Part shown: one piece after another, positions 1 through 41,732 of the stretch
Layout: every line of letters starts with the position of its first letter
How positions within the stretch are numbered: position 1 is the first letter of the stretch
Assembly: GCA_024689485.1 (NCBI GenBank)
Contig: JAILDK010000007.1
Span: 1-41,732, forward strand
Reading direction: 5' to 3'
Source of the DNA: Fibrobacter sp.
Lineage (GTDB): Bacteria > Fibrobacterota > Fibrobacteria > Fibrobacterales > Fibrobacteraceae
Length of the DNA stretch: 41,732 bases
Translations under genes and position numbers: made by a program
The notes under the pieces: generated by a model
Told to the model about the DNA's origin: nothing
Database searches by the model: none
Seen by the model: only the letters and a program-made list of their open reading frames with translations

Positions 1-77
1 TGATTTGCAGGGACGTCAATTTGGAAAGGCGCCTGCGAAGGGAATCTTTTTAGAAAGGCGCTAAATGACAATCGCGC

Positions 78-569
78 TTAGCGGTCGTCGGGATCGACCC
101 AGTAGCGCATGCGGCCGGTGATGATGACGCGATCGTTGTCGCATTCGTCGCCGTAGCAGTGGTTGAAGATCAGGCGCACGTCGGCACTCCAAAGGATGGA
201 ATCCTTTTGGTCAAACTTGACGTAGCTTGAATCGGTGTCGATGATGTGGGCGGGGTAGCTGCTTCCGAGAACGAGGTACGTGTATCCGGATGCGGTAACC
301 GGAGCGTTGTCTCCGAGCTCGGGCTTGTTGACCATGATCTGCAGGGCGTCGCCGTCGCTGTTCTTGCCGAGGAAGGTGACGTAGTGTTTGTTCGATCGTA
401 GTTTGACGTCGCCGTCGTCTGGGTCAATCTCTAGGTCGAGATCTTCGTCGCCGTTGATCTTCAAGTTCATATAGCCGCCGCCGTCCACGGTCCAGCCGCT
501 GTTGATGTCGGTGCAGGCTGTGACAAGGAGGAATATTCCAAACAATAATGTGGGAAAGCGGAAGCGCAT
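78..569 (-). CDS. Small lipoprotein of unknown function
   Basis: This encodes 163 residues beginning with a lipoprotein signal peptide; the lipobox LVTAC places the lipidated cysteine near residue 19. The mature part is acidic, with an Asp-rich stretch (about residues 40-55), and ends in a segment containing CYGDEC, so a disulfide is possible. I recognise no domain. It is probably anchored in the outer or inner membrane facing the periplasm. The gene is divergent from the phosphopantetheinyl transferase at 622. The ATG has no Shine-Dalgarno; a TATTTT hexamer (complement of 576-581) ends 6 nt before it, suggesting a leaderless transcript. The reading frame is sound but the function is unknown. 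Confidence 0.8.
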   Translation of the reverse strand: MRFRFPTLLFGIFLLVTACTDINSGWTVDGGGYMNLKINGDEDLDLEIDPDDGDVKLRSNKHYVTFLGKNSDGDALQIMVNKPELGDNAPVTASGYTYLVLGSSYPAHIIDTDSSYVKFDQKDSILWSADVRLIFNHCYGDECDNDRVIITGRMRYWVDPDDR

Positions 570-621
570 GAGTTCAAAATAGCAAATCCATTTTTGAAAG
601 GTGAAATTATATTAGGAAGTA

Positions 622-1164
622 ATGATTACGCAATATGAATTGAATACCGCATACGGAACGGTACATTGGTGTGTGTTACCGGTCAAAGACCATTTGGATA
701 CGATTCTCTCCATTCTATCGACCGCCTCTGGGATGGAACTTTCGCGAGTCGATATGAGACGTACACCGGATGGCCGCCCTGAATTCCCGGCTTGCGGTTT
801 CGATGCAAACTGGACGCACAGTAAAGATGTCTGCGTTCTGGCGTATTCATTCACAGCAAAGGTAGGCGTGGACATTGAAAAGTTGCGCCCGCGCGCCCTG
901 CGAATTGCAGAGCGGTTCTTTGCCAAGGAAGAAACGGACCTTTTGTTCCGCAGCAACCTTGCCCCGGATGAGGCTTTAAAACAGTTCTACCGCATCTGGT
1001 GCCGTAAGGAAGCTGTGTTCAAATGCGTCGGCGGATCGTTCCTCGGAGGCGTTCTTTCAACGAACGTTTTGACCGACCAGGTCAACGGGGCGATTCTGAC
1101 GGATATTCAGCTGCCGCTCGAAAATCCGTTTGCGGCGACGATCGCCGTAGCGCCGCTCGTCTAA
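622..1164 (+). CDS. 4'-phosphopantetheinyl transferase, Sfp/AcpT superfamily
   Basis: The predicted enzyme transfers 4'-phosphopantetheine from CoA to a serine of acyl or peptidyl carrier proteins in the cytoplasm. The 180 residues carry the two superfamily signatures: VGVDIEKLRPR (residues 81-91, Mg-binding D84 and E86) and WCRKEAVFK (126-134, K129/E130). NWTHS at about 63-67 matches the conserved N-terminal histidine motif. It is short for an Sfp type, closer to a compact single-pseudodimer form. No carrier protein or synthase is adjacent, so its target cannot be named. TATATT at 608-613 lies 8 nt before the ATG and AGGAA lies between, so initiation could be leaderless or use a weak Shine-Dalgarno. 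A terminator follows. Confidence 0.9.
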   Translation: MITQYELNTAYGTVHWCVLPVKDHLDTILSILSTASGMELSRVDMRRTPDGRPEFPACGFDANWTHSKDVCVLAYSFTAKVGVDIEKLRPRALRIAERFFAKEETDLLFRSNLAPDEALKQFYRIWCRKEAVFKCVGGSFLGGVLSTNVLTDQVNGAILTDIQLPLENPFAATIAVAPLV

Positions 1165-1183
1165 TTGCAAAAGGTTCAAAAAA

Positions 1184-1213
1184 GGCCCGCTGGTTTCAGC
1201 GGGTCTTTTTTTT
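1184..1213 (+). terminator. Rho-independent terminator after the phosphopantetheinyl transferase
   Basis: A perfect 7-bp stem, CCCGCTG (1186-1192) with CAGCGGG (1197-1203), has a GTTT loop and is followed by a run of T. It separates the plus-strand PPTase gene from the convergent minus-strand gene ending at 1249. Confidence 0.9.
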
Positions 1214-1248
1214 GCAATCGAAATTCAAAAAGTTTTAATTTGCAAGAT

Positions 1249-1674
1249 TTAGCTCGCGAGAGGGTTCGGCTCTTTCGGCGTCAAATCGGTGATGTAAATC
1301 GGAAGGGCCGTTTCGAGCAGCACCTCGTCAATGCGCAGGCGCATCAGGTACTTTCCACCCTTTGTCACGCGCATCCGGTTGATGTTCAAAATCAAGTTCA
1401 CTGCCGCGGAATCCATGTCTTCGGGAACGGGTAAAAAGTTCACCGAAGTGATGATCGGCGGAATGAGCTCCGAATCGTCAAACTGATTTTGAATCGTTAC
1501 TTTCAAATCGTGAGACGTTGCTTCGGAACGCGAGTAACGGATACGGAAAACGGTCGAGCAGCGCGGAATCACAATCGGGAGTTCCGCTTCGATGTAGTCA
1601 AACACGCCGAGCATGTTGAGCTTTCCGCTCTGGTCGGTGGCTGCATCACAGATCGCTGCAATCTCAATTTTCAT
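1249..1674 (-). CDS. DUF6941-like small protein, partner of the giant lipoprotein
   Basis: This encodes 141 residues with no signal peptide. The opening MKIEIAAICDAA-D--GKLN-LGVFD and the later INRMRVTKGGKYLMRLRIDE resemble the DUF6941 family, small beta-rich proteins of unknown role; this is recalled from family appearance and not searched. Its ATG overlaps the stop codon of the 1758-residue lipoprotein by one base (TAATG), so the two are almost certainly translationally coupled. The coupling suggests a shared process, but the cytoplasmic prediction for this protein and the exported lipoprotein leave the connection unclear. Confidence 0.75.
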   Translation of the reverse strand: MKIEIAAICDAATDQSGKLNMLGVFDYIEAELPIVIPRCSTVFRIRYSRSEATSHDLKVTIQNQFDDSELIPPIITSVNFLPVPEDMDSAAVNLILNINRMRVTKGGKYLMRLRIDEVLLETALPIYITDLTPKEPNPLAS

Positions 1675-4600
1675 TACCAGTTATCTCCCAGGTATTCCAT
1701 CACAATCGGGCCGTTCTTGGTTGCCGGAAGGGTCGAACCTGCGCTCGATGCGGCTTCCTGCGAACGCATCGAAATATAGATTTGACCGCTCGGCGAAACA
1801 GCGAGCTGCGGGCGGAATCCGCGGACATAGTAACCGTGCTGCTTGGCGTAAACGTTTTTGAAGTACGGCAGTTCGTTCTCGCCGAGTTCGCTCCAGGCTC
1901 CGTCCGCGAAACGGTACACGTGTACGTGCGAGTTTCTGGCGTAGTAGGCGTCATCAATCGCGAGAATCGGATTGTTGTTGCCGTCGACGGTAAAGAAGGC
2001 GTTGTAACTGCGGTGACCGAACGCTTCGAACTCCGCACCGGTCGTGGTGAACCCTTCGTAGGTCGTGGCGAGGGAACTGCTTGCCTTGGCGCGGGCGAGG
2101 CGCGGTAAACCGTCGTCGTCACGGCTGCGGAAGCCGACGTAGAAGTAACCGTCCGCATAGAACACCTGAATCGATTCGCCGTTGATGCTGATGCGGTTGT
2201 TGTTATTGTTCGTCGTCGCTGTAGCGCCGCTCGGGATGTAGTAGTAATAGATCTTGTAATCCGTGGAGCTGTAGCCGCTTGCAATCACGAGGCGGTTTCC
2301 GCTGTCGTCGAATGCCATGTCGATTTCGCGGTTCTGCCAGTTTGTGCTGTAAATCGGGCTAAAGGCGCTGCCCCAGGCGGAGCCGGAGTAATCCTGTACG
2401 CGGGCCATTTGCGTTGTCGAACCGACCGTTCCAATCCAGGCGACGGACGGGTTGTTCGTCTTCGGGTTGATCTTGAGTTTGAGAACGGTCAGGTCTGTGC
2501 CGATGCCACTGCCGAGCTCTGTCCAAGTGCCCGAGGAACCGGTCGACTTGTAAACGTGACCCATGCCATCTTCCGTGCTGATGTAGGAAAGGTACAGGTT
2601 GTCGTTGCCGTCGCATTCCATGTAAAGCGTCTGGCTTGAAATGCCGGAGATGCTCGGGCTTCCGAAAGAAGTCCATTTGGAACCGCTGCGGTACTTGGTG
2701 GCGAGCTTGCCGCTTTCCTGTACATAGGCGATGTTCAGGCGGTCGTTGCAGTAAGCGATCGCAGGACCGTTCGCATCTGTCGAAGTTTCAAGGATTGTGT
2801 CGCTTGCGGCACCAGAAATATTGTGCCAGGCCTTTTTGAAGTACACGTTCTTGGAAACGACTTCCGCTTCGTGGCGGTCAACAAAGTTCTGGTCCATCGT
2901 CGTTTTGGAAGAGTCGAAGTAATCCAGTTTGATTGTGATGGAACCTTCGGCAGACTGACGGATGAATGCCGCGTTGAATTCGGCGATGCTCGTATCCAAG
3001 GAACCGTCCTGATTGCCCTGGTACCAATACTGATCGCTCACGTTCGAGAAGTTCCACCAGAACTGCTGAGCATCTTCATCGCCCAAAGTGCCGAGAGTCG
3101 AAGAACTACCGTTGGCTTCTGGCGTGTACCAGTAAATGGACTTGTTCGAAAGAACGGAGGAGTCTGTACTCCAGAGGTAAACCGTATCCGGCATGCTGAT
3201 GACGCCCACTGGGAGAGTTGTCATGGTGCGGATGGTCGTCGTATCGGTTGCGACAAAGTTCGATCCGGATTCCTGCGCCCAGACGATGCAGAGGAATTCG
3301 CTGTTTGCCTTGGAAAGCTTGGCGATGACGCTGTCCTTGACGCCGTTGTCGTCGTTGTCATCCCAGAAGTAGAAATCGTCCGATTTGCCCCACCAAACGT
3401 GATTCTTGGAAACCGTATCGGAAAGCGCGGAAGAACCCTTTGCGCCGCAGGTCCATGTGTAACGCTTGATGCCTTGCCATGCGCTGTTCACGCGGGCTGT
3501 CAAATCGGTATTTGTTCCGGCGAGAATGTAAACGAGATCCTGGTCCACGGTAATCACCGGGATGTCCGTGGTGAAGGAAATCTTCGTGGTATCCTGAACC
3601 TGGTTACCGTCATCGTCCGTGGCGCGGGCGACGCAGTAATAAGTTGCGTAAGGTGTCGAAGGACCTGTCCAAGTGGTGTCGTAATCGGAAACGGTCTTCC
3701 AGTTGCTGCTGATTTCCGAAGGTCCGCCGCAGCTCCATTCGCGTTTGGCGATGTAGCCCATCTTGTCGCTTGCGGTTGCGTTGATTTCGATTGGGTAACC
3801 GACACGGGTCGTGATGGATTCGGTGGCGACCTTAATCGTCGGGGCGTCCAGAAGAACCGTGATCTTGGTCGTGTCTTGAGCGGTGTTGCCGTCGTCATCG
3901 GTTACGCGGACAATGCAGAGGTAATTGTTTGCAGCGACCGTCGGCATGATAGCAGAGTAACGCGGTGTCGAAGTCGAAGTGACCCAGCTGTTGCCTGCAA
4001 CGCCCTTGTTGCCACAGCTCCACTGGTACAGCACAATCTGACCGAGCTTGTCGTTTGCGATGGCGTCAAGTCCCAGGGTGTCCTTGATGCTGACGGTCAT
4101 CGTGTCTTCGCTCGCGGTCACGGTCGGAAGGTCAAGAAGCACGGTATAAACCGCCGTATCCGTCGCCGTCAAGTTATCATCGTCGGTCACGCGCATCATG
4201 CAGTACCATGTGCAGGCAGAACTCGGCATGGTAATCGTCGTATCCGCCTTTGAAATGGAAGTCCAACTCGGACTCTTTAAGCTTGTACCGCAGTACATGG
4301 CGTAGGCTTCGATCGTACCGAGGGTGTCGACTGCAGAACCTGCAAAACGCACCTTTGCATTGATCTTCACTTCTGCCGAAGTCGTGTACAGCGTAATGGA
4401 AGGCGCATCCTTGACCGCTCTAAAGTACAGCGTATCGTAACCGTATTCGCCGTCGTCGTCCGTTGCACGGACAATGCACTTGTAAGCGTTCGTCTCCGAA
4501 CTCGGAAGCGTGACGTCAAAGCTTGTGCTGACGCTCTTGGCCGCGGAAATGCTTGCCGCAGAACCGAAGGTAATCTTCGAAGCGTCTGTGCCGCAACCCC

Positions 4601-6950
4601 ATTCCACAGCGTTCACGGTACCGTATTTATCGGAAGCGGTCACGTTGTAAGAAAGCGAAGCGTTGATCTTTTGACGGACCGTATCGACGGTCGTTTTAAT
4701 GGAAACAGTCGGAGCGTCGGAAACGATGTTGACCGTGATGGAATCCTTGGCGGTCTTGCCGTCGGAATCTTCTAGGGAGACATAAATCTTTTTGGTACCG
4801 AGAGACTTCCAGGCGAGAGTTCCGGATTCTGCATTGACGGCAGGGCATTCGTAACTGTCGGAGAGGGTCTTCGGGCAGGTCCAGGTGATGGTTCCCGACG
4901 TTGCCGTGGCGCCGAGGAAGTGTTCCACGCTAAAGCTCAGCGGGTCGTTCATCGTGACGGAGGTGTCGGCGCCTGGAGTGAGGAAGTAAATAACCGGATT
5001 CTCGCTCAAAATACCGAAGCGGACGCTGTCGGTGACGGCCCCGTCTGCGGCAGAAGCGATCATCGTATAGAGAACGCCCGCTTCTGCGCCGTTCTTCGAA
5101 AGTTCGCTTGCGGTCAAGGTCATTTTTGCAGAGCTGTCGCTGCCCACTTTCGTCGGCTTAATCGAGAAGCTCTTGCCGCCAATGGAAGTGCTCCAGTAGA
5201 TAGAGTCCGGAATCGGGCGAACATTTCCCGCTTCCGCGATAAACTCTAACGAACCGTCGGTCGCCACCATCGAAGTCGCCTTGCCGTTTACGGTCAGGTT
5301 CAACGAAGAAGCTTTGACGCGGAAGGAAAGCCTTGCCGTATCGGAAACGTTCTTTGCACTATCGAGGACGACAAACTTGAACTGGTGACTGCCATCGGTC
5401 AAGTCCTTAAAGATCATATCCCATTCGTTGACCTTGAGAACGGAAAGGCTGATTTCAGAACCGTCGAGCCAAGCCTTGGCGCTTGCAATCTGCGAACCGG
5501 AATCCGAAAGGGATCCGGCAAAAGTGACGCTGCGGCTTGTGACAATCGAATCGTATTTGTCGATGCGGATCTTCGGAGCGATCGAGTCTTCAAGGAGCAT
5601 CGTCGCCACGAGTCTTTCGTCGCCCATTTCCACGTACTGGCTATCGAGAATCATGTACTTGTAGCCAAAGCCTGTGGTATCGCGAGCGTAAACGCGGTAC
5701 ATACCCGGATCGACGGCGGCGCTGAAGTAACCCTTTTCACTCGTATGGGTGAAGGTGTAATTCTGGTTCTCCATGTTTTCCATCACGATCTGGATGCCGT
5801 TGTGCGCCTTGCGACCTTCAAATTTGGCATAGCCGTGAATCGTTCCCGTGGTGGCGCTCAAGTCGCCAAAGAAAAAGTTCCAAGTCGGAGAGGTGACGGT
5901 GTCGTAACCATCGGTCACGGAAACCTGCCAATAAAGACGTCCGCGCAGAGATTCGTCCATGTTCCAAACGGAATCGGTGATCGCTTCCCAGCTCTTTTCT
6001 CGGATGTTCGTGGCGACGAGGTTTGCATCGGTGAGGACCGGAGCGGTACCTGCGTTGTCCGGGCTTTTGCCGACGCGGATCGTGTAGCGCAGATCTACCG
6101 GGTTGTCTTCATCTGTTCCCGAATAGTAGAAGGCAAAACGGGAAACGTAAATGTTCTGGCGGCTGGCGGAATCCGGCTGCAACAGGGCGATCGTCGGAAT
6201 CTTGTTAAAGTGCAAGACCGCGGTATCCTTCGAAACGTTGCCGTCTTCATCGACTGCACCGTAAACATAAAGGATTTCATTGTTTGAATTCAAATATTCC
6301 TTGACCGCTTTGTATTTGACAGTCGCGGTGTAGAGACTGTCGGTGTCTCCGGACTTTGCCGCCAGAGTATCGATCGGCTTCTTCTTGGACGTGAGCGGAA
6401 TAACAAAGGCGCTGTCGATTCTTCCAAAGGAATCGGAGGCGAAGAACGAAACCGAAGCATCTTTTTCACCGCGGGTCCAAAGCGTATCCGCTTCCACAGA
6501 AATATCCGGCGGCGTATCGATCACGCGAATGTACTGACCGCGTCCTGCCGTATCACGGGCGTTTGCTCCGTCCACCGCAATAAAGAGCGGAGAATAGACC
6601 GCCGCGGAGTCGTAACTGTAAACGAAAAGCTCTTCGTTCTTTCCGTCGAACAGGGAATCTATATCGCCCATCTTCCAGGCGTAGCGGACCACCTTCTTGG
6701 CATTGTACTTGAGAAAGCCCACCAGGTAGACCGTATCGTGTACGGTGACAGTCAGCGTGTCGTAGGTGTACACGGAATCCAGTGCCGCAATCGAGTCCAC
6801 AAAGGCGTCTAGGCTATCGGGACGCTCGGTGAATGCGAACAGTACCGAATGGTTGTTGCGCAATGTACCGTTGACGCGAATATCGTCTTCGCGGGAACAG
6901 TTGGCTAAAAGCATAAAAAATAGGGCAACGAATAAGAAATATTTTTTCAT
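1674..6950 (-). CDS. Giant lipoprotein with tandem Cys-paired Ig-like repeats and a C-terminal propeller-like region
   Basis: This encodes 1758 residues with lipobox LLANC (Cys18), so it is probably an outer-membrane or surface lipoprotein. Residues 30-360 contain FN3/Ig-like strands with many aspartates, and about 365-450 resemble a carboxypeptidase-regulatory-like fold (GYAKFEGR...SAAVDPGMYRVYA). Between about 746 and 1240 are five repeats of roughly 90-105 residues. Each has a D-x-G-x-I core, then a (W/Y)-x-CG motif and a second Cys in a C(I/M/V)xR(A/V)TDDD-type segment, which predicts one disulfide per repeat. Residues about 1375-1758 show recurring motifs such as NLYLSYIS, NPSVAWIG, YFYVGFRS and IYISMRS, typical of propeller blades. 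The likely role is adhesion or carbohydrate/protein binding; no catalytic motif is seen. It is divergent from the prepilin peptidase gene. Confidence 0.85.
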   Translation of the reverse strand: MKKYFLFVALFFMLLANCSREDDIRVNGTLRNNHSVLFAFTERPDSLDAFVDSIAALDSVYTYDTLTVTVHDTVYLVGFLKYNAKKVVRYAWKMGDIDSLFDGKNEELFVYSYDSAAVYSPLFIAVDGANARDTAGRGQYIRVIDTPPDISVEADTLWTRGEKDASVSFFASDSFGRIDSAFVIPLTSKKKPIDTLAAKSGDTDSLYTATVKYKAVKEYLNSNNEILYVYGAVDEDGNVSKDTAVLHFNKIPTIALLQPDSASRQNIYVSRFAFYYSGTDEDNPVDLRYTIRVGKSPDNAGTAPVLTDANLVATNIREKSWEAITDSVWNMDESLRGRLYWQVSVTDGYDTVTSPTWNFFFGDLSATTGTIHGYAKFEGRKAHNGIQIVMENMENQNYTFTHTSEKGYFSAAVDPGMYRVYARDTTGFGYKYMILDSQYVEMGDERLVATMLLEDSIAPKIRIDKYDSIVTSRSVTFAGSLSDSGSQIASAKAWLDGSEISLSVLKVNEWDMIFKDLTDGSHQFKFVVLDSAKNVSDTARLSFRVKASSLNLTVNGKATSMVATDGSLEFIAEAGNVRPIPDSIYWSTSIGGKSFSIKPTKVGSDSSAKMTLTASELSKNGAEAGVLYTMIASAADGAVTDSVRFGILSENPVIYFLTPGADTSVTMNDPLSFSVEHFLGATATSGTITWTCPKTLSDSYECPAVNAESGTLAWKSLGTKKIYVSLEDSDGKTAKDSITVNIVSDAPTVSIKTTVDTVRQKINASLSYNVTASDKYGTVNAVEWGCGTDASKITFGSAASISAAKSVSTSFDVTLPSSETNAYKCIVRATDDDGEYGYDTLYFRAVKDAPSITLYTTSAEVKINAKVRFAGSAVDTLGTIEAYAMYCGTSLKSPSWTSISKADTTITMPSSACTWYCMMRVTDDDNLTATDTAVYTVLLDLPTVTASEDTMTVSIKDTLGLDAIANDKLGQIVLYQWSCGNKGVAGNSWVTSTSTPRYSAIMPTVAANNYLCIVRVTDDDGNTAQDTTKITVLLDAPTIKVATESITTRVGYPIEINATASDKMGYIAKREWSCGGPSEISSNWKTVSDYDTTWTGPSTPYATYYCVARATDDDGNQVQDTTKISFTTDIPVITVDQDLVYILAGTNTDLTARVNSAWQGIKRYTWTCGAKGSSALSDTVSKNHVWWGKSDDFYFWDDNDDNGVKDSVIAKLSKANSEFLCIVWAQESGSNFVATDTTTIRTMTTLPVGVISMPDTVYLWSTDSSVLSNKSIYWYTPEANGSSSTLGTLGDEDAQQFWWNFSNVSDQYWYQGNQDGSLDTSIAEFNAAFIRQSAEGSITIKLDYFDSSKTTMDQNFVDRHEAEVVSKNVYFKKAWHNISGAASDTILETSTDANGPAIAYCNDRLNIAYVQESGKLATKYRSGSKWTSFGSPSISGISSQTLYMECDGNDNLYLSYISTEDGMGHVYKSTGSSGTWTELGSGIGTDLTVLKLKINPKTNNPSVAWIGTVGSTTQMARVQDYSGSAWGSAFSPIYSTNWQNREIDMAFDDSGNRLVIASGYSSTDYKIYYYYIPSGATATTNNNNNRISINGESIQVFYADGYFYVGFRSRDDDGLPRLARAKASSSLATTYEGFTTTGAEFEAFGHRSYNAFFTVDGNNNPILAIDDAYYARNSHVHVYRFADGAWSELGENELPYFKNVYAKQHGYYVRGFRPQLAVSPSGQIYISMRSQEAASSAGSTLPATKNGPIVMEYLGDNW

Positions 6951-7010
6951 ACAATACCGTAGGGTCTATTTATATTCTAAAAGTAGATTCAAAATCGATA
7001 ATTTCAAAAC

Positions 7011-7016
7011 TATCTT
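7011..7016 (+). promoter_or_regulatory. -10 of a probably leaderless promoter for the prepilin peptidase
   Basis: TATCTT at 7011-7016 is preceded at 17-bp spacing by TTCAAA (6988-6993), a 4/6 match to a -35. Only 6 nt separate it from the ATG at 7023 and no Shine-Dalgarno is present, so the expected transcription start is at or next to the A of the start codon. Confidence 0.5.
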
Positions 7017-7022
7017 TAATGT

Positions 7023-7841
7023 ATGCAAGAAATTCCTCTTTGGTATGTCGCTATTCTTTTCGCCATGCTCGGCGCATGTGTGGGAAGCTTCTACAACGTC
7101 ATCGTCTACCGCATGCCACGCGGGATTTCCCTCGTGAATCCGCCGTCTTTTTGCCCACATTGCAAAAAGCGCATCCCGATCTGGTTTAATCTCCCGGTCG
7201 TCGGTTGGCTTCTTTTGCGTGGAAAGAGCGCTTGCTGCCACAAACCGATCAGCATCCGCTATCCGATTGGGGAAGCTCTTTGCGGGCTTTTGGGCGCATT
7301 TGCGCTGCTTTTGGCGAATTATCCGTTCTCCTGGACGGGGCCGGTGACGCATTGGGCGGATTCTTTTGCCCTTTTCTGGCTTTTGCTCGGCATTTACCCG
7401 GTCTCTGCGGTCGATTTTGAGTTCAAACTGATCCCGGATTCGATCAGCATCGGCGGTATTGTAGTCGGTCTTCTGCTTTCGTTCTTCCCGGGCGGAATTA
7501 CGCCGTTAGAAAGCCTGCTCGGCGCTCTTTTTGCGGGCGGTGGACTTTACCTGATTGGCTATTTGGCGAGTAAGGTTTTGAAGCGTGATGCGATGGGCCT
7601 TGGCGATGTCAAGCTGGTCGCGGGATTTGGCGCCTTGATGGGCGTCGGCCATGCGTTTGCCGCTCTTGTTCTCGCCTCTTTCCTCGGCATTTTGATTATG
7701 GTGCCGTACCGCATGATTAAAAAGGAAGAAAGCAAGGAAATCCCGTTTGGACCGTTCCTCGCTGTGGCGGCTCCGATCGTTTACCGCTTCGGAGACTTGT
7801 TCTTTGCGTTTTACTTTGGACTGTTCGGGCTTGTCGAATAA
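7023..7841 (+). CDS. Prepilin peptidase / N-methyltransferase (PilD/GspO type)
   Basis: This is an inner-membrane aspartyl protease that cleaves type IV prepilins or type II pseudopilins after the Gly preceding the mature N terminus; the bifunctional forms also N-methylate it. In the 272 residues the cytoplasmic zinc-binding domain has CPHC (C44, C47) and CC (C71, C72). The catalytic aspartates fall in SAVDFEFKLIPD (D131 and/or D139) and in GLGDVK (D195), the GxGD motif of this family. Several hydrophobic segments complete the membrane domain. No pilin gene is nearby. The gene overlaps the convergent oxidoreductase gene by 31 bp at the 3' ends. Confidence 0.93.
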   Translation: MQEIPLWYVAILFAMLGACVGSFYNVIVYRMPRGISLVNPPSFCPHCKKRIPIWFNLPVVGWLLLRGKSACCHKPISIRYPIGEALCGLLGAFALLLANYPFSWTGPVTHWADSFALFWLLLGIYPVSAVDFEFKLIPDSISIGGIVVGLLLSFFPGGITPLESLLGALFAGGGLYLIGYLASKVLKRDAMGLGDVKLVAGFGALMGVGHAFAALVLASFLGILIMVPYRMIKKEESKEIPFGPFLAVAAPIVYRFGDLFFAFYFGLFGLVE

Positions 7842-8689
7842 AGCTCGGCGGTCTGGACGGCGAATCTCGCCATTTCCAAATTTTTCAACATCTGAATTTG
7901 ACGTTCCACCAAGGGCAGATTGAGCAGGTGCAAAAATTCACGCTGCTCGTTTGAAATCGCATCGGTCGAATCGTCGGTCGGAATTTGAATGGAATTCTTG
8001 TGTGTTTTGAGCGTCACGTAGTGCGCTGGGTTCAAATCCAAGCGCCAAAAAGGCTTTTTGCCTTCGGGACCGCAGAAGGTCGCGTAGATCATCCGCATGG
8101 CATATCCCGCATCGCGATTTTCGTCAAAAGTCACCCGGACCTTTCGCCAGTCCGTTTGCGGAATGTTCTTCTTTAACTCGTAAAAAAGCGCGTAATCGTG
8201 AACGCCGATATCCCAGGCGGTGGAAACATCACGCCCACGGTCCGTCGTCAGATTGTACCGCACAAAGCTCAGCGATTCCAGCGCGTCTTGCTTCGCCATG
8301 TCGACAAAAAAGGGCAGCGTCTTTTGAAAGGCGTTGCTGTAACATTCACTGTGTCCGACGAACAAAAGCTTTTGCTGCTCCCTAGCCAAACGAATCAGCT
8401 CCTCGGCGTCGGCAAGGGACGTCGCCAGGGGCTTTTCGACAAACACCGAAAATCCGAACAGGAGCGCCGATTTCACATATTCATAATGGGTGGACGCGGG
8501 CGTCGCAATCAAGACAAAGTAAGAAGCGTTCGGGTCGGTCGTGTAATCTGCACTATTCCGCAAAAAAGAGCGGCAGGCCTCTGCACCGTCAAACGCGTAG
8601 GTTTTTACACCCAGGGCCTCAAGCCGCTTCTGGTGAAGCAGCCCCATGTGACCTGAACCTAGGATAAAGCCGACGCGCTGAGTAGTCAT
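7811..8689 (-). CDS. Gfo/Idh/MocA-family oxidoreductase
   Basis: This encodes 292 residues. The N terminus RVGFILGSGHMGLLHQKRLEAL is a Rossmann NAD(P)-binding motif (a G-x-G-x-x-G variant). IATPASTHYE and FVEKPLAT (about residues 80-110) are the strand and EKP lysine typical of Gfo/Idh/MocA dehydrogenases. The C-terminal dimerisation domain is somewhat short for the family (usually 330-390 residues total). WDIGVHDYALF supplies the conserved G-x-H-x-x-D histidine region. The substrate is unknown and no sugar pathway genes flank it. A TAATTT hexamer (complement of 8696-8701) ends 6 nt before the ATG. Confidence 0.85.
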   Translation of the reverse strand: MTTQRVGFILGSGHMGLLHQKRLEALGVKTYAFDGAEACRSFLRNSADYTTDPNASYFVLIATPASTHYEYVKSALLFGFSVFVEKPLATSLADAEELIRLAREQQKLLFVGHSECYSNAFQKTLPFFVDMAKQDALESLSFVRYNLTTDRGRDVSTAWDIGVHDYALFYELKKNIPQTDWRKVRVTFDENRDAGYAMRMIYATFCGPEGKKPFWRLDLNPAHYVTLKTHKNSIQIPTDDSTDAISNEQREFLHLLNLPLVERQIQMLKNLEMARFAVQTAELYSTSPNSPK

Positions 8690-8732
8690 AATCTGAAATT
8701 ATTATTTTTTCGGATACGAAGGAGATAGAGGA

Positions 8733-9662
8733 ATGCGAAATTTACTGCTGATTTCGATTGTTTTGTTTTTATTCGCCTGTTCTTCTCAGGAATCCAAGGA
8801 AATTTCCCCCAAGGAAGTTCCCGTGTCGAGTTCATCGGTGGAAAGCTCCAGTTCGGAAGTGTCCAGTTCCTCTTTGCTTGTCAGCCTTTCGGAATCCAGC
8901 AGTTCTTCTTTTGAAAGTTCTTCTTCGGAACGTTCCGTGTTTCCGCTGACGACAAAAGACGCTTCGGGCGCCGGAGAATACAAAGTCGGGCAAAAAATCA
9001 CGCTCGGCTGGAATTCGCAAGATGAAAACCTTTGCTTTAACGGCGTGAGCGTTTCTCCCTCCCAATATGCCAAGGCTTTGAAAATGCTTTCCGCGGATTC
9101 GGCAAGCTTTACCATGCCTGCGGACTCGGTCTTCATTTCGGCAAACTTTAAGCCTTGCCTCGACGGCATTGGAACGGTTGTCATCGGCAAGCTCCGCTGG
9201 ACAAATCAGAATTTGAACATCTGGACTCTTTCGGGATCTTCTTGCTACGAAAAGAAGAGTTCGAACTGCCGCAAGTACGGTCGCCTTTACGACTTTGAAA
9301 CCGCCAAAAAGATTTGCCCCAAAGGCTGGAGACTTCCGACCGATGCGGATTGGAATTCTCTCTCGGCAGCTCTCGGCGAAAATGACGGCACGCAGCTCAA
9401 GTCGCAGGAAGGCTGGGAAAACGATGAAGAAACTTCCGGCAACGGAACGGATGTGAAAAACTTCCACGCGATTCCCTCGGGCATCGTTTATGAAGGCTCT
9501 TACATGTACCGCGGCTTCCACGCTTATTACTGGACGGCTTCGGAACGGGATGAAACAACCGCCTTCTATCGCAGCGTCAGCTACGATTCTCCCGACATCT
9601 ATCGCTATTACAATTTCAAGACGGCGGGTTACTCCGTTCGCTGTGTTCAAGATGTGCAATAA
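8733..9662 (+). CDS. Lipoprotein with Ser-rich linker and C-terminal FISUC domain
   Basis: This encodes 309 residues with lipobox LFAC (Cys16). Residues about 30-75 are a low-complexity Ser/Glu linker of the kind seen in Fibrobacter surface proteins. About residues 80-150 resemble an InlB-type B-repeat (YKVGQKITL...FTMPADSVFISA). Residues 150-309 match the Fibrobacter succinogenes major paralogous domain (TIGR02145): WTNQNLN, KKICPKGWRLPTDADWN, YWTASE and the terminal GYSVRCVQD are diagnostic. The function of this domain is not known; surface attachment or substrate binding is often supposed. GGAG and GAGG Shine-Dalgarno sequences precede the ATG. Its 3' end overlaps ispD by 11 nt, which couples a surface lipoprotein to an isoprenoid gene. 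Confidence 0.88.
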   Translation: MRNLLLISIVLFLFACSSQESKEISPKEVPVSSSSVESSSSEVSSSSLLVSLSESSSSSFESSSSERSVFPLTTKDASGAGEYKVGQKITLGWNSQDENLCFNGVSVSPSQYAKALKMLSADSASFTMPADSVFISANFKPCLDGIGTVVIGKLRWTNQNLNIWTLSGSSCYEKKSSNCRKYGRLYDFETAKKICPKGWRLPTDADWNSLSAALGENDGTQLKSQEGWENDEETSGNGTDVKNFHAIPSGIVYEGSYMYRGFHAYYWTASERDETTAFYRSVSYDSPDIYRYYNFKTAGYSVRCVQDVQ

Positions 9663-10359
9663 TTTGAATTCTTCTGCCAAATTTGCGGCAGTCCTTCCGG
9701 CTGGGGGACTGGGAAAACGCATGGGTTCTAGCCTTCCCAAGCAACTGATCGATTTGGGTGGGAAGCCTGTTTACCGCTATTCCCTTGAAACCTTTGCCCA
9801 AATGCCGCAGATCGCGGAAGTGGTCCTCGCTGTTCCCGCAGACTGGAAATCGCACTTTGAAGAAGACTTAAAAGATTCTCCGTTTGCAAGCAAGATCAAA
9901 ATTGTGGTCGGCGGCAAGGAACGTTGGCAGTCGGTGCAGAACGGCATCGCGGCGCTGTCGTCGAATGTGGAATTTGCGCTGGTGCATGATGTCGCGCGTC
10001 CTCTGCTTTCTAAAGAATTGATTTTGCAGGTGATGGAAACGCTCGAAAAGAAAGGCGCTTGCCTCGTCGCACGTCCTTCGGTCGATACGGTCAAAGTCGT
10101 CGAAGAAGGAAAGGTCGAACGCACGATTCCGCGCGAAAAGATTTACCTCGCCCAGACGCCGCAGGCCGCTTCCGTAAAGCTTTTCCGTGAACTGTATGCA
10201 AAAATCGAAGCGGAACCGCTCGCCTTTTTACCGACCGACGAAGCTTCGATTCTTGAACATTTTGGAATTCCGGTTTACATCGTTCCGGGGGACACCTTGA
10301 ACGATAAGCTCACAACCCCAGCGGACCTCGAAAGATTCCGCGCTATCTTGGAAAAGTAA
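9652..10359 (+). CDS. ispD: 2-C-methyl-D-erythritol 4-phosphate cytidylyltransferase
   Basis: IspD couples CTP and 2-C-methyl-D-erythritol 4-phosphate to CDP-ME in the MEP isoprenoid pathway. The 235 residues show the nucleotide-binding loop (about 14-29) VLPAGGLGKRMGSSLPKQ, then HDVARPL, a TVKVV segment, LAQTPQ and PTDEASILE, all expected positions for IspD. The frame is open further upstream, but the ATG at 9652 (MCNNLNSSAKFAAVLPAGG) fits the family N terminus; an earlier start would give an extension entirely inside the lipoprotein gene. It overlaps the preceding gene by 11 nt and is 1 nt from the next, so it lies in an operon. ispF is not present here. Confidence 0.93.
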   Translation: MCNNLNSSAKFAAVLPAGGLGKRMGSSLPKQLIDLGGKPVYRYSLETFAQMPQIAEVVLAVPADWKSHFEEDLKDSPFASKIKIVVGGKERWQSVQNGIAALSSNVEFALVHDVARPLLSKELILQVMETLEKKGACLVARPSVDTVKVVEEGKVERTIPREKIYLAQTPQAASVKLFRELYAKIEAEPLAFLPTDEASILEHFGIPVYIVPGDTLNDKLTTPADLERFRAILEK

Positions 10360-10360
10360 A

Positions 10361-11215
10361 ATGCAACTGCCTCTTCGCCCGAGTGATTCGAATAAGTTCA
10401 CGTTTGGCAATGTGCTGAACATTGCAGGCTCTTTGAATTATCGGGGAGCGGCGTATCTTTCCACGGTGTCTGCGCTTCGCGTGGGTGCGGGCTATGTGAC
10501 TTTAGCGGCGATTCCACCGGTGGTGGAATCGGTGGCGGCTCAGCTCCCGGATGCGGTCTATTTGCCGCTTCCGCAGTACGGCTCGACGATGGCAGAAGGG
10601 GCGGTCCAGGTGATTCTCGACCGTTTAAAACCGGGAACGGTTTGTTCCTTGGGCTGTGGAATTTCGGCGATCGAAGAAGACTTGCATGATTTGCCGTTCG
10701 TCGTTCATGCTTTGCTCGAAGGCTTGATGGAGCGAAAGACTTTATTTGTTTTGGATGCCGACGGTTTGAATGAGTTTGCCAAGTTCGAAAGCAAACCGAA
10801 ACTTTCGGACCGCTGCGTGATGACTCCACATCCCAAAGAACTTTCCAGACTGCTAAACGTAAGCGTGGAAACCATCCAAAAGAACCGCATTGACGCGGCA
10901 CGGGAAGCTTCGAAAAAATTCGGCACGATCGTGCTTTTAAAAGGCCATCGCACGGTCATTGCCAACGGGAACGAATTTCACATCAATGAAACGGGCTGCT
11001 CCGCACTGGCGAAGGCAGGCTCGGGCGACTGTCTCACGGGCATTATCGCCGGGCTTTTGGCGCAAAAGATGGAACCGTTTGACGCCGCTGTTCTAGGTGC
11101 AAAAATTCACGGCATCGCCGGGGAACTCGCCGCAAAGGAACTTTCCGAGTACGGCGTTCTCGCTTCGGACTTGCCGCGTTACATCGCCAAGGCGATGCTT
11201 CAACTGCAACATTAA
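10361..11215 (+). CDS. nnrD: ADP-dependent (S)-NAD(P)H-hydrate dehydratase
   Basis: This enzyme repairs hydrated NAD(P)H using ADP. The 284 residues form the ribokinase-like C-terminal half of YjeF proteins: AGSLNYRGAAYLS...RVGAGYVTLA near the N terminus, VLDADGLN, MTPHPKELSRLL, VLLKGHRTVI and the catalytic region AKAGSGDCLTGIIAGLLAQ (GSGD Asp). The N-terminal epimerase half (NnrE) of fused YjeF proteins is absent, so this is a stand-alone dehydratase. It starts 1 nt after ispD. Its stop overlaps the stop of the convergent gene by a few bases. Confidence 0.92.
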   Translation: MQLPLRPSDSNKFTFGNVLNIAGSLNYRGAAYLSTVSALRVGAGYVTLAAIPPVVESVAAQLPDAVYLPLPQYGSTMAEGAVQVILDRLKPGTVCSLGCGISAIEEDLHDLPFVVHALLEGLMERKTLFVLDADGLNEFAKFESKPKLSDRCVMTPHPKELSRLLNVSVETIQKNRIDAAREASKKFGTIVLLKGHRTVIANGNEFHINETGCSALAKAGSGDCLTGIIAGLLAQKMEPFDAAVLGAKIHGIAGELAAKELSEYGVLASDLPRYIAKAMLQLQH

Positions 11216-11883
11216 AGGCTTTGAATCAGCTGATCGAGCGCGGCGAAGAACTGGTCGGCGCGTTCCACGTTCTGCTTGTAATCGAGCGCCGGTTCCTGCA
11301 CTTCAAAAGCGGGGAACTTCTGGTAAATTTCGGCGCGGTTCTGCGGGTAGGTAGAACTTTGCAAATAAGCGATGCCGTGTAAAATCGGAAGCAGTTCTTC
11401 GTGCGCTTCAATGAAAAAGTCCATCGGAGAAATGCCTGCCTGAATGCGGGAAAATTCGCGGAGCAGGTGCAGCTTGCGATTGACCAGTTCCCGTTTGCAT
11501 TCGGCTCGGAGAGCGTCTGCGTTCGGAATGAATCCGGCGAGCGGAGCGTTTCCGAAAAGCGGAGCGTTCTTTTGGGAAATGTGCAAAAATTCGAGCGGGT
11601 AATCGTTCTGCTTCGTCTGCAAAAATTCTTCGGTAAAGAAGTAGCCGAACTTGAGATTGTCTTTTGCCATTTCACGGGCGATCTTGTGCGAATTTTGCAG
11701 TTCGCTCGGCTTATCACTCTTAAAAATGAGGCTCACCTGCCAAGATTCATGGATGGCGTCGAAGCCTTCGTACAGGCAGTTCCCGTGCAAAAAAGCCGCT
11801 TGGAGATTGGCACCGAAGGTTTCGTGAAAACGTTCTCCCCAAGAAGATTGGGTCAGGTCTTGCAAGGTCAAAATCTTTTTCAT
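11212..11883 (-). CDS. Uncharacterised cytosolic protein, possibly nucleotidyltransferase-fold
   Basis: This encodes 223 residues starting at the ATG of MKKILTLQDL, chosen because GGAGG lies 6 nt upstream; a longer in-frame extension would run into the TPM gene. There is no signal peptide. LQAAFLHGNCLYEGFDAI...WQVSLIF has the strand-loop-strand shape of a minimal nucleotidyltransferase, but the GS-x-D-x-D catalytic signature is missing, so any such fold would be inactive. The rest is helical with Glu-rich segments. It is the last gene of a minus-strand operon after the TPM protein (1-nt gap). I cannot assign a function. Confidence 0.7.
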   Translation of the reverse strand: MKKILTLQDLTQSSWGERFHETFGANLQAAFLHGNCLYEGFDAIHESWQVSLIFKSDKPSELQNSHKIAREMAKDNLKFGYFFTEEFLQTKQNDYPLEFLHISQKNAPLFGNAPLAGFIPNADALRAECKRELVNRKLHLLREFSRIQAGISPMDFFIEAHEELLPILHGIAYLQSSTYPQNRAEIYQKFPAFEVQEPALDYKQNVERADQFFAALDQLIQSL

Positions 11884-11884
11884 G

Positions 11885-12550
11885 TTAGCCTCCGAATCCG
11901 GAATCAAATTTTTGGTGGGGAAATCCGCCGAATTTCCGAATCTGTTCGCGGCGTGCCGCGCGATGGCTCTGGCGGACAAAATACGCAAAGGCGATGATCA
12001 CCGTGGCGACGACCGCCAGAATCAAAAACCAGGCGATTCCCGGAAGCCCGTCTTTGGTCGGACGCGGCAAGCGGGACTGCAAACGGACGTCGTTTAAGCG
12101 GGCAACGTTCTTTGCGAGTTCTGCACCGAAAACGATAATGCCCTGACCGTAACGGTCTTTGCGAAATTCCGGCAACAGATATTTTTGCGCGAGGCGTTCC
12201 GCCGTCGCATTCGAAATAAACTTTTGCGCCGCAGGAGAAATCGAAAGATAGCGGTAATGCGAAGATCCGTCGACAAAGATCACGGCGCGCAGGGAATCGT
12301 GTTCAAGCCCAGCGTTTAAAAGGGAATCCGCCATCGGCTTCGGATCGCGAACTTCGGAACTTGCCGTGTACAGATACAGCGAAAAATGCGTTTTGTCGTA
12401 AAGCTCATCGACGTAGGCGGTAAACGAAGAACGTTCCTTTTCGGAAAGGAATTTGGCGCGGTCGTCGATTGGGGATTCTGCTTGGGAAAAGGCGAACAGC
12501 GGAAGGGCGAATGCCAAAAAGCAGAACAGACAGATTTTCAATTTCATCAT
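11885..12550 (-). CDS. TPM-domain membrane protein
   Basis: This encodes about 221 residues with a signal peptide (MMKLKICLFCFLAFALPLFAFSQ), a TPM domain (about 28-150: DDRAKFLSEKERSSFTAYVDELYDK...FVDGSSHYRYLSISPAA...GQGIIVFGAELAKNVAR), one transmembrane helix (about 160-183) and a short basic tail ending in a small Gly-rich segment. TPM proteins (YgcG/Psb32/TLP18.3 relatives) are periplasmic domains linked to membrane-protein assembly or repair; enzyme activity is uncertain. I chose the ATG overlapping the upstream TGA (ATGA) over a TTG two codons earlier. It sits between the LPP20-like gene and the 223-residue gene in one operon. Confidence 0.8.
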   Translation of the reverse strand: MMKLKICLFCFLAFALPLFAFSQAESPIDDRAKFLSEKERSSFTAYVDELYDKTHFSLYLYTASSEVRDPKPMADSLLNAGLEHDSLRAVIFVDGSSHYRYLSISPAAQKFISNATAERLAQKYLLPEFRKDRYGQGIIVFGAELAKNVARLNDVRLQSRLPRPTKDGLPGIAWFLILAVVATVIIAFAYFVRQSHRAARREQIRKFGGFPHQKFDSGFGG

Positions 12551-13755
12551 TTGCAAAGCGGTTTTAGGGCTTGTGGAATCTCTTGAGATGAAATTTTATA
12601 AATCGCGTTCGATTTGGCAGAGTGTTCGGAAGATCCGGAGCCTTTTAACTGCTGATTGAAATGAATTCCTTCGCCGGTCATGGAAACGGAAAGCTGTACC
12701 GTGTAAATCTTCTTGGGTCCGCCGTTAAAAACCTGTGTGTCCAGTGTCTGAATTTGGACGTGGAGCTTTTTACCGTCTCGGCTTTCTTCAAATCCGATGC
12801 GGGAAAGGAAGTTTTCTATGGCGATACAGGACGCGCCATCACCGTTGCAGTCTAAAGCGTAAGAGCAGTTTGGCGCGTCGGAGGTGTAGGTGACTTTGTA
12901 TTCCGTTTGAGGCTTACGATTGCCAAAGCGGGGCAGTCGAATGCGGAAAACGACTTCGTGAGAACCTTGGAAGGTGTTGATGTTCCGCAGGGTAAAATGG
13001 ACGAGGCCGTTGGAATCCGTTTTGGCTTCGGCGACGATCTTCTTTCCCTGTTCCGCTAAAACAGTCATGCCGTTGAGTGTTCCGATTTCGTCTTGAACGC
13101 GGAAGGTGAAGGGGCCAAGCGTGTTGTTTTGAATTTGGTTCGGAACGGAATCGATGGCGGTGATTTCCAGATGTTCGATTGCCTCGGAAATTTGCGCCTG
13201 TAATGCGAAAAGGTCGATCCCAAAATCATCGGTTTTGTTGAGCGGCTCAAAGATGGCGAGGTCTGCGAGGGCTCTTTGATGCGAAAGCTGTAACGGGGCG
13301 ATTTCGCCAAAGGCGTCGATGGCAACGTCGTACTGGTGACGGGCTAAGGCTGCGTGAATCAGAGAATCCAGCGTGTGCGCTTTGGCGTTGGCGTCGCGCA
13401 TTTTTTTGCGCAGAAGCGATGCTGCTTTGTCGGTGTTGAACGAAGCGGTCGATTGCCATTTTTCTTTGGCGAGCTGTTGATGCTTGAGCTCGATTCCGTC
13501 TAAGGCAAGTTCGGATTTGACATGAATCGATTCGGAATATTGACTGTTGAGCTTGGACGATTTGGAATTTTTGACTTCGGACTTTTGCATGGAGCGGGCG
13601 GTGGACACGTTTGCACGGATCTGCACGGCAAGCCCTGCCATCGCCTGTTCATCGGCATCTTTCTGCGAAACGGTCGATGTCGCTGTGTACGTCACCATAC
13701 GCGCTTCACCTAGGGCGAAGGCGCAAAGCAGAAAAATGCCGAGTGCGCGAATCAT
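12547..13755 (-). CDS. Secreted LPP20-like protein
   Basis: This encodes 402 residues with a signal peptide (MIRALGIFLLCAFALGEA). The following YTATSTVSQKDADEQAMAGLAVQIRANVSTARS resembles the N-terminal part of LPP20/FlgP-like envelope proteins, where repeated Ala/Gln helices pack on a strand. A helical middle (about 110-190) is followed by a beta-rich region (about 215-300) reminiscent of a carboxypeptidase-regulatory or Ig-like fold, and a C-terminal domain (about 300-400) with several Cys (CSYALDCNGDGASC). Its ATG overlaps the preceding stop by one base and its TGA overlaps the TPM ATG. It is likely an outer-membrane-associated partner of the DUF6175-like lipoprotein upstream. Confidence 0.72.
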   Translation of the reverse strand: MIRALGIFLLCAFALGEARMVTYTATSTVSQKDADEQAMAGLAVQIRANVSTARSMQKSEVKNSKSSKLNSQYSESIHVKSELALDGIELKHQQLAKEKWQSTASFNTDKAASLLRKKMRDANAKAHTLDSLIHAALARHQYDVAIDAFGEIAPLQLSHQRALADLAIFEPLNKTDDFGIDLFALQAQISEAIEHLEITAIDSVPNQIQNNTLGPFTFRVQDEIGTLNGMTVLAEQGKKIVAEAKTDSNGLVHFTLRNINTFQGSHEVVFRIRLPRFGNRKPQTEYKVTYTSDAPNCSYALDCNGDGASCIAIENFLSRIGFEESRDGKKLHVQIQTLDTQVFNGGPKKIYTVQLSVSMTGEGIHFNQQLKGSGSSEHSAKSNAIYKISSQEIPQALKPLCK

Positions 13756-14669
13756 CAGTGCAATTCCACAATTAAAAGTCTTTGGACAAGGCTCAGCTTT
13801 TTCACTTCAAAGCTCGAACCGAGAGCCGCACGCAGCGCATTGTAAACTTCGTAGGAATCGCCGCAGTCCTGCGGGTTCACGTAGATCGTATAGTCCGAAG
13901 TTTTGTCGGTCATCGCATTGGTTTGAATCTTCACAAACTGCTGTTTGAGAAGAGTGGAAACGCGGGAATGGGCGCCGTCCAGATCGTTGAAGTCGCCGTT
14001 GAAATGGAGAATCACCTTGTACGAAGTTCCGATTTGCGAATCTTCGTCCCAGTAGGCTTGGACTTTGCGCAGAAGGCCCGGCAAGGCTTTGTGCATGGCG
14101 CTTGCGACGAGTTCTTCCTTGCGGGTGCCGTTGTCATTGACGGTCGAAGTCTGCGTGCCGAGCATGCGTCCCGAAGTTGATTCGTAGGCGCTCAAATTGG
14201 CAAGAATTTGACCGTGGCGAATATCGACGGAAAATTTGATGTAAACGTCTGCGCCAAAGGAAAGGCTTGCAATGTAAGAAAGATCTTCTTCCTGCCCGGC
14301 GATTTCACTTTGCAAAGTCACGACATCGTTGATTTGCGAAGAACCTTCCACCGCTTTCACGTTGAACTGCTTTTCGGTCAGATAACCGTTGATCGCGTTC
14401 GAAGCCGCATTCGCGTAAGAATCCTGGTTCAAAAGATTCATGCTTTCGGTCAAATTTTTTGTTCCCGCAGGAAGTACCATGACCGAGGGCTTGGAAATCG
14501 ACTTGGATTTGATGACCGGCTGGATAGATTCTGGATTGCGTGCTGAAAACTCTTGCGAATCCTGACGCAGCTCTGCTTCTACATCCAATTTTTGAGGCTG
14601 AACCTTAGGCTGAGAAGCACAGGAAACCCAAAAACTCAAACAAAAAAGAAAAACAACTAGACGAAACAT
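13755..14669 (-). CDS. DUF6175-like lipoprotein
   Basis: This encodes 304 residues with lipobox WVSC (about Cys17). SVMVLPAGTKNLTESMNLLNQDSYANAASNAINGYLTEKQFNVK resembles DUF6175/LPP20-associated lipoproteins that assemble periplasmic or outer-membrane structures; the family name is recalled and was not searched. The remainder alternates helices and strands with an ADVYIKFSVDI segment. I prefer the ATG at 14669 to a GTG two codons earlier because AGAGGGGG is then at a proper distance. It is the first gene of a four-gene minus-strand operon of overlapping genes ending at 11212. The operon promoter must lie in the AT-rich repeat block upstream. Confidence 0.75.
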   Translation of the reverse strand: MFRLVVFLFCLSFWVSCASQPKVQPQKLDVEAELRQDSQEFSARNPESIQPVIKSKSISKPSVMVLPAGTKNLTESMNLLNQDSYANAASNAINGYLTEKQFNVKAVEGSSQINDVVTLQSEIAGQEEDLSYIASLSFGADVYIKFSVDIRHGQILANLSAYESTSGRMLGTQTSTVNDNGTRKEELVASAMHKALPGLLRKVQAYWDEDSQIGTSYKVILHFNGDFNDLDGAHSRVSTLLKQQFVKIQTNAMTDKTSDYTIYVNPQDCGDSYEVYNALRAALGSSFEVKKLSLVQRLLIVELH

Positions 14670-14711
14670 TTTCACCCCCTCTTTATAAAATAATTAACAA
14701 TTGAGAATTAA

Positions 14712-15055
14712 CAATTAACAATTATCAATTATCAATGAAATTGGAATGGAATTTTTACTGTGGAACGAGCTGTTTTACAGTGGAAAGGAAGCTTTGACAA
14801 TTAACAATTATCAATTAACAGTGAATTCAGAAGGGAATTTTTACTGTGGAACGAGCTGTTTTGCGGTGGAAAGGAAGCTTTGAGAATTAACAATTATCAA
14901 TTAACAGTGAATTCAGAAGGGAATTTTTACTGTGGAACGAGCTGTTTTACAGTGGAAAGGAAGCTTTGGCAATTAACAATTATCAATTATCAATGAAATT
15001 GGAAGGGAACTTCTACTGTAGAACGGTCTGTTTACAGTAAAATGCCCGCGCCGCA
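14712..15055. repeat. Four tandem copies of an 86-bp AT-rich repeat
   Basis: The anchor ACTG within TTTTTACTGTGGAACGAGC recurs at 14757, 14843, 14929 and 15015 (the last as CTTCTACTGTAGAACGG), exactly 86 bp apart each time. Units start at 14712, 14798, 14884 and 14970 with CAATTAACAATTATCAATTA or a one-base variant. Copies 2 and 3 are nearly identical; copy 4 decays after about 15040. Each unit contains ACTGT...ACAGT, a short inverted pair. No ORF is supported here. Confidence 0.9.
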
Positions 15056-15094
15056 GAAAAAGTTCGCTTCGCAGTAAAATGCCCGCGCCGCAGT
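15035..15094. repeat. Direct repeat CAGTAAAATGCCCGCGCCGCAG, two copies 37 bp apart
   Basis: CAGTAAAATGCCCGCGCC followed by GCAG occurs from 15035 and again from 15072. It is GC-rich in contrast to the surrounding AT-rich repeats, and separates the 86-bp array from the right inverted repeat. Confidence 0.75.
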
Positions 15095-15133
15095 AAACCC
15101 TTTCTTCAAATTAAATTGTTAATTGTTAATTGA

Positions 15134-15210
15134 TAACTAATAACTAATAACTAATACCTAATACCTAATAACTAATACCTAATACCTAATACCTCATAAC
15201 CAATAACTAC
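15134..15210. repeat. Eleven-copy 7-bp minisatellite TAACTAA/TACCTAA
   Basis: From 15134 the sequence reads in 7-bp steps as TAACTAA (three times), TACCTAA (twice), TAACTAA, TACCTAA (twice), TACCTCA, TAACCAA, TAACTAC. It ends 10 bp before the dinB stop codon. Such heptads are prone to slippage, so copy number may vary between strains. Confidence 0.9.
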
Positions 15211-15220
15211 AAAAAAGGGT

Positions 15221-16291
15221 TCACAAGAAAAGCTCCGTCTGCACATCCTCCGCCTCCCCTTCCTCCAGTCGAATGCCCGCTCCGAGTAAACGCACCTTTT
15301 GGCTCGAATCGTAACGTTCGCGGAACAGTTCGGAAAACCTTTTCCAGGAAACGTCCTTAAAGCAGCGTTCGATGGTCGTGGATTTGAAATTCGCATATTT
15401 GATTTTGACAAAACAGTGGAACGCGGGGAACGTTTTTTGATTTTCCTTTTCCACGTAACGATGGGCGCGCCTTAAAAATTCAAAGTAAATGGTGCGGAGT
15501 TCCTGTTCGCAATCTTCCACGCCTTGGATGTCTTTCGGGAAAGTGTTTTCCGTGGAAATCGATTTGCGGACGCGGCTCGTGACGACGGGGCGATTGTCGA
15601 TGCCGCGGACAAGTTCGTAGAGCGTTTCGCCAAAGCTTCCGAAGTGTTTGAAGAGAGCTTCTTTGGAAAGTGGAAGAACGTCTTTGCAAAGGGAAAGTCC
15701 CAGCGAGGCGAGCTTTTTGTTGCACGCTTTTCCGACGCCCGGAATTTTGTTCAGCGGCAGTTCCCGTGTAAAGGCTTCGACTTCGTTCGGTGTGATGGTG
15801 AACTGACCGTTGGGCTTGTTCCAATCGCTTGCGACTTTGGCGAGGAACTTGTTCGGTGCAATGCCTGCGCTTGCCGTGATGCCGTCGCGTTCCTTGTAAA
15901 TTGTATCGCGGATCTCTTGGGCGATAAGCGATGCGGAACCGTTTTGCGTGTCGCTGCCGGTGACGTCTAAAAAAGCTTCATCTAGGCTGAGGCCTTCAAT
16001 GCGGTTCGTGTAGCGGTGGAAAATTTTGAAAATCTCGTCAGATTCCGCCTTGTACATTTCAAAGTGCGGATGTACCAGCTTGAGCTCCGGGCAAAGCTTG
16101 AACGCTTTGAAGGTGGACATTGCCGAATGCAATCCGAACTTGCGCGCGGGGTAGTTGCACGTAGAAAGCACACCGCGCTCTTCGACCGTACCGCCGACCG
16201 CCATCGGAACATCGCGTAGCGAGGGATCGCTCCGCATTTCGACCGCTGCAAAAAAACAGTCCATGTCGATGTGGATGATTTTACGGATCAA
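15221..16291 (-). CDS. dinB: DNA polymerase IV
   Basis: This is a Y-family translesion polymerase. The 356 residues contain the catalytic IHIDMDCFFAAVE (about 6-18), VLSTCNYPARKFGLHSAM, the SLDEAFLD motif (catalytic D-E), GITASAGIAPNKFLAKVASD and the HhH segment LNKIPGVGKA, followed by a little-finger domain. The extreme C terminus QTELFL fits a beta-clamp binding motif. The start is a TTG that overlaps the uvrC stop (TTGA); the typical family N terminus (RKIIHIDMD) starts right there, so the rare start is well supported. It forms a DNA-repair pair with uvrC. Confidence 0.94.
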   Translation of the reverse strand: MIRKIIHIDMDCFFAAVEMRSDPSLRDVPMAVGGTVEERGVLSTCNYPARKFGLHSAMSTFKAFKLCPELKLVHPHFEMYKAESDEIFKIFHRYTNRIEGLSLDEAFLDVTGSDTQNGSASLIAQEIRDTIYKERDGITASAGIAPNKFLAKVASDWNKPNGQFTITPNEVEAFTRELPLNKIPGVGKACNKKLASLGLSLCKDVLPLSKEALFKHFGSFGETLYELVRGIDNRPVVTSRVRKSISTENTFPKDIQGVEDCEQELRTIYFEFLRRAHRYVEKENQKTFPAFHCFVKIKYANFKSTTIERCFKDVSWKRFSELFRERYDSSQKVRLLGAGIRLEEGEAEDVQTELFL

Positions 16292-18126
16292 AACATCTCC
16301 GCTTCGGGATCGTACTTTTCCACTTTTTCGCGAATCGAGAGACCGCGCTTTTGCCCAAAGAGATCCTGAATGTCTTCGACCGGAGCCTTTAAGAATTCTT
16401 CACGGCTGCGGTATTTGGAAAGGATCTTGATGCGGGTTTCGTCGCCGATGCCCGGAAGGTCAAGCCAGGCGACGCGCAGATCTTCTTTGCGCTTGCTCCG
16501 CTGATACGTAATCGCAAAGCGGTGGGCTTCATCACGGGCATTCTGCAAAAGTTTCAACGCGGCACTTGTACGGTGCAGCACAATGGACTTTCTGTCATCG
16601 GGAAAGACGATTTCTTCCAAACGCTTCGCAAGACCGATGAGCGGTAAGTCTTTATCGTGACCGAGCTCCCGCAGAATCTGCATCGTCGCATCGACCTGTC
16701 CCTTACCGCCGTCACAGACCCAGAGGTCCGGCATCGGAATGCCTTCGGCTTCTAAGCGTCGCAGGCGACGCGTCATGACTTCGCGCATGCTCGCGAAGTC
16801 ATCGATGCCGGAAACGGTTTTAATGATGAACTTGCGATAGTTCTTTTTGTCGGGGCGGCCATTCTTAAAAGCGACAAGGCTCGCCACGGTATGCGTTCCC
16901 GCCAAGTGCGAAATATCCACGCATTCAATGCGGAACGGCGTTTTGGCAAGTCCCAGTTCCCGCTGCAAATCGTAAACGCTCTGATCGACTTCGTCAAAGT
17001 GCTTGACTTCGGATTGCGCTTCTACCAAAAGCATTTCCGCATTCGCCAGAGCGAGCTTCATGAATTGTACGCGTTCGCCGCGTTGCGGTACGCTCAGGCT
17101 CACCTTGTGCGTGGTCAGTTCGGCGAGTTCTTCTTCGATCTGTAAACGGTCTTCTTCGGGAATCGGATTGCTGATCGCGATTTCGTTTGGAATCAGTTCT
17201 TCGCCTTCATACCACTTGGGAAGCATTTCGCAAAGAATTTCGGATTCGTCCTGGTTCTGGTCGCATTCGAGCTGGTAATGTCTGCGGCCCGAAATGACGC
17301 CTTTGCGGTATTCGAAGATGACGGCGGTGGCGAGGTTTCCGTTGCGACGCACGGCGATCACGTCGAGCTTCAGAGTCGTATCCGTCGTGTCTGCCTTTTG
17401 GTTCGTGTTCGTCGCTTGCAAAGCTTCGATCGCGTCGCGCTTTTTGGCGGCGGTTTCAAAGTCCAGATTGGCGCTCGCTTCTTGCATTTCGCGCGTCCAC
17501 TGGGTCAGCAGATCGTCGCGTTTGCCTTCGAGGATCTGCACCATTTCGTTCACGCTCTTTGCGTATTCTTCTTGCGTGCAAAGGTTTGCGCACGGCGCCA
17601 TGCAACGCCCAATGTGATAGTTGAGGCACGGACGCTGAGGCTTGGGCAGGGGAAACACAAGCTTGCATTCACGCATTTTGAAAAGCCTTGCGGAAATATC
17701 CACCAGGGTGCGGAATGCTTTGGAACTGGGGAATGGCCCGTAGCAGCGATAGCGATTGCTTACATGTCGCGAAAGGAAAAGCCTGGGAAACGGATCCTTA
17801 AAATCGATGGCGATGTAGGGATAATGCTTGTCGTCTTTTAAGCGAACATTGTAGTGGGGCTTGTGCTTTCGAATCAGGTTCGCTTCCAAAATGAAAGCTT
17901 CCTGTTCGGTATCGGTCACAATCCATTCGATGTCGCGAATGTACGGGAGCATGAGCATCGCCGCACGATGCCCGGGCTTTGGTCTTCCGTCAAAATAACT
18001 GCGGACGCGGTGGGCAAGAACTTTTGCCTTTCCCACATAAATAATCTTCCCGGCGGCGTTCTTCATCAAGTAAACGCCGGGACGCGATGGGAGCTCTTCA
18101 AGCCTCTTTTGAATCGATTCGAGCAA
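16288..18126 (-). CDS. uvrC: Excinuclease ABC subunit C
   Basis: UvrC makes the two incisions of nucleotide excision repair after UvrAB damage recognition. The 612 residues comprise an N-terminal GIY-YIG nuclease domain (about 12-90, PGVYLMKNAAGKIIYVGKAK), a Cys-rich linker (about 150-185), a UVR motif binding UvrB (about 200-235), the RNase H-like C-terminal nuclease (about 390-540, VDISHLAGTHTVAS and VCDGGKGQVDA aspartates) and a tandem HhH domain (LPGIGDETRIKIL...). The start is a TTG with GGGAG about 7 nt upstream; no ATG is available before the GIY motif. The stop overlaps the dinB start. Confidence 0.95.
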   Translation of the reverse strand: MLESIQKRLEELPSRPGVYLMKNAAGKIIYVGKAKVLAHRVRSYFDGRPKPGHRAAMLMLPYIRDIEWIVTDTEQEAFILEANLIRKHKPHYNVRLKDDKHYPYIAIDFKDPFPRLFLSRHVSNRYRCYGPFPSSKAFRTLVDISARLFKMRECKLVFPLPKPQRPCLNYHIGRCMAPCANLCTQEEYAKSVNEMVQILEGKRDDLLTQWTREMQEASANLDFETAAKKRDAIEALQATNTNQKADTTDTTLKLDVIAVRRNGNLATAVIFEYRKGVISGRRHYQLECDQNQDESEILCEMLPKWYEGEELIPNEIAISNPIPEEDRLQIEEELAELTTHKVSLSVPQRGERVQFMKLALANAEMLLVEAQSEVKHFDEVDQSVYDLQRELGLAKTPFRIECVDISHLAGTHTVASLVAFKNGRPDKKNYRKFIIKTVSGIDDFASMREVMTRRLRRLEAEGIPMPDLWVCDGGKGQVDATMQILRELGHDKDLPLIGLAKRLEEIVFPDDRKSIVLHRTSAALKLLQNARDEAHRFAITYQRSKRKEDLRVAWLDLPGIGDETRIKILSKYRSREEFLKAPVEDIQDLFGQKRGLSIREKVEKYDPEAEMF

Positions 18127-18143
18127 GGCTAGCTCCCGAAAGC

Positions 18144-19130
18144 TTAATTCGAACCTTCTTCGGATTCGTGTACAACGTGATTGACAGGATCGTCCTTGGA
18201 CGGCGTGCGTTCCAGTTCAAACAAGGTCTGCTTGAAGTAGAGAACGTTGGCGTTCAAAGAAGTATTTGCACCGGCGTTGATACCGACGGTTGGGTGGAAG
18301 GCGCCGAGAGAAAGTACCACTTCAAAACCGAGACGGAATCCGCCACGGCCATCGACGCTCACGTCGGGGTTCACCGTTCTACCGGTCTTGTAATTGCCAT
18401 CGTATTCTTCCATGTTGCCGCTCGCATCCATCGAAACGGTCTGGTAACCGAGCGAAAGCATCACTTCCACAAGCTTGATCGGCTTGTAACCGATAATCAA
18501 AGCCGTGTGGGTCGTTCCAAAATCCAAATCCAGCTGACCTTCCCAATCTTCCGGCGTATAACCGATGTAGGCGGAATTGTAACCGAAGAAAAGGCTCACG
18601 TCCAAACCCTTGAGAGGCGCAGGAAGTTTGTCTACAAAGAAGTGTCCAAAGCTGTGCTGCAAACCGAAGCCGAAAAGGTGATAACCCTTGAGCTGGCTAA
18701 TGCTTGGAAAGTACATTGCGCGCAGAGCGAGACGCGTGTAGAACAGGCTCAAACCGGCCTGCAAATACGGCAACGTGAAAATCGAAAGGTTGTGCAACTG
18801 CTTGCTACCGCCGAGTTCCATTTCGAACTTATCGCCGAAAATCGTCGGGATTTCAACACCGTTGAATTTGTAAGAACGATCCTCGTCACTCACAAACGCA
18901 ATGTTGAATGGCATACCGGCTTCAAAAACAAGGCTCTTGTCAATTGAAGCGCCGGTCACCCAGCTTCCGTTTAAAACGGCACCCATATAAGTCGCCACGG
19001 GCTTCACATAACTCGAACGGCCAGCGGATTTTTGGAATGCGCTCATGGATGCGTAATCACTGCCCCATTCCGGCGCTGCAAAAAGGGTCGAAACGGCAAA
19101 CAAACTCAAAAGGGAGATAAACTTTTTCAT
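18144..19130 (-). CDS. Predicted outer-membrane beta-barrel protein
   Basis: This encodes 328 residues with a signal peptide (MKKFISLLSLFAVSTLFA). It is rich in amphipathic strands with aromatic girdles: LSIFTLPYLQAGLSLFYTRLALRAMYFP, YHLFGFGLQHSFG, LDVSLFFGYNSAYIGY, HTALIIGYKPIKLVEVMLSLGYQ, GGFRLGFEVVLSLGAF. It resembles DUF6588-type envelope proteins, though I recall this only by appearance. The C terminus is hydrophilic and not the classical terminal Phe, so a typical BamA signal is not visible. A TAATTT-like hexamer TAAATT (complement of 19138-19143) ends 7 nt before the ATG. Only 38 bp separate it from the divergent gene at 19169. Confidence 0.75.
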   Translation of the reverse strand: MKKFISLLSLFAVSTLFAAPEWGSDYASMSAFQKSAGRSSYVKPVATYMGAVLNGSWVTGASIDKSLVFEAGMPFNIAFVSDEDRSYKFNGVEIPTIFGDKFEMELGGSKQLHNLSIFTLPYLQAGLSLFYTRLALRAMYFPSISQLKGYHLFGFGLQHSFGHFFVDKLPAPLKGLDVSLFFGYNSAYIGYTPEDWEGQLDLDFGTTHTALIIGYKPIKLVEVMLSLGYQTVSMDASGNMEEYDGNYKTGRTVNPDVSVDGRGGFRLGFEVVLSLGAFHPTVGINAGANTSLNANVLYFKQTLFELERTPSKDDPVNHVVHESEEGSN

Positions 19131-19168
19131 AAAGCCAAATTTAGAAATTTTAAAGGTAAATTTAACGT

Positions 19169-19963
19169 ATGCAAGTAGATGATATTTTAGAAAGGGCCAA
19201 ATCCTGGGCTAATGAAGCAGGAGCTTCGGCGCTCGCCATGCAAAAACATCTTGGCAGCATCAAATTCAAAAATCCGAAGGATGTCGTGACCGCCGCCGAC
19301 TTTGAAAGTGAACGGATTATCGTTGGCCACATTCAAGATGAATTCCCGGACCATTCCATTCGAACAGAAGAAGCGGGCCATGTGAAAGAAGGTTCCCGCT
19401 ATGAATGGATTATCGACCCTGTGGATGGAACGGTGAATTTTAGCCGTGGAATTCCCCTGTGGGGAATTTCGATTGCCCTCGTTGAAAATACAGAAGAAGG
19501 CGCCAAGCCGATTGTCGCCGTGGTGAACCTTCCGGGCCTCGGAAAAATGTTTACTGCATACAAAGGAAGCGGTACATTTGCAAACGGGGAACACGTTCAT
19601 GTGAGCATGGTCGATGACCTCTCCAAGGCAATCGTTTCGAACGGAGACTTTAACGTCGGCGACTGGGCAAAGATCAATGCGCAGAATTTGAAAAATTTCA
19701 AAAGCGAAGCGGAAAATTGCACGCGCGTCAAATGCTACGGCAGCGCGGTCATCGAAGGAACCTTTACGGCGCAGGGATCGCTTGACGGCTTTGTGATGAC
19801 GATGAGCTATCCGTGGGATATCGCCGCCATCGCACTCCTTGTGGAAGAAGCCGGCGGCAAGGCGACGCGCCTCGACGGTAAACCGCTTCGCTTTGAAGAC
19901 GGCGAACAGGCTCTCTTCAGCAACGGAATTTTGCACGATCAATTTTTACAAATCTTAAAGTGA
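19169..19963 (+). CDS. Inositol monophosphatase family protein
   Basis: This is a Mg-dependent phosphatase of the IMPase/SuhB/CysQ superfamily. The 264 residues contain the metal-binding motifs TEEAG (about 66-70), IIDPVDGTVNFSRG (81-94; D83, D86) and SYPWDIAAIALLVEEAGG near 213-230. DPVDGTVNF and PWDIAA are closest to inositol-1-monophosphatases; a 3'-phosphoadenosine phosphatase (CysQ) role would matter for the sulfur island but the motif pattern favours IMPase. The start has no Shine-Dalgarno; TAAATT (19157-19162) lies 6 nt before the ATG. The NSS transporter gene follows after 7 nt, presumably in one operon. Confidence 0.88.
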   Translation: MQVDDILERAKSWANEAGASALAMQKHLGSIKFKNPKDVVTAADFESERIIVGHIQDEFPDHSIRTEEAGHVKEGSRYEWIIDPVDGTVNFSRGIPLWGISIALVENTEEGAKPIVAVVNLPGLGKMFTAYKGSGTFANGEHVHVSMVDDLSKAIVSNGDFNVGDWAKINAQNLKNFKSEAENCTRVKCYGSAVIEGTFTAQGSLDGFVMTMSYPWDIAAIALLVEEAGGKATRLDGKPLRFEDGEQALFSNGILHDQFLQILK

Positions 19964-19970
19964 GGACGTA

Positions 19971-21323
19971 ATGGCAAGAGAAGGTTTTAAATCCCGTGCA
20001 GGATTTTTGCTCGTTTCCGCGGGCTGCGCAATCGGTATCGGCAATGTGTGGAAGTTCCCCTTCCTCGCGGGCCAAAACGGTGGCGGTCTCTTTGTCCTGT
20101 TCTACATTCTCTTTTTGATTTTGATGGGCGCTCCGGTGCTCACGATGGAACTTGCTGTCGGTCGTGCTTCGAAGCGTTCGGCGGTTTCGGGCTACCGCAC
20201 TTTGGAACCGAAGGGATCCAAGTGGCATTTGCACGGTTACGTTTGCTTCTTCGGCTGCTTGCTGTTGATGATGTATTATACAACGGTCGCCGGTTGGATG
20301 TTGAACTACTTCTGGAAATTTGCGAGCGGCGCTTTTTCGAACATTCCGACTTCGGAGGTTTCGAATGTGTTCACTTCCATGCTCGCAGATCCGCTGCAGG
20401 TTGTGGGCTGCATGGTGATTACGGTCGTCCTCGGCTTTTTGGTGAATAGCTTTGGCGTGCAAAAGGGCCTTGAAGCGGTCACCAAGTGGATGATGCTCGG
20501 CCTTTTGGTTTTGATCGTTGCGCTCGGCGTGCACAGCGTGCTGCTCCCGGGGGCTGGCGAAGGTCTTTCCTTCTATCTTGTGCCGAGCCTTGAAAATGTG
20601 CAGAGTCAGGGAATTGCAAAAGTGATTACCGCGGCGATGAACCAGGCGTTCTTTACGCTTTCTTTGGGTGTTGCCGCAATGGAAATCTTCGGCTCCTATA
20701 CTTCGGATAAATACACGCTCGGCGGTGAAGCGATTCGCATTTGCATTTTGGATACGATGGTCGCTTTGGCTTCGGGTTTGATCATTTTCCCGGCGTGCTT
20801 TGCGTTTGGCGTGCAGCCGGATGCGGGTCCGAGCCTCATCTTCCTCACGCTTCCGCGCGTGTTTATGAACATGACCGGTGGACGTTTCTGGGGTGCCGCA
20901 TTCTTCCTCTTCATGATTTTTGCGAGTATGTCGACTGTGCTTGCGGTGTTCGAAAACCTGATGTCCGGATTCCTCGACGACTTCAAGTGGACACGTCGCA
21001 AGGCGACTGTGGTCTGCTTTATCATTGTGCTGATCACTTCGCTTCCGTGCGCTCTCGGTTATAACGTTTGGAGCGATGTGCATCTGATCGGCGGTCGTGA
21101 CGTACTCGATTCGGAAGACTTTATCGTTTCGAACTTCTTGCTTCCGCTCGGCTCTTTGGTGTACCTGCTTTTCTGCGTAACCAAGTGGGGCTGGGGCTTT
21201 GATAATTATATCGCGGAAGCGAATAAGGGCAAGGGCTTTAAGATTCCGTACTGGCTCAAGAATTACTTCCGCTTTGTCCTCCCGATTTTGATTTTGATCA
21301 TCTTTATCGGCGGTTTGGTCTAA
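19971..21323 (+). CDS. Sodium-dependent transporter, NSS (SNF) family
   Basis: This encodes a 450-residue inner-membrane symporter with about 11-12 hydrophobic helices. The N-terminal signature SAGCAIGIGNVWKFPFLAGQNGGGLFVLFY (about 16-45) is the unwound TM1 that coordinates sodium and substrate in LeuT-like proteins; GAPVLTMELAVGR follows. Bacterial members carry neutral or aromatic amino acids; the substrate cannot be read here. GAGG precedes the ATG. A terminator lies 15 nt after the stop. Confidence 0.93.
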   Translation: MAREGFKSRAGFLLVSAGCAIGIGNVWKFPFLAGQNGGGLFVLFYILFLILMGAPVLTMELAVGRASKRSAVSGYRTLEPKGSKWHLHGYVCFFGCLLLMMYYTTVAGWMLNYFWKFASGAFSNIPTSEVSNVFTSMLADPLQVVGCMVITVVLGFLVNSFGVQKGLEAVTKWMMLGLLVLIVALGVHSVLLPGAGEGLSFYLVPSLENVQSQGIAKVITAAMNQAFFTLSLGVAAMEIFGSYTSDKYTLGGEAIRICILDTMVALASGLIIFPACFAFGVQPDAGPSLIFLTLPRVFMNMTGGRFWGAAFFLFMIFASMSTVLAVFENLMSGFLDDFKWTRRKATVVCFIIVLITSLPCALGYNVWSDVHLIGGRDVLDSEDFIVSNFLLPLGSLVYLLFCVTKWGWGFDNYIAEANKGKGFKIPYWLKNYFRFVLPILILIIFIGGLV

Positions 21324-21337
21324 ATAGACTGCAATTT

Positions 21338-21393
21338 ATCCCGATTTTTGCCGTTTTTGTCTAAAGGCGGTGTAAAGTCGGGATCTTTTTTTT
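21338..21393 (+). terminator. Terminator after the NSS transporter gene
   Basis: ATCCCGA (21338-21344) pairs with TCGGGAT (21378-21384), with an inner CCG/CGG pairing, and is followed by C and a T run. It lies directly upstream of the response regulator promoter. Confidence 0.8.
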
Positions 21394-21415
21394 ATTCGGA
21401 TTATATATTCAGATT

Positions 21416-22180
21416 ATGCAATTCAAAACATTGATCGTAGATGATGAGCCTTTGGCACGCATGAGAATGCGAAAACTGCTGGAATCCTATGCAGACCTCG
21501 TAACGATTATCGGGGAAGCAAGTACCGGCGAAGAGGCGATTGCGCAAATCCGTGCGGGGCACCCGGATTTGGTCTTTTTAGACATCCAGATGCCGGATAT
21601 GAACGGCTTTGATGTGCTGAAAGAAGTGGACGAGGAAGATCCTTTGATCGTCTTTACCACCGCCTACGATGAATATGCGATTAAAGCTTTTGCCGAAGAC
21701 ACGGTGGACTACCTTCTGAAACCGATCGAAGAAGACCGTTTGAAGGTTTGCATGGACAAGATTCGCCGTTTGGGAAAGGTCCTTTCGGGTGAAATGGAAT
21801 CGGAACCGGCCATGCAGCGCCTTCTCGACCGCGCTCCGGACTTAAAACAGCCGTATTTGCGCCGTATTCAGGCAAAAATCGGCGACCGCACCGTGGTTAT
21901 TCCGATTGAAAACGTTTTCCGCTTCCAGAGTGAAGAAAAGTACACGACGGTTTACGCTTCGAATGGAAAATTCATTATTGGAACGCCGCTCGTCGATTTG
22001 GAAAAACGCTTGGATCCGGGTCAGTTTGTCCGCGTTCACCGCGCCCATCTGATTGCAATCGATGCCATTGCGGAATATCAGCGTTTGCCGAATGGACATT
22101 TCACGATCAAGTTGCACGATAAGGATAATTCCGTTATCCCGGTCAGCCGTAATTTTGTGAGCAATCTCCATTCTCTCTAA
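21416..22180 (+). CDS. LytTR-family response regulator
   Basis: This encodes 254 residues with a CheY-like receiver (acidic pocket D9, D10, E11; phosphoacceptor D56 in FLDIQMPDMNG; switch TTAY at 81-84; K102 in LLKPIEEDR) and a C-terminal LytTR DNA-binding domain (about 150-254: VVIPIENVFRFQSEEKYTTVYA...FVRVHRAHLIAID). No sensor kinase is adjacent, so it is an orphan in this window. TATATT at 21404-21409 ends 6 nt before the ATG and no Shine-Dalgarno is seen, so its mRNA is probably leaderless. A terminator follows the gene. Confidence 0.93.
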   Translation: MQFKTLIVDDEPLARMRMRKLLESYADLVTIIGEASTGEEAIAQIRAGHPDLVFLDIQMPDMNGFDVLKEVDEEDPLIVFTTAYDEYAIKAFAEDTVDYLLKPIEEDRLKVCMDKIRRLGKVLSGEMESEPAMQRLLDRAPDLKQPYLRRIQAKIGDRTVVIPIENVFRFQSEEKYTTVYASNGKFIIGTPLVDLEKRLDPGQFVRVHRAHLIAIDAIAEYQRLPNGHFTIKLHDKDNSVIPVSRNFVSNLHSL

Positions 22181-22220
22181 GCTTTAGATCCAGAGCTTGT
22201 TTTCCTCCTAGATAAAAGAA

Positions 22221-22250
22221 AAAGCTCCGCAGCGATGCGGGGCTTTTTCT
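22221..22250 (+). terminator. Terminator after the LytTR regulator
   Basis: AAAGCTCCGC (22221-22230) pairs with GCGGGGCTTT (22237-22246, one G-T pair) around a six-base loop, followed by TTCT. The remaining bases up to 22341 show no gene; TTCTAAAT/ATTTAGAA at about 22331-22351 could form a weak hairpin at the 3' end of the convergent Rrf2 gene. Confidence 0.85.
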
Positions 22251-22341
22251 GACAGGAAACTGTCACATAGAGAGGGAGTTTCGCCGCCAATGTTAATAAA
22301 AATTCGAATTTGAAGCAAGGCGAAGAAGCCTTCTAAATTTC

Positions 22342-22776
22342 TTATTTAGAAGTTACGCTTTTCGGCTTCACACGTTTGCGCGTCAGGTCTTCTAACGTGA
22401 CGCTGTCGAGAAAGGAGCTGACGATTTGATTCAGTTCGGTCCAAAGGGGAAGCGTGGTGCAGACTTTGGAATGTTCGCAGGGCGCTGCATCGTCTTCGAG
22501 GCAGGCGACCGGGGCGAGCGTTCCTTCTGTGGCGCGTAAAATTTCGCCGACGACGTAATCTTTGGGAGCTCTGTTGAGACGGTAACCGCCTGTTTTTCCG
22601 CGTACGGCTTCAATCAGCCCTTTTTTGGAAAGAAGGGTCATGATGGCTTCGGCGTATTTTTGCGAAATGCCTTGGCGAGTCACAATGTCTTTGAGAGGAA
22701 TGAATTCGTCTTGTTGCTGTTGAGCAAGATCGATCATGACTCGCAAAGCGTAGCGTCCTTTGGTGGATACGATCAT
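22342..22776 (-). CDS. Rrf2-family transcriptional regulator with a three-cysteine cluster motif
   Basis: This encodes 144 residues: a winged-helix opening (STKGRYALRVMIDLA at 4-18), a recognition helix (QGISQKYAEAIMTLLSKKGLI at 35-55), the wing RGKTGGYRL and then C92-x7-C100-x5-C106. This resembles the [2Fe-2S]-ligating loop of IscR/NsrR (C-x5-C-x5-C) with a longer first gap. Rrf2 proteins sense Fe-S status, nitric oxide, redox or, for CymR, cysteine availability. Its position divergent from LysR and beside the sulfur island supports a sulfur or Fe-S role, which is inference. The ATG lacks a Shine-Dalgarno. Confidence 0.9.
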   Translation of the reverse strand: MIVSTKGRYALRVMIDLAQQQQDEFIPLKDIVTRQGISQKYAEAIMTLLSKKGLIEAVRGKTGGYRLNRAPKDYVVGEILRATEGTLAPVACLEDDAAPCEHSKVCTTLPLWTELNQIVSSFLDSVTLEDLTRKRVKPKSVTSK

Positions 22777-22782
22777 GGCATA

Positions 22783-22812
22783 AATGTAGTTTTTTTGAGA
22801 GAAGGTTGTCTA
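22783..22812 (-). promoter_or_regulatory. Promoter of the Rrf2 gene
   Basis: On the minus strand TAGACA (complement of 22807-22812) and TACATT (complement of 22783-22788) are 18 bp apart. The -10 ends 6 nt before the ATG at 22776, so the mRNA should start at the initiation codon. Confidence 0.5.
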
Positions 22813-22829
22813 CAGAATGGAACGGAGAC

Positions 22830-22857
22830 TTGAGAAATAAAAGTCTTTTTCTATAAT
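22830..22857 (+). promoter_or_regulatory. Promoter of the LysR gene
   Basis: TTGAGA (22830-22835) and TATAAT (22852-22857) are spaced 16 bp apart, a strong vegetative-type promoter. It predicts a leader of about 18 nt before the ATG at 22882. Confidence 0.65.
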
Positions 22858-22881
22858 TGCCTATACAAACAGTAGGTAAAT

Positions 22882-23808
22882 ATGACTTTACAACAACTGC
22901 GCTACGCAATCGGCATCGCTGAAACCGGGTCTTTTAACAAGGCGGCTGAAAGGCTCTATGTTTCACAGCCGTCGCTAACGGCGGCGATCCGCGATTTGGA
23001 AGATGAATTGAACATCTTGATTTTTAACCGTACCAGTCGCGGTGTCACGCTCACGAGCGAAGGCGAAGAATTCATTGCCTATTCCCGTGAACTGATGGAG
23101 CATTACGAATCCGTCCTTGAAAAGTACGGTAAAATTGGAAAGCGTAAAAAGAAGTTCGGCGTTTCGACGCAGCATTATTCGTTTGCGGTCAAGAGCTTTG
23201 TGGAAACGGTCAAACTGTTTGATACCGAAAAATACGACTTTGCCATTCGGGAAACGCGTACCAAAGAAGTCATTGAAGATGTCGCCTCCTTCAAAAGCGA
23301 TATCGGAATTCTCTACCTGAGTGATTTCAATCGGAAGGTGATTGCGAACCTGCTGGACGCCCGTGATTTGGAATTTCACAAGCTGATTGATTGTAAGGCT
23401 TATGTTTATTTGTGGAAGGGACATCCCCTGGCGGATAACAAGTCGATTACCCTGAAGCAGTTGGACGATTATCCGTGCCTTTCTTTTGAACAGGGCGATG
23501 ATGGGTCCTTTTACTTTGCCGAAGAAATTTTAAGTACAAATGAATATAAACGGACGATCAAAGCCAACGATCGTGCGACGATGCTGAATTTGATGATCGG
23601 CTTGAACGGCTACACGCTTTGCTCGGGTATTATTTGCGAAGAATTGAACGGCGATGATTTTCGCGCGGTTCCGTTCAAGGATAAGAGTGATGAAGCGCAT
23701 TCTGTGATGGAAATCGGTTATATCTGCAAACGCAATATGCTTTTGGGACTCGTCGGGGAGCGCTATGTAGAATGTTTAAAGGAATATCTGGGAAAAGTCA
23801 GTACCTGA
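22882..23808 (+). CDS. LysR-type transcriptional regulator, candidate master of the sulfur island
   Basis: This encodes 308 residues: an N-terminal winged HTH (residues 1-60; LQQLRYAIGIAETGSFNKAAERLYVSQPSLTAAIRDLEDEL, FNRTSRGVTLTSEGEEF), a linker helix and a two-lobed periplasmic-binding-like effector domain (about 90-300). LysR proteins typically activate from AT-rich interrupted dyads just upstream of -35 boxes. A 45-bp element fitting that pattern precedes four nearby transcription units, the first starting 6 bp after this gene's stop. CysB/CysR-like control of organosulfur use is therefore a good hypothesis, but the effector cannot be read from the sequence. A CxxC or other Cys sensor is not evident. 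Confidence 0.92.
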   Translation: MTLQQLRYAIGIAETGSFNKAAERLYVSQPSLTAAIRDLEDELNILIFNRTSRGVTLTSEGEEFIAYSRELMEHYESVLEKYGKIGKRKKKFGVSTQHYSFAVKSFVETVKLFDTEKYDFAIRETRTKEVIEDVASFKSDIGILYLSDFNRKVIANLLDARDLEFHKLIDCKAYVYLWKGHPLADNKSITLKQLDDYPCLSFEQGDDGSFYFAEEILSTNEYKRTIKANDRATMLNLMIGLNGYTLCSGIICEELNGDDFRAVPFKDKSDEAHSVMEIGYICKRNMLLGLVGERYVECLKEYLGKVST

Positions 23809-23813
23809 TCTTG

Positions 23814-23858
23814 TTATAAACAAAAACTATAACTAGCTAGAAGAAGACAGTATGGAAC
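23814..23858 (+). promoter_or_regulatory. Sulfur-island operator, copy A
   Basis: The element has four blocks in fixed spacing: TTATAAACAAAAACT, ATAACTAGCTAGA, AGAAGACAG, TATGGAAC (15+13+9+8 bp). It aligns without gaps to copies B, C and D. This copy deviates in the last block (TATGGAAC in place of TATTGGAC). Here the likely -35/-10 lie a little downstream: TTGCAT (23865-23870), 17 bp, TATCTT (23888-23893). It starts 6 bp after the LysR stop codon. Confidence 0.7.
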
Positions 23859-23864
23859 TATCCC

Positions 23865-23893
23865 TTGCATTCCTTCCGATCTTATTCTATCTT
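23865..23893 (+). promoter_or_regulatory. Candidate core promoter of unit A
   Basis: TTGCAT and TATCTT are separated by 17 bp. The predicted start near 23900 gives a leader of about 245 nt before the first structural gene. The match to consensus is moderate, and the assignment rests mainly on spacing and on the operator just upstream. Confidence 0.4.
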
Positions 23894-23899
23894 AAAACC

Positions 23900-24144
23900 T
23901 ACAAGATTGATGGGAATAACAAAATGAATTGTTATTCCTGAGCATTCGAAGGAGCGCCTATGATGTGTGATAGTGACTGTCGAATGCCGAAAGGCATTCT
24001 GAAATTCAACTAGCCAGAGCCTGCTGTCCTTAAGGCTCTTATGCTAGAAATCGAGCTATAAGGATATTACAAAAAATTTGGGAAAGACCGAGGTTTTGCG
24101 AAAAAAAACCGGTTTCCCTCTATAACTAAAAGGAATTTTGACTC
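23900..24144 (+). ncRNA. Structured leader RNA of the metY-mccB-mccA operon, candidate attenuator
   Basis: Four pairings are visible. (1) GGAATAACAA/TTGTTATTCC (23913-23938), a perfect 10-bp hairpin. (2) GCATTCGA (23942-23949) with TCGAATGC (23980-23987), which encloses the leader-peptide start. (3) GAATGCC-GAAA-GGCATTC (23982-23999), a perfect 7-bp hairpin with a GNRA loop that competes with pairing 2 for the same bases. (4) CTAGC/GCTAG enclosing AGAGCC/GGCTCT (24010-24047), starting at the leader ORF stop. A further long hairpin, GGGAAA...TTTCCC with GGTTTT/AAAACC inside, occupies 24080-24118 just before the metY Shine-Dalgarno. I see no U-tract, so termination, if it occurs, would be Rho-dependent or the control would be translational. 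No known SAM, SAH or T-box motif is recognisable. Confidence 0.65.
23960..24013 (+). CDS. Met/Cys-rich leader peptide, 17 residues
   Basis: The ORF reads MMCDSDCRMPKGILKFN and stops at TAG 24011-24013. AAGGAG (23949-23954) sits 5 nt before the ATG, a better Shine-Dalgarno than most genes in this window have. Five of the first nine residues are Met or Cys (M1, M2, C3, C7, M9), far above chance, and the operon downstream makes and interconverts those two amino acids. Codons 7-10 form one arm of two mutually exclusive hairpins. By analogy with his/trp leaders and with cysteine-codon leader ORFs described in mycobacteria, ribosome stalling on scarce Cys-tRNA or Met-tRNA could switch the fold. It was missed as a gene because of its size. 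Confidence 0.65.
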   Translation: MMCDSDCRMPKGILKFN

Positions 24145-25431
24145 ATGACGACTCAGAACAAACTTCATTTCGAAACTCTCCAGATTCACGTTGGCCAGGA
24201 ACAGGCAGATCCGGCAACCGACTCCCGCTCCGTTCCTATTTACCAGACCACTTCTTATGTGTTCCATAACGCGCAGCATGCTGCAGACCGCTTTGCTTTG
24301 AAGGATGCGGGTAACGTTTATGGCCGTATCACGAATACGACCCAGGGCGTTTTGGAACAGCGTATTGCCGCTTTGGAAGGCGGTGTAGGCGCTCTCGCTG
24401 TGGCCAGTGGCGCAGCCGCGATTACCTATGCGATTACCGCTCTCGCTCACTCGGGCGATCATGTGGTGGCGCAGCGCACGGTTTACGGTGGAACCTTTAA
24501 CCTGTTACAGCACACGCTTCGCAATTACGGCATTGAAACCACTTTTGTGGATACGCATGACCTGAAGGAAGTGGAAAGCGCTGTCAAGAGCAATACGAAG
24601 CTTATCTTTATCGAAACGCTCGGCAACCCGAATTCCGACATTCCGGATATTGACGCGATTGCGGAAATCGCTCACAAGAACAAGATCCCGCTCGTGATTG
24701 ACAACACGTTCGGAACGCCGTATTTGATTCGCCCGATTGAACACGGTGCCGATATCGTGGTACATTCCGCGACCAAGTTTATCGGTGGCCACGGTACGAC
24801 TCTCGGCGGCATCACTGTGGACAGCGGTAAGTTCGATTGGGAAGCTTCGGGCAAGTTCCCGCACCTGACTGAAGTGAACCAGAGCTACGGCCTTTCCTTC
24901 ACCAAGGCAGTCGGCGCTGCGGCTTATGTCGTTTACGTGCGCACGATCCTTTTGCGCGATGAAGGTGCTGCGATTTCTCCGTTCAATGCGTTCCTTTTGC
25001 TGCAGGGAACGGAAACGCTTTCGCTTCGTCTCGAACGCCACGTGGAAAATACCAAGAAGATCTTGGATTACCTCACGCATAATCCGAAGGTTTCCCATGT
25101 GAACCATCCGAGCCTTCCGTATCATCCGGATCACAAGCTGTACCAGAAGTACTTCCCGAATGGCGGCGGTTCCATCTTTACCTTTGACATCAAGGGTGGA
25201 CAGGAAGAAGCGTTCAAGTTTATTGATAACCTGAAGATCTTCAGCCTGCTTGCGAACGTGGCCGATGTGAAGAGCTTGGTGATTCACCCGTACACGACGA
25301 CCCATGCGGAACTGACTCCGGAAGAATTGGCAGCTGCCAATATTACGCCGGCAACGATCCGCGTCTCCATTGGTACGGAACATTACGAAGACATCATTGC
25401 TGACCTGGAAAGAGGCTTTGCTGCCATCTAA
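24145..25431 (+). CDS. metY: O-acetylhomoserine sulfhydrylase-like enzyme (MetY1)
   Basis: The predicted PLP enzyme condenses O-acetylhomoserine with sulfide (homocysteine) or methanethiol (methionine). The 428 residues match the length of MetY, which is longer than MetB/MccB. Seen motifs: PIYQTTSYVF, YGRITNTTQGVLEQRIAALEGG, ASGAAAITYA, TVYGGTFNL, ETLGNPNSDIPDI, VIDNTFGTPYL and PLP lysine K211 in VHSATKFIGGHG. The extra segment around 225-260 (KFDWEASGKFPHLTEVNQSYGL...) is the MetY-specific insertion. It is the first gene of unit A after the leader RNA. AGGAA precedes its ATG. This copy is the best candidate for the true MetY among the three paralogues. Confidence 0.9.
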   Translation: MTTQNKLHFETLQIHVGQEQADPATDSRSVPIYQTTSYVFHNAQHAADRFALKDAGNVYGRITNTTQGVLEQRIAALEGGVGALAVASGAAAITYAITALAHSGDHVVAQRTVYGGTFNLLQHTLRNYGIETTFVDTHDLKEVESAVKSNTKLIFIETLGNPNSDIPDIDAIAEIAHKNKIPLVIDNTFGTPYLIRPIEHGADIVVHSATKFIGGHGTTLGGITVDSGKFDWEASGKFPHLTEVNQSYGLSFTKAVGAAAYVVYVRTILLRDEGAAISPFNAFLLLQGTETLSLRLERHVENTKKILDYLTHNPKVSHVNHPSLPYHPDHKLYQKYFPNGGGSIFTFDIKGGQEEAFKFIDNLKIFSLLANVADVKSLVIHPYTTTHAELTPEELAAANITPATIRVSIGTEHYEDIIADLERGFAAI

Positions 25432-25453
25432 ATCGAAATAGGAGATCTTCGAT

Positions 25454-26611
25454 ATGTCTATTTCGAAGTTTATTGAAACGACGCTGATTCACGGCGGCAT
25501 TGATGGAGATTCTGTAACGGGAGCGGTAAACGTTCCCATTTACCAGACCTCCACCTATAAGCAATCCGGCCTTGGCGAAAACACGGGTTGGGAATATTCC
25601 CGCACGGGAAACCCGACGCGTGCCGCTTTGGAGGCTTTGATTGCGGAACTGGAAAACGGTGTAGCGGGCTTCGCTTTTGCAAGCGGTATGGCTGCGACAT
25701 CCACGGTGCTTTCGCTCTTTCACCAGGGCGATCGCATTTTGATTTCGAGCAATGTGTATGGAGGAACCTTCCGCGTTCTGGATAAGGTCTTCAAGAATTT
25801 GGGAATCCAATATTCGATTGAAGATACAACAGACTTGGAAGCCTTGGATGCCAAGGTGACGCCGGATGTGAAAGCGTTTTTTGTGGAAAGTCCTGCAAAT
25901 CCGCTTTTGACGGTGACGGACCTTTCGGCTGTTGCGCAAATTGCCAAAAAGCACGGGATTCTGACGATTGTCGATAATACTTTCATGACTCCTTATTTGC
26001 AGCGTCCGCTGGATTTGGGAGCGGATATCGTGGTGCATAGCGCGACGAAGTATTTGGGCGGTCACAGTGATCTTGTCGCAGGTCTTGCGGTTACAAACAA
26101 CAAGGAAATTGCGGATCGCTTGGCGTTTACGCAGAATGCGATTGGCTCGGTTTTGGGACCGTTCGATTCGTTCTTGCTGATTCGTGGAATCAAAACGTTG
26201 GGTGTTCGCTTGGACCGTCATACGGAAAACGCTTTGCGCATCGCTCACTTTTTGGAATCTTCCGAAGCGGTGAAGAAGGTTTATTATCCGGGCCTTCCGA
26301 CTGCACAGGGTTACGAAATCAACAAGAAGCAGGCGAAAAATGGCGGAGCCATGATTTCGTTCGAATTGAAAGAGAATTACGACGTCCGAAAATTCTTCAA
26401 GGGTCTTCGTTTGATTTCACTCGCCGAAAGTTTGGGTGGCGTTGAAAGCCTTGTTTGCCATCCTGCTTCCATGACTCACGCATCCATTCCGAAGGAAATT
26501 CGCGAAAAAGTGGGAATTACCGACGGTTTGATCCGTTTGTCTGTGGGAATTGAAAAGGTGGATGACATTATTCTGGACTTGAACGCGGCTATTCAGGCTG
26601 CACAGGAGTAA
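25454..26611 (+). CDS. mccB: Cystathionine gamma-lyase/gamma-synthase family enzyme (MccB/MetB type)
   Basis: This 385-residue enzyme is in the size range of MccB/MetB/MetC. Seen: PIYQTSTYKQSG, the YSRTGNPTR PLP-phosphate motif (48-56), ASGMAATSTV, VYGGTFRVL, VDNTFMTPYLQRPLDLGADIVVHSATKYLGGHSD with PLP lysine K199. With the adjacent mccA-like gene it forms the reverse transsulfuration pair (homocysteine to cysteine through cystathionine) as in Bacillus mccA-mccB; cystathionine gamma-synthase activity cannot be excluded from sequence alone. AGGAG precedes its start; it is 22 nt after metY. Confidence 0.88.
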   Translation: MSISKFIETTLIHGGIDGDSVTGAVNVPIYQTSTYKQSGLGENTGWEYSRTGNPTRAALEALIAELENGVAGFAFASGMAATSTVLSLFHQGDRILISSNVYGGTFRVLDKVFKNLGIQYSIEDTTDLEALDAKVTPDVKAFFVESPANPLLTVTDLSAVAQIAKKHGILTIVDNTFMTPYLQRPLDLGADIVVHSATKYLGGHSDLVAGLAVTNNKEIADRLAFTQNAIGSVLGPFDSFLLIRGIKTLGVRLDRHTENALRIAHFLESSEAVKKVYYPGLPTAQGYEINKKQAKNGGAMISFELKENYDVRKFFKGLRLISLAESLGGVESLVCHPASMTHASIPKEIREKVGITDGLIRLSVGIEKVDDIILDLNAAIQAAQE

Positions 26612-26625
26612 ATAAGAGGCTTCGT

Positions 26626-27537
26626 ATGCACTACTATGAATCGATGCAATCTCTGATTGGCCATACTCCGCTTGTGAAAATTTCGCATGCCGGAATCCCT
26701 GAAGGTGTAAACCTGTTTGCGAAACTCGAACTGTGGAATCCGTCGGGGAGTGTCAAAGATCGCACGGGCCTTTACATGGTAAATGCCGCTTTGGAAGAGG
26801 GAACTCTGAAACCGGGCGGTACCATTGTGGAAGCGACGGCGGGCAACACGGGACTGGGAATTGCTTTTGCTGCGCTGAATCGTGGCTTGCGGGTGATTTT
26901 TGTTGTGCCGACTAAGTTCTCTCAAGAAAAGCAGACTCTTTTGCGCGCCTTGGGTGCGGAACTCATCAACACGCCTCGTGAAGAAGGCATGCTGGGTGCT
27001 GAAAAGAAGGCTGAGGAACTTTTAAAGACAATCCCTGGTTCGGTTTCGCTGCGCCAGTTCCGCAATCCGGCAAATCCACGGGCTCATTATGAAACGACGG
27101 GACCTGAAATTTATCAGGACTTGGATGGTCAAATTGATTATGTGGTTGCAGGTGCAGGCAGCGGCGGAACTTATTCGGGTATTCTCAAGTTCCTCAAGGA
27201 AAAGAATCCGAAGATCCAAGGTGTATTGGCAGATCCTGTGGGTTCCACGATGGGTGGCGGCGAACATGGCGATTACAACATCGAAGGAATCGGAAACGAT
27301 TTTATTGCCGACACCATGGATATGTCGCTGGTGGATCAGGTGATTAAAATCAATGACGACGATGCCTTTGGCGGAGCCCGAGAACTCGCTCAAAATGAAG
27401 GGATTATCGCTGGATCTTCTTCGGGGGCGGCCTTTACGGCTGCAAAGAAGTTGATCGCTTCGGGCGCGCGTGGAAACATTGTGTTTGTGGCACCCGATCG
27501 CGGTGACCGTTACTTTAGCAAGGGCCTGTATATCTAG
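26626..27537 (+). CDS. mccA: Cysteine synthase / O-acetylserine-dependent cystathionine beta-synthase (CysK/MccA type)
   Basis: This encodes a 303-residue fold-type II PLP enzyme. Seen: the PLP lysine motif NPSGSVKDRTG (K44), EATAGNTGLGIA (69-80), the phosphate-binding VAGAGSGGTYSG (about 180) and the closing GIIAGSSSGAA. SVSLRQFRNPANPRAHYETTGPEI is the substrate-loop signature of this family. The adjacent mccB homologue favours MccA (O-acetylserine plus homocysteine giving cystathionine) over a plain cysteine synthase, but discriminating residues were not checked. It lies 14 nt after mccB, so the genes are co-translated. It is one of five PLP sulfur enzymes in the island. Confidence 0.88.
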   Translation: MHYYESMQSLIGHTPLVKISHAGIPEGVNLFAKLELWNPSGSVKDRTGLYMVNAALEEGTLKPGGTIVEATAGNTGLGIAFAALNRGLRVIFVVPTKFSQEKQTLLRALGAELINTPREEGMLGAEKKAEELLKTIPGSVSLRQFRNPANPRAHYETTGPEIYQDLDGQIDYVVAGAGSGGTYSGILKFLKEKNPKIQGVLADPVGSTMGGGEHGDYNIEGIGNDFIADTMDMSLVDQVIKINDDDAFGGARELAQNEGIIAGSSSGAAFTAAKKLIASGARGNIVFVAPDRGDRYFSKGLYI

Positions 27538-27559
27538 GCCTTAAAACAAGGAGTTAAAA

Positions 27560-28117
27560 ATGGCAAGAGTCAAATTTATCGAATCTGTTGAAGAAGCCCA
27601 GGGCAAGGCGAAGGAAGCCTATGAATATCTGGTTTCTGCAGGAAAGATTACCAACATGAAGCGCGCCTTGCTTCAGGATTACGCAACCTATGATGCCTTT
27701 ATGGGTTGGTACACCAGCTGGAATCGCCTTGTGGAAGTGGTGGGGCTTCGTGCTTCGACCATTTACGCTCATGCAATTTCGACGACCAATAGCTGCCAGC
27801 TTTGCTCGCTATTCTTCATTAGCGATTTGAAGGGTTTGGGAATTGACCCGAAGAGCTTCAAGCTCGATGAAAAGGAAGGCTTGCTGGTTGAACTCGCGCA
27901 TCAGATTGTGAAGGACCCGACCAAGGTTTCGGATGAACTGATTGCGAACTTGAAGAAGTTCTTTAACGATAGCGAATTGGTGACGGTTGTCGGCTTTGCA
28001 GCCCAGATGATTGCGACGAACAATTTCAACTCGGTTTTGAAAATCGATGTGGATCAACGTTTGCTGCCGATCGTGGGTGAATTTAAGCCTGCAACGTGGC
28101 GTGAAAACATCAAGTAA
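27560..28117 (+). CDS. AhpD-like/carboxymuconolactone decarboxylase-family protein
   Basis: This encodes 185 residues, an all-helical fold of the AhpD/CMD type. The redox motif is C79-Q-L-C82 in SCQLCSLFF. In peroxidase-type members the CxxC is followed by a His about three residues on; here that position is Phe, and the preceding Glu is not obvious, so classic alkyl-hydroperoxidase relay chemistry is unlikely. It may be a thiol-disulfide or reductant partner of the sulfur enzymes. AAGGAG precedes its ATG. It lies between mccA and the solute-binding lipoprotein in unit A. Confidence 0.82.
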   Translation: MARVKFIESVEEAQGKAKEAYEYLVSAGKITNMKRALLQDYATYDAFMGWYTSWNRLVEVVGLRASTIYAHAISTTNSCQLCSLFFISDLKGLGIDPKSFKLDEKEGLLVELAHQIVKDPTKVSDELIANLKKFFNDSELVTVVGFAAQMIATNNFNSVLKIDVDQRLLPIVGEFKPATWRENIK

Positions 28118-28133
28118 GCTTGTGAAATTGACG

Positions 28134-29150
28134 ATGAAGAACAGTTGTAAGATTTATTTGACCGCCTTGATCGCCTTTGGAATTTCCCTGCTCGTCGGAG
28201 CCTGCAATGGGAATGAAAAGTCTCAATTTAAGTTTGGGACTTTGGAACTTCCCATTTTGGATGGTTCTTTGTGCGGAGCGCCTTTCTATGTAGCTAAGGA
28301 AAAGGGATTCTTTGCCGAAGAAGGCATTGACGCCAAACTGATCGCGGCTGACGGTGAAACCCGTAAGCTGGGACTCAGCAAGGGCACCTATGCTTTGACG
28401 AATTCGGACTTTCAATTTTTCCAGGCGATTGAAAATGGCGTGGACATCAAGATTGTCGATGGCATTCACATTGGATGCATCAAGGTCTTGGTGAAAAAGG
28501 GTTCCCCCTATGAGAAAGCCTCTGATTTGAAGGGAAAAAAGATTGCCGTCGACGAAATCGGTGGTACTCCGCATCAAGCGGCAAGTCTTTGGCTTTCTTT
28601 AGGTGGCGTTTCGACTAAGCCGGAAGACCATCAGGTAGAATTTTTACCGTATGCGGATGGTAATTTGGCGCTCGAAGCTTTGGAACAGGGGCAGATTGAT
28701 GCGGCCGCCATTTGGGACCCGCTCGCCTCTGCTTACGAAAAATCGGGCAAAGCCGATGTGATTATGGATGTGGCGACGGATCCGGTTTTCGATGGCCGTT
28801 ACTGTTGCTTTATCTATGTGTCTGCTAAGATTTTGAAGGAAGAACCTGCAAAGATTGCGGCTCTTTTACGAGCCATCCACAAAGCGGAAAGCTGGATTGC
28901 AGAACATCCTGAAGAAACGGTGGAGATTATTGCCGAAGGCAAGTATTCCGAAATTGAAGACAAGCCGCTCGCGGTTGAACTGATCAAGAGCTACGTCTAC
29001 ACTTCGGTGGAACAGCGGAAGGCTTTGGGTCGAGACGTCAAGGGTGATTTGCGCTACTTCAGTGAACAGCTCAAGAAGATTGGTTACCTGACTCAGGATC
29101 CCGATGCGTTTGTGACGAATCTTTATGAAGAAGTTGATTTGAACAAATAA
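28134..29150 (+). CDS. ABC transporter solute-binding lipoprotein 1 (SsuA/TauA/NMT1-like)
   Basis: This encodes 338 residues with lipobox VGAC (Cys24). The fold motifs fit SsuA/TauA/ThiY-like periplasmic binding proteins: LDGSLCGAPFYVAKEKGFFAEEGID (44-67), GLSKGTYALTNSDFQFF, DLKGKKIAVDEIGGTPHQAASLW, AIWDPLASAYEKSG. Internal cysteines C47, C115, C224 and C225 are all conserved in the paralogue at 37650 and are unusual for sulfonate binders. I chose the ATG of MKNSC; a GTG 4 codons earlier is possible. It closes unit A. Its permease and ATPase are in unit B, so they work as one importer. Confidence 0.88.
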   Translation: MKNSCKIYLTALIAFGISLLVGACNGNEKSQFKFGTLELPILDGSLCGAPFYVAKEKGFFAEEGIDAKLIAADGETRKLGLSKGTYALTNSDFQFFQAIENGVDIKIVDGIHIGCIKVLVKKGSPYEKASDLKGKKIAVDEIGGTPHQAASLWLSLGGVSTKPEDHQVEFLPYADGNLALEALEQGQIDAAAIWDPLASAYEKSGKADVIMDVATDPVFDGRYCCFIYVSAKILKEEPAKIAALLRAIHKAESWIAEHPEETVEIIAEGKYSEIEDKPLAVELIKSYVYTSVEQRKALGRDVKGDLRYFSEQLKKIGYLTQDPDAFVTNLYEEVDLNK

Positions 29151-29186
29151 TTTTCCATCAGAACTTTCGAGTGAAGTAAACCAGGC

Positions 29187-29213
29187 CCACGGATATTTAT
29201 CCGTGGTTTTTTT
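29187..29213 (+). terminator. Rho-independent terminator closing unit A
   Basis: CCACGGAT (29187-29194) pairs perfectly with ATCCGTGG (29199-29206) around ATTT, followed by seven T. It ends unit A before the next copy of the operator. Confidence 0.92.
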
Positions 29214-29234
29214 AATTGAAAATTAACGGCGATG

Positions 29235-29279
29235 TCATAAGAAAAAACTATAAACCCGCATAAGAATTAAGTATTGGAC
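29235..29279 (+). promoter_or_regulatory. Sulfur-island operator and promoter, copy B
   Basis: Blocks: TCATAAGAAAAAACT, ATAAACCCGCATA, AGAATTAAG, TATTGGAC, aligned gap-free to copies A, C and D. TTGGAC (29274-29279) serves as -35; the expected -10 position 18 bp on is TACCTT (29298-29303), a weak match, which suggests dependence on an activator. It drives the permease gene at 29331. Confidence 0.72.
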
Positions 29280-29330
29280 GAGAGCCTGATCCGCTTCTAC
29301 CTTTTGCGCGTGAAAAAGTAGGAGAGTTTC

Positions 29331-30308
29331 ATGAAAATATTATGGACGATTTCTGGATTTGTAATCGCCTTTTTGGTGAATCTGTTTTTTCCGCAAGTCG
29401 CTGAAACTGTGCGGATCAAAGAATATGTTTTAGGCGGATTTCGAGTAGATGATAATTTGGCATACCGTTTGGTGTTGATGGCCATCATCGCTTATTACGT
29501 TGCCTATTCGATTTTTTTGATCCTTCGCAAGTCGAATGGAAACCGTGCCGTCAAGTTTTATGCGGGAGCCAAGTTCCGCTTTGCGATGGGAATTGCGCTT
29601 GCCGCGTGGGATGTTCTTGGGACAAAGCTGCTGATTTTGCCGCAGCCTTTTTTCCCAGGGCCTGCCATCATTATGGACGCTTTTATCGGCGATACGGAAT
29701 TCATTTTGCGGAATACGCTGTATTCGCTTCGACTTTTTGCGGCAGGATTTTCGACGGGCGTGTTGACGGGAATTGTAACGGGCTTGCTGATTGGATGGTA
29801 TCCGAAAGCGCGTTACTGGATTTTGCCGGTGCTCAACATTTGCGGTGTGATTCCTGCGGTGGCGTGGATGCCTTTTGCGATCACGCTGTTTCCGACTTCG
29901 TTTGCGGCGGCGACTTTCTTGATTGCAATCTGCTCTTGGTTCCCGGTGGCGACGATGACAGCAGATGGGGTGCAGGGAACGCCGAAGGCGTTGTTTGAAC
30001 TTTCGCGCACTTTTGGTGCGGGGCAACTGTATCAGATTTTCCACATTGCGATTCCGCATGCAATGCCTCAGATTTTTACGGGAATTATGACGGCTGCTGC
30101 TTTTGGATTTACGACGCTTGTCATGGCCGAAATGATGGGGCAGCCGGGCGGTCTTGGCTATTACATCAACACGTCAAAGGTTTGGAGCGCGTATTACAAA
30201 GTCTTTGCGGCGATAGTCGTAATGGCGGTTCTGTTCTCTGCGATTTTGAAGGTTGTTGGCTCGGTGCAACGTTATGTGCTCCGTTGGCAGAAAGGTGTTG
30301 TTCGATAG
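29331..30308 (+). CDS. ABC transporter permease (SsuC/TauC-like)
   Basis: This is a 325-residue inner-membrane permease. Two extra N-terminal helices (about 1-65) precede a standard BPD_transp_1 core (about 130-325) with LRNTLYSLRLFAAGFSTGVLTG and an EAA-type loop region (SRTFGAGQLYQIFHIAIPHAMPQIFTG at about 215-245). The N-terminal extension is longer than in many SsuC proteins. It pairs with the ATPase 9 nt downstream and presumably with the solute-binding lipoproteins of units A and C. AGGAG-like sequence lies before the ATG. Confidence 0.9.
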   Translation: MKILWTISGFVIAFLVNLFFPQVAETVRIKEYVLGGFRVDDNLAYRLVLMAIIAYYVAYSIFLILRKSNGNRAVKFYAGAKFRFAMGIALAAWDVLGTKLLILPQPFFPGPAIIMDAFIGDTEFILRNTLYSLRLFAAGFSTGVLTGIVTGLLIGWYPKARYWILPVLNICGVIPAVAWMPFAITLFPTSFAAATFLIAICSWFPVATMTADGVQGTPKALFELSRTFGAGQLYQIFHIAIPHAMPQIFTGIMTAAAFGFTTLVMAEMMGQPGGLGYYINTSKVWSAYYKVFAAIVVMAVLFSAILKVVGSVQRYVLRWQKGVVR

Positions 30309-30317
30309 GAGAGTGTT

Positions 30318-31118
30318 ATGACGGATATTTTCAATCGGGAAGAAATTCTAAAGATTCAAAACGTGAATCGCTCTTTTATCGATGAACGTTCGGGTGAACC
30401 TCGGCAGATTTTGAAGGATATTCAGTTTTCTGTTTTTCGGGGCGAATTTATTTCGATTCTAGGTGCTTCGGGCTGCGGAAAAACGACCTTGTTGCGGTTG
30501 ATTGCGGGGCTGGATTCCGTTCAAGAAGGAAAGATCGTTTTGAACGGAAAGCCCGTGCTGCGGCCGGATTCTAAACGCGGTTATGTGTTCCAGCAGGGTT
30601 GCCTTTTTCCGTGGCTTACGGTAGAAGACAATATTGCGATGGGCCTTAAAATTCGTGGCGTTCAGAAGCAGAATAAGGATCGGATTCACGCGTTTATAGA
30701 AAAAATCGGGCTTGCCGGATTTGAGAAAAACTTTCCGCATCAGATCAGCGGTGGGATGGCGCAGCGCGTGGCGATTGCCCGAGCTTTGATCAACGATCCT
30801 GAAATTTTGCTCTTGGATGAGCCTATGGGAGCCTTGGATTCGTTTACCCGGGCAGAGATTCAAGACTTGCTTTTGGAACTTCGCAAGGAACGCAACACCA
30901 CGATGATTCTTGTGACGCACGATATTGACGAAGCGCTTTATCTGTCGGATCGAATCGTCATTATGACGCCGCGTCCTGGGCGCATTAGTGAAGTCCTTGA
31001 AATTCGTGACAGCTTCCCGCGAGAAAGAGGTTCTGCGCAGTTCCTTGAAAAGCGCAGTCAAATTTTGGAACGCTTTGACTTAGCCCGCGTCACTCCTACA
31101 GCGGAATACATGATTTAA
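30318..31118 (+). CDS. ABC transporter ATP-binding protein (SsuB/TauB-like)
   Basis: This encodes 266 residues with a full nucleotide-binding domain: Walker A GASGCGKTT (about 53-61), Q-loop near YVFQQGCLFPWLT, signature ISGGMAQR (about 142-149), Walker B ILLLDEPMGALD and switch His in VTHDID. This is the NrtD/SsuB/TauB subfamily that energises nitrate, sulfonate or taurine import. Unit B consists only of this gene and the permease, and lies between the two units that encode the binding proteins. No terminator is visible between it and operator C, so read-through into unit C is possible. Confidence 0.92.
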   Translation: MTDIFNREEILKIQNVNRSFIDERSGEPRQILKDIQFSVFRGEFISILGASGCGKTTLLRLIAGLDSVQEGKIVLNGKPVLRPDSKRGYVFQQGCLFPWLTVEDNIAMGLKIRGVQKQNKDRIHAFIEKIGLAGFEKNFPHQISGGMAQRVAIARALINDPEILLLDEPMGALDSFTRAEIQDLLLELRKERNTTMILVTHDIDEALYLSDRIVIMTPRPGRISEVLEIRDSFPRERGSAQFLEKRSQILERFDLARVTPTAEYMI

Positions 31119-31125
31119 AACTTCC

Positions 31126-31170
31126 CTATAAAAAAATGTTATAGCAAACGCTAAAAAATAAGTATTGGAC
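31126..31170 (+). promoter_or_regulatory. Sulfur-island operator and promoter, copy C
   Basis: Blocks: CTATAAAAAAATGTT, ATAGCAAACGCTA, AAAAATAAG, TATTGGAC. The second block is a TAGC-AAAC-GCTA dyad and CTATAA...TTATAG forms a wider one. TTGGAC (31165-31170) is followed after exactly 18 bp by TATACT (31189-31194). The predicted leader to the ATG at 31219 is about 19 nt. Confidence 0.78.
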
Positions 31171-31188
31171 TGTGTTTCAAATCGCATC

Positions 31189-31194
31189 TATACT
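31189..31194 (+). promoter_or_regulatory. -10 hexamer of unit C
   Basis: TATACT is 18 bp from TTGGAC, the same hexamer and spacing as for unit D. AAGGAG follows at the Shine-Dalgarno position. Confidence 0.7.
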
Positions 31195-31218
31195 TGTTCA
31201 AAAAATAAGGAGAGTACG

Positions 31219-32589
31219 ATGTCGAAGAATGTGAACTACGTGGCAAAAGAAAACACAGCCGCTTATGAAAAGGCTCGAAAGTACAACCTTTTCTCTTTTG
31301 CGAATGCACCGCACAAGGATTATAAACCGTTTTACGTCGATCATGCCGATGGCATTTATGTGTATGACGGTACAGGTCGAGAATATATCGATATTGCATC
31401 GGAACTGGTCAATGTGAACATCGGTTTTAATAACCGTCACATTATTGAAGCGGTGCAAAAACAGGTGGAACGCCTTGCCTATATCGCTCCGCGCCACGCC
31501 TTTGCCGAAGCGGGTGAACTCAGCGAACTTTTGATTGAAAAAATCGCTCCGAAGAATATGAAAAAGGTGCTGTTCACGCTGGGCGGCTCCGAAGCGAATG
31601 AATTCGCAATTCGATTTGTGAAAGCGTTCACGGGCCGCGATAAGATTTTTTCGAAATATGAATCTTACCACGGAAGCACTTATGGGGCTTCAAGTCTCAC
31701 GGGGGAAAGTGAACGCGCTTCGCTCTTCCCGACGATTCCGGGATTTATCAAGTACCCGGCTCCGCATCTTTACGGCTACGATATTCACTTTGCCAGTGAA
31801 GAAGAAGCGACGAAACACTTTTTATCTCGATTGGAATACCAGATTCAGCAGGAATGCCCCGAAACAGTCGCCGCCATTTTTATTGAATCGGTCACCGGTT
31901 CTAACGGCGTTTACCTTTACCCAAAGGGTTACTTGAAGGGTGTGCGCGAAATCTGTGACAAGTACGGAATTCTTTTGGTTTGCGATGAAGTCATGAGCGG
32001 TTTTTTGCGCACTGGCGAATGGTTTGCTTGCCAGGCCGATGGCGTAGAACCGGACTTGATTACTTTCGCAAAGGGTGTGAATAGCGCGTATGCACCACTT
32101 GGCGGCGTGCTCATTAGCGAAAAAATTGCGAATTATTACGAGCAAAATGCTTTTACGGCAGGGCTTACTTATAATGCGCATCCGCTTGGTGTTGCTGCTG
32201 CTATCGCCTGTATCGAAGAATACTTCCGCCTGGATGTTCAGGCGAATGTGAAAAAGCTGGAACCGGTTCTCAAAAAGAAACTGGCAGAGCTCAAGGAAAA
32301 ACACCCGTCTGTCGGCGATGTGCGTTCCGTGGGCTTATTCGGGGCGATTGAATTCAGCTACAGCAAGGATCACAAGGATGTCATCCGCAAAAATGCGGAA
32401 GGCGAACCGTTTCTTGGAAACTTGATTACAAAACTGCGTAATGATTATGGCATCTTGACGATGGGTGGTGGGTCCACGATTTTGATTGCGCCTCCGCTGA
32501 TTATCAATGAAACTCAGCTGGATGAAATTTTTGCCCGTCTTGACAAGGCGATTGCCGAATATGCAGACGGATTGGTAAGTCAACTTTGA
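31219..32589 (+). CDS. Class III aminotransferase, taurine/omega-amino acid type
   Basis: This encodes a 456-residue fold-type I aminotransferase. Seen: GGSEANEFAIRF (122-133), SYHGSTYGASSLTGE (149-163), D256 in CDEVMSGFLRTGEW (PLP pyridine nitrogen), and PLP lysine K285 in ITFAKGVNSAYAPLGGVLIS. The closing NAHPLGVAAA segment is conserved in the class. KYESYHGSTYGASSLTGE resembles taurine and beta-alanine type transaminases; with a sulfonate-type importer in the same regulon, taurine is the obvious guess, but xsc, islA and an isethionate route are not in the window. I chose the ATG at 31219 (AAGGAG, 8 nt) over an earlier in-frame codon inside the operator. Confidence 0.85.
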   Translation: MSKNVNYVAKENTAAYEKARKYNLFSFANAPHKDYKPFYVDHADGIYVYDGTGREYIDIASELVNVNIGFNNRHIIEAVQKQVERLAYIAPRHAFAEAGELSELLIEKIAPKNMKKVLFTLGGSEANEFAIRFVKAFTGRDKIFSKYESYHGSTYGASSLTGESERASLFPTIPGFIKYPAPHLYGYDIHFASEEEATKHFLSRLEYQIQQECPETVAAIFIESVTGSNGVYLYPKGYLKGVREICDKYGILLVCDEVMSGFLRTGEWFACQADGVEPDLITFAKGVNSAYAPLGGVLISEKIANYYEQNAFTAGLTYNAHPLGVAAAIACIEEYFRLDVQANVKKLEPVLKKKLAELKEKHPSVGDVRSVGLFGAIEFSYSKDHKDVIRKNAEGEPFLGNLITKLRNDYGILTMGGGSTILIAPPLIINETQLDEIFARLDKAIAEYADGLVSQL

Positions 32590-32604
32590 AAAATGGGGGC
32601 GTGA

Positions 32605-33909
32605 ATGTCCAATAACTACTCTTTTGACACGCTTAAATTGCATGCCGGTTATAATCCCGCAGAACACAATCACGCGGTTTCAGTTCCGATTTACCAGACG
32701 ACTGCATTTACGCTAGAAACGGTGAAACGGAGCGATGACCTGTTTTATTTTGACAGCGCGAGCGCTCTTTACACGCGACTTTCGAACCCGACGACGGATG
32801 TGCTGGATGCGCGCCTTACGGCTCTGCATCCGGGAGCAACGGGGACTGTGTCGCTTTCTTCTGGAATGGCTGCGGTAACTTATGCCCTTTTGAACGTGAC
32901 TGCGGGCAAGGGGAGAATTCTTGCAACGGCGCGTTCCTACGGAGGCTCTTACGATAGCTTTGAACAGATTTTTGGAGAAACGGGCGTCAAGTATGATATC
33001 GTAAAAAATCCGGACGATCCGCAAAACTTTGAAGATCTCATTCGGGAAGATACCAAGGCTATTTTCATTGAAACCATCACGAATCCGAATGCGACGATTC
33101 TGGATATCGAGGCGATTGCAAATATTGCGCACAAGCATGGGGTTCCGCTGATTGTCGATAATACGGTGGCAACACCTTATTTGCTGAACCCGTTTGAATT
33201 TGGCGCGGACATTGTGGTGTATTCGGCAACCAAGGGCCTGACCGGTCACGGAAACGTGATTGCGGGGGCGATTGTGGAAACAAACAAGTTTAATTGGAAA
33301 AATGGAAAGTTCCCGCAGTTTGACGGACAGCCGCATTTTTTGGTTTCGCAGCAAGGCGTACCGCGCAGCTTTTATGATGTTTTCCCGGAGACGCCTTTTA
33401 CAGGCCGCATTCGCGCAATTCACCTGAACTACTTGGGCGGTGCAATTTCTCCGTTCAACTCTTACCTGGTTCTGCTCGGTATTGAAACGCTTTCGGAACG
33501 CATTTCGAAATCGGTTCGGTCAGCTGAAAAGATTGTGGAATTTTTGGAAGGGCGTGAAGAAGTCGCTTGGGTCAATCACGCTCACGCCAAGAATAGCAAG
33601 TATCGAGCTTTGGCAGAAAAGTATTTCCCAAAGGGCGCCGGTGCGATTCTCAGTTTTGGCCTCAAGGCGAATGACCGCAAAACGCTGATTCGCTTTTTGG
33701 AAGCGGTAAAGGTTTTCAGTTTTCAGGCGAACATTGGCGATGCTAAATCGCTGATCATCAATCCTTCGACGACGACGCATATCGAGCTTCCGCCAGAAGC
33801 ACAAAAGTTGGCGGACATTCATGCCGATACCATTCGCTTGTCGATAGGCTTAGAAGATGTGAATGACTTGATTGCCGATTTAACTCAGGCTTTTGAGGCT
33901 ATTCGATAA
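32605..33909 (+). CDS. O-acetylhomoserine sulfhydrylase-like enzyme 2
   Basis: This 434-residue MetY-length paralogue has FDTLKLHAGYNP, SVPIYQTTAF, LYTRLSNPTTDVLDARLTAL, VDNTVATPYLLNPFEFGADIVVYSATKGLTGHG with K210 as PLP lysine, and a central insertion (FDGQPHFLVSQQGVPRSFYDVFPETPFTGRIRAI). It differs from MetY1 in active-site neighbourhoods: SLSSGMAAVTYA for ASGAAAITYA and SYGGSYDSF for VYGGTFNLL. A different thiol or activated amino acid substrate is plausible. It lies 15 nt after the aminotransferase, in unit C. Whether it is a synthase or a gamma-elimination lyase cannot be decided here. Confidence 0.85.
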   Translation: MSNNYSFDTLKLHAGYNPAEHNHAVSVPIYQTTAFTLETVKRSDDLFYFDSASALYTRLSNPTTDVLDARLTALHPGATGTVSLSSGMAAVTYALLNVTAGKGRILATARSYGGSYDSFEQIFGETGVKYDIVKNPDDPQNFEDLIREDTKAIFIETITNPNATILDIEAIANIAHKHGVPLIVDNTVATPYLLNPFEFGADIVVYSATKGLTGHGNVIAGAIVETNKFNWKNGKFPQFDGQPHFLVSQQGVPRSFYDVFPETPFTGRIRAIHLNYLGGAISPFNSYLVLLGIETLSERISKSVRSAEKIVEFLEGREEVAWVNHAHAKNSKYRALAEKYFPKGAGAILSFGLKANDRKTLIRFLEAVKVFSFQANIGDAKSLIINPSTTTHIELPPEAQKLADIHADTIRLSIGLEDVNDLIADLTQAFEAIR

Positions 33910-33942
33910 CATAGGAACAGGATATAGAAAAAGGAGAGTTCT

Positions 33943-34350
33943 ATGAATCAATACAAATTTTTTCCTATTGCAAATCTTATTTTCGGCGTCGCGCTGATTG
34001 TGCTTTCCAAGCTGATTTTGCCCGTGTGCCATGGCGGAACGATGCGCTGTGGAATTTCGACGACAATCGATGCGGCTTTGGGTGTGGTTCTGTTGGTGAT
34101 TGCCGTTGTTGCAGCTCTTTTCCCGAAGAAAAAAGTACATGTTCTTCTTTCGGCGCTTTCGTTTGTGGTCAGCGTTTTCGTTTCGCTTGTACCGACGGTA
34201 ATTGTGGGAATGTGTCCGCACGCTCACATGGCATGCCATCGGATTACGGGCCCGGTTCTTGCCGTGGTGGGCGTTGTGATTGCCTTGTTTGCGGCTGCGA
34301 ATTTGGTTTTTTTGAGATTCAGGGGGCGAAATGGACAAAACAAATCTTGA
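33943..34350 (+). CDS. DUF4418-like four-helix membrane protein
   Basis: This encodes 135 residues with about four hydrophobic helices. The conserved-looking Cys/His positions LPVCHGGTMRCGIS and MCPHAHMACHRITGP fit DUF4418 proteins, whose function is unknown. The paired C-H and M-x-C-H motifs could bind a metal or take part in thiol chemistry. It overlaps the FtsX-type permease gene by 20 nt, so it is likely part of the same membrane complex or at least translationally coupled. AAGGAG precedes its start. Confidence 0.78.
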   Translation: MNQYKFFPIANLIFGVALIVLSKLILPVCHGGTMRCGISTTIDAALGVVLLVIAVVAALFPKKKVHVLLSALSFVVSVFVSLVPTVIVGMCPHAHMACHRITGPVLAVVGVVIALFAAANLVFLRFRGRNGQNKS

Positions 34351-35527
34351 CCTGATTCTTGAAAATTATCTAAGGAATCCGTTTCGAAGTTTGGGGCTTT
34401 CCCTGTTGATCGCTCTGTTTGCGTCGATTCTTTTGATCGGCGGACTTCTGTCGCTTTCTCTGTCCGATGGGCTGAAACGTTTATCAGCGCGTTTGGGAGC
34501 GGATGTCATTGTGATTCCGCAGGGGAGCGAAATCAATGATCAAACTGTACTTTTGCAAGGCGATACCAAATACAAGTATTTGCCCCAAGGATCATTGGAA
34601 TACATCCGTAGCCTTTCTGGTGTTAAAGCGGCGACGCCTCAGTATTTTTTGATAACGTTGAGCGCGAGCTGCTGTGATCAGAAAGTATCGATCATCGGAT
34701 TTGATGCTAAATCGGATTTTGTGATTCAGCCATGGATTCGAGAGGTGTTGGCGGGCAAACTTCCCCAAGGCTCGATTGTTGTGGGAAGTGAAATCAGCAC
34801 GGGTGAAAAGAAAACTCTCCGCTTTTTTGATCGTGAATTCCCTGTGGCGGCAAAGCTTGAACCGGTTGGTAATAAGCTAGACCAGGCCGTGTTTGTGGAT
34901 GTAGCGACTCTTGCAAGTATCCGTGAGGCTGCTGAAGCAAAAGGGGTGACTTTTTTAGACGAAGCCTTGTCGTATTCGAGTATTCTGATTCAGCTGAAAG
35001 AAGGGGCTGATGTCGATCGTCTTTCGCGTGAAATTCATTCCCGTTTTGACGGGGTACAGTTCCGCACGCGTAAAGATCTATTCTCGGGACTTCAAAATTC
35101 GGCGGATTTCTTGCGAATTGTGGTTTGGAGCATTGTCGCGTTTGTTTTGATTTTAGCAGCGGTTGCCGTCGTGATTTCGTTTTCGCTTTCGGCGCGGGAA
35201 CGCAGACGGGAATACGCATTGCTTCGAATCATTGGATTTACGCGGAAGCGGCTTCAGAATTTAGTGCTGGGTGAAGCTCTGCTTGTGTCCTCGGTGGGGA
35301 CGTACGTGGGTTTGCTATTTGCGAGTGTTGTGTTTTTCACATTTCAAATTTGGATTGGCGAATGTGTTGAAGTCCCGTTTATAATTCCTACGGCTGTTGA
35401 AATAGCAGGCGTTTATGCGGCGGTGATGTTCCTTTTGCTTTCGGTAGGCCCTGTTGCCGTTTACGGCGTGGCCAAAAAGGTAAGCCGGATCGATGCTTAC
35501 GCCGCTTTGAGGGAGGTGGAACATTGA
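34331..35527 (+). CDS. FtsX-type ABC transporter permease (MacB/LolCE-like)
   Basis: This encodes 398 residues with an N-terminal helix (about 20-45), a large extracytoplasmic domain (about 46-260: LGADVIVIPQGSEI..., including SASCCDQKVSIIG) and three C-terminal helices with the FtsX domain (about 270-385, IVAFVLILAAVAVVISFSLSARERRREYALLRIIGFTRKRL). It differs from the importer permease in unit B: this class drives mechanotransmission, efflux or lipoprotein release. Its extracytoplasmic CC is notable in a sulfur cluster. It overlaps the ATPase start. Confidence 0.88.
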   Translation: MDKTNLDLILENYLRNPFRSLGLSLLIALFASILLIGGLLSLSLSDGLKRLSARLGADVIVIPQGSEINDQTVLLQGDTKYKYLPQGSLEYIRSLSGVKAATPQYFLITLSASCCDQKVSIIGFDAKSDFVIQPWIREVLAGKLPQGSIVVGSEISTGEKKTLRFFDREFPVAAKLEPVGNKLDQAVFVDVATLASIREAAEAKGVTFLDEALSYSSILIQLKEGADVDRLSREIHSRFDGVQFRTRKDLFSGLQNSADFLRIVVWSIVAFVLILAAVAVVISFSLSARERRREYALLRIIGFTRKRLQNLVLGEALLVSSVGTYVGLLFASVVFFTFQIWIGECVEVPFIIPTAVEIAGVYAAVMFLLLSVGPVAVYGVAKKVSRIDAYAALREVEH

Positions 35528-36237
35528 TTTTAAATGCATCCAATTTATATAAGACTTATACACGCCGCGGTGATGAATTTAATGCCGTCGATCAGGTAGA
35601 ATTTTTTGCCTGGTCCGGAGATTTCTCGGTAATCTTTGGCGAGTCGGGCAGCGGAAAAAGTACGCTTTTGTCGCTGCTTGCGGGAATACATCGTCCTACG
35701 AAAGGATCTATCGTTTTTAACGGGATTGATTTTGCAAGCTTGACGGATGCTGAACTTTCGGCGATTCGAAACGATAAGATTGGCTATATCCCGCAAGATG
35801 CGGTCTTTTTACCGCAATTTACCGTGCTGGAAAATATCCTGCTGCCCCGGGCAATTCGGGACGGTAAAAAGATACGCGTGGAAGATATTTCGGAATTGAC
35901 CGATCTCGATATTTTCTCGAAGTTAGAATCCTTGGGCATCGCTCATTTGGTAAATGAAATGCCGGCGGAGCTTTCGGGCGGTGAACTGAAACGCGCTTCG
36001 ATTATCCGAGCTTTGGTCAACAAACCGGATATTGTGATTGCGGATGAACCGACGAGCAATTTGGATGAAGCAAACGGTAAAAACGTTTTTGAACTTTTGA
36101 CGGAACTCGTACAGTTTGGAACATCGGTGATTGTCGCGACTCATGATGCACGAGGCTTTAAGTATGGAAATCGCCTCTACACCATGCTGAAGGGTCAACT
36201 TCTCCCTAGCGGAGAATCCGATTATGGTGGATTATAA
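35524..36237 (+). CDS. ABC transporter ATP-binding protein (LolD/MacB-like)
   Basis: This encodes 237 residues. Walker A GESGSGKST (about 39-47), Q-loop IGYIPQDAVFLPQFTVLEN, signature LSGGELKRASIIRALVNKPDIVIADEPTSNLDEANG with Walker B, and the ATHD switch. This is the LolD/MacB/FtsE subfamily matching the FtsX-type permease before it. It begins with TTG overlapping the permease TGA (TTGA); no in-frame ATG lies near, and the N terminus ILNASNLYKTY fits the family, so TTG is favoured. Confidence 0.9.
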   Translation: MILNASNLYKTYTRRGDEFNAVDQVEFFAWSGDFSVIFGESGSGKSTLLSLLAGIHRPTKGSIVFNGIDFASLTDAELSAIRNDKIGYIPQDAVFLPQFTVLENILLPRAIRDGKKIRVEDISELTDLDIFSKLESLGIAHLVNEMPAELSGGELKRASIIRALVNKPDIVIADEPTSNLDEANGKNVFELLTELVQFGTSVIVATHDARGFKYGNRLYTMLKGQLLPSGESDYGGL

Positions 36238-36274
36238 ACAAATTCATGTGAATATGAAAAGGAGCTTGATAGAT

Positions 36275-37618
36275 ATGCCAAATAAAGAATCTAAAAAGTC
36301 AAAAGTTATTTCCACAGATATTTCCAATCCAGCAAATTGGAATTTCGGCACCCAATGCCTGCAGGCGGGTTGGAAACCGAAAGTCGGCGAGCCTCGTGTT
36401 TTGCCGATTTTTCAGTCCACCACTTACAAGTATGAAGATGTGGATGAAGTCGAACGTCTTTTCGCTTTGAAACAATCCGGTAACAAGTACACGCGTACAG
36501 GGAACCCGACGGTTGCCGCATTCGAAAGTAAAATCACCGAGTTGGAAGGCGGCGTAGGTGCTGTGGCAACGGCCTCAGGACAGTCGGCAGTCCTTCTCGC
36601 CATTTCGAATTTGGTGAAGGCTGGCGATCACATTGTGGCGTCGAAGGCTGTGTACGGTGGAACTTATACGCTGCTGGATGTGCGCCTTTCTAAACTCGGC
36701 GTCGAAACGACCTTTATTGACCCGGAAGCTTCGATTGCAGAACTTCGCAAAGCGTTCCGCCCGAATACAAAATTGATCTTCGTCGAAACGATTGGAAACC
36801 CGGCGCTCGGCGTTTTGGATTTTGAAAAGTTCTCGAAACTCGCCAAAGAATTTGACGTGCCTTTCCTTGTGGATAACACGCTTGCGACGCCGTTCTTGGT
36901 GAAGCCCTTGAAGCACGGTGCAAATGTTGTCATCCATTCTGCAACCAAATACATTGACGGTCATGCAATCGCTCTAGGCGGTGTCGTGATCGATGGTGGT
37001 AATTACAACTGGAATAATGGAAAATTTCCGGATTTTGTGAATCCTGATGTGCAGTATGCCAATACATCTTATACGGAAAAGTTTGGCCGTTCTGCCTACA
37101 TTGTCAAAGCACGAGCTCAGTTCCTGCGCGATTTCGGGGCAACTTTGAGCCCGTTCAATGCATTCCTTTTGAATTTGGGCCTTGAAACGCTTCATTTGCG
37201 CATGCCGCAACACAGTTCAAATGCCTTGGCTTTGGCGGAATATCTTTCCAAGCATCCGGCGGTAAACTGGGTGAATTATCCGGCTCTCCAATCGAGTCCG
37301 AATCGCAAACGCGTTCGCAAGTATTTTGATTATCCAGGTGGCAGTGGCGTGCTTACCTTTGGACTGAAAGGGGGCAAGGCAGCAATCCGTTCGTTTGTGA
37401 AAGCATTGAAGGTTGCGGCGTTGGTCGTGCATGTGGGCGATGCCCGCACAAGCGTATTGCATCCGGCAACTAGCACGCATTCCCAGCTTTCCGCAAAAGA
37501 TAGGCTTGCCGCAGGGATTCCGGATGATATGATTCGCGTATCGGTCGGCATTGAAGATCCACGTGATATTATCGCGGATTTTGAACAAGCGATTCAAGCG
37601 AGTTCAACAAAGCATTAA
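36275..37618 (+). CDS. O-acetylhomoserine sulfhydrylase-like enzyme 3
   Basis: This encodes 447 residues from the ATG of MPNKESKKSK, chosen because AAGGAG lies just upstream; an earlier ATG at 36224 would overlap the ATPase gene. Seen: FGTQCLQAGWKP, PIFQSTTYKYEDVDEVERLF, YTRTGNPTVAAFESKITELEGG, ASGQSAVLLAI, VYGGTYTLL, VDNTLATPFLVKPLKHGANVVIHSATKYIDGHA with PLP lysine K225. It carries the MetY-length insertion and a charged N-terminal extension of about 20 residues. It is the third MetY-type paralogue and clearly diverged from the other two. Substrate unknown; a sulfhydrylase or a methionine/homocysteine gamma-lyase are both possible. Confidence 0.85.
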   Translation: MPNKESKKSKVISTDISNPANWNFGTQCLQAGWKPKVGEPRVLPIFQSTTYKYEDVDEVERLFALKQSGNKYTRTGNPTVAAFESKITELEGGVGAVATASGQSAVLLAISNLVKAGDHIVASKAVYGGTYTLLDVRLSKLGVETTFIDPEASIAELRKAFRPNTKLIFVETIGNPALGVLDFEKFSKLAKEFDVPFLVDNTLATPFLVKPLKHGANVVIHSATKYIDGHAIALGGVVIDGGNYNWNNGKFPDFVNPDVQYANTSYTEKFGRSAYIVKARAQFLRDFGATLSPFNAFLLNLGLETLHLRMPQHSSNALALAEYLSKHPAVNWVNYPALQSSPNRKRVRKYFDYPGGSGVLTFGLKGGKAAIRSFVKALKVAALVVHVGDARTSVLHPATSTHSQLSAKDRLAAGIPDDMIRVSVGIEDPRDIIADFEQAIQASSTKH

Positions 37619-37649
37619 AAATTTTCACTCTGCTATGTAGGAGAAAAAA

Positions 37650-38669
37650 ATGAAATTTACCCAATCGTTATTCTGGTTTGCGACTTTTCTCGTTTTGTGC
37701 GTTGCTCTCGTCGCTTGCGAAGAAAAAAGCGAAGAAAAAGTAGAGAAGTCGGCATTCAAATTCGGGTCTGTTGAAATTCCCGTTTCCGATGGAACCCTTT
37801 GCATTGCACCTTTCTTTGTCGCTAAAGAAAAAGGCTTTTTTGCCAAGGAAGGCGTCGATGTGAAATTTGTGTCGGCGAATGCGGAAACGCGAAAGATCGG
37901 TCTCAACAATGGAACTTATCCGATTACGAATTCGGACTTTGCCTTTTTCCAGTCCGTGGAAAATGGGGTGAACATCAAGGTCGTTGAAGGCTTCCATATC
38001 GGCTGCATTCATCTCCTGGTCAAGAAGGGATCTCCTATCCGCTCTGCCCAGGGTTTGAAGGGCAAAAAGATTGCTGTGAACGCCATTGGCGCTACTCCGC
38101 ATCAGGCTGCAACGCTTTGGCTTGAAGCGAATGGCGTTTCTGCGATCAACGATGTGCAGTTTTTGCCTTACGCGGATGGAAATCTTGCGCTCGAAGCCTT
38201 GGAGCGTGGGCAGGTAGAAGCGGTTTCGCTTTGGGATCCGTTGGGAAGCCTCGCCGCTGTAGATGGCCGTGCTGATGTGTTGATGGATTTGGCGACCGAT
38301 CCTGTTTTTGCGGGGCGTTATTGCTGCTTCTATTATGTGTCGGGCGTCCTTCTGGAAAAGGAACCGGAAAAGATCAAAGCTCTTCTCCGCGCTCTTGAAC
38401 AGGCTCACACTTGGATCAGCGCACATCCGGAAGAAACCGTGGAGCTGATGCAGGCCGGTAAGCATTCCGCTATCGAAGACAAGGAATTCGCAACCGCACT
38501 CATCAAGTCGTATGAATACCAGTCTCCTGAACAAAAAATTCAAAGCGGACGAAATTTGAAAGGAGATTTATATTACTTCGCGGATTTGCTACACAAAGTG
38601 GGGTATTTACAGTTGAACGCGGAAGAATTTACCGAAAAAATTTACCGAGAAGTCAACTGGAATAAGTAA
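37650..38669 (+). CDS. ABC transporter solute-binding lipoprotein 2
   Basis: This 339-residue paralogue of the lipoprotein at 28134 has lipobox LVAC (Cys23). Closely similar blocks throughout: SDGTLCIAPFFVAKEKGFFAKEG, NGTYPITNSDFAFFQSVENGV, LKGKKIAVNAIGATPHQAATLW, ATDPVFAGRYCCF. Cysteines C51, C119, C225 and C226 are at the same places as in copy 1. It is the last gene of unit C. Only one cognate permease/ATPase pair (unit B) is present, so the two binding proteins probably feed one transporter with different substrates or affinities. Confidence 0.88.
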   Translation: MKFTQSLFWFATFLVLCVALVACEEKSEEKVEKSAFKFGSVEIPVSDGTLCIAPFFVAKEKGFFAKEGVDVKFVSANAETRKIGLNNGTYPITNSDFAFFQSVENGVNIKVVEGFHIGCIHLLVKKGSPIRSAQGLKGKKIAVNAIGATPHQAATLWLEANGVSAINDVQFLPYADGNLALEALERGQVEAVSLWDPLGSLAAVDGRADVLMDLATDPVFAGRYCCFYYVSGVLLEKEPEKIKALLRALEQAHTWISAHPEETVELMQAGKHSAIEDKEFATALIKSYEYQSPEQKIQSGRNLKGDLYYFADLLHKVGYLQLNAEEFTEKIYREVNWNK

Positions 38670-38670
38670 T

Positions 38671-38704
38671 AAAAAAAGGCTCGTCAAATGACGAGCCTTT
38701 TTTT
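38671..38704. terminator. Bidirectional terminator between unit C and metK
   Basis: GGCTCGTCA (38678-38686) and TGACGAGCC (38689-38697) are perfectly complementary, with A and T runs on either side, so it can stop transcription from both the plus-strand unit C and the minus-strand metK. Confidence 0.93.
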
Positions 38705-38718
38705 ATGGGTGAATTTGC

Positions 38719-39909
38719 TTAGATCTTGGCGAGCTTCTTGAGCGTTGTTGCCTTGTCGGTCTTTTCCCAGGTGAAGCGGGCTCCCGTGCGACCGAAGTGG
38801 CCGAGCGCGGCAGTAGTCTGGTAACCGGGCTTCTTCAAATCCAGCATTTTCACGATGCCGGCCGGAGAAAGATCAAAGGTCTTCTTTACGATTTCTTCAA
38901 TCTTGCGGTCATCGATTTTGCCGGTCTTGAAAGTATTCACCAGCACGGACACCGGCTTGGAATAACCGATCGCGTAGGCAAGCTGCACTTCGCAACGGTC
39001 TGCAAGACCTGCGGCAACGATGTTCTTTGCCACATAACGTGCCGCATAGGCACCGCTGCGGTCCACCTTGGAAGGATCCTTTCCGCTGAAGGCGCCGCCA
39101 CCGTGACGACCCATACCACCGTAGGTGTCCACGATAATCTTACGACCCGTGAGACCGCAGTCGCCATGCGGACCGCCGACAACAAACTTGCCGGTAGGAT
39201 TGATGAGGTAACGGGTATTCTTGTCCAAAAGCTTCGAGGGAATCACCTTCTTGATAAGTTTTTCAATGATTTCCTTTTCGATTGTCGAATGCTTGAGTTC
39301 CTTGCCGTTCACGAATTCGTCGTGCTGGGTGCTGACCACCACGGTGTCGACGCGTACTGGCTTATCGTTTTCGTCGTATTCCACAGTCACCTGAGACTTT
39401 GCATCGGGACGCAGCCATTTGATTTTGCCTTCTTCGCGCAGGTTCTGAATTTCTTCCATGAGTTTGTGTGCAAGGCTAATCGGAAGCGGCATCAGTTCCT
39501 TGGTTTCATTCACGGCAAAACCGAACATCATTCCCTGATCGCCTGCGCCTTGTTTGTCGTCTTCCTTTCCTTCGGCGGCCTTAGCGTCTACGCCCTGGGC
39601 AATATCGGGAGACTGTTTATCGACTGCAACGAGGACGGAGCAACCCTTATAATCAAAAGCGAGTTCCGGATTCACATAGCCAATGCTCTTAATCGTCTTG
39701 CGCGCAATTTGTTGGTAATCGATCACGGCTTTCGTAGAAATTTCACCGGAGATCACGACAAGGCCCGTGTTGGCAAGCGTTTCACAAGCCACGCGGCTGT
39801 TCGGATCTTGCGCAAGGCAGGCGTCAAGAATCGCGTCAGAAATCTGGTCGCAAACTTTGTCAGGGTGTCCCTTGGATACGGATTCAGAAGTAAAGAGATA
39901 ATGTGCCAT
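38719..39909 (-). CDS. metK: S-adenosylmethionine synthetase
   Basis: MetK makes SAM from methionine and ATP. The 396 residues have the family motifs: [24 protein letters not shown] (about 6-29), [12 protein letters not shown] (ATP loop), [31 protein letters not shown] and [19 protein letters not shown]-like region near 265-285. Length is standard. It faces away from unit D and converges on unit C, closing the sulfur cycle of this island: SAM is the methyl donor for the methyltransferase in unit D. AAAGGAG lies 9 nt before its ATG. I see no SAM riboswitch in its leader. Confidence 0.96.
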
Positions 39910-39997
39910 TGTGTAAGGCTCCTTTTGTTAACAGCACCGAAAAGAACGTCGCATTTTTGAGCATTCCCAAGTGCTGAAAAAACATGGTTTAATGTTC

Positions 39998-40034
39998 TAT
40001 GCGTGAATTTATATAAACGCATAAGCATTGTCAA
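39998..40034 (-). promoter_or_regulatory. metK promoter with a palindrome over the -10
   Basis: On the minus strand TTGACA (complement of 40029-40034) is a consensus -35. Seventeen bp on is TAAATT (complement of 40006-40011) in a TATATAAATT context. TATGCGT (39998-40004) and ACGCATA (40017-40023) form a perfect 7-bp inverted repeat with a 12-bp spacer centred on the -10, as expected for a repressor operator. It implies a leader of about 90 nt before metK. Confidence 0.6.
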
Positions 40035-40053
40035 ACGAAAAAGGGCGTTTTAC

Positions 40054-40098
40054 TTATACAAAATTTTGATAGCAAGCATTAGGATTTTTGTATTGGAC
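40054..40098 (+). promoter_or_regulatory. Sulfur-island operator and promoter, copy D
   Basis: Blocks: TTATACAAAATTTTG, ATAGCAAGCATTA, GGATTTTTG, TATTGGAC. TTGGAC (40093-40098) is followed after 18 bp by TATACT (40117-40122), identical in hexamer and spacing to unit C. It drives the methyltransferase gene at 40153 and lies between it and the metK promoter. Confidence 0.78.
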
Positions 40099-40116
40099 GT
40101 GGTAAAATACGGCTTC

Positions 40117-40122
40117 TATACT
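40117..40122 (+). promoter_or_regulatory. -10 hexamer of unit D
   Basis: TATACT lies 18 bp after TTGGAC. The predicted leader to the ATG at 40153 is about 25-30 nt. Confidence 0.7.
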
Positions 40123-40152
40123 TTGTCTTCAAAAAAGTGAGGTTACATATAA

Positions 40153-41112
40153 ATGAGTATTTTAGTAGACGTAAAAAAATATTTGGCTTTAGAAGAATCT
40201 CCAAAGCGTATTCAGGATTATCTCTCTGTGGCTGTGACGGATCACGCCTATTTGCCAAAGACCGAAGAGATTTCTTGCGACTGGGTGGCGTATATTGCGG
40301 CTCCTGCATTCAAATTGATTCGTGAAAATGCGGGGCACGATTTGGAATCCTTCGCGTCGATTGGTACGGGTTCCGGAATTGATGTTTTGACGGGAATTGA
40401 ACTTTTGGGCGCTAGTCGCGTGGGCTTTACGGATTTGCTGAAGAGCGTGGTAAATGCCGCTGCCGAAAACATTCAAAAGAATTTGAAAAGTGCAAATTCG
40501 GTGAAGCTCGAATATGGTGCGGGAGATCTTCTGCAACCTCTCGAAAATGGCGATCGTCGTTATGACGTGATTTACGAGAATCTGCCCAACGTTCCGCTGG
40601 CGGACAACATCAAAATCGAAGACAAGCGCAACAGCGGACATTACCTGGAAAAGCGCGTAGAAGTGATTCCGGAATTTGTGCACGAACAGATGCTGGATTT
40701 GCATTATCTCGCGCTCAAACAGGCTCAGGATTACTTGGCGGAAAAGGGTGCTGTATACTCAACTCTTGGCGGTCGCGTTCCGCTCCGTGCGTTGATCAAG
40801 CTCGGCGAATTGGCTGGCCTTTCTTCGGAAATTTTCACCTATTCTTGGAAAGTGCAGGCGGAACCTGAAGATGTGATTTCGGGCTATGCGGCACAAGAAA
40901 AGGCCGGACTCGGCCCGTTCCATTTTTACCGTGCAAGCGATTTACAAAAAGTGTTCGCCAATGTTTCGGTGAAGGAATCTGGTAAAAAGGCTTTTGAAAT
41001 TGAAAAGTCGCTGGAATCTTCTAAACTCTCCGCGGAAGAAGCTTATGAAGCATTCCAAAAGGGTGAAGTCATCGGCCATACGGTAGCCGTGTTAAAGTCC
41101 AGCAAAAAATAA
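40153..41112 (+). CDS. Class I SAM-dependent methyltransferase-like protein
   Basis: This encodes 319 residues. The SAM-binding glycine motif is SIGTGSGIDVLTGIELLGA (69-87), followed by the acidic strand GFTDLLKS and the catalytic-site region VIYENLPNVPLADN (139-152), which occupies the place of the NPPY motif of N-methyltransferases but is altered to ENLPNVP. The N-terminal 60 residues are helical and may form a substrate cap. It sits under operator D, next to metK and directly before the DddL-like cupin. A sulfur or sulfonium methyl acceptor is a reasonable inference; protein or nucleic-acid methylation cannot be excluded. Confidence 0.78.
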   Translation: MSILVDVKKYLALEESPKRIQDYLSVAVTDHAYLPKTEEISCDWVAYIAAPAFKLIRENAGHDLESFASIGTGSGIDVLTGIELLGASRVGFTDLLKSVVNAAAENIQKNLKSANSVKLEYGAGDLLQPLENGDRRYDVIYENLPNVPLADNIKIEDKRNSGHYLEKRVEVIPEFVHEQMLDLHYLALKQAQDYLAEKGAVYSTLGGRVPLRALIKLGELAGLSSEIFTYSWKVQAEPEDVISGYAAQEKAGLGPFHFYRASDLQKVFANVSVKESGKKAFEIEKSLESSKLSAEEAYEAFQKGEVIGHTVAVLKSSKK

Positions 41113-41127
41113 AGCGAGAGGCTTTGA

Positions 41128-41732
41128 ATGCAAAATTTTATTGGGCGTCTAATAGAAGAATCAAAACGCTTTTTGAATGAGCGTGCTCAAATAAGCGATG
41201 CAATCGGTCAAGAAGCTTTCCAATTTGTGGCTCGCGAAATTCCTGCCCCGAGCGGGACTTTTGAAAAAAGCGATTCACCGCTGATTCGCTGGATTGAAGA
41301 GGCAATTCAATTTGGAAGCCCTGAAACAGAGAGCTTGTTAGATGCGCTCAAGCCTGCGCTGCCTTTTTTGCCGTGGAAGTACAATTACGAGCCTCGTGCC
41401 GATATGCCTGATTTGGGAAATCGGATGGGCTGGGGTGAAATTCTCGGGCCCGAAGCGCCTTTTCATGATGAGCATTTTTGCTATGGGTTTACGCTCTTAG
41501 GCAAAAATACGCTCTATCCCGCGCATTATCACCCTGCGACAGAACTTTATGTTGTGCTTTCGGGACGTGCCGAGTGGACTTTGGACGGAGTCACAAAAGT
41601 TCGAAACCCAGGTGAATTTATTCTACATCCGTCGAACCATATACATTCCATGCAAACAAGGGAAGAGCCTCTGCTTGCACTTTACACATGGAGCGGAGAA
41701 GATGTTGTGACGCTTTCGAAGTATGTGGAATA
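41128..41732 (+). CDS. DddL-like cupin, DMSP-lyase family; runs to the window edge
   Basis: The frame is open from ATG 41128 to the last base (201 codons plus TA, so the stop is probably the next base). It opens with helices and is followed by a cupin barrel: GEILGPEAPF (103-112), YPAHYHPATELYVVLSGRAEW (130-150) with metal ligands H133, H135 and E139, and HPSNHIH (167-173) supplying the fourth His, then LLALYTWSG. The arrangement of GEILGP, YPAH-x-H-xxx-E and LLALYTWSG matches DMSP lyase DddL/DddQ cupins, which cleave dimethylsulfoniopropionate to dimethyl sulfide and acrylate. The real substrate could be another sulfonium. It lies 15 nt after the methyltransferase, with AGAGG before the start. 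Confidence 0.78.
   Translation, partial: MQNFIGRLIEESKRFLNERAQISDAIGQEAFQFVAREIPAPSGTFEKSDSPLIRWIEEAIQFGSPETESLLDALKPALPFLPWKYNYEPRADMPDLGNRMGWGEILGPEAPFHDEHFCYGFTLLGKNTLYPAHYHPATELYVVLSGRAEWTLDGVTKVRNPGEFILHPSNHIHSMQTREEPLLALYTWSGEDVVTLSKYVE

Follow-up and report, generated by a model that had tools for sequence, protein, structure and literature searches.

Attenuators of the Trp and His type combine a leader ORF with alternative hairpins, the choice between which is made by the position of the ribosome. In Actinobacteria, leader peptides with cysteine codons have been described upstream of cys and cbs operons (Seliverstov et al., 2005, PMC1262725). Here, we consider a leader upstream of the metY-mccB-mccA operon in a 41,732 bp stretch of DNA from Fibrobacter sp. 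(the window), which an earlier interpretation made from the letters alone (hereinafter, the sequence-only reading) had taken for an attenuator responding to sulfur amino acids. Comparison with relatives makes it very probable that the locus encodes a conserved leader peptide that is translated and serves sulfur amino acid operons. According to the same comparison, the conserved feature is C/x-R-M encoded with CGA-AUG, not the richness in Met and Cys.

The 17-codon leader ORF MMCDSDCRMPKGILKFN occupies positions 23960..24013 (ATG at 23960 to TAG at 24013) and is preceded, at 5 nt spacing, by the Shine-Dalgarno (SD) sequence AAGGAG (23949..23954), which is invariant in metY-type relatives. Its CGA-AUG dicodon (23981..23986) is the invariant core and the proposed pause site. 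These features and the hairpins around them are all on the forward strand. Hairpin 1 (23913..23938; 10 bp, GGAATAACAA/TTGTTATTCC) is a computed fold that varies in sequence and has pairing versions in relatives. The segment GCATTCGA (23942..23949), invariant in metY-type leaders, is a possible partner of TCGAATGC at 23980-23987. Hairpin 2, GAATGCC-GAAA-GGCATTC (23982..23999; arms 23982-23988 and 23993-23999), covers the dicodon. The stop-codon hairpin A:B (24010..24047; outer stem CTAGC/GCTAG, inner stem AGAGCC/GGCTCT) overlaps an alternative hairpin B:C (24025..24066; TGTCCTTAAGGCTC/GAGCTATAAGGATA). A computed hairpin 4 lacking a U-tract (24080..24118), with a similar stem in relatives, lies ahead of the metY ribosome-binding site. 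The ORF, the SD sequence and its spacing, the GCATTCGA/TCGAATGC complementarity, hairpin 2, and the nested hairpin from the stop codon had all been located correctly by the sequence-only reading. The leader-region fold is stronger than those of 200/200 dinucleotide shuffles (z = -4.3). A terminator scan of the window's leader region yielded no U-tract terminator, as had been noted before, and in the window and eight loci no Rfam model, SAM riboswitch and T-box included, matched at the gathering threshold.

The gene proposed as regulated, metY (24145..25431, forward strand), encodes O-acetylhomoserine sulfhydrylase (TIGR01326, 603.5 bits, above the cut-off). It is followed on the same strand by a cystathionine gamma-lyase/synthase-like, mccB-like gene (25454..26611; PF01053, E = 8.9e-157; best NCBIfam equivalogs below cut-off) and a cysteine synthase/cystathionine beta-synthase-like, mccA-like gene (26626..27537; PF00291; cysKM family below cut-off). 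Just after the metY genes, at 28047-30308, are genes for an NMT1/THI5-like binding protein and an ABC permease, for which the nearest models are SaoP, nitrate, taurine, and sulfonate; the transporter may take up an organosulfur compound. A second PLP enzyme of Cys/Met metabolism, 44% identical to MetY, is encoded at 36389-37597. Upstream of the leader lies a LysR family regulator gene (22882..23808, forward strand; PF00126/PF03466).

A sigma-70-type promoter TTGCAT-17-TATCTT is predicted at 23865..23893 of the forward strand, with a predicted start near 23900. It was not among the matches of a plain consensus promoter scan; relatives have TTGACA/TTGATT-17-TATYTT at the same place. This predicted promoter sits upstream of the leader ORF, in line with the sequence-only reading. 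A candidate operator of the Rrf2 type (CymR/IscR-like), CCTACAAGATTGATGGG, is located at 23898..23914 on the same strand. The respective box, CCTAY-N7-RTRGG, occurs upstream of metY in 42/44 Fibrobacteraceae and 26/65 other loci, the reversed control giving 0/44 and 2/65. The box is present in Clostridial loci such as L054, L088, and L108; in Clostridia it overlaps the -35 element, and Rrf2 genes are found near many of these metY loci. In the window, the candidate trans-acting partner of the box is an Rrf2 family regulator (22342..22776, reverse strand; PF02082, E = 1.1e-38), which scores above the cut-off of rrf2_super and below those of the CymR and IscR models. As a shared promoter element of metY genes in two phyla, the box probably marks a candidate CymR/IscR-like regulon.

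Relatives in Fibrobacteraceae were collected by a MetY protein search of 111 genomes and GTDB contigs, and the upstream regions were aligned. Of the 36 non-redundant loci, 32 have a leader ORF with an SD sequence ahead of metY, and no such ORF was obtained in the reverse-strand control, for which 110 regions were scanned; the recurrence of the leader ORF is far beyond chance. The alignment of metY-type relatives shows strong conservation of the promoter, the box CCTACAAGATTGATAGG, GCATTCGAAGGAGCGCCTATG, the ORF, and hairpin 2. Their peptides (MISDCRMPRGILKTN, MSTECRMPRGILKTN, MSSDCRMPRGILKTN, and similar) differ by conservative D/E and K/R changes and an in-frame 6-nt indel, the two extra codons being present in the window and its nearest relative. 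The sequence-only reading had stressed that five of the first nine residues are Met or Cys and had expected relatives to keep these codons. The count is right for the window (M, M, C, C, M) and an ORF is indeed retained upstream of metY, but the run occurs only in the window and its nearest relative, whereas others begin with MISDCRM, MSTECRM, or MSSDCRM, so that only C-R-M or x-R-M is kept.

By pattern search, the window's leader type is present in 36/111 Fibrobacteraceae genomes, mostly ahead of metY. In two genomes (G018 and G063) the leader is found ahead of an SDR gene, followed in L157 by a cysK-like gene, and in two others (G028 and G055) ahead of a cysK-like gene. Hairpin 2 is kept in the metY leader type and the SDR-cysK leaders, with a variable loop and, in cysK leaders, an altered last pair. 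At the GCATTCGA position, L157 and L222 carry GCTTTCGA. A second Fibrobacter leader type (MSCRMCNRTEQSWKSQA, MRCRMCNQAEGGRA, MSCESDCRMRVQA, and others) has CGA-ATG in all cases and shows no GCATTCGA partner and no evident A/B/C switch. The 8-bp pairing of GCATTCGA with TCGAATGC, previously proposed as one side of the switch, is not supported in this role: it shows no covariation, is mismatched in the SDR-cysK operon, and occurs neither in Clostridia nor in Fibrobacter leaders of the second type.

Upstream regions of Clostridial metY genes harbor short SD-preceded ORFs containing or ending in GRM, e.g., MRILFQRLLRQNFRFGRM. The consensus over 43 distinct Clostridial leaders is L[VLI]RxN[FYW]RxGRM, followed by Cys or a stop; N (42/43), [FYW] (43/43), and G (42/43) are conserved, with synonymous codons free except CGA. 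As this table had been preselected by a pattern with an Arg/Ser-like codon at -3 and CGAATG, the 43/43 occurrence of CGA in it is not independent evidence. Three Clostridial leaders (L240, L241, L310) precede a MetQ/NlpA lipoprotein gene (PF03180, tested for L240 and L241), and one of these follows a metI-like permease gene, as judged by eye. In Faecalibacterium (L062, L063, L066, L070), the leaders end in repeated in-frame CGA-ATG (MPRMCERM*, ARMCTRM*, AARM*) before an intrinsic terminator. In two loci, the GRM leader is itself preceded by a second, Met/Cys-rich leader ORF for the same gene (MIKPYTTIIMMWMCMWICQMCMCLC... at -324 from metY in L081; MKQSVFSTAMNMCMCMMMCASGFC... at -359 in L092), i.e., two tandem leader controls on one metY.

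The distribution of CGA-ATG leaders is patchy. The class-level sample of 291 Clostridial-class genomes contained 25 CGA matches, an order-level sample of 295 genomes had real leaders in only two, and among the loci fetched from a phylum-level sample of 399 a real leader was found only in the centre genome. Chance CGA matches occur away from metY (L244, L309, L311-L313, L326, L327, L330), and the 30 metY loci examined in Spirochaetota included no convincing CGA-ATG leader. A Treponemataceae MAG (L064) has a leader, MKNYFEKLVRENFRNGVMCCCCF, that resembles the Clostridial peptide but encodes GVM with GTC-ATG. MetY of the window is about 70-77% identical to most Clostridial records, and L052, L055, L075, L078, L079, L080, and L098 have a LysR gene, 62-69% identical to that of the window, at 174-394 nt ahead of metY. 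These identities, together with the LysR-metY order common to both groups, suggest transfer of the metY module among rumen and gut bacteria.

The codon constraint was assessed on unselected data, that is, on metY upstream regions chosen by the MetY protein alone and on a codon-blind pattern. In the former, CGA encodes the Arg preceding Met in every such leader ORF, 32/32 in Fibrobacteraceae and 26/26 elsewhere. The same output also contains non-CGA cases: the end of the LysR gene that lies upstream, L086, a further RM in L048, and an AGG at the start of the L076 ORF; one subgroup (L072, L108) has CTG-ATG instead. The codon-blind pattern N[FY]R.G[R]M was applied to the 291 genomes: among the loci fetched, 13/13 with CGA-ATG are situated 24-86 nt upstream of metY, compared with 0/17 with other codons (exact probability about 8e-9, assuming random labels and independent loci, although relatives are not fully independent). 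Among Arg-Met pairs encoded by long ORFs of the same loci, only 3/65 and 5/82 have CGA as the Arg codon, and the CGA share of Arg codons within metY is 0.6% and 2.5%. For the Arg three codons before the dicodon in the same Clostridial leaders, all six codons occur. Additional CGAATG copies in Faecalibacterium leaders are in frame in 6/6 cases. Complements of CGAATG are not enriched nearby in Clostridial leaders; hence RNA pairing does not explain the hexamer there, and conservation for base pairing is possible only in the window's clade. Taken together, the CGA bias, the free codons elsewhere, the in-frame copies, and the lack of complement enrichment indicate that the constraint acts on the codon pair as read by ribosomes. 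Anticodons found among tRNA-Arg of the window's genome are ACG, CCG, TCT, and CCT (a few long tRNAs were unread), and none of the anticodons read is TCG. Thus, CGA is expected to be decoded by tRNA-Arg(ICG), and I34:A3 decoding is described as inefficient in PMC3711424, citing Curran (1995).

Downstream of the ORF in the window's clade, segment B (the 3' arm of the stop-codon hairpin) has two possible partners, the preceding segment A and the following segment C, and the three segments change together: AAGCC-GGCTT-AAGCC in most loci, GAGCC-GGCTC-GAGCC in L013 and L017, GAGCC-GGCTC-GAGCT in the window, and AAAGTC/GACTTT in L004. By covariation, A:B and B:C are mutually exclusive alternatives. 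Thus the sequence-only reading was right to expect exclusive folds, but the covarying switch lies further downstream than it supposed, where it saw only a nested hairpin. In silico folds of metY-type examples predict A:B with a ribosome placed at CRM and B:C with one placed at the stop codon; L157 is predicted to form B:C in both states, and no comparable B:C element is present in L028, L212, and L220. As an output, sequestration of the metY SD was rejected, its predicted accessibility hardly changing between the two states (0.44 and 0.51). Since no SD masking is seen in the folds, we infer Rho-dependent termination or RNA stability as the output; the sequence-only reading had suggested Rho-dependent or translational control, either of which may apply in the window.

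Downstream of some Clostridial leaders there is a true intrinsic terminator, and its 5' arm can pair with a segment that starts about 5-9 nt past the AUG (read by eye). In L048 and in L072, where the dicodon is CTG-ATG, the free RNA is predicted to antiterminate, and a ribosome on the dicodon raises the terminator probability from 0.12 to 0.89-0.94 and from 0 to 1.0, respectively. In L108, the terminator is restored in silico only with a slightly more advanced ribosome, and the folds of other terminator-type loci contain it in nearly all states or, as predicted for five of them (L054, L062, L063, L066, L070), in every state. Since most Clostridial leaders have only a spacer of 37-102 nt to the gene with no visible structure, the output may vary between lineages.

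We lean towards a model in which a pause at CGA-AUG is the regulatory event, the short leader gene controlling the sulfur amino acid operon in cis. The dicodon would be a programmed slow step: CGA would be read by tRNA-Arg(ICG) through a poor inosine-adenosine wobble pair, and while CGA occupies the P site the ribosome would therefore be slow to decode the AUG that follows. Such slowed decoding would be sensitive to sulfur amino acid status, either through the supply of Met-tRNA or through a ligand sensed with the nascent chain of Clostridia; the leader may sense Met or Cys. A ribosome pausing at CRM in the window would leave A:B free to form, whereas one reaching the stop codon would block A, so that B:C forms, and this choice would determine whether transcription or translation proceeds into metY-mccB-mccA. 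The decision would probably be made by Rho or at the level of RNA stability, with no intrinsic terminator involved. The same pause site in some Clostridia would lie about 5-9 nt before the antiterminator arm of a true intrinsic terminator. The promoter-level Rrf2 regulator probably acts in addition. More tentatively, and with somewhat less than even probability, the synonymous codon choice itself may be the sensor, the I:A-decoded CGA slowing the ribosome at Met and the dicodon, common to Fibrobacterota and Clostridia, acting on sulfur amino acid genes by way of downstream RNA switches that are unrelated to each other.

The association of the leader with sulfur amino acid genes (metY, cysK-containing operons, Clostridial metQ) agrees with the attenuator of the sequence-only reading, but the lack of a conserved Met/Cys-rich run weakens its classical form, in which a shortage of charged tRNA-Met or tRNA-Cys would make the ribosome stall at tandem Met/Cys codons, CGA being incidental. 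The window ORF would suit such a mechanism, as would the Cys after RM in 20/43 Clostridial leaders and the separate Met/Cys-rich leaders (MKQSVFSTAMNMCMCMMMC, MTMWMCC) ahead of metY in some Clostridia, with a terminator in L072 and L108. However, the window's relatives keep only CRM, 17/43 Clostridial leaders stop directly after RM, examples like MKHWMEALIRANYRFGRM contain no Cys at all, and 58/58 CGA is not expected of an incidental codon; we consider starvation attenuation unlikely. Arrest at RM of a nascent peptide of the TnaC/SpeFL kind, with Met, SAM, Cys, or another sulfur metabolite bound in the exit tunnel, has a similarly low probability. It would account for the strong peptide conservation in the 43 pattern-selected Clostridial leaders, many of which end in M-stop, and, once arrested, the ribosome would sit over the antiterminator arm of L048 and L072; but Fibrobacter peptides share only xRM with the Clostridial peptide, and CGA-AUG recurs at Faecalibacterium leader ends without the peptide context (MPRMCERM*, ARMCTRM*).

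That CGAAUG is an RNA-binding site or a riboswitch piece and the ORF accidental is highly improbable. The same hexamer does occur in two phyla, within hairpins in the window's clade, yet SD and start are conserved, the peptide is kept across synonymous changes, all six extra hexamers are in frame, the complement is not enriched, and no Rfam family matches. If the codon-pair model is correct, regulation is set by which synonymous codon is used and not only by which amino acid, and a single silent mutation should break the switch. Rumen and gut bacteria would then also have a further control of methionine and cysteine synthesis, of which we found no description, at genes where no known riboswitch matches.

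In Rfam, Pfam, NCBIfam, and the open-access literature we found no known family matching the leader; ten related peptides of at least 20 aa had no NCBIfam or Pfam matches, and full-text searches with peptide strings returned unrelated matches only. The leader serves the same pathway and purpose as the S-box riboswitch and Cys T-box of Clostridial sulfur genes (PMC2940859), but it matches no Rfam family and includes a translated ORF. It resembles ligand-dependent arrest peptides of the TnaC type (PMC8429421) in having a conserved C-terminal motif, often followed by the stop codon, and differs from them in the invariant synonymous codon and the sulfur genes, with no sequence similarity noted; the peptide at the proposed arrest site is conserved in the pattern-selected Clostridial set and reduced to xRM in Fibrobacter. 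With Trp/His-type attenuators it shares, by comparison, the SD-preceded leader ORF, the mutually exclusive hairpins, and, in some Clostridial relatives, intrinsic terminators, but it has no conserved tandem run of regulatory codons and, in Fibrobacter, no U-tract. The Actinobacterial cysteine leaders (PMC1262725) are likewise short translated ORFs upstream of sulfur amino acid genes with no conserved intrinsic terminator, and Rho has been suggested for them. Theirs are Cys-codon runs near the stop, which were not found in the window ORF or its aligned relatives, whereas the present leaders retain just x-Arg(CGA)-Met and the exclusive folds covary.
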